Positions 1-64,000 of a stretch of DNA of 64,000 nt are shown here, one piece after another; position 1 is the first letter of the stretch, and every line of letters starts with the position of its first letter. The stretch covers positions 62,001 through 126,000 of the forward strand of contig NZ_JAGQBW010000001.1 of the NCBI RefSeq assembly GCF_024345835.1, given 5' to 3'. The DNA comes from Synechococcus sp. HJ21-Hayes. GTDB lineage: Bacteria; Cyanobacteriota; Cyanobacteriia; PCC-6307; Cyanobiaceae. Under the pieces are notes generated by a model, which made no database searches, was not told where the DNA came from, and saw only the letters and a list, made by a program, of their open reading frames with translations. The position numbers and the translations under genes were made by a program.

Positions 1-2
1 TG

Positions 3-1115
3 ATGTTGAAGGGCCTGCTGTCCCGCGCGAAGAACAAGGTGACCGGGCTTCGCCCAGCCAGCGCCGACGCCATGCCCGCCGCGCCGGTCCTGGAGGCCCC
101 TCCCGCCGATTCCAGGGCCCGGGCCAAGGCCCTGCTGATGGGCCTGCAGGACTCCATCTGCGCCGGCCTCGAGCAATTCGATGGCGTGGGCAGCTTCGCG
201 GAAGAGAGCTGGGTGCGTCCGGAAGGCGGTGGCGGCCGCTCCCGGGTCATGAAGCAGGGCCGCGTGTTCGAGCAGGGCGGTGTGAACTTCTCGGAGGTGG
301 AGGGCTCGGAATTGCCCCCTTCGATCCTCAGCCAGCGGCCGGAGGCCAAGGGGCACCGCTGGTTTGCCACCGGCACATCGATGGTGCTGCATCCCCGCAA
401 CCCCTATATCCCCACCATTCACCTCAACTACCGCTACTTCGAGGCGGGTCCGGTGTGGTGGTTCGGTGGCGGCGCCGACCTCACCCCCTACTACCCGTTC
501 CTGGAGGACGCCCAGCACTTCCACCGCACCCTCAAGGGCGCCTGCGACAGCGTGAACCCGGCCTATTACCCAGTGTTCAAGCCCTGGTGCGACGAGTATT
601 TCTTCCTCAAGCACCGCCAGGAAACCCGCGGGGTGGGCGGCATCTTCTACGACTACCAAGATCCCCGCGGCGTGCTGTACAAGGGCCAAGATCCGAACGG
701 CCCCGCGGCGGCGGCCAGCCAGGCCGCCGGTGCCGTGAGCCAGAGCTGGGACCAGCTGTTCCAGCTGGCCTCCGCCTGCGGCAACGCCTTTCTCCCGAGC
801 TATCTGCCCATAGCCGAGAAGCGGCAGTTCACCCCCTTCGGCACCCGCGAGCGCGACTTCCAGCTCTACCGCCGCGGCCGCTACGTGGAGTTCAACCTGG
901 TGTTCGACCGGGGCACGATCTTCGGCCTGCAGACCAATGGCCGCACCGAGTCGATCCTGATGTCGCTGCCGCCCCTAGTGCGCTGGGAGTACGGGTATCA
1001 GGCCGAAGCCGGCAGCCGTGAGGCACTGCTCACCGATCTGTTTACCCGCCCCCAGAACTGGCTGGGCGACCCCTCTCTGGCGGCACGCTGCCAACCCCAC
1101 GGGGCAGTGGGCTAA
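3..1115 (+). CDS. hemF: Oxygen-dependent coproporphyrinogen III oxidase
   Basis: Converts coproporphyrinogen III to protoporphyrinogen IX with O2 as oxidant, in the heme and chlorophyll pathway. The 370-residue product has the family blocks [17 protein letters not shown] (about residues 130-146) and [13 protein letters not shown] (152-164). The first ~40 residues are a poorly conserved, Ala/Pro-rich extension. The ATG at position 3 is the first in-frame start visible, but upstream sequence is outside the window, so a longer N terminus cannot be excluded. Its last 74 nt overlap the 3' end of the convergent amidase-like gene. Heme made downstream also feeds the ho1-pebA-pebB bilin pathway in this window. 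Confidence 0.96.
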
Positions 1116-1857
1116 CCAGCGGCTGATCTAGGCCGCCCGCCAGTGCCACAGCAACGCGATCGGCGATGAAGGCGATGGCCGCCAGCCGGCGGCTGGGATC
1201 CCGCAGGGTGGACTCCAAGGCCCCTTCGAGCTTGCCGATCTCAAGCAGAGTGATCCCCCGGCGCGGCCCACCCAGGCCGCCCCGGAACCCCATCGGATAG
1301 GCGCCGAAGGCGGCGGCCAGGCTTTCATCCACCCGCGTGAAGGGGCCCTGCAGGGCCGGGATCACGCCGGAGCCGATGCCACTCGAGCCGTAGGCATCGA
1401 AGTGAATCTCCAGGGCGTAGCCCCCACTGCGAACATGGCGCTTGCCCACACTCCAGTTGGTGCGCGGATCGTCCTGGTGGTGGATCGTGCGCAGGGGCGG
1501 TTCGTAGTAGCGGATGTTGAGGCCCAGCAACTGGCCGCGGGCCACGACCGCCTGGGCCACCGCCAGATTCCAGTAAAGCTCGTCGGTGATGCCGGGCTGC
1601 ATGGGGGCCAAGCCCGCCAGCGCCACCGCAGCTCCGGCGGTGCCAGCACCCGCAATCCCCTGGGAATCGGCATGGCCCGCCATCACCAGGATCTCGGTGG
1701 CTGCAGGCAACGGCCGCAGACCGATCCAGTTCTTCTGCAGCGCGCTGCGGGGACCGGTGAGGCTCTCGCTCCCCCTGGCGCTGGCTGTCACCAGGGGTTG
1801 GGCCGCGGCCGGAGCCAGCAGCCCGAGGGCCAGCAACAGGGCAAGGCGTCGGCCCAT
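1042..1857 (-). CDS. Putative secreted N-acetylmuramoyl-L-alanine amidase
   Basis: Probably a zinc-dependent peptidoglycan amidase. Residues 1-20 are a clear signal peptide (Arg pair, Leu/Ala core, Ala-rich end). Three short blocks fit the Amidase_3 metal site: GHADSQG (His62), [10 protein letters not shown] in the middle and LLEIGKLEG near the end, supplying the usual His/Glu/His/Glu set. At 271 residues it fits a single catalytic domain with a short Pro/Gly-rich tail. Its ATG overlaps the TGA of the upstream gene by 1 nt (TGATG), so translation is probably coupled. The family call rests on these motifs only. Confidence 0.7.
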
Positions 1858-2444
1858 CAGATCGGCGAGCTGAGCAGATTGCCGTCGCTGAACAGACCCA
1901 GCTTGGGTCCCATCTCCAGCTCAAGGGCAATCAGTTCATCCCGGTGGGCGCGCAAGCGCAGGGCGCTGCCGGTGGCGGTGTCGTGGCTGATCAGCCGGAG
2001 TTCAACGGTTTCAGCCCGGGCAGCACGACGGCGATAGATCACCCCCGCCAGCGGACCCAGGCCCACCAACAGCAGGGGCCACCAGCCCAACGGGGGCAAC
2101 AGCTGGCGGATCACTAGGCCCAGACAACCGGCACCCACGCCTCCCAAAAGCGAGAGCAACACCGCCAGCACCGGGCTCGCCTCCACCTGACCGCGAAAGC
2201 GCAGTAGACGCCGCTCAGGGTTGGCGTCCTCGGCTGTCCAGCCGCGTTGCTGCAACCAGTCGGCAATGCCGGGCAACACCTCCAGCGGGGGCTTGGAGGA
2301 CCGCACCTCCACCACGGTGGTGCGGTCCTTACTGGCAGCCCGAAGGAAGAACACCAGGCCGACAGCCAGCAGCACCGTGAGCAGGAGCGTGGAGCCCAGA
2401 GCTGTTGGCATGGGACCCAGTCTCAACACAAAGTTGGAGCTCAT
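1857..2444 (-). CDS. CCB2/CCB4-type cofactor assembly of complex C protein
   Basis: Resembles the cyanobacterial cofactor assembly of complex C subunit B family, which in chloroplasts helps attach heme c-i to cytochrome b6. The 195-residue product has a hydrophobic helix near residues 16-36 followed by a KDRT motif typical of the family, then a second hydrophobic pair around residues 93-135 and a soluble C-terminal half. The ATG at 2444 has a strong GGAGGAG ribosome-binding site inside the upstream gene, which favours it over the ATG at 2411. It forms a tight operon with the wHTH-like gene upstream and the amidase downstream. Confidence 0.7.
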   Translation of the reverse strand: MSSNFVLRLGPMPTALGSTLLLTVLLAVGLVFFLRAASKDRTTVVEVRSSKPPLEVLPGIADWLQQRGWTAEDANPERRLLRFRGQVEASPVLAVLLSLLGGVGAGCLGLVIRQLLPPLGWWPLLLVGLGPLAGVIYRRRAARAETVELRLISHDTATGSALRLRAHRDELIALELEMGPKLGLFSDGNLLSSPI

Positions 2445-2811
2445 TCTCCTCCAACCAGTGATGCCACGGCACCATGAGGTCTAGGGCCTGCTCGCGGCTG
2501 CCCTCCAGCAAGTGGAGCATCCGCCGAGGCCGGCCCCGGCTTGGGCAGCGCTGGGCATAGCTGCTGATGGCTCCCAGCTGATCCAGAAAGGTGAGCGCCT
2601 GTTGCAACACGGTCTCGGAAAGGCGCAACTTGGGATGGGCTGCAGCGAGGTCGTGCATCAGAGCCGTGGGATAGGTGTCGGCCTCCAACAGGCACTCCAG
2701 CACCCAGCACACCGCCAGCTCCAGCCCCAGGTGCTGAATGGCCGGGCGGGCGAAGAAGGCGTGAATGACCTCCAGTCCGGCACGGGCGGGCTTCGGGGTG
2801 GATCGCATCAC
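2329..2811 (-). CDS. Conserved hypothetical protein, possible winged-helix fold
   Basis: Function not recognised. Residues 40-100 have a helix-helix-strand pattern ending in GRPRRMLHL, which looks like a winged helix-turn-helix with a basic wing, so a DNA-binding role is possible. The last ~40 residues lie entirely inside the next gene in another frame and look unstructured, so the natural protein may be shorter. It heads the operon with the CCB-like gene (116-nt overlap from the 2444 start) and the amidase, and is divergent from the RNase D gene. Confidence 0.6.
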   Translation of the reverse strand: MMRSTPKPARAGLEVIHAFFARPAIQHLGLELAVCWVLECLLEADTYPTALMHDLAAAHPKLRLSETVLQQALTFLDQLGAISSYAQRCPSRGRPRRMLHLLEGSREQALDLMVPWHHWLEENELQLCVETGSHANSSGLHAPAHGAAGCRPGVLPSGCQ

Positions 2812-2969
2812 GGCGTATCGGGGCGCGCTCTATCCACCAACTAGCCAGGTCTCGGGTCAAATCTCAAAAGCGATAGACGATCTTGGGTTTTGGGCGGAGG
2901 GGCCTCGGCGTCCGCGACGATGGCAGCACAGTCTCCAGGCCAGGACCTCCGGCCCTCACCCCACCAGCC

Positions 2970-3638
2970 ATGACCAGCCCCCACAGCGCCCCGACCGCCG
3001 GCTCCAGCCCCGCTCGCTTTGCCGTTCTCGATGGCGATCTGAATGCCGAATGGCATGCCCTGCTGGGGGCCTCCAGCGGCCTGGCCGTGGACACGGAAGC
3101 CATGGGCCTGGTGCACGGCCGCGACAGGCTCTGCCTGGTGCAGATCAGCGACGATCACGACAACGTGTGCTGCATCCGCATCCAGCGCGGCCAACGGCAG
3201 GCCCCTCTGCTTCAGCAGCTGATGGAGGCCCCCACGATCGAAAAGGTGTTCCACTTCGCCCGCTTTGACGTGGCAGCCCTAGGGGAGGGCCTGGGCATCG
3301 CCGTGGCGCCCCTGTTCTGCACCAAAGTGGGCAGCCGGCTGGCTCGCACCTACACCAACCGGCATGGGCTCAAGGAACTGGTGCAGGAGCTCTGCGGGGT
3401 GGAACTCGACAAGGGCGCCCAAAGCAGCGACTGGGGCCGGGTGGAAGACCTCAGCGACAGCCAGCTTGCCTATGCCGCCAACGACGTGCGCTATCTCCTG
3501 GCCGCCCGCGACCGGCTCACGCAGATGCTGGAACGCGAGGAGCGCATGGAGCTAGCTCGGCGCAGCTTTGCCTGCATCCCAGTGATCGCCGAGCTCGATC
3601 GCGGCCGCTTCGGGGCGATCTTCGAGCACCGCTGCTGA
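2970..3638 (+). CDS. rnd: RNase D-like 3'-5' exonuclease
   Basis: A DEDD-superfamily 3'-5' exonuclease of the RNase D type. The acidic catalytic residues are visible: DTE (Asp41 and Glu43), FHFARFD (Asp100) and YAANDVRYL (Tyr168, Asp172), which makes it the DEDDy subgroup. It is 222 residues, so it has the nuclease domain only and no C-terminal HRDC domain, as in many cyanobacteria. The ATG at 2970 is chosen because the reading frame upstream of it (from 2883) overlaps the promoter region and is Arg/Pro-rich. RNA substrates, perhaps tRNA ends, are inferred from the family. Confidence 0.88.
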   Translation: MTSPHSAPTAGSSPARFAVLDGDLNAEWHALLGASSGLAVDTEAMGLVHGRDRLCLVQISDDHDNVCCIRIQRGQRQAPLLQQLMEAPTIEKVFHFARFDVAALGEGLGIAVAPLFCTKVGSRLARTYTNRHGLKELVQELCGVELDKGAQSSDWGRVEDLSDSQLAYAANDVRYLLAARDRLTQMLEREERMELARRSFACIPVIAELDRGRFGAIFEHRC

Positions 3639-3661
3639 CCCCCAGCCGCGCTGGGAACTGG

Positions 3662-3919
3662 TCAGTCGTCGCCGATGTAATTGGCCTCCTCGGCCACGGC
3701 CTCCAACAGCACATCCAGCAACTGGCGGGACTCGGCACTCACCCCCTGGGATTCCAGCAACAACCTCTGGGCAATCAACAAACGGCCATCGGCGTCCCGC
3801 ACCCCTTCCCTGGCGGCCACCAGATCCACCTTGCGGCGGGCCGAGGCGATGCTGATGCTCAGCTGGCTGGCGAGCCGCCCGCAGGCCGTCACGAAGTGCT
3901 TGTCCTGGGGTGCGGGCAT
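3662..3919 (-). CDS. Small conserved hypothetical protein
   Basis: An 85-residue, soluble, mostly helical protein of unknown function. It has no Cys pairs, no membrane segment and no recognisable motif. It sits 30 nt downstream of the LpxB-like gene on the same strand, so the two are probably co-transcribed. It is convergent with rnd. Confidence 0.6.
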   Translation of the reverse strand: MPAPQDKHFVTACGRLASQLSISIASARRKVDLVAAREGVRDADGRLLIAQRLLLESQGVSAESRQLLDVLLEAVAEEANYIGDD

Positions 3920-3949
3920 CGAACGGGTGCGGGCATGGGCTCACCCCCA

Positions 3950-5218
3950 TCATCCCGCGGCGGTGGCGGCGTCCACCAGCCGCTGCTGCACCAACTCCGC
4001 CAGGGCAGCACTGCCCCCTGCCCGGCCCATGCGCCGGCGGCCCATGCGGCCCAAGGCGCGGCGGAGGGAGGGCTCCCGCAACAAGAGCTCCAGCCGGTCG
4101 GCCAGCTCTGAAGCACTGCGGCATACCCCCACCGCCCCGCCCAGCAGACGGCTCTGCCGCTGGGCAAAGCCCACTTTGAACTGGGGCCCCGGCCGGGGTA
4201 GCGACAGACAGGGCACACCAAGCCCCACCAATTGCTCAGTGGCGGTGCCAGCTGCGGCAAGCCCCACCTCACCCCAGCTGGCCCAACGGCCAAACCCGCC
4301 ACTACCGATCAGCAACAGCACAGGCCCCCGGCTCCAGGCGGCCTGCGCCCCTGTGCCATCTGGGATGGCCGCCGGGGCGTAGCCCAGGCGGCGGAGCAGC
4401 GGCAGCCAATCGTCAGGGCTGGGCCGTGAACCGGTAGGAGCCAGCACCAGCAACCGAGCGGCGTCAGGCTCCCCTGGCGGTTGGAGCACCCAGGCATCGA
4501 GGGCCAGGAGCAGGCGCTCGAGATTGCCCAGGGCCTCGGGCATCCGGCTGCCGCCCAGCAACACCAGCCGACGGTGGCCCACCAAGGCCGCTGGCAGGGG
4601 GACGCCCTCCAGGCCATCCATCATCGGATTGCCCGGCGCCAGGGACCTCACGCCATGGCGCTGCAGTCCCCTGGCGGTGAGGCCATCACGCAGGGCCACC
4701 AGCCGGCAACGGGCTCGGCCCATCAAGGCCCATTCCCAGGGATCCCATTCGCTGCCCTTGAGACGGTGGTAAACAGCGGCCACCCCCGCCGAGCCAGGAC
4801 CACTGCGCCAGGTGTAATCGCTCTTGGGCGTGCCAATGAAGCCATAGGGAGCGCCACTGCCCCAGGCCAGCAGCAGGGGCAGGAGATCCCCCACCGCCAG
4901 CACCGGATCACCGTGGCGCCCCCAGCGCCGCACCAGCCGCCATTGGTGCCAGCTCAGCCCCACCACACCGGCCGCCAGATCCCGCAGCAAGCCCGTCAGG
5001 CTCTGGTTGCTGAAGCCACCGCTGGGCAGCTGACGCCTGGGGCCAATGCGGCGCAACACCCCGGCCTGCTCCGCCGCGGCAAACGCCGAGCCCTCCCCCA
5101 CCAGCGGCAACACCGCCAGCTCCAGCTGCGGACATCGCTGGTGGAGGGCCAGCAACACCCGCAGGGCGATCAGGTCTTCCCCGTGGCCGTTGCTCAGAAC
5201 CAGCAGACGGCCGGGCAT
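3950..5218 (-). CDS. Lipid-A-disaccharide synthase-related glycosyltransferase
   Basis: A 422-residue protein related to LpxB (the TIGR03492-type cyanobacterial family). The N terminus reads MPGRLLVLSNGHGEDL, and NGHGEDL is the family signature at the start of the GT-B fold. A second block, LLIGSGGFGRWASWGEVGLAAAGTATEQLVGLGVP, carries the nucleotide-sugar site. The true donor and acceptor are unknown. The start at 5218 is chosen because the upstream frame (to 5275) runs back through the tRNA-Cys region. It is divergent from tRNA-Cys. Confidence 0.82.
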   Translation of the reverse strand: MPGRLLVLSNGHGEDLIALRVLLALHQRCPQLELAVLPLVGEGSAFAAAEQAGVLRRIGPRRQLPSGGFSNQSLTGLLRDLAAGVVGLSWHQWRLVRRWGRHGDPVLAVGDLLPLLLAWGSGAPYGFIGTPKSDYTWRSGPGSAGVAAVYHRLKGSEWDPWEWALMGRARCRLVALRDGLTARGLQRHGVRSLAPGNPMMDGLEGVPLPAALVGHRRLVLLGGSRMPEALGNLERLLLALDAWVLQPPGEPDAARLLVLAPTGSRPSPDDWLPLLRRLGYAPAAIPDGTGAQAAWSRGPVLLLIGSGGFGRWASWGEVGLAAAGTATEQLVGLGVPCLSLPRPGPQFKVGFAQRQSRLLGGAVGVCRSASELADRLELLLREPSLRRALGRMGRRRMGRAGGSAALAELVQQRLVDAATAAG

Positions 5219-5261
5219 CTTGTGGCTGATACGATCCGTGCAAGGGAGTTTGCTCCTGAAC

Positions 5262-5332
5262 GGCGGCATGGCCAAGTGGTAAGGCAGAGGATTGCAAATC
5301 CTTTACCCCCAGTTCGAATCTGGGTGCCGCCT
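5262..5332 (+). tRNA. trnC: tRNA-Cys (GCA)
   Basis: A complete 71-nt cloverleaf. The acceptor pairs GGCGGCA with TGCCGCC and the discriminator is T. The anticodon loop TTGCAAA gives GCA, and the T arm is CCCAGTTCGAATCTGGG. CCA is not encoded. Its last 12 bases form part of a 15-bp direct repeat found again at 10866-10880, so this tRNA is the attachment site of the island that follows. Confidence 0.97.
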
Positions 5333-5335
5333 CTT
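5321..5335 (+). repeat. Left attachment repeat (tRNA-Cys 3' end)
   Basis: TGGGTGCCGCCTCTT covers the 3' end of tRNA-Cys plus three bases. The same 15 bases occur at 10866-10880 in the same orientation. This layout is what site-specific integration into a tRNA 3' end leaves behind. Confidence 0.8.
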
Positions 5336-6036
5336 AAAAACGCAGTGCCATAAGCGCAATCTTTTGCGCTTGGCGCTGGCTTCTTGTTGTAGCTGCGTGC
5401 TTTGCCAGCACCAGCGCATTGACCTGGTTTGCTGGCAAGTCGGTTGGCCAGTGATGCGCCGAATCGCCCACCCGTTTTTCACCCAGCCCTGGCCAACGGG
5501 TCAAGCAGAGGCGCCACGCCTGGCCTCACGCCGAGCAACCCACCGAGCGCAAGGCTTGACCAGGCGCTCGCCTTGGGGAATCAGACCGTGATGAATGGGA
5601 CAGGTGATACAGACGGCGCCTGAGCGGGCAGGGCGGTCGCCAACAGCGGTCGGGATCCATAGACCCGATGAAGCGCCTGCTGCTCACGCACAGGGGCCAA
5701 AGATCAAGTGCTCTGCCGAAAACACCGTGGAGATGCGCCTTACAAGGACGGCACCATCTGCCCTCAGCTGGCGATGGGATGCGACGACCATCTCAACCGG
5801 GCACTGCTGATGGAGCTCAAACGGATAGACGAGCAGCAGGAGAGCACCGACGGGAGAACGAACTCACCGAGCCTTAACATAGACAAAAGAATCAGTCACC
5901 TGATTCAAGGGATTACAAAATGAAGCAGACACTTCATGCTAGCCGTCACACAATCTGCCACTGATTGACAAGAGTCAGAAGCAGAACCAGACCGAGAGAT
6001 TAACCCTTGGCAATGAAAAGGAAAAGCCAAACCCCA
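5336..6036. other. Gene-poor left end of the tRNA-Cys island
   Basis: About 700 bases with no convincing gene. Directly after the tRNA there is a perfect 8-bp hairpin (AAGCGCAA / TTGCGCTT, 5352-5371) with no T-run, so its role as a terminator is doubtful. A short open frame at 5708-5923 (71 codons, plus strand) has a protein-like middle but no ribosome-binding site and no recognised motif, and may be a gene remnant. Confidence 0.5.
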
Positions 6037-6246
6037 TCATTCCCTGGAAATGCTCTCTTCCTTGGAGACCGCCTTGGACAGTCCAGAGAAGAGGTCCCCG
6101 ACTAGCGTTGCCATGTCCGCGGGCAAAGAGACATCTGGAACCGAGTCAACTGCAACGGCAATCAAAACGGCAGCGTCGAGGAGCGTCGATGCCTCCTTGG
6201 CGCTGAGGGCAATGAGGTGCTCGTCACCACAGCGCGTTAGGCGCAT
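6037..6246 (-). CDS. Small hypothetical island protein
   Basis: A 69-residue protein, starting MRLTRCGDEHLIALSAKEA, of unknown function. It looks like a compact helical acidic protein with no membrane helix. The ATG at 6246 is chosen because the open frame upstream to 6441 has no protein-like composition. A TATAAAT-like box lies about 25-40 nt upstream. Confidence 0.5.
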   Translation of the reverse strand: MRLTRCGDEHLIALSAKEASTLLDAAVLIAVAVDSVPDVSLPADMATLVGDLFSGLSKAVSKEESISRE

Positions 6247-6310
6247 CCAACAAACTTGAATGAAGGTGACAGTAACGAATTTATAGTTGAAGCGCAATAG
6301 AGTCCCATTT

Positions 6311-6335
6311 GCAGCAGATAGCAGCAGATAGCAGC
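6311..6335. repeat. Short tandem decamer
   Basis: Two exact copies of GCAGCAGATA plus a third partial copy (GCAGC), in the intergenic space between two divergent island genes. It could be a regulator site or simple slippage. Confidence 0.5.
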
Positions 6336-6425
6336 GGGACGCCCCAGCACACGACCCGGTGCCAGCAATCGCCACCTGTAGCGCCCCTCGAGAATTCTTG
6401 CCACCATGGGCAGTGCTAGGTGCCC

Positions 6426-6719
6426 ATGGTGATGACCGCAACCACCTTCAACACCCAGAACCTTCGGGGTCAGACCCTCCTGTTCCGCTGCCTTGAAACA
6501 GGGTTCGTCACGACCGCCCCTGCCCTGACCCGCTACCAGCAGGGAAGAGGCATCGACCCGTCACGAAGGGAACTGGTGGGCGAGCGTCCTGGCAACTGGA
6601 TCAAAAAGGCACCCACCATGACCTGTGAGCACTGCGGGATAGCGATCAAGGGCAATCCAGCGGGTCTGCGTGAGCACCAGCAGTCCAAGCGGTGCCAGAG
6701 GGCACAGAAAGGAGCGTGA
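6426..6719 (+). CDS. Small protein with C2HC zinc-finger-like C terminus
   Basis: A 97-residue protein of unknown function. The C-terminal third contains CEHCGIAIKG followed by HQQSKRC, giving a Cys-x2-Cys ... His-x5-Cys arrangement that fits a small zinc finger, and it ends in basic residues (RAQKGA). The N-terminal two thirds are polar with a FNTQNLRGQTLLFRC stretch. GTG 6420 and ATG 6432 are alternative starts; an AGGTG at 6418-6422 would suit 6432. A nucleic-acid-binding role in the island is a guess from the finger. Confidence 0.6.
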   Translation: MVMTATTFNTQNLRGQTLLFRCLETGFVTTAPALTRYQQGRGIDPSRRELVGERPGNWIKKAPTMTCEHCGIAIKGNPAGLREHQQSKRCQRAQKGA

Positions 6720-6729
6720 TCCACCCAGA

Positions 6730-6909
6730 TCAGGAATGCAACTGCAGCGAACTGACCGATTGAGAGATCAGACGCTCGGCAAGGTCTCTGACCGATAGGC
6801 CCGCCTTGGCACTGAGTCGCTGAAGGCACTCATAGGCATGGTCAGAAACCTCCAAATCAAGACGCTGAGGCAGTTTTGAGCGGTCAAGGCACCAAGAAGA
6901 ACCAGACAT
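6730..6909 (-). CDS. Ribbon-helix-helix type small protein
   Basis: A 59-residue protein whose core (QRLDLEVSDHAYECLQRLSA, then KAGLSVRDLAERLISQ) fits one strand and two helices of a ribbon-helix-helix (CopG/MetJ-like) domain. Such domains act as operators' dimers or antitoxins. No toxin-like gene is adjacent on the same strand. The start at 6909 gives the minimal domain; the longer frame to 6978 adds a Cys/Ser-rich stretch that does not look coding. Confidence 0.55.
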   Translation of the reverse strand: MSGSSWCLDRSKLPQRLDLEVSDHAYECLQRLSAKAGLSVRDLAERLISQSVSSLQLHS

Positions 6910-7221
6910 GATGCACAAAGAGGCGGATGAGATGGAGATAGCAGCAGTTTTAAGGTGGCAAAATGAACAGTTTGACAAACAGACGCAAATGCGCCGCGCG
7001 TTTGCAACAGGAATGCTGCATAACGCCGCAAATAGAGGCGGTCAGGCACTGGGCATACCAGGGACAGTTGCAGTCCATGCAAGAAGGGGGGGGGTAGAAG
7101 GGAGGATTGATCAGAAACGAAGAATTTTGGGGAAAACGAACAAATCTGCCTACCTAGTGGAAGACAATATGGACAAGGGATGGGGCGATGGAGTCAATTC
7201 ATGCCACACCGAACCAGAGGC
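6910..7221. other. Intergenic stretch with a 9-G tract
   Basis: About 310 bases between two divergent ribbon-helix-helix genes. A run of nine G lies at 7086-7094. A plus-strand frame (6908-7225) covers most of it but lacks a ribosome-binding site and protein-like composition. It most likely holds the promoters of the flanking genes. Confidence 0.4.
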
Positions 7222-7425
7222 ATGACCTACGAATTCAGCGGCGAGCAGCCTCCCCTTCAGCGCACTGATCTTGCGCTGAAGTCACCCAAGCGAATCTCTA
7301 TCACTGTTCCCCATAACACCTATGAGCGCCTGCTGAAGCGAAGCGATTACGAGGGGCGCTCGCTGAGCAACTTGGCAGCGTTCCTCCTAGAGGAAGCAAT
7401 AGAAAAACAATCAGGTAACATATGA
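7222..7425 (+). CDS. Ribbon-helix-helix type small protein
   Basis: A 67-residue protein whose C-terminal half (RISITVPHNTYERLLKRSD, then EGRSLSNLAAFLLEEAIE) is a good ribbon-helix-helix pattern: strand, helix, turn, helix. It is a close paralog of the product at 13296-13481, sharing LLKRSD-EGRSLSNL-AFLLE. It lies 34 nt upstream of the AraC gene on the same strand, so the two may form one unit and this protein may be the repressor of the pair. The upstream ATG at 7201 is an alternative start. Confidence 0.65.
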   Translation: MTYEFSGEQPPLQRTDLALKSPKRISITVPHNTYERLLKRSDYEGRSLSNLAAFLLEEAIEKQSGNI

Positions 7426-7459
7426 GTGTTTTCAACAGTTTCATGACAATGGAGGCGCC

Positions 7460-8500
7460 GTGGCAGCAGTTCAACCAACAAAGGAACCAAAACTGGACCT
7501 CCTGCCATTCCCTTTAAAGAACACTGGCAGATTGCATTCGGCAAATCCGACGGAAATGCTGAGCCTTGATCTCATTGGCAAGGGACTCAGAGAAAACAGA
7601 TCGAGCGTGATACGACCAAGCGCGGACTATGCGCTCGCCAGGATCGGGGGAATAGAGATGGTGGCGACAAGAACCACTCCCTGCATTTCAATAGCAGACG
7701 ACCCCAAGCACATCACCATGGCAATGCTCTATGCGGGGGAGAGATACAGATACCAACAGCAGAGCGGCGTTCAACACATAGAGCCTGGGAGCATTCACGT
7801 GTGTCAACGAACAGGGGGAGCAGCACATATCGGTTACTTCTCTGGAATCATCTGCGAGATTGATCGGTTGCGACTAGAGAGGACCATGAGAGCACTGGGA
7901 CGCGAAGAGTTCAAGTGGAATTCGCAGAAGTCATATGTGCTCAGAAAGAGGGGATCCCACGAGGGTCGCAACACGCAACGGCACCTATGGTCCCTGCTTG
8001 CCTTCGTAGATGAACTACTCGGTGAAAGCGAATATCTGGCAACAGGTCTTGGCTTGGACGAACAGGTCTATCGCTTGCTGGCGATGTCACTCTTCCAAGA
8101 AGAAGGAGTGCTGGAAAATACCCAGGAACAGTGGGGAGCATCAACGAAGCAATGGACCGATAAACTTGACGATCTAGTGGATTACATTCACTCCAATGCC
8201 CACTTGAACCTCACTCTGACAGACCTTGAGGAGCGCAGTCATTACTCAGGCAGGCAACTGCAGAACCTGTTTAGAGAGAAGTTTGACTGCACTCCGTTGC
8301 AGTTCGTGAGAAGGCAACGGTTATCCACTGCGATGGAGAAACTCCAAACAGCGGGTCTTGGCGACACAGTGACCACAATCGCCAGGGATATGGGTTATCG
8401 CTACACCTCAAGTTTCAGTTGCGACTTCCAGAGAGAGTTTGGAGTCAGTCCCTCAGTCGTGCTCAGGTCATCACGACGTGGGAAAGGACATAGCGTATAA
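7460..8500 (+). CDS. AraC family transcriptional regulator
   Basis: A 346-residue DNA-binding regulator. The last ~100 residues hold two AraC helix-turn-helix units: LTLTDLEERSHYSGRQLQNLFREKF with CTPLQFVRRQRL, and TVTTIARDMGYRYTSSFSCDFQREFGVSPS. The N-terminal ~200 residues look like a cupin-like sensor region (GERYRYQQQSGVQHIEPGSIHV) of unknown ligand. The start is GTG at 7460, with GGAGG four bases upstream. AraC proteins are uncommon in picocyanobacteria; FciA and FciB of type 4 chromatic acclimation are known examples, but nothing beside this gene ties it to that system. Target unknown. Confidence 0.85.
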   Translation: MAAVQPTKEPKLDLLPFPLKNTGRLHSANPTEMLSLDLIGKGLRENRSSVIRPSADYALARIGGIEMVATRTTPCISIADDPKHITMAMLYAGERYRYQQQSGVQHIEPGSIHVCQRTGGAAHIGYFSGIICEIDRLRLERTMRALGREEFKWNSQKSYVLRKRGSHEGRNTQRHLWSLLAFVDELLGESEYLATGLGLDEQVYRLLAMSLFQEEGVLENTQEQWGASTKQWTDKLDDLVDYIHSNAHLNLTLTDLEERSHYSGRQLQNLFREKFDCTPLQFVRRQRLSTAMEKLQTAGLGDTVTTIARDMGYRYTSSFSCDFQREFGVSPSVVLRSSRRGKGHSV

Positions 8501-8524
8501 AGGACTTAAGCGCCCCAGAAAATC

Positions 8525-8704
8525 TTGGACAACCTGAATGCTGGATACCTCCAACTGGGTCTGTTCGCCCTGGTCTTTGGGGGTCTTCAGGTGTGGTGGA
8601 TCAGCAGCACTCTGCGACGGCGCGACCTGGCACGACCATTGCGTGAGGGAGAGTTCCGCAAAACCTTGGAGAGGATCTGGGCGAAGGGGCAACGGATCTC
8701 GTAG
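8525..8704 (+). CDS. Small single-helix membrane protein
   Basis: A 59-residue product, reading LNAGYLQLGLFALVFGGLQVW near its start, then a charged tail (RRRDLARPLREGEFRKTLERIW). One membrane helix is expected at about residues 7-25, with a basic cytoplasmic tail. In-frame stop TAA at 8507 limits the start; the only usual start codon after it is TTG at 8525. The pattern (short helix, RPL, EFR, LERIW) is protein-like and resembles small membrane proteins seen in picocyanobacteria. Function unknown. Confidence 0.55.
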   Translation: MDNLNAGYLQLGLFALVFGGLQVWWISSTLRRRDLARPLREGEFRKTLERIWAKGQRIS

Positions 8705-8723
8705 AGGCGCAATGGTTGCGCTG

Positions 8724-8876
8724 CTACCGAACCTCAGGTGCAGTCCAGTACTCACAGCGGTTGTTGGATGCCACCTGAGCAGGCAACACGACCTGCCAAA
8801 CCCTGCAGACGCCAGAACTTCCTTGACACCCATTGAAGTTCTGGCAGCTGGTGCAGCGGGAAGGGACAGGCGCCAT
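8724..8876 (-). CDS. Small Cys-rich protein
   Basis: A 50-residue product with four or more cysteines in the order CTSC, C, C and C-EYW, starting MAPVPSRCTSCQNFNGC. This spacing suggests a zinc-ribbon or other small metal-binding fold. It is antisense to nothing else convincing. Function unknown, and it could be a chance frame. Confidence 0.4.
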   Translation of the reverse strand: MAPVPSRCTSCQNFNGCQGSSGVCRVWQVVLPAQVASNNRCEYWTAPEVR

Positions 8877-9104
8877 GCGTGACGGTTGAGCAAGCGTCCA
8901 TCGTAGATCCACGGGTCTTGATGCGCCCGCCGCATAACGGGCAAAACCCAACGCTGCAAGCCACAATGGACCGAAGCGACCAGCGCCAGGGACCGACTCC
9001 GCGACCTTCACCTCCCCCGAAGCAAGCGATGAGGATGCGGGGGAAGACCTGGATGGTTTCGACGACCCGCGGCGCCTCTCTTGAATTGCCGAAAGCGCCC
9101 AATC

Positions 9105-9812
9105 CTACTTGGCTTGAACAAGAGCAACCGCCCTAGAAAGAGTCAGTCCCATAACATCATAAATCATAAATCCGTGAAAAAGAATCAGCATTCTTGCTCG
9201 CGCCGACCTCCCCTTTATTGCATTGATCGTAGCGGAAAAAACAGAAGAAAAGGAAGCAACAAAATAGTCTACGGGGCGCGGCGGCGCGACACCTTCGCAA
9301 TCGAGATGGAACAGGGGTCGATCGCTTGCCCTGGCAAATGTATCGAGTCGCCAATAAACCCAACCCCAAATCAGGAGCGAATAAGGTAAGAAGAATAGAA
9401 CTTGCGAGATCAGAAGAAATCGTGATGTTACAGAGTCAAAAACAAGAATATTCAGTCCAATCAACTGAATAACCAATCGAAAGATGACATAGATGCCCAA
9501 TAAATCCAAATACGGTCGCGCCCAAGCAGGCCTCTTTGAGCGACAGAAGAGATAGGCAAGCGGAACGAGAACCAAGGGCAGCGATACATAAGTCAACCTT
9601 GTCGCCACAAAGGACTCAAATCCCACAAAAAAAGCAATTGCTCCGTGAATATCAGAGAAAGACTGGATATCAGAATAAAAGGAAAAGACCTGAAAACCCA
9701 GCAAGGCAAAAACCAAAACAAAGAAGAGGATTTCCCATCTGATCCGAAGATAGCGACAGAGAAAAGAAAGAGCTTCCAAGGTATCTCTTGGCAATGATTG
9801 ATTGCCAATCAA
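9105..9812 (-). CDS. Polytopic membrane protein, channel-like C terminus
   Basis: A 235-residue membrane protein with about five or six hydrophobic segments (roughly 28-48, 60-80, 76-92, 104-127, 131-152 and 208-230). The C-terminal part, from VDYFVASFSSVFSATINA through SARARMLILFHGF to LSRAVALV, follows the layout of a two-helix K+ channel pore module (aromatic-SF-TTVGYGD, small linker, ARxL, inner helix), but the TVGYGD filter is replaced by FSATINA. That similarity is my reading, not a search result. Its ATG overlaps the stop of the XRE gene by 4 nt, so the two are translated together. Confidence 0.65.
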   Translation of the reverse strand: MIGNQSLPRDTLEALSFLCRYLRIRWEILFFVLVFALLGFQVFSFYSDIQSFSDIHGAIAFFVGFESFVATRLTYVSLPLVLVPLAYLFCRSKRPAWARPYLDLLGIYVIFRLVIQLIGLNILVFDSVTSRFLLISQVLFFLPYSLLIWGWVYWRLDTFARASDRPLFHLDCEGVAPPRPVDYFVASFSSVFSATINAIKGRSARARMLILFHGFMIYDVMGLTLSRAVALVQAK

Positions 9813-10057
9813 TTATCAATCACTTCAAACAGATCCTCAATCCCACAATCCAGCACCGTCACAATCTTCCCCGCCAGATCCGACGACAGTGCGGACGCCG
9901 CCTTGTCGTCAGCTCTCGCCAGACGGGTGATGGTGGTTGCCGCCACTCCAGCAGCAACCGCCAGCGCGTTCATCGTGATCGGTTTCTCCCCCGCCTCAGC
10001 ACGACGCAGGCTTGCCTTGGCAAGGGTCAGACGGACTTGCGTTGCCACAAGGCGCAC
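9809..10057 (-). CDS. XRE/Cro-type helix-turn-helix protein
   Basis: An 82-residue protein whose centre (MNALAVAAGVAATTITRLAR) is a helix-turn-helix and whose end (GKIVTVLDCGIEDLFEVIDN) matches the usual last helix of small Cro/C1-like regulators. It overlaps the downstream membrane-protein gene by 4 nt. A small XRE protein stitched to a membrane protein is a common layout for self-repressing toxin-antitoxin or phage-defence pairs. Here that role is inference only. Confidence 0.7.
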   Translation of the reverse strand: MRLVATQVRLTLAKASLRRAEAGEKPITMNALAVAAGVAATTITRLARADDKAASALSSDLAGKIVTVLDCGIEDLFEVIDN

Positions 10058-10119
10058 GAGACCTCAAGCACCGGAACATGCAATAAATGCTTAAGCGCGC
10101 AAGATCTTAGCGCTTGATG

Positions 10120-10419
10120 CTATGAATACGCCAGCGCCGCCTCCAAAGCAAGAAACCCAAGAACAGCAGCGAAGGCCAGCAGGGAAGGAAAAGAGAGCAC
10201 GACAGCAACCCCAAGGAATGGCGCAATCCTGAAGCAAATCCGAAGGCGGCGCCGTGCTCGAACACATACCAGAACCAAGCGGGTCATTTCGCAATGACTT
10301 TCGGTGCCAAGCACCCTATCCTTAGCCTCCTGGGCTGCATCTACAGTGTTGAAGGCAAGAGGTTCATCGAGGCCCGCCCCTCGAATGGCTTCTCCCAGAA
10401 GGCCACAGGGGTTCCCCAA
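10120..10419 (-). CDS. Small putative membrane protein
   Basis: A 99-residue product with a polar N-terminal half (EPLAFNTVDAAQEAKDRVLG) and a C-terminal hydrophobic hairpin (about residues 64-97) preceded by RARRRLR, so the N terminus probably faces the cytoplasm. It lies upstream of the XRE gene on the same strand with a 62-nt gap. Function unknown and the start is uncertain. Confidence 0.4.
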   Translation of the reverse strand: MGNPCGLLGEAIRGAGLDEPLAFNTVDAAQEAKDRVLGTESHCEMTRLVLVCVRARRRLRICFRIAPFLGVAVVLSFPSLLAFAAVLGFLALEAALAYS

Positions 10420-10440
10420 TGCGCTGTCTGATCCCTGCGG

Positions 10441-10825
10441 GTGCTGGCGGACTCCCCTGCCACACTCAATCCACTCATCTCAGCAGAAATTGCAGACGAC
10501 CATCCCAACACCCCTAAGCAGTTCGGCATTCGCCTGAGTCAGGACACGATGGAACTGGTGTCCACCATTCAGGAGTTCCGCCAACGCACCAATCAACCCG
10601 CGAGCCTCGCTGCCATCGTGGAACCTGACACTCGATGCCCTGCTGCAACGGCGCTCAGAGATCACAGGGCAGGTCAAGTCGCTGGAACAAGAGCGCCAAG
10701 GCATTCGCGCCCCTGGTGGGTGGATCCTCCAGCAGCGGTCACGCCCCAGTTGGGACTATGCACCTGAGATCCGTGAGGCAATCAAAGCTCTTCAGAAGCA
10801 GGAACAGCATCAGGCACTGCAATGA
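10441..10825 (+). pseudogene. Frameshifted coiled-coil / RHH-like protein gene
   Basis: The reading frame starts at GTG 10441 and runs through FGIRLSQDTMELVSTIQEF to SLAAIV, then shifts. One base more than expected (GTGGAACC in place of GTGAACC, about 10618-10622) moves the frame; the continuation LTLDALLQRRSEITGQVKSL to the TGA at 10823-10825 is protein-like and helical. The N-terminal part fits a ribbon-helix-helix strand and helix, and the rest a coiled coil. It ends 40 nt before the right attachment repeat. A single sequencing error would give the same picture. Confidence 0.55.
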
Positions 10826-10865
10826 CCAACAAGACCTCGGAAGAGGGTCAATCCAATGCTCAAGA

Positions 10866-10880
10866 TGGGTGCCGCCTCTT
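10866..10880 (+). repeat. Right attachment repeat (copy of tRNA-Cys 3' end)
   Basis: TGGGTGCCGCCTCTT, identical to 5321-5335 and in the same orientation. Upstream bases do not continue the tRNA sequence, so only the 3' end is duplicated, as expected for an integration scar. Confidence 0.8.
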
Positions 10881-11015
10881 CCCTAACTCAGTCCCCACGG
10901 GTGCTGGATGACACGGGCAGGGCACCGACCCGCCAAGCACCCCGGTGAGCACCTGCTGGTATCCGTGGCGGAACCGGGGAAGGAGGCATACCCTTCAGGT
11001 ATTGAGCTCACTCCC

Positions 11016-11147
11016 ATGCGACGCCTCCTGCTGCTGGCCCTGGCCACCGTGACCATCGCTGGCACCGTCACCGCCACGGCCTGCGAGAAGCACATGAACG
11101 GGCATCAGAACGGCTCCGACACCGATGTGGAAGGCAGCAAGCGCTAG
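11016..11147 (+). CDS. Small secreted protein
   Basis: A 43-residue product with a signal-like N terminus (MRRLLLLALATVTIAGTVTA) followed by a short polar tail containing CEKHMNGHQNGSDTD. The start at 11016 is chosen because it places the Arg-Arg-Leu signal first. It looks like a tiny exported protein of unknown role, of a kind common in picocyanobacteria. Confidence 0.55.
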   Translation: MRRLLLLALATVTIAGTVTATACEKHMNGHQNGSDTDVEGSKR

Positions 11148-11189
11148 GTGAACGGCATCGGCCGCCGCGCCGCGCCTTTTCAGAGGATG

Positions 11190-12161
11190 TCAGTGGATCT
11201 TGGATGCTCCCGAAGCACCAACACCCAGGCCATCCAACTCTTTCAAGGCTGCCGCCGCTTCAAAGCCGCTCCAGATTGAATCTTCAAGCACCTCCACATC
11301 CGGCGTTGTGGAGGCAAGCTTCCGCAGACGCTGGCGCAGCTGGGAGGCCAGATCATGAGCTTGCGGGCTATCACGGAATTCCCGACGGATCATCAGAGCA
11401 TCTCCAACGGCCAGGGGAAGTTTCAGTGGGAGCTCCACAACAGACTCTCCATAGAGAGGTAGGGCCAGGGGCGTCGAGAAGCCAACCAGCAGATCCTCCA
11501 CACCCTCTTGCTCCTGCCGGCCCCTGCGACCAGACAGCGGCGTGGCGAAGCCTGAGCCCTGACAGAGCCCGCAGTGCTGCAAGGCTGCCTGGAACTGCGG
11601 AAACGCGCCATCGGGCAGCGGCCAGCAGGCGTACTGAGCCACATCAGCAAAGGTGACGTGACTCCCAAGGGCCAGCAGAGGATGCCCCTGGTTCACAACC
11701 AAGCGCATCGGCATCCGACTCAGGGGGATCGCAACAATGTCCGCATCATCGCCGCAGGGCACATCTGGATAGGAGGCAACCCAGGCATCGATCACACCCA
11801 GGGCCAGCAAGTGCAACGACCTGTGGTACTCCAGAACATTCCGATGTCCTGTGATCCAGCCAGAAGGAGGTGGAGCGCAAAGCGAGGGCCCCGACCAATG
11901 CTGCGCTTCCAGCCGCAACGGGAGGCCCTTCTGCCACCTGACGTGCTGATGAACCTTCCGCTCAAGATTGAGCAGCACTAGGTCACCGTCCAAGTGCCAC
12001 TCAGATCCAGCCTTTCTCAGTTCAACACCGAAGATATCGGCGCACCGCCTCGCGCTTCGACTCACAAACGACTGACTGAAACAGAAGGCACTCGCCACCG
12101 CGTGCCCCGTGCGCAACCAGATCAACCCATCCAGTGCGGCAAGAGACTCAAGATCAACCAA
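11190..12161 (-). CDS. LysR-like transcriptional regulator
   Basis: A 323-residue protein. The N terminus (MVDLESLAALDGLIWLRTG, then ASAFCFSQSFVSRSARRCADIFG) has the LysR-type winged helix, with the recognition helix near residues 27-40. The rest matches a periplasmic-binding-like effector domain (PLSRMPMRLVVNQGHPLL). It differs from canonical LysR proteins and appears to be a diverged lineage. It is the intact member of a tandem pair: the gene at 12265-13144 has the same N-terminal block and the same internal motifs. Ligand and targets are unknown. Confidence 0.72.
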   Translation of the reverse strand: MVDLESLAALDGLIWLRTGHAVASAFCFSQSFVSRSARRCADIFGVELRKAGSEWHLDGDLVLLNLERKVHQHVRWQKGLPLRLEAQHWSGPSLCAPPPSGWITGHRNVLEYHRSLHLLALGVIDAWVASYPDVPCGDDADIVAIPLSRMPMRLVVNQGHPLLALGSHVTFADVAQYACWPLPDGAFPQFQAALQHCGLCQGSGFATPLSGRRGRQEQEGVEDLLVGFSTPLALPLYGESVVELPLKLPLAVGDALMIRREFRDSPQAHDLASQLRQRLRKLASTTPDVEVLEDSIWSGFEAAAALKELDGLGVGASGASKIH

Positions 12162-12264
12162 GACCCCCCCAATAGCATCACTGCACTATTGCATCAATCC
12201 ACTGGCCTCCCATGGAAGCCAACGATCTGCGCACAATCTTGCAGATCCTGCATAGCGGCGAGAC

Positions 12265-13144
12265 TCATCCATGCCGAGGACTAGAAGGCTCAAGGCAGAT
12301 CTCCGGATACCGACGCGCGAACTGCCGCAGCCGGGCGACGATCAGATCGCGCAGAGCTAGGAGCCTGGGATGGGAACAGAAATCTCTGCGAACCACCATC
12401 ACTTCGCCCGAATCGAAGGGCAAGTGCAAAGGGAGTGGCACCAAGCCGGAACCACTCACCTCCATGCTCAGCACCGTTCCGTAGCCAACTGTGAGCTCAG
12501 CCTCAGTTTTGCCCTCCCAAGCCTCGCGCCGGTAACGCGACATGCGAACGAAGTCGTTCCAAAGACCAATCGACTTCAACGATGCCTCCACCAGCGGATA
12601 GGCACCACTTGGCAAGCCAAGAGTAGGGTACTCAGCAACATCAGAATAGGCGAGATTACGCTTGCTCATCAAGGGATGATCTGGGCTCGCAACGAAGAAC
12701 ACCGGCATCGAAGACAGGCTCAGCGACACCAACTCAGGATCATCATTAGAGGGACAATCGGGAAGTGCGCCTAGACAGACATCCACAATCCGCTCACGAA
12801 TAAGCTGGAAGCTTCTCGGCACACCAACAATATTCGACAAGCCCAGAATCCAACCCTCTGGAACCGGCGAACACAGCAAAGGCCCCGACCAATACGTAGC
12901 CCGGCCGCCGCCCCATCCAACGCGCGGTTTGATGCACCCTGCGCTCAAGCAGAAGGATTGAGCTATCCCCCAGAGTGTTCCACTCGCCGTCAACACGCTG
13001 CAAGTCAAGACCAAAGAGATCCAGGCATTTCCTGGATTGCCTGCTCACGGAAGCCGCACTGATGGCGAACCGCTTGGACACCTCCTCCCCGGTTCTCAAC
13101 CACTGCAGCGCATCGAGCGCAGTCAGGGCATCCAGATCAACCAA
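12265..13144 (-). pseudogene. Frameshifted LysR-like regulator gene
   Basis: Paralog of the downstream LysR-like gene. The N-terminal part (MVDLDALTALDALQWLRTG to VHQTARWMGRR) is read from 13144. A 1-nt shift in a G/C-rich stretch near 12896-12912 is needed to continue into YWSGPLLCSPVPEGWILG and on to the stop at 12265. The parts line up with the intact neighbour over their whole length (MVDL, LRTG, ERxVHQ-RW, WSGP, PEGWI, SSMP, DHPLM). The gene would encode about 290 residues if repaired. It is either a recent pseudogene or a sequencing error. Confidence 0.65.
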
Positions 13145-13295
13145 CGCTCAGTACCAAGCGGAATCAACTTTACGGCCGCGATCAGGCCAGCAACGCTCGC
13201 GTGACAACAGCGTTGTCAGCAAAGCAATCCTCGCAGCTGGCCACCACCACTTCAAACAGCGACAACAAGCCGAACGAGCACTCGTGGATGAAGTG

Positions 13296-13481
13296 CTACT
13301 CCGCTACTCCGAGCGATGATTCCAGCAGAAAGGCAGAGAGATTACTGAGAGATCTCCCCTCCTCATCACTGCGTTTCAACAATCGCGAATACGCCATATG
13401 AGACAAGGTGACAGATACTCTTCGCGAGGTGCGAAAAAGAGCTCGATCTCGCGGCTCAACGTCTGCTTGTGAGGCAGTCAC
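13296..13481 (-). CDS. Ribbon-helix-helix type small protein
   Basis: A 61-residue product, paralog of the island protein at 7222-7425: RRVSVTLSHMAYSRLLKRSD then EGRSLSNLSAFLLES. The GTG at 13481 is chosen because it follows a G-rich ribosome-binding-like tract (GGGGGG, 6 nt spacing) and gives the same size as the paralog. The longer frame to 13676 is Arg/Pro/Cys-rich and does not look coding. It probably binds DNA as a dimer. Confidence 0.55.
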   Translation of the reverse strand: MTASQADVEPRDRALFRTSRRVSVTLSHMAYSRLLKRSDEEGRSLSNLSAFLLESSLGVAE

Positions 13482-13696
13482 AACAGACCCCCCTTTCCCA
13501 TCGGAACCTAGCCAGCATGACACACACCTTTGTCTTTTCTTCCACTTTGCGGCTAAAGGCCCTGGGCATGGCGAGCGCTTTGGCCTAACGCTAGGTATTC
13601 CTGCTGATCTACTTTTGAAATCCCTACACATGCCCTGCCGAAAGCAGCTGGGCTTCTCCGCCATCCCATGCGGCAAATCGGCGGCCAGTGGGGCCT

Positions 13697-14227
13697 TCAG
13701 GGTGTCGTTGCCTCAGCAGTCCAGGCCTCTCCACTGAGCGCCTTAGCCTCACAACGGACCTGACGGTCCTCCACCAGACAAGTGCCATTCACCGGCCAGG
13801 CGCTGGGAAGCCCCTGAGCAATGCCGCGGCCATCAAAGCGAGTCTCACTGACGCTACTGAGCTGGGCCTGCATGCTCCCCTGGGGCGTACAGCGCGCCTG
13901 AGCGCAGCGCATCGCCAGGCTGCCGGGCTTGAGCTCACCCACAAAGGTGAGTTGATTGATGGCACCCTTTTCGGCTCCGCGGGCCAGGAACGTCACATTC
14001 AGCAGCCCCTCCTGGCGCTGATCCAATTGCACAACCTGGCAGGGCGAGGTTGCCAACGACTCCGCAAGATTGCGCTTGCAGTGGTCGCTGCGCAGCTCCC
14101 AACGACCAAAACCCTCCTGGCCGCCGCGGGCCAGGGCCTGTGGCGGCAGCAGCTGAGTGGCGAGCAGCATGCTGGCCAGAGCCAGGCCCGCTGGCCTGAC
14201 CAGACGACGACCCGGGAAGGACAACAT
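13697..14227 (-). CDS. Secreted conserved hypothetical protein
   Basis: A 176-residue product with an N-terminal signal peptide (basic RRLVR, hydrophobic ~14 residues, ending PPQALA). The mature part has several cysteines (SDHCKRN, SPCQVV, MRCAQARC, GTCLV, VRCEAK) that could form disulfides in the periplasm or outer layer. No catalytic motif is seen. The start at 14227 is favoured by the signal-peptide position. Confidence 0.6.
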   Translation of the reverse strand: MLSFPGRRLVRPAGLALASMLLATQLLPPQALARGGQEGFGRWELRSDHCKRNLAESLATSPCQVVQLDQRQEGLLNVTFLARGAEKGAINQLTFVGELKPGSLAMRCAQARCTPQGSMQAQLSSVSETRFDGRGIAQGLPSAWPVNGTCLVEDRQVRCEAKALSGEAWTAEATTP

Positions 14228-14268
14228 CGGCAGGCGCTCAAGGCAGAGCCATTCTGCGGCGACTGGGC

Positions 14269-14466
14269 TCAATAGCCCGAATCGGCCACACAGATTCCCA
14301 CACACACCAGACCGTTGGTGGCGGTGCGGCCGCAGTGGTTACAGAGCACCGGATCCACCGACCCAGGGGAGGCGGGCTCTGCAGCAGGCGGCTTCTGTTC
14401 AAGGCCCGTGGACACCGGTGTGGGCAGAGACTTCACTGCAGTTGCAGCCCCGTGGACGTTGATCAT
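14269..14466 (-). CDS. Small Cys-rich (zinc-ribbon-like) protein
   Basis: A 65-residue product with a Pro/Ala-rich first half and a C-terminal CNHCGRTATNGLVCVGICVADSGY pattern (given here as the pieces CNHCGRTATNG and CVGICVADSGY). The four cysteines fit a metal-binding knuckle. Its ATG (14466-14464) overlaps the ATG of the divergent aldo/keto reductase gene by two bases (CATG), so each mRNA would be leaderless or start inside the other gene. Function unknown. Confidence 0.55.
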   Translation of the reverse strand: MINVHGAATAVKSLPTPVSTGLEQKPPAAEPASPGSVDPVLCNHCGRTATNGLVCVGICVADSGY

Positions 14467-15448
14467 GGCAACCGACAAGCCCCCCACGCCGGGGATCGGG
14501 GTTGGCACCTGGGCCTGGGGCAATCAATTCCTGTGGGGTTACGACCCCGAGCGCGACGACGCGGCTCTGGCAACCACCTTCGAGCGCTGCCTGGCGCTTG
14601 GCTTCCAGTTCTTCGACACCGCCGACTCCTACGGCACAGGCCGCTTCAACGGCCGTAGCGAGCTGCTACTCGGGCGGTTCGCCGCAGCCGCCAGCGCCGA
14701 GCAGCGGCGCCAGCTCTGCATCGCCACCAAGCTCGCCCCGTTCCCCTGGCGGCTGGGGCGGCGCGGTTACGCCAGGGCCTTTGCCGCCTCCCAAGCACGG
14801 CTGCAGGGGCAGCTCAACCGGGTGCAGCTGCACTGGAGCACGGCCCGCTATGCGCCCTGGCAGGAAGGCCCCCTGCTGCAGGGCCTCGCCGACCTAGTGG
14901 AGCAGGGAGCTGTAGGGAGCCTGGGGGTGTCCAACATGGGGCCCCAGCGGCTACGCCAAGTGGCCACGGACCTGCAGATGCGGGGCGTGCCCATCAGCAG
15001 CCTGCAGGTGCAACTCTCCCTGCTGGCCCCCGAGGCCATCGGCCCTGGCGGAGTGGCGGAGGTGTGCCGTGAGCTGGGAATCGAGCTGATTGCCTACAGC
15101 CCCTTAGCTCTGGGCCTTCTGGGTCGTGGCGGGACCGACACGGCAACGGCGCTGCCCAGGGGGCCGCGCGGGGCCCTGTTCCGGCGACTGGGTCCGCGTC
15201 TCACCCCACTGCTGCAGCTGATGGACAGCATTGGCGGCGACCGCCCCGGCGGGCGGGCAGCCGTGGCGCTGAATTGGTGTCGAGCCCATGGCGCCATGCC
15301 GATTCCGGGCCTGCGCAGCCCCGAACAGGTGGAGGCGGCCGCCGCAGCCTGGAGCTGGCAGCTGAACGCCGGCGAACGCGGCGCCCTGGATCAACTGGTG
15401 CTGGCAGACGGGCCACGCATGCCGGCCAATCCGTTTCAGAGCGCCTGA
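14465..15448 (+). CDS. Aldo/keto reductase
   Basis: A 327-residue NADPH-dependent oxidoreductase of the aldo/keto reductase superfamily. The catalytic tetrad is visible: FFDTADSYGTG (Asp and Tyr), CIATKL (Lys) and VQLHW (His). The phosphate-binding end is GAMPIPGLRSPEQVEAAA. The substrate is unknown. ATG 14465 is chosen because the frame upstream (from 14315) is in the divergent Cys-rich gene. Confidence 0.88.
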   Translation: MATDKPPTPGIGVGTWAWGNQFLWGYDPERDDAALATTFERCLALGFQFFDTADSYGTGRFNGRSELLLGRFAAAASAEQRRQLCIATKLAPFPWRLGRRGYARAFAASQARLQGQLNRVQLHWSTARYAPWQEGPLLQGLADLVEQGAVGSLGVSNMGPQRLRQVATDLQMRGVPISSLQVQLSLLAPEAIGPGGVAEVCRELGIELIAYSPLALGLLGRGGTDTATALPRGPRGALFRRLGPRLTPLLQLMDSIGGDRPGGRAAVALNWCRAHGAMPIPGLRSPEQVEAAAAAWSWQLNAGERGALDQLVLADGPRMPANPFQSA

Positions 15449-15452
15449 ACCC

Positions 15453-16178
15453 TCAGATCCGGCCCATCTCCGGGGATGGATCCGGGGTGAGCACCACGGG
15501 AAGGCGCTCGCGTTCCGGCTCCGCAGCCGCTGCCACCTCGCCATGACGCACGAGGCTCACCACCCGAGGGCGGGGAGGCTCAGCCAGGGCCAGGGCAGGA
15601 ACGTCCGGCTCTTCATCGGCGACCTCGCCACTGTGATCGCAGGCGGCCAGGGCCTCCTGCAGCAAGGAATCGAACGTGGCCCCAGCCAGGCGATGGCGGG
15701 CAATCTCCAGAAAGGCCCGCGCCAACGACTCTCCCGCAGCAGCCTTGAGGGCGGGGTTGGAGCGCCGCTGCTCCTGTTCATCTTCCACGGCCCGAATGAA
15801 GCGCTCGGTGACATCGCGCTTGGTGGCAGCCCGGATGCGGGTTTCCTGCTCCAGCGGCGTGAGCGTGCCCTGCAGCTCAAGCTCCTCTAGGCGACGGCTC
15901 AGGCTCTCGAGCACTTCGCGGGCCTCTTTGCCCACGTGGGCCAACTGGCCGTCGGACAGCCGAGGCAGATCCGCCACGAACACCTTGCCGTGGTCCCGCA
16001 GGGTGAGGAAGGTGGGCCGCACCGTACCCCGACTGGGATAGGCCTCCCGCGGACGCTGGGGGCGGTTGGGCGGCATCGGGCCGGCAGAACTGCGCCGGCG
16101 GGTGATGCGACTGGTGCCATTGAAGCCCGAGCCCGTGCCATTGAGGCCAGACGCAGCCGAAGGGGAACTAAAGGACAT
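15453..16178 (-). CDS. Conserved hypothetical protein
   Basis: A 241-residue protein with a Ser/Arg/Pro-rich, probably disordered N terminus (to about residue 55) and a helical centre (KEAREVLESLSRRLEELELQG, then TRIRAATKRDVTERFIRAVE) that may form a coiled coil. The C terminus is Pro/Glu-rich. No known domain is recognised. It lies 179 nt downstream of purM on the same strand and ends 4 nt from the aldo/keto reductase stop (convergent). Confidence 0.55.
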   Translation of the reverse strand: MSFSSPSAASGLNGTGSGFNGTSRITRRRSSAGPMPPNRPQRPREAYPSRGTVRPTFLTLRDHGKVFVADLPRLSDGQLAHVGKEAREVLESLSRRLEELELQGTLTPLEQETRIRAATKRDVTERFIRAVEDEQEQRRSNPALKAAAGESLARAFLEIARHRLAGATFDSLLQEALAACDHSGEVADEEPDVPALALAEPPRPRVVSLVRHGEVAAAAEPERERLPVVLTPDPSPEMGRI

Positions 16179-16357
16179 ACCAATGGACCTAATTGACGCG
16201 GTTGTTATCTGTCGGGCGCGAGCGCCTCTTCTTCAGCTGGGGAACGCTCGGTCGTGCCGAGCGCCAGCCTCTGCTGGCTGGCACCCTAGGGATCCCAGGC
16301 CTGTTCAGCAGCAAACGCTGCACACTTGAAGCAGTCTGGCAGGTGTCGCCAGGGGCC

Positions 16358-17392
16358 TCAGTACGGCAAACCCGCCAGGGGCGCATCCAGGTTTTCGCCC
16401 TGCTCCACCGACCCCAGCAGCCAGGCCTGATGCCCCTGCTCATCACACACCGCGAGGGCCTGGGCCACGGCGGCTTCCGGCACCACCAGGCAGAAGCCCA
16501 CGCCGAGGTTGAAGGTGTTCCAGAGATCGGCCTCAGGCACCTCCCCTTTCTGCTGCAGCCAGCGGAACAGCTCCGGGCGCTCCCAGCTTGTGGCATCGAT
16601 GCGGCCGTGAACCCCGGCCGGCAGCGTGCGGGGCAGGTTCTCCGGCAGGCCCCCGCCGGTGATGTGGGCCATGCCATGCAGCGGCACGCCGGCCGTGAGC
16701 AGGGCCTGCACCAGGGATCCGTAGAGACGGGTGGGCGTGAGCAGGGCTTCGAGCACTGGCGGCCCGCCGGCCGCCAGCGGGGTATCCGGACCGACGCTGT
16801 GGGCCTCAAGGATCCGCCGCACCAGGCTGAAGCCATTGCTGTGCACGCCACTGCTGGCCACGGCCACAAGGCGATCGCCGGCCCGTACCGCCCGGCCATC
16901 AATCAGAGCGTCCTCATCCACCACCGCCACACAGAAGCCCGCCAGGTCGTAACGACCGGGGCCGTAGAAGCCAGGCATCTCGGCCGTTTCCCCCCCCAGC
17001 AGGGCGCAGCCGCTCTGGCGACAGCCATCGGCGATGCCCTCCACCACCTCGGCCATGGCCTCGGGGGTGAGCTTTCCGGTGGCGATGTAATCGAGAAAGA
17101 ACAGGGGCTGGGCGCCGCTGGTGATCACGTCGTTGACGCACATCGCCACCAGATCGATTCCCACACCGTGGTGCTGACCATGGGCCTGGGCCAACTCCAG
17201 CTTGGTGCCGACGCCATCGGTGCCGGACACCAGCAGGGGCTTCTTGAGCCCCTCCGGCAGACGGCAGAGGCCGCCGAACCCACCCAGACCGCCCACCACC
17301 TCGGGCCTGCGGGTGGATTCGACGCTGGCGCGAATCCGCTCGACAAACGCCCGTCCAGCCACCACGTCCACACCGGCTGTGCGGTAGTCCAT
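16358..17392 (-). CDS. purM: Phosphoribosylformylglycinamidine cyclo-ligase
   Basis: AIR synthetase, the fifth step of purine synthesis: FGAM plus ATP gives AIR. The 344-residue product starts [10 protein letters not shown], the conserved N terminus, and shows [30 protein letters not shown] and [10 protein letters not shown], all PurM signatures. The start at 17392 is chosen on that homology; the longer frame to 17497 is not conserved-looking. Confidence 0.96.
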
Positions 17393-17803
17393 GCGTGATC
17401 CCATCAATCTCCTGCCCCGATCCTGCCCCGCCGCGCGCCTGAAACCCCGGCCCAAGACCTCCGAGGGAGTGGACAGTCGGCCGATTGACCCAAGCAAGGA
17501 TCAGCCGGCCTTATGGACGCGATCGCTCTTGCTGATGGCCAGGCGGGACTTGACAGGCGCAGATCTCAGGCCAGGCCAGGGCTCAGCACTTTGATAGTGA
17601 ATCCTGATCGATGGAATACGGGCCTTTCTTGATCAGATCTCCTGCAGATAGCCCCTAACTTTGCTGAGTCGTCAATTCCCGATAGGAACTTCGCAGGGCG
17701 GTTCACTCCATCAACTCTTCCAAAGAGCTGGAGCGTTTACACCGCTAGCGGGCCACGTCTTTCCCAGTGGCTGCTGCGTTCACCGCAGCGAGTTTCGCTT
17801 GTT
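17393..17803. other. Intergenic region between purM and the RlpA-like gene
   Basis: About 410 bases between two divergent genes with no convincing coding frame. It contains a TTGACA at 17551 but no well-placed -10 box. It should hold both promoters. Nothing else is seen. Confidence 0.4.
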
Positions 17804-18322
17804 ATGCGTCGCACGATTTTCCTGAGCGGCTCCGCCCTCCTGCTGTCTGGCAGCAACGTCCTGGCCCCTGCTTTCGCAACCACCGGCCGGGTGGACCCTG
17901 TCACCAGCGAATCCCGCTTTGAGGTGGCCATCCGTGAAGTGGAGGCCCCCCAAGCCATCGAGGAACAGCCCCTCAAGCCTGCGGCCCCCAGCCTGCCCAT
18001 TGCCACCCCTCCGGCTCAGCCGACGGTGCGCTCCGTGAGCAATGGCCAAGCCAGTTGGTACGGCCCTGGTTTTTATGGCAACCGCACCGCCAATGGCGAG
18101 ATGTTCCGCCCAGGCACCCTCACCGCCGCCCACCGCACCCTGCCCTTCGGCACCAAGGTGCGGGTGACCAACCTCTGGAACGGCCGCACGGCCGTGGTTC
18201 GCATCAACGACCGAGGCCCCTTCCACGGCAACCGGGTGATCGACCTGGCCCATGGCGCCGCCAACCAACTCGGTGTGGTCGCCAGTGGTGTGGCCCAGGT
18301 GAAGCTGGAAGTTCTCCAGTAG
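17804..18322 (+). CDS. RlpA-like double-psi beta-barrel protein
   Basis: A 172-residue exported protein. Residues 1-25 are a signal peptide. The C-terminal domain (about 80-170) is the RlpA/DPBB fold: ASWYGPGFYGNRTANGE, AAHRTLPFGTKVRVTN and VVRINDRGPFHGNRVIDL, including the catalytic-type Asp and His. RlpA proteins bind or cleave peptide-stripped glycan strands. No SPOR domain follows, as in other short cyanobacterial members. A strong terminator comes right after it. Confidence 0.85.
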   Translation: MRRTIFLSGSALLLSGSNVLAPAFATTGRVDPVTSESRFEVAIREVEAPQAIEEQPLKPAAPSLPIATPPAQPTVRSVSNGQASWYGPGFYGNRTANGEMFRPGTLTAAHRTLPFGTKVRVTNLWNGRTAVVRINDRGPFHGNRVIDLAHGAANQLGVVASGVAQVKLEVLQ

Positions 18323-18350
18323 GCCTAGGGCGCCCCCAGGCATCCCGCTC

Positions 18351-18384
18351 AGCCCACCCGCCTCCCCGGCGGGTGGGCTTTTTT
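18351..18384 (+). terminator. Rho-independent terminator
   Basis: A perfect 12-bp stem, AGCCCACCCGCC with GGCGGGTGGGCT, loop TCCCC, followed by six T. It ends the RlpA-like transcript. Confidence 0.92.
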
Positions 18385-18428
18385 GCTGCGGGCCCCACTC
18401 GTAGTGTCAGGGCCCAACGGGAGTCCCG

Positions 18429-19967
18429 GTGCGCCTGCTGCACACCCGCACTGACTTGCTGCACTGGCGCCGGCAGGCCGCCGATGCGCCCCTGCACTTC
18501 GTGCCCACGATGGGGGCGCTCCATGCCGGGCACCAGAGCCTGATCCGGCGGGCAGCCGCCATCTCCACTGGCCGCACGCCCCGGGTGCTGGTGAGCGTGT
18601 TTGTGAACCCGCTGCAATTCGGGCCCAGCGAAGATTTCGACCACTACCCCCGCACCCTGGCGGCCGATGCGGAACTGGCCGCCGCCGCAGGGGCTGAAGC
18701 CCTGTTTGCTCCCAGCGTGGCGGAGCTCTACCCCGACGGCGACGCGGAGCTCACCCGGCTGCAGCCCCCGGCCTCGCTGCAACGGGGGCTCTGCGGTGCC
18801 CGACGCCCTGGACACTTCGATGGCGTGGCCACCGTGGTGGCGCGGCTACTGGGCTTGATTCGCCCCGATGCGCTGCTGCTGGGGGAGAAGGACTGGCAGC
18901 AGCTCGTGATCCTGCGGCGGGTGGTGGCCGACCTGGGCCTGCCGGTGCAGGTGATCGGCTGCCGCACCCAGCGGGAGGCCGATGGCCTGGCCCTCAGTTC
19001 CCGCAACCGCTATCTCACGGCGGAGCAGCGGCAGCAGGCGGCGGCCCTGCCACGGGCGCTGATGGCCACCCGGCAACAGCGCAGCGCCACCCCCAGCCAG
19101 CTCATGGCGCAGGTGGTCGCTGAGCTCGCCTCAGCGGGGCTGGTGGTGGACTATGTGGAAGCGGTGGATCCCCACAGCCTTCAGCCCGCGGCCCAGCTGC
19201 GCGGCCTCACCCTGCTGGCCGCCGCCGCCCACTGCGGCCCCAGCCGCCTGATCGATCACGTGTTTCTGATGAGCCGCCAGCCGATCATTGCCATTGATGG
19301 CCCCGCCGGAGCAGGGAAAAGCACCGTGACCAGGGCCTTTGCCGAACAGCTGGGGCTGATCTACCTGGATACCGGGGCCATGTACCGCGCCGTGACCTGG
19401 CTGGTGCAACGCAGCGGCGCCGACCCCAGCGATGCCCATGCCGTGGCCGCCCAGCTGGAGAACCTCAACCTTGAGCTGAGCACCAGTGCCCATGGCGCCC
19501 AGCGGGTCAGCGTCAACGGGCACGACGTGACCGACGCCATCCGCAGCCCCGAGGTGACAGGCCAGGTGTCAGTGGTGGCCGCCCATGGCTGCGTGCGGGA
19601 AGCCCTCACCCGCCAGCAACAGGCCATGGGCGAGCGGGGCGGCCTCGTGGCGGAAGGCCGCGACATCGGCACCGCCGTGTTCCCCGACGCAGATCTGAAG
19701 GTGTTCCTCACCGCCACCGTGGCCGAACGGGCCCGCCGCCGCGCCCGCGATCTCCAGCAGCGGGGCTTTGCGGTGCCCGACCTCAGCGAGCTGGAAGCTC
19801 AGATTGCCGAGCGCGATCACCTCGACTCCACCCGCGCGGTGGCCCCCCTCACCCAGGCCGCCGATGCGGTGGAAGTGGTCACCGACGGCATGGCCATCGC
19901 TGCGGTGATCGAGCGGCTGGTCAGCCTGTTCCGCGCACGGGTGCCGGAAGATGCCTGGCCCGGCTGA
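18429..19967 (+). CDS. panC/cmk: Bifunctional pantothenate synthetase / cytidylate kinase
   Basis: A fusion typical of cyanobacteria, 512 residues. Residues 1-280 are PanC (pantoate plus beta-alanine to pantothenate): VPTMGALHAGHQSL carries the HxGH nucleotide motif, with FVNPLQF and LSSRNRYL. Residues 281-512 are CMP kinase: IAIDGPAGAGKST is the P-loop, then YLDTGAMYRAVT and EGRDIGTAVFPDADLK. The start is GTG at 18429; no in-frame ATG gives a full PanC. It is convergent with the tyrosine-phosphatase gene, 3 nt between stops. Confidence 0.95.
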   Translation: MRLLHTRTDLLHWRRQAADAPLHFVPTMGALHAGHQSLIRRAAAISTGRTPRVLVSVFVNPLQFGPSEDFDHYPRTLAADAELAAAAGAEALFAPSVAELYPDGDAELTRLQPPASLQRGLCGARRPGHFDGVATVVARLLGLIRPDALLLGEKDWQQLVILRRVVADLGLPVQVIGCRTQREADGLALSSRNRYLTAEQRQQAAALPRALMATRQQRSATPSQLMAQVVAELASAGLVVDYVEAVDPHSLQPAAQLRGLTLLAAAAHCGPSRLIDHVFLMSRQPIIAIDGPAGAGKSTVTRAFAEQLGLIYLDTGAMYRAVTWLVQRSGADPSDAHAVAAQLENLNLELSTSAHGAQRVSVNGHDVTDAIRSPEVTGQVSVVAAHGCVREALTRQQQAMGERGGLVAEGRDIGTAVFPDADLKVFLTATVAERARRRARDLQQRGFAVPDLSELEAQIAERDHLDSTRAVAPLTQAADAVEVVTDGMAIAAVIERLVSLFRARVPEDAWPG

Positions 19968-19970
19968 GGC

Positions 19971-20459
19971 TCAGCCAGGCCGCAGGGTTGCCAGCAAGCC
20001 GCTACAGGCATCCTCCAGCAGATCCAGCACGTGCTCAAAGCCGGCCTCTCCGCCGTAATAGGGATCCGGCACCTCCGCATCGCTGAAGCGACGGCAGTGG
20101 CTGGTCATCGGCTCGATGAGGGCCAACTCCAGGCTGCCGCCAGCCACCTCGGTGGCAGCCAGGGAGCGAACCGCCCGCAGGTTGTCCGCATCCATGGTGA
20201 GGATGCGATCAAAGCTGGTGAGATCCGCCGGCTGGATCTGGCGAGCACGGCTGGGCAGATGAATCCCGCGGCGCTCCGCGGCCGCCCGCATACGACGGTC
20301 CGGCAGGTTGCCGGCATGCCAGCCACCGGTGCCGGCGCTATCCACCAGGAACTGATCCTCAAGGCCCTCCTGCGCCACCAGGTGCAGGAACATCCCCTCC
20401 GCTGCCGGCGAACGACAGATATTGCCGAGGCACACGAACAACAGACGCTGCTCAGCCAT
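19971..20459 (-). CDS. Low-molecular-weight protein-tyrosine phosphatase
   Basis: A 162-residue phosphatase with the CLGNICRS loop (Cys10-x5-Arg16) at the N terminus and DPYY (about residue 130) carrying the general acid Asp. It starts 8 nt inside the end of cpcF and so is co-transcribed with cpcE-cpcF. A role in regulating the lyase or a kinase is possible from context, but the family is general. Confidence 0.9.
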   Translation of the reverse strand: MAEQRLLFVCLGNICRSPAAEGMFLHLVAQEGLEDQFLVDSAGTGGWHAGNLPDRRMRAAAERRGIHLPSRARQIQPADLTSFDRILTMDADNLRAVRSLAATEVAGGSLELALIEPMTSHCRRFSDAEVPDPYYGGEAGFEHVLDLLEDACSGLLATLRPG

Positions 20460-21159
20460 GGGCGCCCTCCGCTGCGCTGAGGGGCGCCAGCCGCTGCAGG
20501 GCCAGGGCCGCGCGCAGGTTCACCACCGAGGCGTCTTCGGCCGGATCAGTGCTCAGGCGCTCCAGGGCAGAACGCAGCTGCGCCAGCCCGCGGGGGGGGG
20601 CGCCCGGTTGCTCGGGCTGCAGCTCGGGCGCTAGGGCCTCCAGCCCCACCACCACGGCATAGCGCACCACCCATTCGCCATCGCCGCACCCCGCCAGCAG
20701 GGCCTCCAGGCAGCGCGCTGCAATCGGATGGCGCTGCTCTCGGGGAAGACCCGCCAGGCGCAGCTGGCCAAGGCCACGGGCGGCGGCGCGGCGCACGCTC
20801 GGGCCGATGTCGCTGGCGAGGGCCTCTTCGAGCAGGTCGAGGCCGCGTACATCGCCGATGCCAGCTAGAGCTCGCACGGCCCAGGCCCGGGCGCCGTAAT
20901 TGCGGGGATCAAGGCTTTCCAGGATTGGCTCCACCGCCTCGGGCCCCAGGGCGATCAGGCCATCGACGGCGGCCACGGCAGCGCCGGGATTGTTGAAGCC
21001 CAGCACCTCTACCAGGCAAGCAATCGCCTCGTTGTTGACGCCGTTCCCGTGGTCGCTGGTCGCCAGGACAGCGGTGGCGGCCAGCAGGGTCTGGGCGCTG
21101 GCTGCTTGCCGCACCGCCTCGATGCGTTCGCCGATTGGGTCGATTTCAACGCTCCTCAC
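20452..21159 (-). CDS. cpcF: Phycocyanin alpha-subunit bilin lyase, F subunit
   Basis: HEAT/PBS-lyase-repeat protein of 235 residues. With CpcE it attaches phycocyanobilin to Cys84 of CpcA. Repeats are visible as successive helix pairs (AVDGLIALGPEAVEPILESL, then RAWAVRALAGIGDVRGLDLL, then VRRAAARGLGQL). It overlaps the cpcE stop by 4 nt and the phosphatase start by 8 nt, so it is part of a three-gene operon. In strains with modified R-phycocyanin the same pair is called RpcE/RpcF; sequence alone cannot separate these. Confidence 0.87.
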   Translation of the reverse strand: MRSVEIDPIGERIEAVRQAASAQTLLAATAVLATSDHGNGVNNEAIACLVEVLGFNNPGAAVAAVDGLIALGPEAVEPILESLDPRNYGARAWAVRALAGIGDVRGLDLLEEALASDIGPSVRRAAARGLGQLRLAGLPREQRHPIAARCLEALLAGCGDGEWVVRYAVVVGLEALAPELQPEQPGAPPRGLAQLRSALERLSTDPAEDASVVNLRAALALQRLAPLSAAEGAHG

Positions 21160-22034
21160 AACAGGGAGTCCATGGCGCTCAACACTGCCCCAGCCTGAAT
21201 GGTGGCGTCATGGTGCGCCCCCTGCTCCACCAGGCCCCGCAGAGCGATCAATTTGAGACTGTTCTCGGCCAGGGTGTGGCAAATCGGCTCCAGGGCCGGC
21301 CGCCAGCCGACAGCCCCCAGATCCATCAGGGCGGCGCGCCGCACCTGCAGCTGGGGATGGTCCAGCAGTTGCATTAAGGGTTCGGCCCAGCGGGCCTCGC
21401 CACTGAGCTGCAGCAAGGCCCGGCAGGCGGCGCTGCGGATCAGGGGACGGTCATGGGCCGTGAAGGGTTCGATCAAGGTGATCACGCCGGGCTCGGCGAT
21501 GCCAATCGCCCCCAGGGCCTCCAGCATCGCCTCGCAGGGTTCCTGCAGGCGCGGGCTATCAAGACGGGGGGCTCCAGCACCGGCTGGGCCGCTGGCCAGG
21601 CGCCGCAGCAGCACCGCCACCGCCTCGGTGGCTTGCAACTCGCCGAGCGAGCGGGCAGCCGCCTCCCGCAGGCCGTCATCCTCGTCGTCGAGGGCGGCCA
21701 GCAACTCGGGAATCGCGCCGGCATCGCCCAGCTTGCCCAGGGCACGGGCGGCATTGCGGGCGATGGCGTTCTCCTCGACACCGGCGCCGGGATCCCGGGG
21801 GCGGCGTTGGCGCAAGGTGGCCAGCAGCAGGGGCAGGGCCTCCGGGTGGCGGCTGCGGTTACGACCCAGCCACCAGGCGGCGTAGTACTGCTGCGACTGA
21901 TCCTCGCTCTGTCGAAGGCGCTGCAGCGCTTCGGCCTCCGTGATCGGTTCGCCTGCTGCGCTGATCCCGGCATCTGGATCGATGGTTCCAGCCATGGCCT
22001 GCACGGTGCCGGAGAGAGAGTTCGATGTTGCCAT
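21156..22034 (-). CDS. cpcE: Phycocyanin alpha-subunit bilin lyase, E subunit
   Basis: A 292-residue HEAT-repeat lyase subunit. The family signature QQYYAAWWLGRNRSRHPEALP lies near residues 45-67 (written here as QQYYAAWWLGRN and RHPEALP), followed by helical repeats such as AARALGKLGDAGAIPELLAAL. It forms the heterodimer with CpcF. The ATG at 22034 is favoured; 22052 is an alternative. An IS481 element ends only 45 bases upstream, so the native promoter has probably been displaced. Confidence 0.88.
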   Translation of the reverse strand: MATSNSLSGTVQAMAGTIDPDAGISAAGEPITEAEALQRLRQSEDQSQQYYAAWWLGRNRSRHPEALPLLLATLRQRRPRDPGAGVEENAIARNAARALGKLGDAGAIPELLAALDDEDDGLREAAARSLGELQATEAVAVLLRRLASGPAGAGAPRLDSPRLQEPCEAMLEALGAIGIAEPGVITLIEPFTAHDRPLIRSAACRALLQLSGEARWAEPLMQLLDHPQLQVRRAALMDLGAVGWRPALEPICHTLAENSLKLIALRGLVEQGAHHDATIQAGAVLSAMDSLL

Positions 22035-22078
22035 TGCGTCCAGTCCTCGCACCCGGATGCCACCCCATGCTGCCTAGG

Positions 22079-23124
22079 TGTGTAGTCCCACCAGGTTGTT
22101 CAGCTGACAAGTGGGTGTGAGGTCGTCATGGTCCGGGTGTCACCTCCGACCCACTGACCTCACATCCCATGCATACCCACCCGAATGCTCGGCTGACACC
22201 CCTCGGCCGTGAACGGTTGCTGCGTCGACACATTGATCACGGTGAAAGCCTCGCCTTCCTTGCTGCTCAGGTGGGGATCAGCGTCCGCACTGCCTACAAG
22301 TGGCTGGCGCGCTACCGCTCAGGCGGTGCCACGGCTCTGGTGGATCGACGCAGTGTTCGCCGCACTCAGCGGCGGGCGCTCGATCCACTGCAACTGCAAC
22401 GCGCCGTTGACCTCCGCCATGAGCGCTGCACCTTGCGTCGCGTCGCCAGGGTGTTGGCGGCGCCACTCTCCACCGTCGGTCGGGTGCTCAAGGCCCTGGG
22501 CCTCGGCCGACTCAAGAACCTGCAGCCAGCTGAGCCGGTACGCCGTTATCAGTGGGCGAGGCCGGGCGACATGATTCACGTCGATACCAAGCAGCTGGCT
22601 CGCTTTGAGCGAGTGGGTCACCGGATCACGGGTGACCGACGCCTGGGCTCTTCCCGTGGTGCGGGTTACGAGAAGGCCCATGTGGCCATCGACGATGCAA
22701 CACGGCTGGCTTACGTCGAGGTGCTGCCGGATGAAAAGCAGGCAACCACGGTCGGCTTTCTGCTGCGGGCAGTGGCCTGGTTCGATGGTCAGGGGATCAG
22801 CTGCAAGAGGGTGCTCTCCGATAACGGCAGCGCCTACCGCTCGAAACCCTGGCGAGAAGCCTGTTCAGCGCTTGGTCTCACACCAAAACGCACCAGGCCG
22901 TACACCCCACGAACCAACGGCAAAGCTGAGCGGTTCATCAAAACCTTGCTGGCGGAGTGGGCGTATTCGATGGCCTTCCAGACCTCAACCGAGCGGAGCC
23001 GGTTGTTGCCCCGCTATCTGGCGATCTATAACGGCCGCAGGTGTCATATGGCCCTGGCTGGCCGCACCCCCATTCAGCAGCTCGGACTGTTGCGGGCTAC
23101 TGAATGACCTGGTGAGAAAACACA
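22079..23124. mobile_element. IS481 family insertion sequence
   Basis: A 1046-bp element with imperfect terminal inverted repeats of 25 bp (20 matches): left starting TGTGTAGTCCCACC at 22079, right its inverted partner ending at 23124. It carries one intact transposase on the plus strand. The flanks CCTAGG (left) and CTTAGA (right) are close to the NCTAGN target that IS481 elements duplicate, so the insertion is old enough to have mutated or the flanks are a chance match. It sits in the 5' region of cpcE. Confidence 0.85.
22169..23107 (+). CDS. IS481 family transposase
   Basis: A 312-residue DDE transposase. The N terminus has a helix-turn-helix (SLAFLAAQVGISVRTAYKWL), and the core supplies HVDTKQL (D), LSDNGSAY (D) and KAERFIKTL (E), the three catalytic acids. 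The frame is intact, so the element may still be active. Confidence 0.92.
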   Translation: MHTHPNARLTPLGRERLLRRHIDHGESLAFLAAQVGISVRTAYKWLARYRSGGATALVDRRSVRRTQRRALDPLQLQRAVDLRHERCTLRRVARVLAAPLSTVGRVLKALGLGRLKNLQPAEPVRRYQWARPGDMIHVDTKQLARFERVGHRITGDRRLGSSRGAGYEKAHVAIDDATRLAYVEVLPDEKQATTVGFLLRAVAWFDGQGISCKRVLSDNGSAYRSKPWREACSALGLTPKRTRPYTPRTNGKAERFIKTLLAEWAYSMAFQTSTERSRLLPRYLAIYNGRRCHMALAGRTPIQQLGLLRATE

Positions 23125-23513
23125 CTTAGAGAGGATCCCGGCGCCGAGTCTTGACACCAGTGGGGTGCCAACCAGCCCTAGAAAATGGTAGTTACTGCCC
23201 CGTCACAATGATCGAGGAGTGACATCTAGCTCGTCATGGCCTGGGAGAATCAGGTCATGACAAGCCAGATCCTGGACTGATCACCATGGCATCGACGACC
23301 AACCGGAGTAATACAGGAGCAGATCGTCAGTGGGATCTGATGCGCGCCAGCTTCGATGGCGACTGGCAGGGGGTGACCAGCTGGTATGGGCGAGACAGCA
23401 CTGGAATGAATCTGACCCAGGGAGAATCTTATCCGGCTGGATCGATCTATGCAATCCGTTTCTCCGATGCAAGCACGGGGCTTTGGCATGGAACGGGCTT
23501 GCGATTCGCTTCA

Positions 23514-23528
23514 GGGGGGGGGGGGGGG
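23514..23528 (+). repeat. 15-base poly-G tract in a decayed gene
   Basis: Fifteen consecutive G inside the first fragment of the decayed gene. Fourteen or seventeen G would keep the frame joined to the next fragment. It could be a slippage site or a sequencing artefact. Confidence 0.85.
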
Positions 23529-23585
23529 CGGGTTCCCTTTGTTTCGGCATAGCTATAATTTAAGCAATAATTGTTGGCATTTCCC

Positions 23586-24827
23586 CAGGGCTGATTCAAA
23601 GTCCGTCACAGGCGTCCTTGCCGGGGCTGTCAGCATGGGTTGAGGTCGGCGGAATCGCCCCCTCCTTGTGCTTGAAAGCGCCTCCGCCGCAACCGATCTC
23701 GACCTGATCAGCTATCTGAGGTCGATCCCAGATGCGCGGATGCGACGCGGCGTGCGTTTTCCCGCCTGGTACCTGTTGCTGGTGGCGGTGCTGGGAATCC
23801 TCAGCGGCTGCCAGAGCCTGCGGGATCTGGAGCGTTTTGCCATCCGCCACCACAGCGCCCTGACCGAGGCACTCGGCCTGGAGCTGCGGCGGCCGCCGTC
23901 GGATTCCTCGTTCCGCTACTTCTTCCACCAGGTGGACGTGGCAGCCCTGTGCGCAGCGCTCCGTGACTGGACGATCGCCCAGATCCCGGGTGGTGCAACG
24001 GATCTCGACCAGCTGGTGTGTGACGGCAAAACCTTGAGGGGTTCGATCGAGCCCACAGCCGGCGGGGGCTCCGCGTTCATTGCCCAGGTCACCCTGTACT
24101 CCGCCGCCCTCGGTGTGGCGATCAGCCAGGCCTGCTACGCCACCGGCGAAAACCACGAGCGGGCGGTGCTGCGGCAGCTGCTCGGCGAGCTGGATCTCGA
24201 GGGTGTGCTGATCCAGGCGGATGCGCTCCATACCCAGCGCCCGTTTTTCGGCAGCTCCAGGAGCAGGGAGCCGACTTCTTGCTGACGGTCAAGGGCAACC
24301 AGAAGACGCTGCACCGCCAGATCAGCAGCCAGTTCCAGGGCAAGCGCAAGATCCCTTTTGTGGCAACGGATCACGAGGTTGCCCACGGCCGCGACATCAC
24401 CTGGATGCTGCGCGTCAGACAGGCTCCAGAGCACATCAGCGAGGCCTGGATCGGCACCAGCTGGATCGTGGAAGTCATGGCCAGTGGCACCCGTGACGGC
24501 AAGCCGTTTCAGGCCACTCACTTGTTTCTGACAAGCCTGCGCACCACGCCAGAAGCCCTGCTGCAACTGGTGCGGGGCCGCTGGAGTATCGAGGGCTGGC
24601 ACTGGATCCGGGACACCCAGCTCCATGAGGACGCCCACCGCTATCGGGGCAATGGCGCCGGCGTGATAGCCACTCTGCGCACCGCCGCCTTGAACCTGCT
24701 GCGTCTGGCTGGCTTCCGCTCAATCCGCGCTGGAATTCAGGCGGTGATGCACGACATCAAGGCGCTGCTGGCAATGGCGCGGCGCCGGCCGGAACCCGGC
24801 CTGGGTTAAGACTTTGAATCAGCCCTG
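23586..24827. mobile_element. ISAs1 family insertion sequence with 10-bp target duplication
   Basis: A 1242-bp element with perfect 18-bp terminal inverted repeats, CAGGGCTGATTCAAAGTC. It is flanked by the direct repeat GGCATTTCCC (23576-23585 and 24828-24837), a 10-bp target duplication usual for ISAs1. The intact repeats and duplication point to a fairly recent insertion. Removing it joins the two halves of the host gene in frame (NNCWHFP-DTAGQ). Confidence 0.93.
23668..24809 (+). pseudogene. Frameshifted ISAs1 family transposase
   Basis: The first part (GTG 23668 to ~24247) holds VCDGKTLRGS with the first catalytic Asp, and DALHTQ. After the T-run at 24243-24247 the frame shifts by one base. 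RQLQEQGADFLLTVKGNQ continues in another frame to 24809 (WSIEGWHWIRD carries the Glu). One missing T would explain it. A functional transposase is unlikely unless the ribosome slips there. Confidence 0.8.
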
Positions 24828-25349
24828 GGCATTTCCCCGATACGGCAGGCCAGTCAAGCCTGGAAATGGATGGAAGTGCTTTTCGGGCAGGCCATGAAGT
24901 GGACTTCTTCACCTGCCGCTCCCGCTCGATGCTGATTGCTCTTTATCAGCGACAGGATGATCACTCAATGGTACTGCAATCCATCGCCGCCACACCCTTT
25001 CGCTGCAAGCGGGCGCTGATCGATCCTGTTCGCGATAGACCAGATTCGATGCACGATATCTTTCAAATCATCACAGGATGGCCTGGGCTTGAGCAGGAGT
25101 TGCGACCCGGGCAATGGCCTGAAAACTCACCTCCAAGGCATTCTATCCCTGAATTCGATGCAAAAAGTTTTCAAAATATGATATTGATGGTTGTTTTTCG
25201 GACAATTTAGCATGCAACTTGCCAGAATGCCTACCCAAGGGTATATTTGATCTGAATTTCGGCTGTCTGTTAAGTGCGAAAAGTTTTGTGCATCTAATCA
25301 TTCGCTACGATGGGAAGCATCAACTGGACAGCTGGGTGGAGCGTCGTTA

Positions 25350-26267
25350 TCAACCCACCATCGATGGCTGAGTCAGCGTGAAACCTAGTTGCTTGAGCTT
25401 TGCATTGCTCACTCTGGCGTTGAGCACCCGATCGGTCGTGTCAGTCGTCAACCATTTTGCCAGGGGCAGACCAGCTTGTTCGCACAGGCGATCAGTGAGC
25501 TCTTGGCCGGTGAATTGGGTATCATTTACCAGGTTGTAAGTGTCATTGAGGTTGTGCTCAAAAGCAAATGACACCCCACGCACAATGTCATCGCGATGGA
25601 TCCAGCAAGGCACGTTTTGGCCATTGCGTTGAACAACGCCGCCGGCAGCTGAAAGCAGCATGGCGGGAATATCACGGCCAGGCCCGTAGATGCCACCCAG
25701 TCGCAAAATGCAGACGTTGACCGATTCTGAGCGGAGAGACTGGACCATATCCTCCGCCATCGCCAGAACCTCATTAACCGGGTGAAGCGAATCCAGTCGG
25801 ACGGTCTCGTCTGTTAAGGCACCATGTCGATTGCCGTAAACACCGCAGCTGCTCAAGTGAACCAGTTGTAGGGGGAGTTCCCTAGGACGTTGCTGGAGTG
25901 CCTCAGCCAGCATCTGCAAGCCTCCTAGAAAGGTCTCCCGATATTGATTGACATCAACCTGGGAAGCTTTGGAGGGTGCAAATGACGCAAGAATTCCGTC
26001 AAGACTTCCTGCAAATTTAAGGCTGCTGCGGGGATCTGTAGAATCAAAAACTAACGGAGTATCAACAATCTCGGCTAGGTCCGCTAGGCGTTCACGACGG
26101 GTCGTCGTTCCCCAAAGTTCATGGCCCTCCTGCCTCCAAGCCTTGGCGACAGCTTCACCCACATAGCCACAACCAAGGATCGCCCGCCGTTCACCTGAGG
26201 GCAGGATGGGGCGCTGCTCCTTGGCCAGCAATTGGTACAGAGATGCCAGATCTGGCGAGGACGTCAT
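25350..26267 (-). CDS. NAD(P)-binding epimerase-like (SDR) protein
   Basis: A 305-residue extended short-chain dehydrogenase. The nucleotide-binding loop is AILGCGYVGEAV (about residues 29-40), and a catalytic-type stretch HLSSCGVYGNRHGAL gives the Ser and Tyr. It resembles the YeeZ-like group of nucleoside-diphosphate-sugar epimerases, but the YxxxK lysine is not seen, so activity is uncertain. It is convergent with the decayed gene by 22 nt. Confidence 0.78.
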   Translation of the reverse strand: MTSSPDLASLYQLLAKEQRPILPSGERRAILGCGYVGEAVAKAWRQEGHELWGTTTRRERLADLAEIVDTPLVFDSTDPRSSLKFAGSLDGILASFAPSKASQVDVNQYRETFLGGLQMLAEALQQRPRELPLQLVHLSSCGVYGNRHGALTDETVRLDSLHPVNEVLAMAEDMVQSLRSESVNVCILRLGGIYGPGRDIPAMLLSAAGGVVQRNGQNVPCWIHRDDIVRGVSFAFEHNLNDTYNLVNDTQFTGQELTDRLCEQAGLPLAKWLTTDTTDRVLNARVSNAKLKQLGFTLTQPSMVG

Positions 26268-26403
26268 GAGTCCGTTACATTTCTTAAACGTTAGCCGGCC
26301 TGTTGGCGGCCCGTGAGGCGAGGGATGGGGCGATCGTCCCCTCGCTGAGAGATGTCCCAGCTCCGCCTCGCGTGAGAGGGTTGGCTTCAGGCGCCCTATC
26401 CCA

Positions 26404-26646
26404 ATGCCCAGTTACCAGATCACAGCGGAGGGGCTGGCGGACTTACGGGTGAACTGCCCAGGTTGCAGCGGCGACGCCCTCGTTCTGGCCCTGGGGCACT
26501 GGGACATTCAGAGCTATCAGACGCTTCGGCGCAGCGAGGACGGTCGTCAATGGTGGTTTCAGGTGACCTTGAAGCTCGCAGCGGCTGAAGTCAGGGAAGA
26601 CAGTGCCGTCATCAGGGTGGTCAGCGTCTGTCGAATCGACGACTGA
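26404..26646 (+). CDS. Small hypothetical protein
   Basis: An 80-residue soluble protein (MPSYQITAEGLADLRVNCPG at the start) with a CPGC pair and alternating strands. Function unknown. It sits between the SDR gene and pebB. Confidence 0.5.
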   Translation: MPSYQITAEGLADLRVNCPGCSGDALVLALGHWDIQSYQTLRRSEDGRQWWFQVTLKLAAAEVREDSAVIRVVSVCRIDD

Positions 26647-26727
26647 ATGGTGCGATTGACACCACGGGCCAGGTTGCTGGCCGAGCTGCTGGGCCCTCCG
26701 TATTGCGCTCACGAGAGCGGCCGACGC

Positions 26728-28247
<1,520 letters not shown>

Positions 28248-28865
28248 TTAGCTTTCCGCAGCAAGCGGCTGCGTGGCGAGTGGGAAACGCTGTCGTGCCG
28301 TTGCGCTGATCGCTTCCAGCTGAGCGTCACTGGGACAGCGCAGCTCGGTGCAGTAGGTCGTCATGCTGATGCCATCAAGGAACTGCACACTGCTGACCCG
28401 GATGCGTACGCCTTCGGTTACGAACCAGCAGCGCTCAACCCCTACATTCGTGTCGTAGCGAGTGGTGATGGTGAGCAGCCCGTCCTCGGCAAAGGAGTAG
28501 TTGCTGATCACCGGCTGCTTCTCGATGTAGCCCTTGTCCCGCAGTAGCAAGCCACAGCGTGGGTTCGCAAGGTCCACAACATCGAGCAGAACGGCGGCAT
28601 GGTCGTCACTGCGGCTGTTCTCTTTAAGGTTACTCTCCCACCAGAAGCGCGCACCGCCACTCACCTGGCCGGAGGCAACGCCAAGGCTTTCGCAGATGCT
28701 CTGCACGGCCGCATCGGAGCGATCAAAAGGTTCGATGGTGAGATTGGAGTCGCCGGCTTCGTCGTCCTGGTGATCAAGATGGTGAACGGCCCGGCGGGTT
28801 AGCCAAGTGCCGGCACTGGCGGCCAAGAACTCCGCCATGGTCAAGGGTGGAAGCTGTGCCATCAC
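28248..28865 (-). CDS. CpcS/CpeS-family bilin lyase (CpeU-like)
   Basis: A 205-residue lipocalin-fold lyase of the CpcS/CpeS/CpcU family: TMAEFLAASAGTWLTRRAVHHL at the N terminus, ARFWWESNL in the middle and GVERCWFVTEGVRIR in the barrel. It is more diverged than the CpeS at 36343 and has a longer N-terminal extension. Placed between ho1 and pebA it probably handles PEB or PCB on a Cys82/84-type site. CpeU or CpcV-like naming is uncertain. Confidence 0.78.
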   Translation of the reverse strand: MMAQLPPLTMAEFLAASAGTWLTRRAVHHLDHQDDEAGDSNLTIEPFDRSDAAVQSICESLGVASGQVSGGARFWWESNLKENSRSDDHAAVLLDVVDLANPRCGLLLRDKGYIEKQPVISNYSFAEDGLLTITTRYDTNVGVERCWFVTEGVRIRVSSVQFLDGISMTTYCTELRCPSDAQLEAISATARQRFPLATQPLAAES

Positions 28866-28867
28866 CT

Positions 28868-29581
28868 TCAGGCGACCACGGCCTCGGTGCTGCCGGTCCG
28901 GAGTCGCCGGGTGAGGAAGCCGAACAGAACCTTGCCGATGGCGGCGACCAGATTGCCCTCCAGTTCCTGGAACATCTTCATGTTGTAGTGGAACGCTTGG
29001 TTGGCCTCCGCCACAATGCGGTCCGCCACGGCCTGTTCAATCGGCAGGCCGTCGAGGATGGCGCGGTAGCCGGCCTTGAAGGCCTTTTCGTCATCGATGG
29101 CATCAAACTCGTAAAAGCGCAAGCCATCGTGCTCTCCCAGGTTCATGGCCTTCTGGGCGATGGCCTTGAGGATCTGGCCGCCGGAAAGGTCGCCGATGTA
29201 ACGGGTGTAGTGGTGACCCACCAGCAGCTCGGGGGCCGTCTGGGCCACCTGATGAATGCGGGCTACGTACTCCTGGGCGCCTGGAGTGGCTTTGACCTGG
29301 CTGCGCCAGTCCGAACCGAAGTAGAAGGCCAGATCCTGCTCCAGCGCCGATCGCCGATTGAGCTGGGGGAAACCGATTGGCCCCACCACGGGGTGATCGG
29401 CGAGCTTGCCGATCTCTTCCTCCATGGCGCTATACACAAACCAGAGATCCCCCACAAGGGTGCGGTAGCTGGCCTTGTCGACCACCCCTTTGAGGAAGCA
29501 GCTCACAAAGCCTGTGTTCTCGGCCATGGTGTGGGCCTTCTTCGTACCCTCCCGCAGCTGGAGGGCAAGGTTGACAGCCAT
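28868..29581 (-). CDS. ho1: Heme oxygenase
   Basis: A 237-residue biliverdin-forming heme oxygenase. EGTKKAHTMAEN carries the proximal His17, and LVGHHYTRYIGDLSGGQIL is the distal-helix Gly-rich block. It supplies biliverdin to PebA/PebB encoded in the same operon; the lyase gene starts 2 nt after its stop. Confidence 0.96.
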   Translation of the reverse strand: MAVNLALQLREGTKKAHTMAENTGFVSCFLKGVVDKASYRTLVGDLWFVYSAMEEEIGKLADHPVVGPIGFPQLNRRSALEQDLAFYFGSDWRSQVKATPGAQEYVARIHQVAQTAPELLVGHHYTRYIGDLSGGQILKAIAQKAMNLGEHDGLRFYEFDAIDDEKAFKAGYRAILDGLPIEQAVADRIVAEANQAFHYNMKMFQELEGNLVAAIGKVLFGFLTRRLRTGSTEAVVA

Positions 29582-29668
29582 GGCAGCAAGGCAGGAATGG
29601 TGCTGGCTCGAACCTAAGGGAGGATCGTCCGGGATCAGGTCCGTCGGTTGCAGGCCTCAATGAAAGGC

Positions 29669-29689
29669 CCTGCCAGCCAAACTGGCAGG
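29669..29689 (-). terminator. Hairpin downstream of the 71-aa gene
   Basis: An 8-bp stem CCTGCCAG/CTGGCAGG with loop of five, followed on the minus strand by GCCTTTCATT, a short T-rich tail. It probably limits read-through from the 71-residue gene into ho1. Confidence 0.6.
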
Positions 29690-29700
29690 CCTGAATCGGA

Positions 29701-29916
29701 TCAGGACGGAGTGGTGGTCTCCAGTTGGCTGGCCAGCTGGATCAGCACCGCCTCGATGCGCTGCAGTTCGGCGTGGGAGGCGAGGGTGGCCTCAACCTGC
29801 TTCTGGGGGAGCTTGAGCCGCTGGCCCATGGCCTTCACATCGCTGACCAGGCGATCGCGGTAGGTGGTGAGCACTTCGATTGACTCGAGACAGTCCTGAC
29901 GGCTGGGATCGGTCAT
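29701..29916 (-). CDS. Small hypothetical rod-region protein
   Basis: A 71-residue, helical, charged protein: MTDPSRQDCLESIEVLTTYR, then a probable coiled-coil stretch to the end. No bilin or linker motif. It is divergent from cpeB and 120 nt upstream of ho1. Unknown small proteins are common in this region of picocyanobacteria. Confidence 0.6.
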   Translation of the reverse strand: MTDPSRQDCLESIEVLTTYRDRLVSDVKAMGQRLKLPQKQVEATLASHAELQRIEAVLIQLASQLETTTPS

Positions 29917-30826
<910 letters not shown>

Positions 30827-30843
30827 TCGGCTTTCAGCAATAG

Positions 30844-31377
<534 letters not shown>

Positions 31378-31397
31378 GGCCCGTGTAATTACGCAGG

Positions 31398-31423
31398 GGG
31401 GAGGCTTAGGCCTCCCCTTTTTT
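31398..31423 (+). terminator. Rho-independent terminator after cpeA
   Basis: Stem GGGGAGGC with GCCTCCCC, loop TTAG, then six T. It ends the abundant cpeBA message, with cpeZ 48 nt further on likely transcribed by leak-through or its own promoter. Confidence 0.92.
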
Positions 31424-31471
31424 GTTGACGGCCCCTTCTGAGGCCCTTCCCCTCGCAGCGACGACCTTCCG

Positions 31472-32101
31472 ATGGCTCCTGCCACCAGCACCAGCTCCCT
31501 TGATCAGCTGTTCGACGATCTTGGGCATCCCAATCCCTACGTGCAGACCGAGGCATTCCTGGAGATGGTTCGGCACCATGCCGATGCATCGTTACCTCGG
31601 CTGCTTCTGATGCTCGATCATCAGGATGTGGCGAGGCGACGGGCAGCGGTGCGCGCCCTAGGTGCTTTCGCCGATCGGGCGATGCTGCCCCTTGCCGCTA
31701 AGTTCCACGCCAGCTCCGATGCCACCGTTCGCGCCAGTTGCGTGAAGGCCTATGCCCAGATTGCTTCCAATCGGCCCGGCATCGATGTTCCTCCGGAAGC
31801 CATGGCAGCCCTTGAGGCCGCGTTGCATGACGCCTCCCCCGTGGTGGCGATCACCGCTGTGATGACCCTCGGCCAGGTCGGCAGGCAGGCGCTGCCGCTG
31901 TTGCTGCAGGTGTGCCGAGGCAAGAACGAGGCGCAGGCCGTGGCAGCGGTGACTGCCCTGGCTGGCATCGATCATCCGGATGTGGCTGCTTGTTTCCTTG
32001 AGTTGTCCACCGCCGAGAACACCGATCCCTATGTGCTCGAAACGGTGATTGCGTCGATGGCCAGGCTGGAGGAGCTACGGATGCGGCAGCCATTGGCCTA
32101 A
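31472..32101 (+). CDS. cpeZ: Phycoerythrin bilin lyase CpeZ
   Basis: A 209-residue HEAT/PBS-lyase-repeat protein (LDHQDVARRRAAVRALGAF, then LHDASPVVAITAVMTLGQVG). In other strains CpeZ works with CpeY to attach PEB to Cys82 of CpeA and also acts as a chaperone for PE. It follows cpeBA and is convergent with cpeF. Confidence 0.87.
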   Translation: MAPATSTSSLDQLFDDLGHPNPYVQTEAFLEMVRHHADASLPRLLLMLDHQDVARRRAAVRALGAFADRAMLPLAAKFHASSDATVRASCVKAYAQIASNRPGIDVPPEAMAALEAALHDASPVVAITAVMTLGQVGRQALPLLLQVCRGKNEAQAVAAVTALAGIDHPDVAACFLELSTAENTDPYVLETVIASMARLEELRMRQPLA

Positions 32102-32151
32102 ACAAGGGGCCAGCCTAACAAGGGGCCATCAGCCTGCTGTTCAGGCAGGCC

Positions 32152-33144
32152 TCAGAGGTCGTCGACGGCTCGTTGATGTTTGCGTAGCTGCTGAAGTGAG
32201 ACCTGCAGCACAGGCTTGACCTGGTCGCTGGCTTCTGCTGCCAGGGCAACCTCTAGCTCGGTGATGGCATCCATGGCTCGCAGCTTCATCAACGAAAGGG
32301 CGGCATTCTTGCGCACCTGATCCGAACGGTCTCTTAGCAAGGGCTGCAGGAGCGGTGAGGCCCAGATCGGATCATGCAGCTTCCCCAGCAGGGTGGCGGC
32401 TTCTGCGCGCACCGGTTCAGCCGGATCGGCGAGAGCCTCGATCACCAGCACCCGGGCCTCGTCGTCGTCCAGGCTCTGAATCTGCTCACCCAGGGCGGCA
32501 ATCGCCGCCGTACGCACTTCGGTGTCGGCAGAACGGGCTGCTCGGCGCAGTGCTTCTGGCGCCCTGGCACCGACGAAGGCCAGCCCCCAACTGGCCAGTC
32601 CCAGGTGCATGGTGGTGCTCTCGGCATTGGAGAGAACAGCGATCAGAGCCTCCACGGCGCACTCACCAGTGGCTGCCATGGCACCCACGGCAGATCCTTG
32701 CACCACCGGATCCGGATCATTCAGAAGCGCAGCCAGGAGATCGGGGAGTGCAACGGGGTCACCGATCAAAGTGAGGGTTTTGGCGGCGGCACGGCGGACG
32801 GTCACATTGGCGTGGCTTCTAAGAGCCTGGCACAAAGCCGGAACGGCTGCGGGACCAACGGCACCCAGACTCTCGGCGAAGGTGAGCCGCATCAGGCCGC
32901 GTGGATCGCCGAGCCCGGCCACCATCTTCTCGATCAATTCTTGATCCCCGGCGGGGCGATCTCCGGAGCGCAACTGCTGCTTCAGCTCCGAAGCTAAAAG
33001 CGCTGCTTCCTCTTCACTGAGGGAGATGGCGGCAGATGCCGGCGTCAGTGGCGGAGTCTCGTGGATCAAGGCGGTGTGGCAGTCCAGGGCCCATTCTTGA
33101 CGCAGAGCCAGACGGCACCCGGCTGGTGTGTCTGCTCTTAACAT
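32152..33144 (-). CDS. cpeF: Phycoerythrin beta lyase CpeF (MpeU/MpeV family)
   Basis: A 330-residue HEAT-repeat lyase: MVAGLGDPRGLMRLTFAESL, then VRRAAAKTLTLIGDP, then VVQGSAVGAMAATGE, as in the CpeF/MpeV group that makes the double bond from PEB to Cys50 and Cys61 of CpeB. The ATG 33144 is chosen; the upstream frame to 33303 is antisense to the DUF2656-like gene and not protein-like. It lies on the strand opposite to cpeBA and cpeZ. Confidence 0.82.
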   Translation of the reverse strand: MLRADTPAGCRLALRQEWALDCHTALIHETPPLTPASAAISLSEEEAALLASELKQQLRSGDRPAGDQELIEKMVAGLGDPRGLMRLTFAESLGAVGPAAVPALCQALRSHANVTVRRAAAKTLTLIGDPVALPDLLAALLNDPDPVVQGSAVGAMAATGECAVEALIAVLSNAESTTMHLGLASWGLAFVGARAPEALRRAARSADTEVRTAAIAALGEQIQSLDDDEARVLVIEALADPAEPVRAEAATLLGKLHDPIWASPLLQPLLRDRSDQVRKNAALSLMKLRAMDAITELEVALAAEASDQVKPVLQVSLQQLRKHQRAVDDL

Positions 33145-33165
33145 AAGCCCGATTGAAGCAAAGCA

Positions 33166-33600
33166 ATGACCACCTTCTTGATCTCCCACAACCTGCAGGT
33201 GGCGAGTGAATGTTGCCCCCCCTTGGATGGGCTGCAATTGGCGGCAGGGTTGAAACGCTTCTGTCCAACGGTCACCTCGGCGGAAGCTTTGTCCCACCCG
33301 CACTGGCGTCTCCGGATGGAGAGCCCGCTAGATGCCCCGCGTTTTGCTGAGGAACTAGTGGCAGGATGGGCCTCACTGCGTAGCGACGATGGCCATGGGG
33401 TCAACCATGGGATTCTTGCGTTAGGAGGGCGCAAGGACACACCAGCAGCCAACTCTTCACCACTCGGTCTCGGCGCCTGGGGGGTCGACGTCGTTGAAAC
33501 TCCTGATCCAGATGCTTTTCTGGAGGGTATTCAATGGGAACAGCTGAAGGTTGGCCGTCCAGCCGATGGCGTTTTTGAGGTGCTCTACAAGCCGCTCTAG
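33166..33600 (+). CDS. DUF2656-like rod-region protein
   Basis: A 144-residue protein: MTTFLISHNLQVASECCPPL at the start and LSHPHWRLRMESPLDAPRFA in the middle, which resembles the cyanobacterial DUF2656 family often found with phycobilisome genes. No known activity. Divergent from cpeF with only 21 nt between starts. Confidence 0.65.
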   Translation: MTTFLISHNLQVASECCPPLDGLQLAAGLKRFCPTVTSAEALSHPHWRLRMESPLDAPRFAEELVAGWASLRSDDGHGVNHGILALGGRKDTPAANSSPLGLGAWGVDVVETPDPDAFLEGIQWEQLKVGRPADGVFEVLYKPL

Positions 33601-33610
33601 TGGAACGGCT

Positions 33611-33997
33611 TTAGGTTCGCTTGCTCCGAGAGGGTTGCTTGGTCGTGCGCCGGTTTACGCGCTTAGTTTCTTTGGGTTGGCCAGGTTCCGACCGATCAGC
33701 GTCAGGGGAAGGCAGTGCTTCGACATTCTCCTGCGCTGAAGCTGGCTGGGGCTTAGCACCGACATCAGCCCGGGCCTTAATCAGGCCAGTCACATCGGCA
33801 ACCCTCATTCCCTGGTGATGAAGCACATGCATCACGACACTCAAGGTTTGCTGTGGAACTCGAATGGTTCTGCAAGCGACGTGGCCACCTTTCAAGCTTC
33901 CGACCACGCTCACATAAAATACCTGATTAATCAAGGATTCCCATGCTGACGCAGGCATCTTACTTGGACTGTCTCCCAAGCGCATTGGGTTCGCCAA
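33611..33997 (-). CDS. Small CpcD-like protein with basic tail
   Basis: A 128-residue product. Residues 24-70 (QVFYVSVVGSL to GMRVADVTG) look like a CpcD-type linker domain: a strand, a VPxxxL-MHVLHHQG helix and a last strand. The C terminus (to KQPSRSKRT) is Pro/Lys/Arg-rich and likely disordered. It may cap or bridge rods. ATG 33958 is an alternative start. Divergent from cpeY, convergent with the DUF2656-like gene. Confidence 0.5.
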   Translation of the reverse strand: MANPMRLGDSPSKMPASAWESLINQVFYVSVVGSLKGGHVACRTIRVPQQTLSVVMHVLHHQGMRVADVTGLIKARADVGAKPQPASAQENVEALPSPDADRSEPGQPKETKRVNRRTTKQPSRSKRT

Positions 33998-34072
33998 TCG
34001 CTACATATTCTGACATCTGCAATGCGCCCCTCTGATCGGTAGCGCATGGGATAATGATCGATGTAATCAAGG

Positions 34073-35419
34073 ATGAACGAGCCAGTGAGTTCAAGCCGCT
34101 TTAATAACATTCATCCGGGCCTTGATCTGGAAGAGTCTTTGCGCATTCTGTCTTTACCAGTGGCCGAATTGGAGTCAAGCAGTGATCGCTACATGGCGGC
34201 GGCCCAATTGCTCAACTTTCCAGGCTGGCAATCGGAACAGGCCTTGCTTCAGCTGCTCGCAGATGGAGATAAAACGCAAGCAACTCAACTCGCTAAACGC
34301 AAAGCCGTGGAGGTGCTGGCGCGGCTTGGTTGCAGAGATGCGATCCAGAGCATTGGCAAGTGTCTGAACAGCGACGACCATTATTTGGTAGAGAATGCAG
34401 CTTGGGCCTTGCACCAGTTGGGCTGCCAGGATCAAGGTTTCATCAACCAGATGGTGGCCTTATTGGCAGACCGCCGTCAGAATCGTCGTGTGCTGATTCA
34501 GAGTTTGGCCGGCCTAAGGGTCATGCAAGCACTTCCCGAGATCAGCGCTCTACAGAATGATGATAGGCCTGGTGTCCGTGGTGCAGCAATCGCCGCTGTG
34601 GCCACTCTATCTGGATCGAAAGATCGGATCCTGATCCTTGGCGAGCAACTGTTTCTACCAAATCAGATGGACCGGCAGTCGGCTATTCAGGATGTGATTG
34701 ATGCTGGCGCAATAGAGCTGCTTGAGGAGATTATGCGCACACCTGTATCGCCGGCCTTTCGGATGCGGGCGGTGCGTCTGCTCTGGCCCGAGGCGCAGCC
34801 GCTATGCAACGGCCTATCGCTTTTGGACACACTAGATTCGCTGCTATTTGATAGCCCTGAGTGCCTTCAGCTTGTCCACAGCTATGGCGAAAAGCAAGAG
34901 AATTTGTTTTTGATTAATGAGTTTTTTGGTACGGATTTTAGTCGCTGCTATCTTGCGCTCCAAACACTTGCCTGCGAACCGGGCGACCGCCTGTGGCCTC
35001 TGCTCGAGCAGCGCTGGCTGGAAGAGGCCCACAATGACTATGGAGCTCACTATTTTTTTATTCGCCTATTTGCCATGATAGTTGACTGGGGGGATGAAAA
35101 GGCTAAGGTAGAAGATTATTGCGATGATGCCATCTTCAACCGCCGACCGCAGTTTGCCAAGTCCCGCCCAGCGGCCATTCTGGCCCTATTAAGTCTTCAG
35201 CCCGAACGATTAAATTCTTCTCTAACTCAACTGCTGGACCCTGAACTGGAGGCGAATTGGGAATGTCGCTATGCGTCGTGGATGGCGGTTGCACAAATGA
35301 TTGGAATGGGCATGTCGATCGGCACTCAACTCGTGCACTTGCACATCAAGACTAATGATCCAAATGCTTTTGTCGAGAGCAAGAAACGGCAGGTGGCTGG
35401 GTTACTCACTGATTTCTGA
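34073..35419 (+). CDS. cpeY: Phycoerythrin alpha lyase CpeY
   Basis: A 448-residue HEAT-repeat lyase that, with CpeZ, attaches PEB to Cys82 of CpeA. Repeats are visible from residue 60 on: AKRKAVEVLARLGCRDAIQS, AAWALHQLGCQDQ, GAAIAAVATLSGSKD. It is the largest lyase here. The last 18 nt overlap the end of cpeR (convergent). Confidence 0.87.
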   Translation: MNEPVSSSRFNNIHPGLDLEESLRILSLPVAELESSSDRYMAAAQLLNFPGWQSEQALLQLLADGDKTQATQLAKRKAVEVLARLGCRDAIQSIGKCLNSDDHYLVENAAWALHQLGCQDQGFINQMVALLADRRQNRRVLIQSLAGLRVMQALPEISALQNDDRPGVRGAAIAAVATLSGSKDRILILGEQLFLPNQMDRQSAIQDVIDAGAIELLEEIMRTPVSPAFRMRAVRLLWPEAQPLCNGLSLLDTLDSLLFDSPECLQLVHSYGEKQENLFLINEFFGTDFSRCYLALQTLACEPGDRLWPLLEQRWLEEAHNDYGAHYFFIRLFAMIVDWGDEKAKVEDYCDDAIFNRRPQFAKSRPAAILALLSLQPERLNSSLTQLLDPELEANWECRYASWMAVAQMIGMGMSIGTQLVHLHIKTNDPNAFVESKKRQVAGLLTDF

Positions 35420-35713
35420 AAATCGTGTCTTTGTGCTTCCATTGCTTGCCCAATAGCTCACGAACGCCTGTCCGGCAGGTCTTGGAACCTTTGCCACAGC
35501 ACGTAAAATTTTAAAAGTACGCTTTGGCCCCATCGGCCAAGCACCTACTTCTTGTATGGAGGTGATCTCACCCCCTAACGAAAGCAGACAGTGTTCGAAT
35601 CGATCGATCAGAGATTGATCAACTGTCTCAAAGATAAAGTCAGTCCCACGGCAGATTAGATGCTGTGATCGAATCCAACTTTCCAGCTGATGCTGTGGAC
35701 TCTTTGTACCCAT
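35402..35713 (-). CDS. cpeR: CpeR family phycoerythrin activator
   Basis: A 103-residue protein of the CpeR family, a small activator needed for expression of phycoerythrin and bilin genes in strains where it was studied. The CpeR-type pattern is WIRSQHLICRGTDFIFETVD and LLSLGGEITSIQEVG. The position directly after cpeT (5 nt) supports it. The mechanism is not known from sequence; it has no clear helix-turn-helix. Confidence 0.8.
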   Translation of the reverse strand: MGTKSPQHQLESWIRSQHLICRGTDFIFETVDQSLIDRFEHCLLSLGGEITSIQEVGAWPMGPKRTFKILRAVAKVPRPAGQAFVSYWASNGSTKTRFSEISE

Positions 35714-35718
35714 CTTCC

Positions 35719-36339
35719 TTAGCTGATCTCATGATCATTCAGGAGCCAGGCTTTATCGAGATGGTCGCCATAGCGATGGGATCGGCTAAAGCGTAGAGGT
35801 CCATGCTCAGATCCCCAGAGATAGGCGTGCGTACTCGGGTCAAAGCCGCGATCTCGGCTCAACCAGTGATCCTTGCCAAAATCTACTTCGCTGACAAGAT
35901 AGGTCAGTTGTCCATCGCGGGGAATCAGGCATTTACAACCCGGCTCCACTTCACCCCTGAAAGAACCATCTTCTTTCTGGCGAAAGACCATCGCGCAGCC
36001 TGGACGGGGCAGCAGATCATCTACGACGATCCCAGACAGGAGTTCGGGGCGAGATCCTGCTCCGGCTGTGCGAATTCCGTTACGAAGACCGAAGTTGAGC
36101 ATCAGAAGATGGTCGTCTGCATTGATTAGCTGATGCACTCCCTGACGGTATGGACGCCAAGGATCATAATCATAACTCTGCTCAGAGTAAAACCAAGGGC
36201 CACGAAAAGTCTCCCATGGAAAGGGACGAAAGAAAATGTTGATATGAGCGAACTTGGATGGCTCTGCCTTTGCCTGTTGATGGTTACTGAAACAGCCAGA
36301 AATGGTCTGAGCGAAATGCAGTATGGATGCAGAATCCAT
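35719..36339 (-). CDS. cpeT: Phycoerythrin beta Cys165-type lyase CpeT
   Basis: A 206-residue CpeT/CpcT-family lyase: HFAQTISGCFSNHQQAKAEP, RGPWFYSEQSYDYDPWRPYR and GEVEPGCKCLIPRDG. It attaches a bilin to the Cys165-type site of CpeB. Between cpeS (3 nt) and cpeR (5 nt) it forms one operon. Confidence 0.88.
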   Translation of the reverse strand: MDSASILHFAQTISGCFSNHQQAKAEPSKFAHINIFFRPFPWETFRGPWFYSEQSYDYDPWRPYRQGVHQLINADDHLLMLNFGLRNGIRTAGAGSRPELLSGIVVDDLLPRPGCAMVFRQKEDGSFRGEVEPGCKCLIPRDGQLTYLVSEVDFGKDHWLSRDRGFDPSTHAYLWGSEHGPLRFSRSHRYGDHLDKAWLLNDHEIS

Positions 36340-36342
36340 GGA

Positions 36343-36876
36343 TCAAGCCTCTATTCTCCTGATTTCCGAGCTGAAGGAAGTCTGCAATATGCCCGATCCC
36401 TCTGATGTTCGTAGAACAGAGGATCGGCAACGCACGTGCTCAGAGAGAAACCAGATTCGTTCCTCTGCTATTGATTGACCATAGACAGTCTTGAGGATAA
36501 ATGTGCCATCATCGAGAAAGCTATAGGAGGCAACTGCCGGCTCCGATTCTGCATAGCCTGTGCTACGCAGCAGCTGCCCCGTTCGTTCGGTTCTTGGAAT
36601 CGGGATCAGGATGCTGGTTCCTTGAGAAACTGCCGTGGGATCATCTGGTTCCCAATCAGACTCTGCCTGCCAAGTCATCTGAAAAGGGCTGGAAATACTG
36701 TCAGGAGCAATCGACTGCAATGCCAGGTAATCCACTACGTCTTGATTATTACTAGCTAGGCGTACGATCTTGATAGTGCTAATGACATCCTCAAACTGTT
36801 TAAAGGCCAGAGCGTGCGCTGAACGCATCGACCGCCATTGCCCCTCCGAACGGGCAACGAACTGCTCAATGCTCAT
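36343..36876 (-). CDS. cpeS: Phycoerythrin Cys82-type lyase CpeS
   Basis: A 177-residue lipocalin-like CpcS/CpeS-family lyase, starting MSIEQFVARSEGQWRSMRSA, the standard N terminus, with AEERIWFLSEHVRCRSSVL later. It attaches PEB to the Cys82 site of CpeB. It heads cpeS-cpeT-cpeR. Confidence 0.87.
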   Translation of the reverse strand: MSIEQFVARSEGQWRSMRSAHALAFKQFEDVISTIKIVRLASNNQDVVDYLALQSIAPDSISSPFQMTWQAESDWEPDDPTAVSQGTSILIPIPRTERTGQLLRSTGYAESEPAVASYSFLDDGTFILKTVYGQSIAEERIWFLSEHVRCRSSVLRTSEGSGILQTSFSSEIRRIEA

Positions 36877-37140
36877 ACATTAATTGGGGGAGTTGGGCGA
36901 GCCTATCCGTTTCTGGGCGGGCGGCCTGCACCATGTGGACCAGGCTGTGGATCATTAGATCCCTTGCCACAGAAGAACTGGCCTTGGTCACTCTGGATGG
37001 GACCTGTGTGAACCGAGACTGGGATTGCATTTTGGGTTAGGGAGATCAGGATATGGTGGGAAGAACTAGGCTGTTTCCTTCTAGGTCAAACTGCTTGCCT
37101 GTCCCACCACAAAGCAGGTTAGGAGTCCAAAAAGCGTCGA

Positions 37141-37881
37141 TCAACCATTTGTCACCGATAGGATTGTGCCGCCGCGACGTTGCACACTCTGTAGCGTTGC
37201 GGTGAGGCTGCTGAAGGGGACAACGGACACTTGAACAACTCGGCGGTTCACTCCGGTTGGCGTCAATGTGCTCCAGCTGATGCGATAGCGACGCTGATTG
37301 CGGCTAGAACTTACCCCCCGGTTACTACGAGCAGCAGTGGCCGGCGCTGAACCCGTTGCAAGGCTTGCTTTTAGGATCGGCCGTTTACCCCCATCAAAGC
37401 CAGCGGAATCACCTCTTAGACTCAGGGAGCGCACATAGGTGAGATTGCTTTCCCCAGTGGTGGTAGCTGTGGTACGCCAGTAAGGAACGCTGTCGAAACC
37501 GAAGGCATCGCCGTACTCAGTGGAATACACGTAGCTGTCGATTTCGGCTTGATACCCTTCAGCGGCTAGTCGCTGAACATGCTCGCTCAGTTCTGCTTGG
37601 TTGCGTGGTGCTCGGCCCAGCAAGTGTTTGAAGTTGAGTTCAACGAACCGATAGGGCCCATTTTTCTCGAGAAACAGGCTGCGATAGGTGTCTGAACAAG
37701 CAAGGGCGGAAATCAGCCCCTGAACGGTGAGATCACCTTGGAGAAATTGGCTTTCAGCGGTCGCAACCAGCTGCTCTTCCATCAAGTGCGCATTGCCAAA
37801 CACTTGTCGGTAGGCAGCTCGCAGAATGTCCTGCGCATGGGCTTGGTCTTGCACTGATGAGGTGGTGAGTGTGAAGGTCAC
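37141..37881 (-). CDS. Phycoerythrin rod linker (CpeD/CpeE-type)
   Basis: A 246-residue linker. Residues 14-145 are the PBS_linker_poly domain: ILRAAYRQVFGNAHLMEEQL, YRFVELNFKHLLGRAPRNQA, EIDSYVYSTEYGDAFG. The C terminus has a CpcD-like module (YRISWSTLTP to RRGGTILSV) for rod capping. It is the third of a three-linker operon with the two-domain linker and CpeC upstream. Whether it is CpeD or CpeE is not clear. Confidence 0.78.
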   Translation of the reverse strand: MTFTLTTSSVQDQAHAQDILRAAYRQVFGNAHLMEEQLVATAESQFLQGDLTVQGLISALACSDTYRSLFLEKNGPYRFVELNFKHLLGRAPRNQAELSEHVQRLAAEGYQAEIDSYVYSTEYGDAFGFDSVPYWRTTATTTGESNLTYVRSLSLRGDSAGFDGGKRPILKASLATGSAPATAARSNRGVSSSRNQRRYRISWSTLTPTGVNRRVVQVSVVPFSSLTATLQSVQRRGGTILSVTNG

Positions 37882-37949
37882 TGCCAGGGAGAAATCAGAA
37901 AAGGGAGAAACGAGTGTTGCAATAAGAGCAGGGAGAAAGCTGTGCTTAC

Positions 37950-39476
37950 TTAGGCAACTTCAGTGATTGAAATGATGCGTCCGCCACGGCGGTGGATGTA
38001 GGCCAATTGCGTGGTCATGTCCTTACCAGAGACTAGGTAGCTGGCGTTAGGTGTGCGTTGGCGGCCACCTGCGGGTTGCGCCTGAACGGCAATCCGATAC
38101 CGTTTTGTGGTGGGGTCAACCGAGCCGCTGAAGGCGGAGCGGCGGTTCAGACGTACGGTGGTGCTGCTCCAGCCGCCTGGCAGAGCCTTGGCACCCAACG
38201 AAGTTACCAAGCTGGAGGAACTTTGCACGCTGTCGCTACTGGAGAAGCCTTGCACCAGTGCCAAGTGACGATTAAAGCCAATCTGGTTGCGGCCATTCTC
38301 CGTTTGGATGCGGGCGTATGGAACAGTGTGTTCGCCAAACCAATGTTGGTATTCTGAGCCATCTAGGTAGCTGCTGATTTCCGCTTCGTAGCCTTCTACG
38401 GCCAGCCGTTGGATGTGTTCGCTCAGCTCGGCCTGGCTAGCAGGCGCGCGTCCGAGCAGGTGCTTGAAGTTGAGTTCTACGAAGCGATAGGGAGCATTGC
38501 TTTCGAAGAAGCGACGTCTATATTCAGGCGAACAGGCAATAGCCCGCACAAACTCTCTGGTGCTGAGATAGCCTTCGGCGAACTTGCTTTCGGCGCTGAG
38601 TACCCTTTCGCTTTCCATGAGATGGGGGTTGCCCATTACTTGGCGGTAGGCTGCCCGGATCAACCCCTGAATCTGATCGGGGGTGTCTCCCGGGACCCGT
38701 TGGAAGATTTCCTGGCTGCGCTGGCCGAGACCGAATCCCACATACAAATCGCCACGCAGCGGCACTGAATCTCCTCCATCGCTGCTTCTACGACTTACAG
38801 GCGTAAAGACTGTGCGACCCGTTTCATTTCCTCCGAAACCTCCATAACTCTGGGCCCGATACACATGGGTAGGGACACTAATTGCGATGGATTGATTCCT
38901 GGCCAGACTGACGAGGAGCTTACTTTTGGAGCCAATAGCTGAATCGCTGCCAGCAAAGTTCTGCTCGAGGGCGGCGATGCGATTGAAGGCCGATTGGGGT
39001 GAGCCGGCAGGGCTGTTCCAAGTGCGGATGTAGGGGGCCGTGTCGTCTCCGAATGAACGTCCGTACTCTTCGGAATCAATGAGGGCATCGATGCTCGCGT
39101 CAAAGCCGGCGCTAGCAATCCTTGCCACTTCGGCGCTCACTTCTGCCTCATCCACTGGCGGTCGGCCCAGTAGATGCTTGATGGACAATTCAACGCAACG
39201 ATGGGGCGCCACGGCTTCATAGAAGCGTGAGCGGTAGAAAGACGACTTCGCAAGGGAGCGAACGAACTCTTTGACCGTTAGGCTGCCATGCCTCAGTTGC
39301 GATTCCGCAGATTCGAGGCGCTCGCTTTCCATCGGCATGGTGTTGCCGAAGACATGCCTGTAACACGCATTTATCACAAGGTTAAGGCTGGATTCATCAT
39401 CACCAGTCTTGTAGCTAACCGGATTGTCTAGAAGGGGAGTAGCGCCAAAGCTGAGTGCAAAGGATTGGCTGGTCAT
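37950..39476 (-). CDS. Two-domain phycoerythrin rod linker
   Basis: A 508-residue protein with two PBS_linker_poly domains: the first around 30-160 (INACYRHVFGNTMPMESERL, SIKHLLGRPPVDEAE) and the second around 270-400 (IRAAYRQVMGNPHLMESERV, NFKHLLGRAPASQAE), then a CpcD-like C terminus (RYRIAVQAQPAGG to RRGGRIISI). Two linker units in one chain could join two hexamers. Similar fused linkers (MpeE/CpeE-like) occur in marine Synechococcus. Confidence 0.85.
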   Translation of the reverse strand: MTSQSFALSFGATPLLDNPVSYKTGDDESSLNLVINACYRHVFGNTMPMESERLESAESQLRHGSLTVKEFVRSLAKSSFYRSRFYEAVAPHRCVELSIKHLLGRPPVDEAEVSAEVARIASAGFDASIDALIDSEEYGRSFGDDTAPYIRTWNSPAGSPQSAFNRIAALEQNFAGSDSAIGSKSKLLVSLARNQSIAISVPTHVYRAQSYGGFGGNETGRTVFTPVSRRSSDGGDSVPLRGDLYVGFGLGQRSQEIFQRVPGDTPDQIQGLIRAAYRQVMGNPHLMESERVLSAESKFAEGYLSTREFVRAIACSPEYRRRFFESNAPYRFVELNFKHLLGRAPASQAELSEHIQRLAVEGYEAEISSYLDGSEYQHWFGEHTVPYARIQTENGRNQIGFNRHLALVQGFSSSDSVQSSSSLVTSLGAKALPGGWSSTTVRLNRRSAFSGSVDPTTKRYRIAVQAQPAGGRQRTPNASYLVSGKDMTTQLAYIHRRGGRIISITEVA

Positions 39477-39588
39477 TACACAACTGGGAGGGGGGAGGGG
39501 GAGAGATCAGGAAGTGCTGCGTTGGTGAGTGACTATCTCACCAGGCAGGTTATGACGTTCTCTGAATAAAGTAGCAATCAATGAATGT

Positions 39589-40464
39589 TTATACGGGGGT
39601 GATGCTGGCGATCACTCCTCCCTCGCGGTGAATCTGCTTGTATTTTGTTGAGAGCTGGTCGAAGGGTACGAAGTAGGTACGGTTCGATTTCTTATAACGA
39701 GAAATCGGTTTCACATTGTTGGCGCGATACGCCGTTACATCCACTCGATAAATGCGACCTTCTGCTCCAGCGCCTACTCCCAAACGGGTCTGGGCATCCT
39801 GGAGGTTAGATGATGGCCTGAAACTCCAGCCCTGGCTGTCCGCGGAGGAGGGCGGAATTACCGCAACCGCTCGGTTGAGATAGGCATTTGCGCCGAGTCG
39901 CGAAGCCTTACCGGCAAGACTGCCCTTGAGGCTGCTGCTGCTGGCTCCCCTGAGCAACTGGAAGCTCCAAGTGAACTCCTGCATGGTGAGGCAGCTTTCC
40001 GTCTTCCATCCCCTCTGGTAGGGAACAGTCCACTCACCGAATGCGTTCTGGTACTCGTCTGAATCGATGAAGCTGTCGATATCTGCGTCATAGCCGTGGC
40101 TATCGAGGCGCTCTGCGTGGGCACGCATCTCTTCAAAATCCGCAGGTGCCCGGCCCAGCAGATGCCTGAAGGCTAGTTCGATATAGCGGTAGCGTGGGCA
40201 GGCATCGAAGAATCGAGTCCGATAGAGATCGCTCTTGACGATGGTGCGAATGAACTCACGTACGCTAAGCTCACCAAGCTTTAGCTGGGACTCTGCGACC
40301 AGCTGGCGCTCGCTCTCCATCACATAGGCGTTGCCCAACACTTGGCGGTAGACTGACTGAATTAGCTGCTCTTTGTTCGCATCGCTATCTCCAGGAAGCA
40401 ACTCGAGGGGTGACTCGCTGTCGAATCGCTCAACCCCTAGGATTGAGGCGGGGCCGAAGGACAT
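39589..40464 (-). CDS. cpeC: Phycoerythrin rod linker CpeC
   Basis: A 291-residue linker: residues ~30-165 are PBS_linker_poly (LIQSVYRQVLGNAYVMESER, AFRHLLGRAPADFEE), the end is a CpcD-type module (YRVDVTAYRANNVKPI to REGGVIASI). The start at 40464 (MSFGPASILG) gives the usual CpeC length; AGGA lies 10 nt upstream. First of the three-linker operon. Confidence 0.85.
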   Translation of the reverse strand: MSFGPASILGVERFDSESPLELLPGDSDANKEQLIQSVYRQVLGNAYVMESERQLVAESQLKLGELSVREFIRTIVKSDLYRTRFFDACPRYRYIELAFRHLLGRAPADFEEMRAHAERLDSHGYDADIDSFIDSDEYQNAFGEWTVPYQRGWKTESCLTMQEFTWSFQLLRGASSSSLKGSLAGKASRLGANAYLNRAVAVIPPSSADSQGWSFRPSSNLQDAQTRLGVGAGAEGRIYRVDVTAYRANNVKPISRYKKSNRTYFVPFDQLSTKYKQIHREGGVIASITPV

Positions 40465-40671
40465 GATAGTGCATTCCTGGGATGACCCGAAGATCATCCT
40501 ATGAAGGCGGCCATTTTGGCCAGTAGATTTACAAAGCGCAATTCTGTCTTCGCCTGACTTGCTTGGGGCATTGGGGTATTGCCCCGCCCATTGCTGCGGG
40601 CCCATGGCTGGACAGCCCTTTTCCCTTGCGGCAACGAGCAACAGCCAACAATATTGGAAGTTTAGGAGTTT

Positions 40672-41904
40672 TTAAAGCAGTCCTAGTCCATGCAGTGGGC
40701 CATGCCTGATGATCACCTCCATCAGGACTGCGGCAGCCCCAAGCATCGCTACTCGTCCGTTCCACAGCTCGGAGTCGTTGTTCCAGCCCCAGGCCCACTT
40801 GTTCTGGGGTTTGAGATTCGCCTTGGTGGGTCGCTGAGCAGCTTGATCGAGATCGGTTTCCGTTTCAGCCATCGCCTGCTCCACCAGGTCGGTCAGGGCG
40901 GCAATGAACGCTGGATCCGTGTCCAGCGCAGGGACGCGCCGAAAGTTTTTTATTCCGGCTGCTATAGCAAGCTCTCGGTATTCTATATCGATTTCTTCTA
41001 GGGTTTCGATATGCTCGCTGACAAAACTGATCGGCACTACCACAAGGTCTTTAACTCCTTGCGCTCCCAGTTCCTGCAGGGCGTCTTCGGTGTAGGGCTT
41101 GAGCCATTCGACTGGACCAACACGGCTTTGGTAGGCGAGGGTGAAGGGATTGGTATAGCCTAACTGCTGCTTTAGTTGCTCAAGGATCAACTTGCTGCTG
41201 GCCACGATCTCCAGTTGATAGGGATCCCCGGCTTCCTCCACATAGCTTTTGGGCACACCGTGGGCGCTGAAGAATATATGTGCATTGGAAGGATCTTCGC
41301 ATGCTTTTATTTCGTGTGCGATCAAATTAGCCAGCGCTTGGATGTAGCCAGGATGGTCATACCAGCTACGGATGCAGCGGATTGGCAGGCGGCTAAAGGT
41401 AGGATCGATATTGCGCAAGCGCCGCAGCTCCCGGAAGCTCGAGCCACTGGTGCTGATCGAGAAGTGAGGGTAGAGCGGCAGCACAACCACTTCATCGACT
41501 CCGTCGGCCTTGAGGTCTGCTACAGCGGATTCGGTGAATGGATGCCAGTAGCGCATGGCTACGTAGCTGGTGGCATCCACTCCATGGAGTCGCAGGCTGC
41601 TTTGTAGGTCTTGGGCCTGCTGTCCCGTGATGCGTCGCAACGGCGAACCTCCTCCGATCGAGCGGTAGGCCTGCCGTGACTTGCCGCTGCGTAAGCTGCT
41701 TATCAGCCATGCGAATGGCTTCTGCATCGCTGATACCGGCAGGCGGATGATCTCTGGATCTGAGAATAGATTGTAAAGAAACGGCCCAACGTCCTGGATC
41801 CGTTCCGGTCCGCCAAGGTTCAGCAGGACAACGCCGACTCGTGGTTTTCGTTTGGTTGCAGATGGTTCCATGCGGGCTTCAAATGCACGATTGGATTCAG
41901 CCAT
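40672..41904 (-). CDS. hemH: Ferrochelatase with C-terminal light-harvesting-like helix
   Basis: Inserts iron into protoporphyrin IX. The 410-residue product has [11 protein letters not shown] at the N terminus, the catalytic [19 protein letters not shown], and [20 protein letters not shown]. Residues ~372-405 are a light-harvesting (HLIP/CAB)-type helix, [20 protein letters not shown], which binds chlorophyll in related proteins. Such a tail is usual for cyanobacterial ferrochelatase. Its position among rod genes is not. The start overlaps the upstream pentapeptide gene by 8 nt. A second copy elsewhere in the genome is possible. Confidence 0.92.
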
Positions 41905-42640
41905 GAAGGCTTTCGCGCGTCGTTCGGCGTGTCAATGGATTCCAGCAGTCAAGTTCCTGGAAAGCCCGGCCAAGCAGAGATCCTCGAAGGGTGTCGATGT
42001 CGATTGCACCTGAAAAGTCAGCCCCGCGAATGCAACTAGCGCCGCTTAAATCACTGTTTTTGAGCTCTGCATGTCGGAAATCCACATAGTCAAGCTGGCA
42101 GTTCAGGAATCGAGTCCCCTCACACAATGCACCTCTCAATAGGGCATGGCGTAGATCTGCTCCAGCCAGTCGTGCGCCTCGCAGGCAAGCACCTGAGAGA
42201 TCAGCTCCGCTGAGATAGGCACCCATTAACGATGCTCCTTCCAGATCCATGCCGGCAAGATCTGCATTGTTGAGAAAGGCCCCATTAAGCCGTGCCTGCG
42301 GGCCGATTGCTCCACTGCTTCGGAAATCGAAACCGTGGGGCCAAATTGTATGTCTGTCATAGCGAGCCAATCGTAGATCTGTGCCTTCAAATTGGCAGCT
42401 GTGAAGGTCAGCACCCCTAAGATCTACTCGGCATAATCGTGCCTTGGATAGATCAAGCTCGCCAAGTTGTAGGTTGCGCCAATCGGCTCCCCTGGCATCC
42501 AATGGGCCTTCATGACTGTTAGCAGGGGGTTTCTGCTGCTCGGGGGTTGTGCGCTCAAAGGCGAGTGACGTAATGGGGAAAGCTGACGTCATGATATCTG
42601 GAGGGTTGTTTTGTACGTGATAATGGCATCGGATTTGCAT
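41897..42640 (-). CDS. Pentapeptide-repeat protein
   Basis: A 247-residue protein with a long run of A(D/N)LXX-type repeats ([20 protein letters not shown], then [20 protein letters not shown]) from about residue 55 to 215, forming a right-handed beta helix. The tail is short and polar. Function unknown; many such proteins act as scaffolds. It overlaps hemH by 8 nt, so the two are translated together. Confidence 0.85.
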
Positions 42641-42697
42641 GTATTGCCCTAGGCGGACTTGCTGATGGTCGAGCTAGAAATGGCGCATACAATGAGT

Positions 42698-43297
42698 TCA
42701 TAAGTTAACCTCAGTGGCTGGGCTGGATCTTTGGTTCAATTGTTGAATCATCTGCTCTAGGTGCAGCAGGGCTTCTCCCAGAAGGGATACATCATTTGAG
42801 CTCGCATAGGCAGAATAGCGTGAAAGTGCGTCAGTTTTTAGAAAGCCTATCGCTAGAGCCATGCTGTTGACTGGCACCCTTAATTCCCGATACAAATCAC
42901 CTAGACCCCGTACTCCGGGGGGATGGGTGAAAATTGGGCGTTCCACCGCAACTGCATAGATCGTTACTCTAAGAAAATGCCAACAATCGCGCCAACACGC
43001 TTCCGCCCTTGCCCCAGGGTAAAGCGCACCACCGGTAAGAACTAGGCCTGGATCTTCGCGAAGTAGTTGACCCTTGGCTGAGGTAACAATTAGGGGAGTC
43101 TTTGACTGAAGCCGTTGCAGGTGTTCAGCATTGACAGTAGAGATACTACAGATGGCGCTCAATTCATCCTCACTTAATGCACGGGCCTCCGCATCTGCTT
43201 GCTGAAGTATTGCACGAATCGATGGCGGTAGAGACTGATCGTGTATCAAGCCGAATATGCGCGCCTTGGCTGTCAGCTCTCTAAGTCTTTCGTCCAT
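42698..43297 (-). CDS. Phycobiliprotein-like protein with intact bilin-pocket residues
   Basis: A 199-residue globin-like relative of phycobiliproteins. SISTVNAEHLQRLQSKTPLI matches helix B-E, and ARAEACWRDCWHFLRV lines up with [16 protein letters not shown] of CpcB, so the bilin-contact Arg (97), Cys (101), Arg (103) and Asp (104) are kept. An extra Cys (105) follows. The PAVAVERPIFTHPPGVRGLGDLYRELRVP region matches the next helices (shown here in pieces: GLGDLYREL). It lies 4 nt after its partner gene. It may bind a bilin, sense one or assist assembly. Not an ordinary alpha or beta subunit. Confidence 0.72.
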   Translation of the reverse strand: MDERLRELTAKARIFGLIHDQSLPPSIRAILQQADAEARALSEDELSAICSISTVNAEHLQRLQSKTPLIVTSAKGQLLREDPGLVLTGGALYPGARAEACWRDCWHFLRVTIYAVAVERPIFTHPPGVRGLGDLYRELRVPVNSMALAIGFLKTDALSRYSAYASSNDVSLLGEALLHLEQMIQQLNQRSSPATEVNL

Positions 43298-43301
43298 GGG
43301 A

Positions 43302-43913
43302 TCATTCTCGGTTAAGCCGCTTCATGTCATCGGTGCGTACGGTGACTTGAAGTTTGATATCGTTAGAGTCTGGATCCTGATCGAGCACGGGCGTGGCAAC
43401 CAGATGGCCGTGACGTTCTAAGTAAAGCGCCCATGCTACTTTTCCGGCAATACCTGGGCAGTTTAGTAGAACAGACTTTATCAGGTCTGAGCTTAGACCA
43501 AGAGCTTGCAAGAGCACCTTGCAATCTTCTTGACTGTTTACAGAGGCAGGACGAATTGCTGCTCCTACAACCCAACCTAGCGAGGTGTCTTCAAGGGGTC
43601 CAGTGGAACTCAAGCAGGCCAATAGGAGATTTCCTCCCTTCCCAGCAATTTTCCTATACTCTAATCTCCATAGCTCAAGATTATGAGGATTTACGGAAAT
43701 CCGAAATCCGGGCTGACTGGCGTCAGGGGTAACTTCGTCTTGGCCTTGATGGGAGCTGATAAGAGCATTGAGCTGACTAAGGGGATCGCTCATTGCAATT
43801 CTCTTTGAGGGAAGAAGATCTTCATCCAGCTCACTTTCCCAACGATGACAGTAAGAGTAATCGCTTCGGCCATCAGTTGAGCCCATCATTGCCGTGATTG
43901 ACGGTGAATCCAT
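43302..43913 (-). CDS. Unknown conserved protein beside the phycobiliprotein-like gene
   Basis: A 203-residue protein of unknown function. The first 40 residues are acidic and Ser-rich; the ATG at 43793 (MSDPLSQLNALI) is an alternative start. The rest is a mixed alpha/beta pattern (FRISVNPHNLELWRLEYRK, LACLSSTGPLEDTSLGWVVG, VAWALYLERHGHLVATPVL). No motif is recognised. Placed between cpcG2 and the phycobiliprotein-like gene, 4 nt from the latter, so a joint job is likely. Confidence 0.6.
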   Translation of the reverse strand: MDSPSITAMMGSTDGRSDYSYCHRWESELDEDLLPSKRIAMSDPLSQLNALISSHQGQDEVTPDASQPGFRISVNPHNLELWRLEYRKIAGKGGNLLLACLSSTGPLEDTSLGWVVGAAIRPASVNSQEDCKVLLQALGLSSDLIKSVLLNCPGIAGKVAWALYLERHGHLVATPVLDQDPDSNDIKLQVTVRTDDMKRLNRE

Positions 43914-43954
43914 TGCTCAATTGTTGGAGGCAGTTTATTAATGCGAGTCCCATT

Positions 43955-44713
43955 TTATTGTGCTCCAGTGCTCAGCATGGCAGCTGCAATCCAGAGCACG
44001 AGTCCTGTGATCACAAAACCACCGGCTGTCACAGTATTTTGCCAGAGCTTGCGAGCCCATGGTGCGGGGGCGTCGGCGAGCCAGGCCGGTCGTTGGCTGA
44101 TGGCGTCTTGCCAGAGCACCTTGGCTGGAGCTCGCTTGGCCATTTTGTCCCTCCAGATGCTGTCGTAGCGGGGCGCCTGCTGGTTGAAGGGCATGGTGCC
44201 CAGGGCTTGGCCGGGTAAAATCCGTGACCTTTGAAAGGGAACGGTATTATATCCAAATGTATCCATGTATTCTTCCGAATCCAGGAGTGAATCAACAAAT
44301 GCTCCGAGACCATGCTGGGCGATCATGATGGAGAAGGCGAGCCGCTCTTGATTGCCGTGTACAGGACGTCCTAGGACTCGGTTCACTACCTGCTCAACCA
44401 TGCGGTAGTTGCTGTTGCAGCGGTAGAAATCATCCCGGAACTTTCGAGATAGTAGTAGACCCCGAATGAAATCTCGCATCGTGATCTGGCCGTTCTGCAG
44501 CTGCGACTCAAGCGCTGGCTCCCGGTCGACTTTGAAGGCGTGAAAGAAGATCTGTTTGTAGGCCTGAGCAATCTGGCTCTCAAAGTTTCCGTTGCCACTG
44601 AGCTGACCAGTTCCGGACTTGAACTCACGGCTGTCCTGACCGCCGGGTAGCTGAAAGCTGTTCACCCGCGCGTTCATGGTCAGCAGCTGGGTCGCAAGAA
44701 GCGGAAGGGCCAT
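43955..44713 (-). CDS. cpcG2: Rod-core linker CpcG2 with C-terminal membrane helix
   Basis: A 252-residue CpcG-family linker: MALPLLATQLLTMNARVNSF at the start; linker domain at about 45-180 (QAYKQIFFHAFKVDREPALE, NRVLGRPVHGNQERLA). The last 28 residues (from TVTAGGFVITGLVLWIAAAM) form a hydrophobic helix. CpcG2/CpcL-type linkers with such a helix can attach rods to the membrane or photosystem I. First gene of the five-gene group ending in hemH. Confidence 0.85.
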   Translation of the reverse strand: MALPLLATQLLTMNARVNSFQLPGGQDSREFKSGTGQLSGNGNFESQIAQAYKQIFFHAFKVDREPALESQLQNGQITMRDFIRGLLLSRKFRDDFYRCNSNYRMVEQVVNRVLGRPVHGNQERLAFSIMIAQHGLGAFVDSLLDSEEYMDTFGYNTVPFQRSRILPGQALGTMPFNQQAPRYDSIWRDKMAKRAPAKVLWQDAISQRPAWLADAPAPWARKLWQNTVTAGGFVITGLVLWIAAAMLSTGAQ

Positions 44714-45004
44714 CGGAGCATGTATTTTGTTTGATTATCCAACTCCTGCAAGCTGCATCAGACCCGTCAAAGTGAATCGACATCTAGCTTTACTTCTGTT
44801 GATCTGGCCAGCTGCTAACTCCCTCCTCGCTTGGGGCTGCGACTCGCAGGCTTGGGCGTTTGGGTACGGCCAGAAGCAAGTAGCTGGGTTGGCTTTTACC
44901 CCTGGATTGGCTAGACGGTGTTTTCGCTTCCCTCTCCTAACCCAGGGCTTGCTTCGGCCTTCCTTGGTCGAATCCCATACCTATCAAGGGCTAGCACCAG
45001 GCAA
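44714..45004. other. Intergenic region between cpcG2 and the cpcBA terminator
   Basis: About 290 bases with no convincing gene on either strand; the region carries the promoter of the cpcG2 group. A plus-strand frame (44676-45008) looks like a shadow. Confidence 0.45.
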
Positions 45005-45027
45005 ATAAAAAGGCCCCGTTAGGGGCC
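45005..45027 (-). terminator. Terminator after cpcA
   Basis: On the minus strand, GGCCCC with GGGGCC, loop TAAC, then TTTTTATTT. It ends the cpcBA message. Confidence 0.9.
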
Positions 45028-45067
45028 AAAGAGAAGATCTACGTGGATAGCAACGCTTGGTCTGGAT

Positions 45068-45556
45068 TCAGACGAGGGCGCTGATTGCGTAGTCGATGTA
45101 GTTGTTGGCAATCACGCCGGGGTCGCCGGAGATGCCGTGGTTGGCCTTGATGTAGTTCAGGGCCTCCACGTACCAGGAGGGGGACAGTTCGAACGCACGG
45201 TTGATCTCGTCGAGACCAGCGATCAGGTACTCGTCGATGGGGCCGGTGCCACCAGCAACCAGGCAGTAGGTCACCTGACGCAGGTAGTAGCCGATGTCAC
45301 GGGCACACTTGGCCTTACCGCGCGCGTCGGAGGCGTAGTTGCTGCCCTGCATCTGGGTGGTGTAGGGGAACTTGTTGTAAACGGCCTGGGCAGCACCGTT
45401 CACCAGCGAGTCAGCGTTGGCGGTGAGGGCCTTGGCAGCCTCGAGGGCGTTCTTGGCGCGCTCGAAACGACCGAAAGCGGCGTTCAGCTCGGTGTTGCTC
45501 AGGAAGCGGCCCTGGGAATCAGCGGCTGCTACGGCTTCGGTGAGAGGGGTCTTCAT
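45068..45556 (-). CDS. cpcA: Phycocyanin alpha subunit
   Basis: A 162-residue bilin protein of the rod base. The bilin Cys84 is in [19 protein letters not shown]. Starts [20 protein letters not shown]. It pairs with CpcB; CpcE/CpcF attach the PCB. The gap to cpcB is 97 nt. Confidence 0.97.
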
Positions 45557-45653
45557 TGTTCGAAGAGAAGAAGAAGGGTGGACCTAAATCAGGGGGCTGT
45601 TGCAACAGCCAGTGGCCCATGCAACAGCCAGGGATCAGCTAGCGCTGGTCGCC

Positions 45654-46172
45654 TCAGGCGACAGCAGCAGCAGCGCGATCGAAGTAGGTGCCGATCTCGC
45701 TCATCAGAGCGGAGCAGTCGCCCTGGGTGATGCCGTTGCGATCGTTGGCGATCGAGATGGCGGCGTCCTTCATCTTGCGGATGCCTTCAGCCACGGAAGC
45801 GCCAGGAACGCCCAGGGCCAGGTAGGTCTCACGCAGGCCGTTCAGGCAGCGATCTTCCAGCACGGACGCGTCACCGGTGAAGGCGGCGTAGGTGATGTAG
45901 CGGAGAACGATCTCCATGTCGCGCAGGCAAGCAGCCATGCGACGGTGGGTGTAAGCGTTGCCGCCGGGAGCGATCAGCGCAGGCTGCTGATCGAACAGAT
46001 CGCGAGCAGCGCTGGTGACGATCTTGGAAGCGTTGGAGGTGATGCGGTTCACGGCATCCATACGCTTGTTGCTCTCAGCCACCATGGCGGCGAGGGCATC
46101 GATTTGACCAGCGTTCAGGAATTCGCCGCGGGCATCAGCCTGAGCAACGACCTTGGTGAAGGCGTCGAACAT
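45654..46172 (-). CDS. cpcB: Phycocyanin beta subunit
   Basis: A 172-residue bilin protein. [18 protein letters not shown] holds Cys82, and [14 protein letters not shown] the Cys153 site. An AGGAG is 8 nt before the ATG. CpcT (49219) should fill Cys153. Confidence 0.97.
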
Positions 46173-46532
46173 TGATTAGCTCCTGTTCTCGACTGAAGTC
46201 GGGAAGGGTGAAGAGGGGAATGTGCGCCCTGCCGGCAGCGGCAGCTACCAGGGGTTCACGGGACCAAATCGCGCGAGCAGGCCGAAGTCCGCCTCACCGC
46301 TTGGCCCACATATTGTCGACCCTACCTATGCCCCCCATCAGCAGCGCTTAACAAACAGTCATTCGCGGCGGCAGATCGCCTGCACCGCAAGGCTTCTGCA
46401 GGATGAGAGCTGGTTGTAAAACAGAACGAATCGGGGCTCTTGGGGGCCTTTTGTACCCCAGAGAACAGCGCGGGCAGTAGCACACCCCCTTCCCCGCCTG
46501 TCCCAGATCCCTCCTGCCCAGCACGCAGCCAT
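46173..46532. promoter_or_regulatory. cpcBA upstream region
   Basis: About 360 bases between cpcB and the terminator of cpcCD. No gene is convincing on either strand. It should hold the main phycocyanin promoter and long leader; I do not see a clear -10/-35 pair. Confidence 0.45.
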
Positions 46533-46558
46533 GAAAAGGCCCCCTGCAAGAGGGGGGC
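46533..46558 (-). terminator. Terminator after cpcD
   Basis: Minus strand: GCCCCC with GGGGGC, loop of seven (TCTTGCA), then CTTTTC. It separates cpcCD from cpcBA. Confidence 0.8.
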
Positions 46559-46585
46559 GAGGGCACGATCGGGGCCTTGGCCCGC

Positions 46586-46843
46586 TTACTTCTTCTTAGC
46601 AGCCTTGGCCGGAGCCGCAGCCTTGGGGGCATTGGTGTCAATGCCGCCGCTGACGTGAATGCCAGTGATCTTGCCACCCATGCGCTGCACCATGCGCATG
46701 GTTTCGTTCATCCGGGTGTAAGGCACATTCATGACCACATCCGCCGTGCGGGAGTAGTCGTTGTTGGCGATGCTGGTCACGGTGAATGTCACCTGACGGT
46801 CATTGCTGAGGCTGGTGCCGCGATTGCCTGCAGAAACCTTCAT
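46586..46843 (-). CDS. cpcD: Phycocyanin rod-capping linker CpcD
   Basis: An 85-residue linker: VTFTVTSIANNDYSRTADVV and VPYTRMNETMRMVQRMGGKI are the CpcD domain. The last 15 residues are Ala/Lys-rich (PKAAAPAKAAKKK), a basic tail not usual for this protein. It follows cpcC by 36 nt. Confidence 0.9.
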   Translation of the reverse strand: MKVSAGNRGTSLSNDRQVTFTVTSIANNDYSRTADVVMNVPYTRMNETMRMVQRMGGKITGIHVSGGIDTNAPKAAAPAKAAKKK

Positions 46844-46879
46844 CAGAGCTACGGGGGTAACGAGGAAAGAAGGCTCCGG

Positions 46880-47725
46880 TCAGTTGACCGGAGTGACACT
46901 GGCGACCCGGCCGCCTTCGCGGTGGATCTGCTGCTGGTACTCGAGCAGCTTGTTGAAGGGGATGAAGCGCACACGATTGCTGCGCTTGTGCAGGCGGAAG
47001 TTGTTGAAGCCGGTAATCTCCATGCGGAAGGTGCGGCCCTCTTCTCCGGAACCCACACCCTGACGGGTGACGCCATCGCTGGCGACCTTGCGGAAACCGG
47101 CGGCCTTGGAGCCAGGAGCCACAACGGGCATGGGCTGCTCGGCATGCACCGCGCGATTCAGGCGCGACTGGTTCTTGAGGATGTCGCCCTTAACGGAGGC
47201 GGCGGCACCACAGGCCAGTTGCAGCATGTAGGAGAACTGCAGTCCCTGCTGACCCACGGAGTAATTCCAGCCGTGGAGATAGGGCACACCCTCTTCGCCG
47301 AAGCGATCCTGATACTCGGCGCTGTCGAGATAGGAATCGATCTCAGCGTCGTAGCCCTGCTCCTGCAGGATCGTGAAGTGGTGCAGCATCTCTGCCTTGT
47401 TCTGGGGCGCGCGGCCCAGCAGATGCTTGAAGTTGAGCTCGATGAAGCGGTAGGGATTGCTGCTCTCGAAGAAGCGCTTGCGATACAGACCGCTCTTGGC
47501 CACCTGGCGCACGAGCTCGCGCACGCTCAGGTAGCCGCGCTTGAACAGCGACTCAGGACCTTCGAGCCGCTCACTGGCCATCACGTACTGGTTGCCGAGA
47601 ACCTGCTGATACACAGCACGGATCACAGCTGCTTTGTCGTCCGACGAAGCGGACATCCAGTTTTCGTTGACGCGGTTGTTGGCGTAACGCTCGATGCCCA
47701 GGTAGGCAGCGTTGGCGAGAGTCAT
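46880..47725 (-). CDS. cpcC: Phycocyanin rod linker CpcC
   Basis: A 281-residue rod linker: PBS_linker_poly at about 25-160 (VIRAVYQQVLGNQYVMASER, LNFKHLLGRAPQNKAEML), CpcD-type module at the end (FRMEITGFNNFRLHKRSNRV). First of cpcC-cpcD. Confidence 0.93.
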   Translation of the reverse strand: MTLANAAYLGIERYANNRVNENWMSASSDDKAAVIRAVYQQVLGNQYVMASERLEGPESLFKRGYLSVRELVRQVAKSGLYRKRFFESSNPYRFIELNFKHLLGRAPQNKAEMLHHFTILQEQGYDAEIDSYLDSAEYQDRFGEEGVPYLHGWNYSVGQQGLQFSYMLQLACGAAASVKGDILKNQSRLNRAVHAEQPMPVVAPGSKAAGFRKVASDGVTRQGVGSGEEGRTFRMEITGFNNFRLHKRSNRVRFIPFNKLLEYQQQIHREGGRVASVTPVN

Positions 47726-47941
47726 GGGACTTCAGGGGCGGGCTTGCGGGCCAGGGGAGGAGCAAGGGCAGCACCGAGGGAGATGCCGCACCGAGGGGCA
47801 ACCTGCGCTGTTGGTGCCAGAGCCGGATCCAATGGGGCCCATTTGCCGCCGAACACCGGCTTTCAGAAACGTTACAAAAAGCAGGCCTGGCGCCTGGGCC
47901 CCGCGCCGATACCATCCGCCCAAATCCAATCGGCCCGAGGG

Positions 47942-48340
47942 ATGTCAGCTGCGTCTTCCGCCTCGCTGCAGCAACGGATCAGCGAGCAGCTCCAGGCCCT
48001 CAGCCAGGTGGGCGAAACCCTCACCCTGCGGCTGCTGGAGTTGGAGGAACGGCTGGCGAGTTTGGAGCAGCAGATCGGTGACCTGGGCACCAACCTGGCC
48101 GACGACCCTGCCAGCCTGGAATCGAGCGAAATCCTGGCCCATACCGAAGAGCGCATCGCCCGCTTAGAGGAGCTCTTAAACGAGCAGCACCCCAGCGCCC
48201 AGGTGCACCCCTTCCCGCCCAGGACGGAAGAACACCGCCAACCACCAGCCCCCTCCAGCGAGGAGCCTGAGCTGGAGTTGGAGCTGAACCCCTTCCCAGA
48301 CGAAGAGGAACAGCCCTTTATGGATGAGCTGAGCGCCTGA
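47942..48340 (+). CDS. Coiled-coil protein with acidic tail
   Basis: A 132-residue product. Residues 5-70 are a strong coiled coil (SEQLQALSQVGETLTLRLLE, then LEERLASLEQQI) like SlyX, and the second half is Pro/Glu-rich and acidic (EPELELELNPFPDEEE). Placed between cpcC and cpcG1 on the opposite strand, and convergent with cpcG1 by 1 nt. Function unknown. Confidence 0.65.
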   Translation: MSAASSASLQQRISEQLQALSQVGETLTLRLLELEERLASLEQQIGDLGTNLADDPASLESSEILAHTEERIARLEELLNEQHPSAQVHPFPPRTEEHRQPPAPSSEEPELELELNPFPDEEEQPFMDELSA

Positions 48341-48341
48341 A

Positions 48342-49088
48342 TCAGCCGGCCGACCCGGTGCTCAGCATGGCCCCGGCGGTGGCCACCAGCACGCGCACCA
48401 GTTCCAGGGCACCCACGCCAGCCAGGGCCAGCCAGAGGGTCTGCGCCAACTTGGGGGGCTGACCGCCAACCCAGGCAGGAGACATCTGACCACCGCTGAA
48501 CTGGGCACCACCACCGGCATAGGGGTTGGCGGGAGCACGCTTGGCGCTGATCTCACGCCAGTAGGCGTCATAGCGGGGAGCCTTCTGGTTGAAGGGCAGT
48601 TGAGCCTTGGCATGGCCGGCCAGCACCCGGGAGCGCTGATAGGGCACCTCATCCGTGCCGAAGGCCTCCATGTATTCGGGCGATTCGAGCAGGGCATCCA
48701 CAAAGCCCTCAAGCCCCTGGTTGGCGATCACGATCGACCAGGCGATGCGCTCCTGGTTGCCGTGCACCTCACGGCCCAGCACCCGGCCCACCACCTGCTC
48801 CACCACGCGGTAGTTGCTGTTGCAGCGATAGAAGCCCTCGCTGAACTTGCGCGAGAGCAGCAAGCCGCGCACGAAATCACGGGTGGTGATCGTGCCGTTG
48901 CGCAGCTGCATCTCCAGCATCGGCTCACGATCCACCTTGAAGGCATGGAAGAAGATCTGGCGGTAAGCCCGCTCGATCACTTCATCCACAGCCACCAGGG
49001 TGCGCGGGGCTTCATCACCGCCAATGGCGAAGTTGTTCACCCGGGCGTTCTGGGTGATCGGCTTGGTGGCCAGCAGCGGCAATGCCAT
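48342..49088 (-). CDS. cpcG1: Rod-core linker CpcG1 with C-terminal hydrophobic helix
   Basis: A 248-residue CpcG: MALPLLATKPITQNARVNNF, RAYRQIFFHAFKVDREPMLE, GRVLGREVHGNQERIAW. The last 30 residues (from TLWLALAGVGALELVRVLVA) are hydrophobic, as in cpcG2, both ending AMLSTG. The 49163 frame extends upstream but is not conserved-looking; 49088 is chosen. In the classical CpcG1 the tail is not a membrane helix, so this one is notable. Confidence 0.9.
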   Translation of the reverse strand: MALPLLATKPITQNARVNNFAIGGDEAPRTLVAVDEVIERAYRQIFFHAFKVDREPMLEMQLRNGTITTRDFVRGLLLSRKFSEGFYRCNSNYRVVEQVVGRVLGREVHGNQERIAWSIVIANQGLEGFVDALLESPEYMEAFGTDEVPYQRSRVLAGHAKAQLPFNQKAPRYDAYWREISAKRAPANPYAGGGAQFSGGQMSPAWVGGQPPKLAQTLWLALAGVGALELVRVLVATAGAMLSTGSAG

Positions 49089-49218
49089 AACGGCAGCAGA
49101 AAAAAGCTCGCCGACCATAGAAAAGGGATTTAGGCAGAAACCCCTAGGGCGCCAACATCGCACAGAGCTTCACGGCTGGCGTAAAGCACTGCAACGTTGT
49201 GCAAAGGATCTGCGGAGA

Positions 49219-49812
49219 TCAGGCGGACAGCCAGTGAACAGGAAGCTCATGGCTGTAATCCTCGGTGCGCTCAAATTCAAAGGGCCCCGCCAGCGATCCC
49301 CACAGCTGTTCATGGGTGGTGGGATCGTGGCCGCGATCGATGGTGCGCATGCCATGGGCACTGAGCTCAAAGCTGCTCACCAGATAGGAGGTAGCCCCTT
49401 TGCGCTCCACCAGGCAGCGGCAACCTGGCTCCACTTCGCCGTTGAAGCCATCGGCGGTTTCACGCACCACATAGGCGCAACCCTCCAGGGGCTTGAGATC
49501 GGCCGCTGTGATCAGGGCGCGCTTCTCGTCGTCCTGCACCGCGCCCCAGAAGCGCTGCTCATCGTGGAGGGCCTGGTTGTGGATCACCAGGCTCTGCTCC
49601 TGCTGCTCAACCCGCAGCACCCGAATGCGATAGGGAACCCCTGGCGTGATGGCGTAGGTCTGCTCCAACAGCAGCGACCCTGGCACCAGCTGGGGCAGCG
49701 GCCGGAACTTCACCAGGATATGGGCGTAGAGCGGAGGGTTCTCGAAAGCCTGGTGCTGGTTGCTGAAGCCGGCGCTCAACTGGCGCAGCAGGCGAGCGAG
49801 GGGGCTGGACAT
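49219..49812 (-). CDS. cpcT: Phycocyanin beta Cys153 lyase CpcT
   Basis: A 197-residue CpcT/CpeT-family lyase: LRQLSAGFSNQHQAFENPPL, NGEVEPGCRCLVERKG and YLVSSFELSAHGMRTIDRGH. It attaches a bilin to Cys153 of CpcB. Longer in its loops than CpeT but with the same GEVEPGCxCL core. Confidence 0.88.
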   Translation of the reverse strand: MSSPLARLLRQLSAGFSNQHQAFENPPLYAHILVKFRPLPQLVPGSLLLEQTYAITPGVPYRIRVLRVEQQEQSLVIHNQALHDEQRFWGAVQDDEKRALITAADLKPLEGCAYVVRETADGFNGEVEPGCRCLVERKGATSYLVSSFELSAHGMRTIDRGHDPTTHEQLWGSLAGPFEFERTEDYSHELPVHWLSA

Positions 49813-49859
49813 CGCCTCAGGGATGGTGGGGAGAGGCCGGATCCTATGGGCAGCCCCGC

Positions 49860-50096
49860 TCAGAGGCCCAGCAAACGGATACGGAAATCGGCCACCTGGG
49901 TGGCCATGGCTGGACTGCTGAGCATGAAGGGGTGCTCACCGCAGGCCTGGAGCATCAACAGTTTCTTCTCCTCGGTGCTCAAGCCGTGGTTGGGACTGGT
50001 GGATTCATGGCGCTGCCAGGCTTCATCGAACACCATCCCGAAGCTATCGGCGTTATCGAACACCTGCCCAGGCTTATCGGGAATCGGCAGGGGCAT
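49860..50096 (-). CDS. Small hypothetical protein
   Basis: A 78-residue protein: MPLPIPDKPGQVFDNADSFG at the start and EKKLLMLQACGEHPFMLSSP in the middle. No known motif. It lies between tRNA-Phe and cpcT on the same strand. Confidence 0.55.
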   Translation of the reverse strand: MPLPIPDKPGQVFDNADSFGMVFDEAWQRHESTSPNHGLSTEEKKLLMLQACGEHPFMLSSPAMATQVADFRIRLLGL

Positions 50097-50134
50097 GGAG
50101 GAGCTGCAGTTCAGCGGACTGCAACACTAATCAA

Positions 50135-50207
50135 TGCCAGGACCCAGATTTGAACTGGGGACACGGCGATTTTCAATCGCCTGCTCTACCAACTGAGCTA
50201 TCCCGGC
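50135..50207 (-). tRNA. trnF: tRNA-Phe (GAA)
   Basis: A 73-nt cloverleaf on the minus strand: acceptor GCCGGGA with TCCTGGC (one G-T pair), anticodon loop TTGAAAA giving GAA, T arm with TTCAAAT, discriminator A. Its 3' end faces the phycobilisome rod region. Confidence 0.96.
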
Positions 50208-50237
50208 CCGTCGCTAGCGCGACATCGAGATCTTAGA

Positions 50238-50912
50238 TCACGAGGGGGCCGGGGTTCGGGCCAAACAGAGCAGGCCCTCCACCCGCAGCCCCTCCGCTTC
50301 CAGGACCAAGGCAGCCGCCTGGGCCGTGGCCCCCGTGGTGAGGATGTCGTCCACCAGCCAGAGCCCACGGCGGCGCAGGCCCGCCAGCACCGGACGCGAC
50401 TGGCGAACGCACTGGAAGGAGCCCAGCTGATTGCGCAGACGCAGGGTGCGGTTCAGATGGTGCTGGCCCACGGTGGGACGACTGCGCTGCAACAGCTCGC
50501 CGGACACCGCGACCCGCCCGCCAGACAGCGTGGCCAAGGCTTTGGCAATCAGCTGGGGCAACGGGTTGGCCGCCCGTTTCCAGCTGGGAATCGGCACCAG
50601 CAGCCCACCGGCGATGGCACTGCTACAGCAATCCAGGAGCTCAGCGGCCAAGCCCTCCATCACGCTCGGGACCGGCCGCGGCCGTTGCGCCAGCAGCAGG
50701 CCCCGCAGCGGACCGCCGTACGGGGCCAAGGCACACCAGAGCAGGGGCTGATCTCCCTGCAAGCCGCCAGTGCTGAGGGCCAAGCGCTCGCGGCAGGACT
50801 CACACAGCCGCTGACTGGATGCATCGGCCGGTACGGCGCCACTGCAGAGCGGGCAACGACCGGTGCTGATCAGGGCGAGGGTACCCCGCAGGAGGGTTTG
50901 GAACATGGCCAT
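50238..50912 (-). CDS. ComF family phosphoribosyltransferase-like protein
   Basis: A 224-residue protein: a zinc ribbon at the N terminus (CPLCSG ... CESCRERL), then a phosphoribosyltransferase-type PRPP loop LWLVDDILTTGATAQ near the end. ComF/ComFC is used in DNA uptake for competence; dprA is in this window too. Start 50912 (or 50906) keeps the ribbon. Confidence 0.83.
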   Translation of the reverse strand: MAMFQTLLRGTLALISTGRCPLCSGAVPADASSQRLCESCRERLALSTGGLQGDQPLLWCALAPYGGPLRGLLLAQRPRPVPSVMEGLAAELLDCCSSAIAGGLLVPIPSWKRAANPLPQLIAKALATLSGGRVAVSGELLQRSRPTVGQHHLNRTLRLRNQLGSFQCVRQSRPVLAGLRRRGLWLVDDILTTGATAQAAALVLEAEGLRVEGLLCLARTPAPS

Positions 50913-50943
50913 CCAGGGACTGGCCTGAGCATTCCCCGCCCGC

Positions 50944-51213
50944 TCAGGTCTGGGGCATGGCCCGCAGCATCGCCACCAGGGTGCGGTGGGCATCCTCGCT
51001 ATCGCTGAGGGTGTGGTCGAAGGCCACATCCACCCGCTGGCCATCCACCTCCAGCTGCATGGCCTCCGGGCCCACCGCCACCATCCGCGCCATGGCGGGA
51101 GCCGCGACACCGCCGTAGTGACGGGCATAGGCCAGCACCGCCGAGGCATGGTCGTCGTTCATGTGCTTGCAGATCCGATCGCTCACAGCAGGAGTGAGGG
51201 GGTCGGCGGCCAT
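50944..51213 (-). CDS. DUF2470 domain protein
   Basis: An 89-residue protein: SDRICKHMNDDHASAVLAYA is the HMNDDH motif of DUF2470, seen alone or at the end of heme-utilisation and pyridoxamine-oxidase-type proteins. It may bind heme. Next to the comF-like gene by 31 nt. Confidence 0.75.
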   Translation of the reverse strand: MAADPLTPAVSDRICKHMNDDHASAVLAYARHYGGVAAPAMARMVAVGPEAMQLEVDGQRVDVAFDHTLSDSEDAHRTLVAMLRAMPQT

Positions 51214-51284
51214 GGGTTGCGATCGCGGGTGCGGCAATTCTGAGGGGTCTGGGCCCATTCAGCGGCCTGGCTGGGCGGCGCTGG

Positions 51285-51404
51285 CTAGCCGGCGGCAAAG
51301 CGCTGCCACAGCAGCAGGCCCAGGCGGATGGCACTGAAGCTCACGTATCCAGCGAGCACCACAAAAATCAGCATGGAGATCCAGGAGCGCAAGCTGTTGT
51401 TCAT
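51285..51404 (-). CDS. Small single-helix membrane protein
   Basis: A 39-residue product: MNNSLRSWISMLIFVVLAGY then VSFSAIRLGLLLWQRFAAG, one or two membrane spans. Its ATG overlaps the FGGY kinase stop by 4 nt. Function unknown. Confidence 0.5.
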   Translation of the reverse strand: MNNSLRSWISMLIFVVLAGYVSFSAIRLGLLLWQRFAAG

Positions 51405-52663
51405 GGGCACCTCAGGGCTGTGCCAGCCAGTCTGGCCATACCCTGGGCGGCCGTGAGCTGGGGGCGGTTCAGCACTGGCAGCCCCAGCACCCGCTGGCGC
51501 ATCAGCCGCCACTGGGGATTGCGGGCCCCGCCCCCCAGGCTGATCACGCGCCGGATCGGCGGAGCACCCAGCTCGGCCAACCGCTGCCAGCCGGCACGCT
51601 CGATCTCCGCCAGCCCCTCCAGCAGTCCCTGTAGGTAGAGGGCATCGCTCACCGGCCGGGGTTCCAACTGAGGTTGCAGGGCTGGATCATCCACGGGGAA
51701 GCGCTCACCAGGGCCGGGCAGAGGGCGCAGGGCCAGGCCCGTGGGGCGGCGCGGATCGATCTGGCGACTGAGCTCGGCGATCTGGCCATCGGTGAACCAG
51801 CGGCGCAGCACCCCGGCCCCGGCATTGGAGGCGCCCCCCACCAGCCACTGACCCGCCACCCGGTGGCAACTGATGCCTGGCCCAGTGATGGGCTGGGGGC
51901 AGAACTGCTTGAGCACGAGGGTGGTGCCCAGCACCGCCACACCATCGCCGGGCTGGGCATCGGCGGCCAGCACAGCGGCATTGGCATCGGTGCTACCCGC
52001 CACCACCTGACAACTGGCCGGCAGCCCCAGGGCCCGGGCGGACGCCGCCGCCAGGGTGCCCAGCCGCTCGCCACTGGAGCGCACCTGCGGCAGCCCGCCA
52101 CTCCAGGGCTGATCCGCTATGGAGCCGCTCCAGCAACACTTCTGAAGATCCCAGCCCAGACGCAGGTTGTTGCCCTCCTCCCCCCAGCGCCAATCGCCCA
52201 GCAACCAGCCCATCAACCAGTCGGCCTGGTGCCGCAGCAGGCACGGCCCTGGATCCATGGCCAGCAGCATGAGGGCCCTGGCGAGGCTGCCACTGGCACT
52301 GGCCGCCGGACCAGCGCCCACCGCCTGACCGGTGAGTCGTGCCGCAGCCGCCGCCTGGTGGGGGCAGGCCCGGTGATACGGCAGCGCCTGAGCCAACACC
52401 CCGGGTAGCAGGGTGCCATCCTCGTGGCAGAGCAGCAGGGTGCCGGAGGTGCCATCGATGGCCACGGCACCCACCTGGCTGCGCAGCTCGGCGGGCAATC
52501 GTCCACACAGAGCGATCAAACCCGAGCGCCAGCCGCGGGGATCCTCAAACGCGGCCGGGTAGCCACTGGCCTGCTCCGCCACGAGCGCACCGGCAGCATC
52601 GAGCACGGCCAGCCGCAAGCCGCTGGTTCCCAGATCAATGCCGAGGGCGAGGGGCGGGCGCAG
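51401..52663 (-). CDS. FGGY family carbohydrate kinase
   Basis: A sugar kinase: LGIDLGTSGLRLAVLDAAG (phosphate-1 motif), VGAVAIDGTSGTLLL, VVAGSTDANAAV and RVISLGGGARNPQWR (adenosine motif) are all present. No ATG, GTG or TTG lies before the phosphate-1 motif after the metK stop; the first candidate is CTG at 52663, 7 nt past the metK TGA. TTG 52618 would cut the motif off. So it probably starts at an unusual codon, coupled to metK. The start coordinate is a best guess. Sugar not known. Confidence 0.75.
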   Translation of the reverse strand: MRPPLALGIDLGTSGLRLAVLDAAGALVAEQASGYPAAFEDPRGWRSGLIALCGRLPAELRSQVGAVAIDGTSGTLLLCHEDGTLLPGVLAQALPYHRACPHQAAAAARLTGQAVGAGPAASASGSLARALMLLAMDPGPCLLRHQADWLMGWLLGDWRWGEEGNNLRLGWDLQKCCWSGSIADQPWSGGLPQVRSSGERLGTLAAASARALGLPASCQVVAGSTDANAAVLAADAQPGDGVAVLGTTLVLKQFCPQPITGPGISCHRVAGQWLVGGASNAGAGVLRRWFTDGQIAELSRQIDPRRPTGLALRPLPGPGERFPVDDPALQPQLEPRPVSDALYLQGLLEGLAEIERAGWQRLAELGAPPIRRVISLGGGARNPQWRLMRQRVLGLPVLNRPQLTAAQGMARLAGTALRCP

Positions 52664-52669
52664 CGGGCT

Positions 52670-53938
52670 TCAGGCGGCGACGCGCGCTGCCGTGGCCTGT
52701 TGGAGGGTGGCGGCCATGGCGGCCACATCCTCCCAGGGGAGGTTCAGATCACTGCGGCCGAAATGGCCGTAGGCCGCCACGTCCTGATAGAAGCGGCCGC
52801 CCCGCTGCTGGGGCAGGTTGCGCAGACCGAAGATCTCAATGATGGCGCCGGGACGCAGGTCGAAATGCTCCTGCACCAGGGCCGTGAGGTCGGCGTTGCT
52901 GATGGCGCCGGTGCCGAAGCTCTCCACCAAGATGCTCACGGGCTTAGCCACACCGATGGCGTAGCTCAGTTGCACTTCCACCTTCTTAGCCAGGGCAGCA
53001 GCCACAAGAGCCTTGGCCACGTAGCGGGCGGCGTAGGCGGCGGAGCGATCCACCTTGGTGGGGTCTTTGCCGGAGAAGGCACCACCGCCATGGCGGGCAT
53101 AGCCGCCGTAGGTATCCACGATGATCTTGCGGCCGGTGAGGCCGGCATCCCCCTGGGGGCCACCCACCACAAACTTGCCGGTGGGGTTCACCAGGAAGCG
53201 GGTGTCGGCCTTGCTGGGCTTGAGATCCAGATCCTCCGTGGCGGGTTCCACCACGTGAGTCCAGAGGTCGGCGGCGATGCGCTCCCGCATGGCCTTCTCT
53301 TCCGAGATGCCGTCAATGTCGGCGGTGTGCTGGGTGGAAATCAGGATCGTGTCGATGGCCACGGGCACATCGTTCTCATACACGACACTCACCTGGGTCT
53401 TGCCGTCGGGCAACAGGTAGTCGAGGCTGCCGTTGTGGCGCACTTCCGCCAGGCGGCGGGCCAGCCGATGAGCCAGGCTGATGGGCAGCGGCATCAGTTC
53501 GGGCGTCTCGTTGCAGGCGTAGCCGAACATGATCCCCTGGTCGCCGGCCCCCACCAGATCCAGCGGGTCGCCGTCGTGGTCGTCGGCCTCGTTCACCCCC
53601 TGGGCGATATCGGGCGACTGCTGATCCAGGGCCACCAGCACGGCGCAGCTGTTGGCATCGAAACCACCAGCACGGGCGCCGGCATAGCCGATCCGATTGA
53701 TCACGCCCCGCACCAGGGTGTTGAAGTCCACCCGGGCGGTGGTGGTGACTTCACCAGTGATCAGGCACAGGCCCGTGTTGACCACGGTTTCGCAGGCCAC
53801 CCGGGAGGCGGGATCCTGGGCCAGAAGGGCATCCAGCACCGCATCGCTCACCTGATCACAGATCTTGTCGGGATGCCCTTCGGTCACCGATTCAGAGGTG
53901 AAGACGTATCGGGATACCGAACCGGTGGGGCTGCTCAT
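52670..53938 (-). CDS. metK: S-adenosylmethionine synthase
   Basis: Makes S-adenosylmethionine from methionine and ATP. The 422-residue product has [15 protein letters not shown] and the P-loop-like [17 protein letters not shown], and starts with [20 protein letters not shown] (slightly preceded by MSSPTGSVS). The FGGY kinase follows in the same frame with only the TGA between. Confidence 0.97.
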
Positions 53939-53968
53939 TCCCTCTTGGCGTGGAGATAGCCCCCAACC

Positions 53969-54754
53969 TTATTCGCCGATGGACAGCTCACTCCAGTGAT
54001 GGATGCGGGGATGGGGTTCGGCCAAGGCTGGTGTGGTGCTCCAGGCAGCGGTGTACCCCAGGGAGAGCTGGTGGGGGATGCCCGCCGCCACGGCCATCCG
54101 CAGGTCGCTGTTGGCATCACCGATCAGGGCACAGCGGGCCACCGCCACCCCCAGCTGGGCACACAGGCCATGCACGGCGGCAGGGTCCGGCTTGCGGGGC
54201 CGGTGCTCGGCGCTCCAGAACCCAGCGAAATAGGGCTCAAGCGCATGGCTGGCCAGGAAATGCTCGATCCCCGCGATGTCGTCGTTGCTGATCACAGCGC
54301 AGGTGATACCGGCGGCCCGCAGCTGCTCCAGCCAGGGCAGCAAACCCTCCGTGGTGGCACTGGTGCCTCGCATTTCCCCCGCAGCGGCACGGCGGGCATC
54401 GGCCTGATCGGCCTGGGCAAACACCTGCTCACTCAAGGCCAGGGCCTCAGGCCAACCCAGGCCCACCTGCGCCAGGGCCGTGGCGGTAGCGATCAGGTTG
54501 TGATCGCGGCTGGCCACCGCAGTGATCCCGGCGGGGTGGATGGCATCACTGGCCGCGTTGATGCCGTAGGCCCGCTCCAGCAAGTCCCGCAGGGCTGGCC
54601 TCAGGGCCAGCTCCACCTGCTCCAGACAAAGAAAAACCCTGGCCGCAGCCAGGGTGATGAGCTGGGGTTCGCTGATGCTGAGGGTGCCGTCCTTGTCGAA
54701 CAGCACCGCCTCCACATCACCGAGACCCGTGCCGCGAAGCTGCAGCTGTGGCAT
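53969..54754 (-). CDS. HAD-superfamily phosphatase
   Basis: A 261-residue phosphatase: VLFDKDGTLS (Asp20, Asp22), CAVISNDDI, RKPDPAAVHG and GDANSDLRMAVAAG give the four HAD motifs, in the phosphoglycolate-phosphatase style. Start 54754 is chosen; the upstream frame overlaps rpsA. 16 nt after rpsA. Confidence 0.85.
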   Translation of the reverse strand: MPQLQLRGTGLGDVEAVLFDKDGTLSISEPQLITLAAARVFLCLEQVELALRPALRDLLERAYGINAASDAIHPAGITAVASRDHNLIATATALAQVGLGWPEALALSEQVFAQADQADARRAAAGEMRGTSATTEGLLPWLEQLRAAGITCAVISNDDIAGIEHFLASHALEPYFAGFWSAEHRPRKPDPAAVHGLCAQLGVAVARCALIGDANSDLRMAVAAGIPHQLSLGYTAAWSTTPALAEPHPRIHHWSELSIGE

Positions 54755-54770
54755 GGGAAGGTCCCAGAGG

Positions 54771-55847
54771 TCAGTCGAGGGTGACGCCCATGGGCTCGTT
54801 CTCTTCGGCCTGCTCAAGCAGCATCTGCTTGTAACGGGCGGCCATCTCCTCGGCCTTCTCGAACACCTTCTGGGGATCCGTGAGCATGTCGCCGGGTTCG
54901 GGCTCGAGGGCCTTGGTGGACAGCGAGATGCGACCGCGCTCGGCATCGAGATCGATGATCATGACCTTCATCTGGTCATTCACGTTGAGCACCGTGTGGG
55001 GTGTCTCGATGTGCTCGTGGCTGATCTCGGAGATGTGCAGCAGGCCGCTCACGCCGCCGATGTCGATGAAGGCGCCGTAGGGCTTGATGCCGCGAACGGT
55101 GCCGATCACCACTTCGCCCACCTCGAGGCGGTTCATCTTGCGCTCCACCAGGGCGCGGCGATGGCTGAGCACCAGGCGGTTGCGCTCCTCGTCCACCTCC
55201 AGGAACTTGAGGGGAAGGAAGTCGGCCACCAGATCTTCCTTGGGCTTGCGGGTGCTGATGTGGCTGCCGGGGATGAAGCCGCGCAGGCCTTCCACCCGCA
55301 CCAGGGCACCACCACGGTTGGTGGCGAACACCTCGGAGTAGATGGTGGCGTCTTCCTTCTGCAGCTGACGCACCCGCTCCCAGGCCCGCTGGTACTCAAT
55401 CCGGCGGATCGAGAGGGTGAGCTGGCCGTCTTCGTTCTCCTCACTGAGGATGAAGAACTCGCGCACCTCACCGGGCTCGAGCACGTCGGAGATGCTCTCC
55501 ACGCGGTTGATCGACACCTCCTGCATGGGCATGAAGGCAGCGGTCTTGGCGCCGATGTCGATCATGGCGCCCTTCGGCTCCATGGCGAACACGGTGCCCT
55601 TCACCACGTCGCCGGGCTTGAAGTTGTAGTCGTACTTGCTCAGCAGCGACGCGAACTCGTCCAGAGTGAAACCCACGCCGTCGATGTCGCGAGCCGCGGC
55701 ACGGCTGCTGGGGTCATCGGCGCTGGGCACCTCTTCCGGAATGCTCAGATCGAACTCGGCAGCCTCGGCGCCGAAGTCTTGGTGGGCTGCAGCGTCAACG
55801 GCGAGATCGATCTCGCTGGCGTTGACGTCGGAAGGGGTCACGGTCAT
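54771..55847 (-). CDS. rpsA: 30S ribosomal protein S1
   Basis: A 358-residue S1 with three S1 RNA-binding domains (FKPGDVVKGTVFAMEPKGAM, then GGALVRVEGLRGFIPGSHIS, then LEVGEVVIGTVRGIKPYGAF), a length typical of cyanobacterial S1. The N-terminal 55 residues are acidic. Confidence 0.95.
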   Translation of the reverse strand: MTVTPSDVNASEIDLAVDAAAHQDFGAEAAEFDLSIPEEVPSADDPSSRAAARDIDGVGFTLDEFASLLSKYDYNFKPGDVVKGTVFAMEPKGAMIDIGAKTAAFMPMQEVSINRVESISDVLEPGEVREFFILSEENEDGQLTLSIRRIEYQRAWERVRQLQKEDATIYSEVFATNRGGALVRVEGLRGFIPGSHISTRKPKEDLVADFLPLKFLEVDEERNRLVLSHRRALVERKMNRLEVGEVVIGTVRGIKPYGAFIDIGGVSGLLHISEISHEHIETPHTVLNVNDQMKVMIIDLDAERGRISLSTKALEPEPGDMLTDPQKVFEKAEEMAARYKQMLLEQAEENEPMGVTLD

Positions 55848-55958
55848 GGAGAGCTGGCGGACTGCCCAGGGCAGTGCGAGAGGAACCCCGTCACCGTCCG
55901 CCGACAGTTGACAGGGAATCCACGACTATACAAAGGAGTGTGGGCCGAAATCCCGCTC

Positions 55959-56438
55959 TCAGCCCACTGCAGCGAACGTGGAGCCCGGGCGCCGGCTCAG
56001 GCCCTCCAGCGTGGAGACAAAATCACTGATGCCCTGGAACTGGCGATACACCGAGGCAAATCGCACGTAGGCCACTTCGCTCATTTCACTGAGCTGCTGC
56101 AGCACAAGCTCACCGATGTCGTTACTGCTCACTTCTCGGCCGCTGCGGCCCTGCAGCTGGAGCTCCAGCTCATCCACCACGCCTTCGAGGCGGCTGGGCT
56201 CTAGGCCCGTCTTTTCACAGGCACGCAAGAGGCCGTGCAGCAATTTGCCGCGACTGAAGGCTTCGCGGCTGCCATTGCGCTTCACCACGGTGATAGGCAC
56301 GGTTTCCACGCGCTCGTAGGTGGTGAAACGAAAGTCGCAATGGAGGCATTCACGGCGACGGCGAACACTGCGCCCGGAGTCGGCAGAACGCGACTCCAGC
56401 ACGCGGCTGTCAGTGTGCTGGCAAGAGGGGCATTGCAT
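55959..56438 (-). CDS. nrdR: Transcriptional repressor NrdR
   Basis: A 159-residue repressor of ribonucleotide reductase genes: [20 protein letters not shown] with a zinc ribbon (CPSC ... CLHC) and an ATP-cone ([20 protein letters not shown]). Confidence 0.95.
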
Positions 56439-56564
56439 GCCCGATTAACTGCCTCAGAGATAAAACAAGTGTAGACAGTGATTTGCCGATTGAGAAGCCC
56501 TCTGCCGCAATGGATCTCCCGAGGCGATGGACGCGGGCCCCTTCTCGACCGCGTCCCAGGCCAC

Positions 56565-56591
56565 AAAAAAGCCCCCGCCAAGGCGGGGGCT
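56565..56591 (-). terminator. Terminator after psbT
   Basis: Minus strand: AGCCCCCGCC with GGCGGGGGCT, loop of two, then six T. It ends the psbB-psbT message. Confidence 0.93.
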
Positions 56592-56625
56592 GAGAACATC
56601 GGCAGCCGGAATCGGCTGCACCAAC

Positions 56626-56721
56626 TCACTTACCGATTTTCGGGGGATCGCGGAACGCAATCGCGAAGAACAAGGTGGAGATGGCCAGAGCCAGGATCAG
56701 GATGTAAGCAAAGCTTTCCAT
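56626..56721 (-). CDS. psbT: Photosystem II protein PsbT
   Basis: A 31-residue membrane peptide: [20 protein letters not shown] then [11 protein letters not shown], the canonical PsbT. 15 nt after psbB. Confidence 0.97.
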
Positions 56722-56736
56722 GGGTTGCTCCTGGGA

Positions 56737-58296
56737 TCAGCTGAGGGTGGATCCAGCCGGGGGCACATAGCCCTCAGGCAGGCGACGGGTCGAACGGTCG
56801 CCCAGTTTCTGGAACAGACCGAACTCCACTTGTTCGCCGAGGTCTGGATCAATACCGGCAAACACATCGCGGTAGAGGGTGCGGGCACCGTGCCAGATGT
56901 GGCCGAAGAAGAACAGCAGGGCGAAGGTGGCGTGACCGAAGGTGAACCAGCCGCGGGGGGAGCTGCGGAAGGTGCCGTCGGAGTGGTACGTCTCGCGATC
57001 GAACTCGAAGGCTTCGCCCAGCTGGGCCTTGCGGGCAAGGCGCTTCACATCAGCTGGATCGGTGTAGGTGGTGCCGTTGAGGGCACCGCCATACACGGTG
57101 GCCGTGACGCCGGTCTGCTCGAAGGAATACTTCGCTTCAGCGCGACGGAAGGGGATGTCGGCACGAACGATGCCTTGGCTGTCCTCGAGAACCACAGGGA
57201 AGTTCTCGAAGAAGTTGGGCAGACGACGCACCTGCAGATCCCGGCCTTCCTTATCGGTAAAGGAAATGTGACCCAGCCAACCCGTGGGCAGACCATCGCC
57301 ATTCACCATCGGGCCAACCCGGAACAGACCGCCCTTGGCTGGGCTGTTGCCCACGTAGTCGTAGAAGGCCAGCTTTTCGGGAATGGAGGCGTAGGCCTGC
57401 TCCTTGGTGGCACCGTTGTCAAGAGCGGTCTGCACACGACGGTTGATCTCGGTCTTGAAGTAGCCCTGGTCCCACTGGTAGCGGGTGGGGCCAAACAGCT
57501 CAACCGGAGTAGCCGCTGCGCCATACCACATGGTTCCGGCCACGATGAAGGCGGCGAAGAACACGGCGGCGATGGCGCTGGAGAGCACCGTCTCGATGTT
57601 GCCCATGCGCAGGGCCTTGTAGAGGCGCTCCGGCGGACGGGTGGTGATGTGGAAGATGCCAGCAATGATGCCCACGATGCCGGCGGCAATGTGGTGAGCC
57701 ACGATGCCGCCCGGATTGAAGGGGTTGAAGCCTTCAGGCCCCCAGGACGGCTGCACCGCCTCAAGGTGGCCCGTGACGCCGTAAGGGTCTGAGACCCACA
57801 TCCCGGGTCCGAACACGCCCGTGAGGTGGAAAGCACCGAAGCCGAAGCAGCCAAGGCCTGCCAGCAGCAGGTGGATGCCAAAGATCTTGGGGAGGTCGAG
57901 GGCAGGCTCGCCGGTGCGAGGGTCCTGCCAGATCTCGAGATCCCAGTAGGTCCAGTGCCAAATCGCGGCCAAGAAGAGCAGGCCGCTGAAAATGATGTGG
58001 GCAGCAGCCACACCTTCGAAACTCCAGAAGCCGGGATCAACACCGGTCTCACCGGTGATGCTCCAGCCGCCCCAGCTACCGGTCACGCCCAAGCGGGCCA
58101 TGAACGGCATCACGAACATGCCCTGGCGCCACATGGGGTTGAGCACCGGGTCGGAGGGATCGAAGATGGCCAGCTCGTAGAGGGCCATGGAGCCGGCCCA
58201 GCCGGCTACCAGAGCGGTGTGCATGAGGTGCACGGCCAACAGTCGGCCCGGGTCGTTGATAACGACCGTGTGCACCCGATACCAGGGCAATCCCAT
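56737..58296 (-). CDS. psbB: Photosystem II CP47 chlorophyll protein
   Basis: A 519-residue core antenna of [24 protein letters not shown] at the start, six membrane helices, and the long lumenal loop (from about residue 260). Ends [11 protein letters not shown]. First of psbB-psbT. Confidence 0.98.
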
Positions 58297-58565
58297 GGGG
58301 GTTAGGTCCGGGGAAACAACCAGCTATCCGAACCGGAGAACCCGGGGGCGGATAGCAGCACGACCGAGTCCATTGAAGGCTCGATCCGTGCTGGCGATGG
58401 TAAGGGTTTCGGCAAGCCGACCGATTCGATCGCCGCAGAGCTGAAACGAGCCGTGACGGGGCCGGCCCTGTGGCCCGCAGGCCAGGGACATCAGCGACCC
58501 TCGGACGCGGTTACAAAACGCAACCCTGCCCCTCAGAATGAAAGGGTTCTCCACACCTGGCCGCC

Positions 58566-59060
58566 ATGCCCGTGATCCGTTTCGTGCGCGAAGGAGTCGA
58601 TGTGGAGTGCTACCCGGGCGAGAACCTGCGAGAGGTGGCCCTGCGGGAGGGCGTGGAGCTCTATGGGTTGAAGGGAAAGCTGGGCAACTGCGGGGGCTGC
58701 GGCCAGTGCATCACCTGCTTTGTGGACGTGGTGGGCGAGAGCTCCCCGGGCAGCCTGAGTGGTCGCACCGGTGTGGAGGAGCAGAAGCTGCGGCGGCGCC
58801 CCGAGAGCTGGCGCCTGGCCTGCCAGGCGCTGGTGCAGCACTCTGTGCTTGTGCTCACCCGGCCGCAAGTGGGCTTTGCGGATGCTGAGGCCAAGATCGC
58901 AACGGCAAAGGCCGCAGCGCTGCCAGCCGGCCCCACCGCCTGGCCCATGAGCGAGGAGCCCACCGCAGAAGACGATGCAGCCATCAGCGAGGGAGCTGCA
59001 ACGGCCGAGGAAGGGCTTGGTGGACGCCAAGAAACCACAACGAGCGGTGAAGAGGGCTGA
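58566..59060 (+). CDS. 2Fe-2S ferredoxin-like protein with acidic tail
   Basis: A 164-residue protein: a plant-type 2Fe-2S fold (RFVREGVDVECYPGENLREV) with the Cys set CGGCGQC-C and later LACQAL. The last ~60 residues are an Ala/Glu-rich, acidic extension not found in short ferredoxins. Electron partner unknown. Confidence 0.85.
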   Translation: MPVIRFVREGVDVECYPGENLREVALREGVELYGLKGKLGNCGGCGQCITCFVDVVGESSPGSLSGRTGVEEQKLRRRPESWRLACQALVQHSVLVLTRPQVGFADAEAKIATAKAAALPAGPTAWPMSEEPTAEDDAAISEGAATAEEGLGGRQETTTSGEEG

Positions 59061-59109
59061 TCTCAGCCCGATCGCTGGTGATACGGTCAGCTAGCTCAAG
59101 ACACTTGCG

Positions 59110-59214
59110 ATGGAAACCAACGATCTCGGCTTTGTTGCCAGCCTGATGTTCGTGCTGGTTCCGACGGTGTTTCTGCTGGTGCTCTACATCCAGACCAACA
59201 GCCGTCAGAGCTGA
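59110..59214 (+). CDS. psbM: Photosystem II protein PsbM
   Basis: A 34-residue membrane peptide: METNDLGFVASLMFVLVPTV then FLLVLYIQTNSRQS. It sits at the PSII dimer interface. 49 nt after the ferredoxin gene. Confidence 0.96.
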   Translation: METNDLGFVASLMFVLVPTVFLLVLYIQTNSRQS

Positions 59215-59282
59215 TCTTCCCCAGCTCATCGGCCTCTGAGAGGGCGACCTCTTTAGTCCTCTCAGAGGCCTGCCCAGTAGCA

Positions 59283-59308
59283 AGGCGCCCCAATGGGCGC
59301 CTTTTTTG
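59283..59308 (+). terminator. Terminator after psbM
   Basis: GGCGCCC with GGGCGCC, loop of four, then six T. Confidence 0.9.
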
Positions 59309-59346
59309 CTGGCCGGAAACCGGCACTCCTCCTACGGCTGCCACGA

Positions 59347-60198
59347 TCAGCGGCTGCGCGCCTCGGGTTCACGCACGAGCAACACGGGCGCCGGAGCATG
59401 CACGCGGATGTAGTCGCTCACTGAGGAACCAAGCAGGCGGTCGATGTCCACCAAGCTCTTGGCCACCAGCGGGCGCCGATCCTGGGAGGCGATCACGAGC
59501 AGGTCGGCCTTGTGCTCCGCCGCAGCCGCACACACCCCGCGGCCAACATCGCCCGTGCTGTGAAGGGCCGCCATCTCCACCCCAAAGGACCGGGCCCGCT
59601 GCACGGCCTTCTCCAGCACCTCATCGGCCGGTGATTTGCCACCGCGGGAGGGGGTGATGTCCTGACGGCTCACGTGAATCCCCAGGAGGCTGCCACCGGG
59701 GATATCACGCACCATCTCACAGGCCAGGCGCAGAGCGTCATCGCCCACGCCGGTGCCGTCAATGGTGACCATCACCCGGTTGACATGACGGACGTAGAGG
59801 TCATCGCGCACCAGCAACATCGGCCTAGTGGAGAGCTGGAAGACGTACTGGCTGGCACTGTTGCTCAGGATCGACTGCAACCGACCCAGGCCGCGGGAGC
59901 CCATCACGATCAGGTCGACGTTGAGCTCATCGGCCACCTTCAGCACGGTTTGCTTGGTGTCGCCCTGGCGAATGATCGCGTTCACGTCGGTGGGGCTGAG
60001 CCCGAGTCGCTGCACCGCTTCCGCCACAATCCCGGCCGCCTTCTGGGAGTGCTCCGTGAAGTTCTCCCCTGCCTGCTCCGGCACCACGTGCAGGAGATTG
60101 ATCCGGGCCTGCTTCACGGCAGGGATGTCCCGCAGCATGCGGACCATCTCCTCAACATGACCCTTTCCGGAATCGGCGATCAGAAGGTTGCGGAACAC
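59347..60198 (-). CDS. Tandem universal stress protein
   Basis: A 283-residue protein with two Usp domains: the first ending DLIVMGSRGLGRLQSILSNS, the second with LLVIASQDRRPLVAKSL. Both have the nucleotide-binding GSR-like loop, the second less well kept. Function in stress response is inferred from the family. Confidence 0.85.
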   Translation of the reverse strand: MFRNLLIADSGKGHVEEMVRMLRDIPAVKQARINLLHVVPEQAGENFTEHSQKAAGIVAEAVQRLGLSPTDVNAIIRQGDTKQTVLKVADELNVDLIVMGSRGLGRLQSILSNSASQYVFQLSTRPMLLVRDDLYVRHVNRVMVTIDGTGVGDDALRLACEMVRDIPGGSLLGIHVSRQDITPSRGGKSPADEVLEKAVQRARSFGVEMAALHSTGDVGRGVCAAAAEHKADLLVIASQDRRPLVAKSLVDIDRLLGSSVSDYIRVHAPAPVLLVREPEARSR

Positions 60199-60245
60199 AG
60201 CACTGGCAACGCGCTCCGGCAGCCTATGGCCGATCAGCGGGCCCC

Positions 60246-60719
60246 TTGGCTTTCGAAACGCACACCGTGATGGAGCATCAACAAGCCCACACTTGGGCCC
60301 TGAAACGCCGTGTGCTGCCGCAGCACACCGATCACGCCGGAGTGATGTGGCACGGGGCCTATCTGGCCTGGCTGGAAGAGGCGAGGGTGGAGGCGCTGGC
60401 GGCAGCTGGCCTGGCCTACGCCGATCTCTCAGCGCGGGGGCTGGAACTGCCTGTGGTGGGGCTGAACCTGAGCTACAAACAGGCGCTGCAGCACGGTGAC
60501 CTGGTGGTGCTCCAGAGCCAGGTGCTGCCGCGCCAAGGGGTGAGGCTGCCCTGGCACAGCCGCTTCATCGCCCCGAATGGCTCCGTGGCCGCCGAAGCCA
60601 GGGTGGAGCTGGTGCTAGTGGAGATGAGCGGGGGCGGCCAACAGCGGCGACTGCTCCGCCACCTGCCAGACGACCTGATGGCGGCCGTGACACACCTACA
60701 ACAGGGCCCGAGAGGCTGA
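60246..60719 (+). CDS. Acyl-CoA thioesterase, hotdog fold
   Basis: A 157-residue 4HBT/YbgC-type thioesterase: RVLPQHTDHAGVMWHGAYLA holds the catalytic Asp and His, and GLELPVVGLNLSYKQALQHG continues the fold. In cyanobacteria members cleave 1,4-dihydroxy-2-naphthoyl-CoA for phylloquinone; this is possible. ATG 60270 is an alternative start. Confidence 0.8.
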   Translation: MAFETHTVMEHQQAHTWALKRRVLPQHTDHAGVMWHGAYLAWLEEARVEALAAAGLAYADLSARGLELPVVGLNLSYKQALQHGDLVVLQSQVLPRQGVRLPWHSRFIAPNGSVAAEARVELVLVEMSGGGQQRRLLRHLPDDLMAAVTHLQQGPRG

Positions 60720-60776
60720 ACCCCGACCAGCGCCTATGGTACATCTGAACCAGTGATATCAGGGGCGGTGTGACCC

Positions 60777-61976
60777 ATGGGGGATCTGCTGTTTGCGCCC
60801 TTTGCGGGCATGGCTGTGGGAAACCCAAATCAAGAAGCCGATCTGCGCGAGCGCGAGCGGCTGTGGCAGCGGGTTTGGTGTGAATGTCCCGGCATCGGTT
60901 GGACGCGGCTGCAAGGCCTGCGCGACCAGTTCAGCTCTCTAGAGCAGGCGTGGGGCGCGGATCTGCGCGATCTAAAGGCCGCCACGGGCCTGGGCCCCAA
61001 GGGCCTGGCCACCTTGGAGGCCTATCGCCAACGCTGGGGCCAGACACCGTTACCCCAGCCGCTCACTGCCGCGGCACGGCTCCAATGGCACCGGCGGCGT
61101 TGCCTACTCCCCAATGATCGGGCGCTGCCGGACGCCATACGAACACTCGAACGTCCACCCCTGCAGCTGTACTGGCAAGGCAATGGGAGCCTCTGGCCCC
61201 GTCTGCGAAAGCAACAGGCCGTTGCCGTGGTGGGAACGCGCCGCCCCTCCCGCCATGGGGAAATGATGGCCAGAGCCATCGGCCAAGCCCTGGCGGAAGC
61301 GGGGTGGCCGGTGGTGAGCGGCCTGGCCGAGGGCATTGATGCAGCCGCCCACTCCGGCTGCCTGGAGCGCCATGGCCGCCCTGTGGCCGTGCTGGGCACG
61401 CCCCTGGAGCGGGTGTACCCGCGCCACCACGAGGACCTGCAACAGCGCGTGGCACGCCAGGGACTCTTAGTGAGCGAACTTCCAGCGGGCGCAGCCGTGC
61501 AGCCGGGCCACTTTGCCGCCCGCAACCGCCTGCAGGTGGCCCTGGCCAAGGCGGTGGTGGTGGTGGAGTGCCCAACCGCCAGTGGCGCCCTGCACTCGGC
61601 GCGCCTGGCCTGGGATCACGGCTTGCCGGTTTGGGTGGTGCCGGCCGATGCCGGCAAGGTGTCGGCCTCCGGCAGCAACCGGCTGCTACAACAAGGCGCC
61701 ACAGCCCTACTGGACCCAGCCGATCTGATCAAGGAGTTAGGGCCGGGGCCACTGCTCCAGCAAGGCCAGCAGCGCAGCCCGCCCACGCCCGCAGCAGCGG
61801 GCAACCTGCAGTTGCGGGAGGCGGCCCTGCTGGCGGCCCTCGGCCGTGGGGCGTCCCTGGAGCAACTCTGCGAGCGCCTCCGCCAAACACCGGGAGTGCT
61901 GTCGAAGCGATTGCTGCAACTGGAACTGGCCGGCCTGCTGCGCGCGGAACCGGGCCTGTGGTGGCGGCCCTGCTGA
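60777..61976 (+). CDS. dprA: DNA processing protein DprA
   Basis: A 399-residue DprA, loading RecA on incoming DNA. Rossmann-type core: QQAVAVVGTRRPSRHGEMMA, VVSGLAEGIDAAAHSG, AVLGTPLERVYPRHH, LLVSELPAG. An N-terminal helix-hairpin part and a C-terminal winged part are present. Confidence 0.92.
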   Translation: MGDLLFAPFAGMAVGNPNQEADLRERERLWQRVWCECPGIGWTRLQGLRDQFSSLEQAWGADLRDLKAATGLGPKGLATLEAYRQRWGQTPLPQPLTAAARLQWHRRRCLLPNDRALPDAIRTLERPPLQLYWQGNGSLWPRLRKQQAVAVVGTRRPSRHGEMMARAIGQALAEAGWPVVSGLAEGIDAAAHSGCLERHGRPVAVLGTPLERVYPRHHEDLQQRVARQGLLVSELPAGAAVQPGHFAARNRLQVALAKAVVVVECPTASGALHSARLAWDHGLPVWVVPADAGKVSASGSNRLLQQGATALLDPADLIKELGPGPLLQQGQQRSPPTPAAAGNLQLREAALLAALGRGASLEQLCERLRQTPGVLSKRLLQLELAGLLRAEPGLWWRPC

Positions 61977-62001
61977 ACAGATCAGTGCCTAGGGTTAGGA
62001 A

Positions 62002-62889
62002 ATGCCAACCCTGTTGCGCAGTGATGCCCTCCTGGCCTGGCGGCGCCACCAGCTCCAGGACGGTGGCAACCCCAGCGATCTCGACTGGCTGCTTGACCTG
62101 GCAGGAGGAGTGCGCTGGACCTTGCTGCAGCAGCTGCGGCTCAAACCTGATCAGAGCGTCACGCTGAGGTGCAGCCTCCCGGAGCTGGAAGAGCTCTGGC
62201 GCCATCACCGCCTGCATCAAACCCCGCTGCAATATCTGGTGGGGGTCTGTCCCTGGCGGGACCTGGAGTTGCAGGTTGGCCCTGGCGTGCTGATTCCACG
62301 CCAAGAAACGGAGCTTCTCGTGGAGTTAGCCCTTGAACACGCCCAAGGCGGGGAAAACGCCCCTTCCTCCCCCTGGGCCGATCTGGGCACAGGCTCAGGC
62401 TGTCTTGCCGTTGCGATGGCCCGTGCCCTACCCAAGAGCCGTGGCTACGCCGTGGATGCATCAGAAGCAGCACTAACGCAGGCTGCAATCAACCTTGAGC
62501 AACACCAGCTCAGCAAACGAGTGAGCCTGCACCAGGGCAGCTGGTGGGAGCCCCTACAGGCTCAATGGGGCCAACTCCAACTGGTGCTCTCCAATCCGCC
62601 CTATGTCCCCACCGCGGTGTGGCAAGAATTGGAAGCAGTCGTGCGCAACCACGAGCCCAGTCTCGCCCTGGATGGAGGCGGCGATGGCCTCGATGCCATT
62701 CGCACCATCGCCAGCGGCGCCCGGCAGGCCCTCGCCCCAGGCGGCTGGCTGTTGATGGAACACCACCACGACCAGAGCCAGGCCGTGGGCCAGTTGCTCG
62801 CCCAAGCAGGTCTGATCAACATCCAGAACCACGCAGACCTGGAGGGCACCCTCCGCTTCGCCAGTGCCCAGCGAGCCAGCCATGTCTAG
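62002..62889 (+). CDS. prmC: Release factor glutamine methyltransferase
   Basis: A 295-residue SAM methyltransferase modifying the GGQ of release factors. ADLGTGSGCLAVAMA is the SAM site and LSNPPYVP the NPPY motif. Overlaps the Sua5 gene by 8 nt. Confidence 0.93.
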   Translation: MPTLLRSDALLAWRRHQLQDGGNPSDLDWLLDLAGGVRWTLLQQLRLKPDQSVTLRCSLPELEELWRHHRLHQTPLQYLVGVCPWRDLELQVGPGVLIPRQETELLVELALEHAQGGENAPSSPWADLGTGSGCLAVAMARALPKSRGYAVDASEAALTQAAINLEQHQLSKRVSLHQGSWWEPLQAQWGQLQLVLSNPPYVPTAVWQELEAVVRNHEPSLALDGGGDGLDAIRTIASGARQALAPGGWLLMEHHHDQSQAVGQLLAQAGLINIQNHADLEGTLRFASAQRASHV

Positions 62890-63487
62890 AGCGATGCCGA
62901 TTCTGGAAGCCGAGCCCTTGGCCCTGAGCCTGCGCAATGGAGGGCCGGCCCTATTCCCCACCGACACCTTGCCCGCCTTGGCGGCCCGTCCGGAGGCCGC
63001 AGCGCAACTGTGGGAGCTCAAAGGGCGGCCAGCGCACAAGCCAGTGATCCTGATGGGATCCGATCCCGAAGAGCTGTTCTGCCTCCTCGGCAGCGTTGTG
63101 GAACAGGCCTGGAAAGACCTGGCCAAGATCCACTGGCCTGGTGCCCTCACCCTTGTGCTGCCAGCCAGAGGAACCGTGCTGGAGCAGCTTCATCCCGGCG
63201 GCACGAGCCTGGGGCTGCGGGTGCCGCAGTGCCGACAGGCCCTGGAGCTATTGGAGCTGAGCGGGCCCCTGGCCACCACCAGCGCCAATCGCTCCGGGGA
63301 GGCCCCTTGCCTTGAGGCCATTACTGCAGCCCGGTCGTTTCCGGGGGTGCCGCTGCTGGCACCCGTGCCCTGGCCGGAAGCGGCTGGTGTGGCAAGCACG
63401 GTGATGGCCTGGAGCGATACCGGCGCCTGGCAGCTTCTGCGCCCTGGTGCTGTGATGCCCGAGCTGCCCGGCGCACCCGCACCATGA
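62882..63487 (+). CDS. Sua5/YciO/YrdC-type L-threonylcarbamoyladenylate synthase
   Basis: A 201-residue protein for the t6A tRNA modification: ALFPTDTLPALAARPE, LKGRPAHKPVILM and TTSANRSGEAP are the family blocks. Start 62882 is chosen (MSRAMPIL). It overlaps prmC by 8 nt and the next small gene by 4. Confidence 0.88.
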   Translation: MSRAMPILEAEPLALSLRNGGPALFPTDTLPALAARPEAAAQLWELKGRPAHKPVILMGSDPEELFCLLGSVVEQAWKDLAKIHWPGALTLVLPARGTVLEQLHPGGTSLGLRVPQCRQALELLELSGPLATTSANRSGEAPCLEAITAARSFPGVPLLAPVPWPEAAGVASTVMAWSDTGAWQLLRPGAVMPELPGAPAP

Positions 63488-63651
63488 TCTGGATGAGCCT
63501 GCTGCTGCTGGTTCTGTTGGGCCTGCACCACTGGCTGATGGAACCGCTCCTGCGGGCCGCCACCGCTGTGTTTGAGCTGAGCTGGCTGCCCTGGCTCCTG
63601 CTGGGACTGGTGGCCTGGGTACTGGCCGGCGGAACCCAGGCCAAGCGCTAA
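63484..63651 (+). CDS. Small two-helix membrane protein
   Basis: A 55-residue product: MIWMSLLLLVLLGLHHWLME, then LSWLPWLLLGLVAWVLAGGT. Two membrane helices. Its ATG overlaps the stop of the Sua5 gene (ATGA). Function unknown. Confidence 0.7.
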   Translation: MIWMSLLLLVLLGLHHWLMEPLLRAATAVFELSWLPWLLLGLVAWVLAGGTQAKR

Positions 63652-63705
63652 CGGCACAGCGACAACAAAGTCGGGGAGAGAAGGCTCGCGTGTCATTACC
63701 GGTCA

Positions 63706-63738
63706 TAAAAAAGCCCCCGGCCGAGGCCGGAGGCTTGA
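63706..63738 (-). terminator. Terminator after psaB
   Basis: Minus strand: GCCTCCGGCC with GGCCGGGGGC, loop TC, then six T. It ends the psaB message. Confidence 0.92.
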
Positions 63739-63769
63739 GTCGTCCCTCGAGGGGCAAGGGCTGAGCCGA

Positions 63770-64000
63770 TCAGCCGAACTTGCCAGAGGTGGAAGCGATC
63801 AGGAAGGCGGCGTAGGTCACGAAGTAGCCCACCGTGAAGTGAGCCAGACCAACCACACGGGCCTGAACGATCGAGAGAGCCACGGGCTTATCGCGCCAGC
63901 CCACCAGGTTGGCGAGCGGGGTGCGCTGATGCGCCCAGACGATGGTCTCGATCAGTTCCTGCCAGTAACCGCGCCAGGAGATCAGGAACATGAAGCCAGT
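63770..64000 (-). CDS. psaB: Photosystem I P700 apoprotein A2, C-terminal part
   Basis: The last ~76 codons of Psa[21 protein letters not shown], then [20 protein letters not shown] and [13 protein letters not shown] at the end. The gene continues beyond the window end. Its last helix and C terminus are typical. Confidence 0.96.

Follow-up and report, generated by a model that had tools for sequence, protein, structure and literature searches.

The minus-strand open reading frame at positions 42698-43297 encodes a 199-amino-acid protein with a phycobiliprotein fold domain, and its product is almost certainly AplA. All positions refer to the window, i.e. the entire 64,000-nucleotide stretch of Synechococcus sp. 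HJ21-Hayes DNA that was analysed. The gene was assigned as aplA, coding for an allophycocyanin-like protein, because its sequence, an N-terminal extension and the gene order agree with this (PF00502 match, orthologues, tree and published aplA gene order). Among the genomes compared, AplA accompanies phycoerythrin where this is part of phycobilisomes, and phycoerythrin can also be made without it. The best reading of the sequence data is that AplA would carry a covalent bilin and serve the phycoerythrin system from outside the antenna, in bilin handling or in sensing. An earlier annotation made from the DNA letters alone, here called the sequence-only reading, had given exactly these coordinates and no strand.

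The gene itself is already known, as aplA has been named in marine Synechococcus and in type IIB pigment clusters; the sequence-only reading, which knew of no described function, was mistaken with respect to the family. According to Six et al. 2007 (PMC2246261), (i) all PEII-containing strains have an aplA orthologue upstream of cpcGII; (ii) unk4 sits upstream of aplA; (iii) the pentapeptide-repeat gene unk5 is generally found downstream of cpcGII; and (iv) AplA is a photosensor of unknown function which is not linked to the phycobilisome. Type IIB clusters contain aplA with cpcBA upstream (PMC6363710), and AplA is also named in figure legends of PMC5478717 and PMC6776005. The gene in the window shares nearby unk4, cpcGII and unk5 with aplA of marine PEII strains and upstream cpcBA with aplA of type IIB clusters.

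PF00502 (Phycobilisome) was the only Pfam domain above its cut-off in AplA (E 1.9e-28; 99.8 bits vs 22.2), residues 30-185 being aligned with profile positions 2-153, and no output domain was detected in this search. The likeness to phycobiliproteins on which the sequence-only reading was based is thus real, and chance resemblance is ruled out by the E value of 1.9e-28. A photoreceptor of the phytochrome or cyanobacteriochrome type was also rejected, as no GAF domain scored above the Pfam cut-off. Solved phycobiliprotein structures matched the AplA sequence with E values of up to 1.1e-12, CpcB of the window matched with 31% identity (E 2.2e-10), and nine places in the organism's own genome, AplA itself included, were matched at E 10 or better. 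None of the NCBIfam subunit cut-offs was passed: five models matched, all far below their thresholds (bits/cut-off: ApcA 51.8/270, CpcB 47.2/279.3, ApcB 42.2/228.15, CpeB 41.3/275 and CpeA 21.3/225). With ApcA as the best equivalog at such a score, the previous statement that most of the protein is far from alpha and beta subunits holds.

An AlphaFold2 model of AplA, built from 14 sequences, had a pLDDT of 90.8 and a pTM of 0.86. When it was submitted to Foldseek, all 50 matches listed were phycobiliproteins or engineered derivatives, and a globin-like phycobiliprotein fold was thereby predicted. About 130 residues of the model superposed on several CpcB chains at 2.1 Å; among the matches listed, cyanobacterial and red-algal subunits were aligned over 140-152 residues (rmsd 3.2-4.3 Å) and cryptophyte beta chains over 144-150 residues starting near residue 25 (2.4-2.7 Å). 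The control model of CpcB from the window was poor (pLDDT 60.9, pTM 0.47), so that the placement of the N-terminal helices and hairpin of AplA is left out of our conclusions.

AplA consists of a single phycobiliprotein domain plus an extra N-terminal segment. By its offset against CpcB, this extension comprises 22 residues in the window protein (codons 1-22; 43232-43297, minus strand), profile position 2 of PF00502 corresponding to residue 30. It measured 18-33 residues across a 34-row AplA alignment in which some starts were chosen by hand, and 22-29 residues in 26 of 33 proteins from other cyanobacteria, the other seven having 34-60 residues with mechanically chosen starts. Apl proteins, described by Montgomery et al. 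in 2004, reportedly extend at the N-terminus by about 28 residues beyond allophycocyanin, as compared to the 22 found here, and are said to keep the pocket residues while interface residues are altered. AplA of F. diplosiphon reportedly carries a covalent chromophore and is absent from phycobilisomes. The window protein shares with the Apl family its allophycocyanin-like character, the N-terminal extension and the retained pocket residues; its tie to F. diplosiphon AplA is made through published orthology and gene order.

A tree was calculated from 71 rows comprising 16 picocyanobacterial and 33 other AplA proteins and 22 antenna subunits. The 49 AplA rows were split from the 22 subunits with support of 100/100, and both the picocyanobacterial AplA group and that of the other cyanobacteria were undivided (99/89 and 97/93, respectively). 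AplA did not group within any subunit clade among the 22 subunits compared. Some of the AplA rows had long branches, and as the tree is unrooted it does not date AplA relative to the split between alpha and beta subunits. An ordinary alpha or beta subunit is ruled out by this position together with the scores below cut-off. AplA shares the fold and the chromophore site with ApcA, CpcB and CpeB and differs from the antenna subunits by its own side of the tree, its scores below the subunit cut-offs and its extra N-terminus. It also differs by a pattern of Trp102, Trp106, Leu92 and Pro94, the proline being present in CpeB as well.

The bilin-pocket motif RAEACWRDC had been placed correctly at residues 97-105 with the chromophore-type cysteine at residue 101 (codons at 42983-43009, minus strand; Cys101 codon at 42995-42997). 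Of the alignment to CpcB proposed along with it, the conserved residues stood, and the two printed nine-letter strings did not, as they were one residue out of register. In the proper register ARAEACWRD lies opposite RRMAACLRD, and Arg97, Cys101, Arg103 and Asp104 match CpcB residues.

Orthologues were searched in 400 genomes of the home (picocyanobacterial) family, 308 of which had a match at E 1e-5. The cut for AplA was set at E 2e-20 or better, which retained 103 of the 400 genomes (counted by hand); a gap extended from there to 3e-14, where ordinary subunits start. Together with 13 further loci, the home-family search yielded 117 open reading frames, which reduced to 104 distinct rows; at least three of these rows were partial. 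A profile search across the phylum gave a match at E 1e-12 in 167 of 386 genomes. A nearly full-length AplA (E 1e-36 to 1e-50) was encoded by 33 genomes that lie outside the home family, separated by a gap from the next match at 9e-27.

Conservation of the pocket was almost complete. In the picocyanobacterial rows Arg97, Cys101, Trp102, Arg110 and Tyr114 were each present in 104 of 104, Arg103 in 100, Asp104 in 102 (the other two being unreadable) and Cys105 in 92. All 33 proteins from other cyanobacteria had Leu92, Pro94, Arg97, Cys101, Trp102, Arg103, Asp104, Trp106, Phe108, Arg110 and Tyr114, and 31 of them had Phe at position 105. Taken together, Cys101 was found in 137 of 137 AplA rows and Asp104 in all 135 readable ones, and the residues highlighted by the sequence-only reading are thus retained among orthologues. 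Its suggestion that the protein may carry a bilin is well supported by this pocket, and we consider it very probable, from sequence conservation, that AplA binds one covalently. Trp102 is constant in AplA, position 102 being occupied by Leu, Ala, Leu and Tyr in CpcB, CpcA, CpeB and CpeA of the window, respectively. The equivalents of CpcB Asp13, Arg91 and Tyr95, which we take to be interface residues, have mostly been retained: every AplA row has Arg110 and Tyr114 (for Arg91 and Tyr95), and Asp35 (for Asp13) occurs in 86 of 104 picocyanobacterial rows, with Asn in 17, and in 31 of 33 others. Pairing of AplA with another subunit is therefore possible.

Cys50 (codon at 43148-43150, minus strand) and Cys105 (42983-42985, minus strand) covary in picocyanobacterial AplA. 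The residue pairs at positions 50 and 105 were Cys/Cys in 85 of the 104 rows, Ser/Leu in seven, Ser/Cys in five, Arg/Leu in two and Cys/Leu in two, and Arg/Cys, Val/Leu and gap/Cys in one each. The two cysteines may pair as thiols across two helices close to the chromophore cysteine; the covariation could also have arisen through shared ancestry.

In the window, the genes are arranged on the minus strand in the order cpcBA, cpcG-type linker, unk4, aplA, unk5 and hemH. The frames at 45654-46172 and 45068-45556 (both minus strand) are presumably cpcB and cpcA by their translations; the former encodes the comparison protein of the sequence-only reading, and the latter provided a tree row and a neighbour-search query. 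Directly upstream of aplA lies an unk4-like gene (43302-43913, minus strand) whose stop is 4 bases from aplA. No Pfam or NCBIfam model matched Unk4 at the thresholds applied, and the function of AplA is therefore not readable from it. Among 109 picocyanobacterial loci, counted with duplicates, the unk4-like gene lay directly upstream of aplA in 96; of the 13 misses, those at L010 and L023 are probably artefacts of long open frames, and L010 has an Unk4 match near aplA. An Unk4 profile found no match in the 33 aplA loci of other cyanobacteria at E 10. Across picocyanobacteria, Unk4 contains conserved stretches such as LLAC, TWVVG, CPG and YLERHG.

The cpcG-type rod linker gene occupies the cpcGII position (43955-44713, minus strand; PF00427 E 5.9e-38, CpcG models below cut-off). 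Both cpcG-type linkers of the window, this one and that at 48342-49163 (minus strand), end in a hydrophobic stretch, with 19-residue hydropathy maxima of 1.98 and 1.95, respectively, and these ends recall membrane-anchored CpcL linkers. On the other side of aplA, an unk5-like pentapeptide-repeat gene (41897-42640, minus strand; PF00805 E 3.5e-28) overlaps by 8 bases with hemH, which codes for ferrochelatase (40672-41904, minus strand; TIGR00109 above cut-off). The C-terminal tail of the ferrochelatase showed a weak match to the chlorophyll a/b-binding domain (19.2 bits vs a cut-off of 22.3).

The phycoerythrin genes are located elsewhere in the window. cpeB, encoding the beta subunit, lies at 30266-30826 on the plus strand (above the NF058508 cut-off; contig 92266-92820), followed by what is presumably cpeA for the alpha subunit (30883-31377, plus strand; assigned from its translation and used as a neighbour-search query). 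The stretch at 26728-28238 (minus strand) is taken, from translations, to hold pebB and pebA for phycoerythrobilin synthesis, relatives of which are found beside aplA in other cyanobacteria. A DUF2656 gene is also present in the phycoerythrin region (33166-33600, plus strand), and a relative of it adjoins aplA at loci L169, L171 and L185. Two transposase-like frames were recognized by eye between cpcE/F-like genes and pebB (22169-23107 and 23668-24809, the latter split; plus strand). The G+C content of the aplA region (41897-44713) is 52% as compared to 62% for the whole window, and this fits the hints at gene transfer given for a type IIB cluster in PMC4139726. In that paper, Larsson et al. 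2014 report on a type IIB contig that carries cpcGII in two copies along with hemH, heme oxygenase and transposases; hemH adjoins pebAB in published type II/IIB clusters (PMC6363710, PMC4139726). Gene content in the window agrees with type IIB, whereas hemH is located beside unk5 rather than pebAB and cpcG precedes unk4 and aplA.

Outside the picocyanobacteria, stretches of 8.7-16.6 kb around 33 aplA genes were surveyed, neighbours being labelled by their best matches to window proteins. Recurrent neighbours were listed with the phycobilisome-type proteins of the window as queries, for clusters present in at least four loci. At least one phycoerythrin-cluster gene was found at E 1e-30 in 23 of the 33 stretches: pebA and pebB were each present in 16, unk5 in 15, and cpeS and cpeT in 13 each. 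Within about 4 kb of aplA, relatives of S/U-type lyases and of unk5 occurred in 15 of 33 loci each. A CpcG-type gene was detected at E 1e-30 in one of the 33 stretches.

A further neighbour was an opposite-strand gene for an NblB-like HEAT-repeat protein of 218-235 amino acids, located within 1.25 kb of aplA in 16 of 33 loci and within 1.7 kb in 18 (E 4e-70 or better against the copy at L157; distances from midpoint to midpoint). The 18 loci were L157, L159-L164, L166, L170, L172, L174-L177, L179, L180, L183 and L184; L185 has a diverged HEAT gene on the same strand near aplA. At L162 and L180 the gene adjoins aplA even though a phycoerythrin-cluster gene at E 1e-30 is absent from the stretch. 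In three of the 18 proteins that were tested, the best named relative was NblB with 96-103 bits, which is below the NblB model cut-off of 300. In the genome of the window, no close relative of the HEAT protein was found, the best match being 37% identical (E 7.5e-23) and on another contig. HEAT-repeat proteins such as NblB, CpcE/F and CpeY/Z are possible partners of AplA and are not homologous to it.

Co-inheritance with phycoerythrin was analysed outside the home family in the 124 searched genomes in which a protein of the CpcB or CpeB type was matched at E 1e-40. AplA was encoded in 28 of 30 genomes with CpeB above cut-off as compared to five of the 94 other phycobilisome genomes. In an exact test stratified by family, 27 joint cases were observed vs 12.0 expected (P about 1e-14); stratification was by family alone, the genomes not being independent, and the test draws on the ten of 28 families that contain both genome kinds, the other 18 offering no contrast. 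Family f6 is partly contrary, as four of its 12 genomes without phycoerythrin carry AplA. In the home family, CpeB was found at E 1e-70 in 96 of 103 AplA genomes, and 100 CpeB genomes lacked AplA. By hand count, 85 of the latter had a single phycobiliprotein match and 15 had three or more; the 85 would be Prochlorococcus-like genomes without phycobilisomes. AplA is not needed for making phycoerythrin, since it is missing from these 15 phycobilisome-bearing genomes and from two of the phycoerythrin genomes that lie outside the home family. A published phycoerythrin strain without AplA is WH7805 (PMC2246261).

Conversely, five genomes outside the home family, four of one genus and one other, encode AplA without CpeB above cut-off. 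Each has one Fe-bilin reductase vs three in the three phycoerythrin genomes checked, so AplA there is independent of phycoerythrobilin made by the cell. Seven home-family genomes also have AplA without CpeB. Three of them had one bilin reductase and phycocyanin-level matches only. In one of the seven, G262 (locus L012), two phycoerythrin-type linkers lie 3-4 kb from aplA near a contig end, and an assembly gap is therefore the likely cause of the missing CpeB; for the remaining ones the same cause is a guess.

In the 28 genomes outside the home family with both genes, aplA and cpeB were less than 15 kb apart in 11, farther apart on the same contig in six and on different contigs in another 11, which in draft genomes conveys little information. 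The aplA stretch of five phycoerythrin genomes lacked a phycoerythrin-cluster match at E 1e-30 (L158, L162, L167, L180 and L181), although L167 has an unk5 relative near aplA nonetheless. Hitch-hiking in one transferred cluster is therefore less likely as the sole reason for the link to phycoerythrin. We consider it likely that the role of AplA belongs mainly to the phycoerythrin system. This link goes beyond the sequence-only reading, which had suggested, besides a bound bilin, a bilin sensor, a chaperone or a scaffold. In the literature that names aplA we found no statement of phylum-wide co-inheritance with phycoerythrin, subscription papers having been mostly outside the search; the possible novelty concerns this association and not the gene.

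We propose that a thioether bond would attach a bilin to Cys101, where Asp104 and the adjacent Arg residues would hold it, and that Trp102 would mark a pocket or face unlike that of antenna subunits. AplA would not take the place of an alpha or beta subunit in the rods and would act as a soluble accessory, present in low abundance, of the phycoerythrin-type antenna. During the making or remodelling of phycoerythrin it may handle bilins as a temporary acceptor, a buffer or in quality control, with lyase-type and NblB-like HEAT-repeat proteins taking part. As a whole, this explanation of AplA as a bilin-bearing phycoerythrin accessory off the antenna, most likely concerned with bilin handling, has about an even chance of being right. 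Bilin handling, as opposed to sensing light or playing a structural part, is put forward tentatively, at slightly less than even. It is preferred to sensing by a small step because the recurrent neighbours of aplA function in bilin synthesis, attachment and perhaps detachment.

A light sensor whose bilin responds to light colour, with the odd N-terminus or a partner relaying the signal to phycoerythrin expression or rod remodelling, is unlikely yet the strongest of the alternatives. It is in line with the photosensor label given in Six et al. 2007 (PMC2246261), and both the co-inheritance with phycoerythrin, which would suit the sensing of antenna colour, and the position of AplA outside ordinary subunit clades agree with it. 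The lack of any Pfam domain besides PF00502 above cut-off, and hence of an output domain, argues against sensing, as do the recurrent neighbours, which with phycobilisome-type queries and clusters in at least four loci were genes for bilin synthesis, lyases, linkers and HEAT proteins, and the retention of AplA in five genomes without phycoerythrin.

Less probable still is a minor antenna component, such as the cap or the terminal emitter of CpcL-type rods that are anchored in the membrane and formed with the neighbouring cpcG product. This gene lies close to aplA in the window and in published clusters, and the product in the window ends in a hydrophobic stretch. Asp35, Arg110 and Tyr114 of the interface type are largely retained, and 144-150 residues of the model, its N-terminal helices included, fit cryptophyte beta chains at 2.4-2.7 Å. 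Against this, aplA is accompanied by a CpcG-type gene at a single one of the 33 loci outside picocyanobacteria (E 1e-30), and AplA of F. diplosiphon is reportedly absent from phycobilisomes. Six et al. 2007 (PMC2246261) likewise describe AplA as having no link with the phycobilisome. In picocyanobacteria, with cpcG as a neighbour, a minor antenna role is possible. A scaffold or chaperone that acts as an apo-protein and keeps the pocket residues for folding alone is very unlikely. A single-domain fold was predicted well without ligand and aplA is often located among assembly genes; even so, Cys101 in 137 of 137 rows and Asp104 in all 135 readable rows are hard to explain without a bilin, and the F. 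diplosiphon protein is said to have a covalent chromophore.

Bilin handling may be specified further, in a form that we regard as rather unlikely in its details: AplA would carry bilins for a time or accept them for quality control, working with a dedicated NblB-like HEAT-repeat protein in many cyanobacteria and with Unk4 in picocyanobacteria, where the covarying Cys50/Cys105 pair could add redox control beside the chromophore cysteine. AplA is a known orphan described in 2004, and its co-inheritance with phycoerythrin within ten families, along with its bilin-related and HEAT-repeat neighbours, indicates where its function should be sought. If bilin handling by AplA is true, a phycobiliprotein that acts as a bilin handler and not as an antenna part would represent a new use of this fold.
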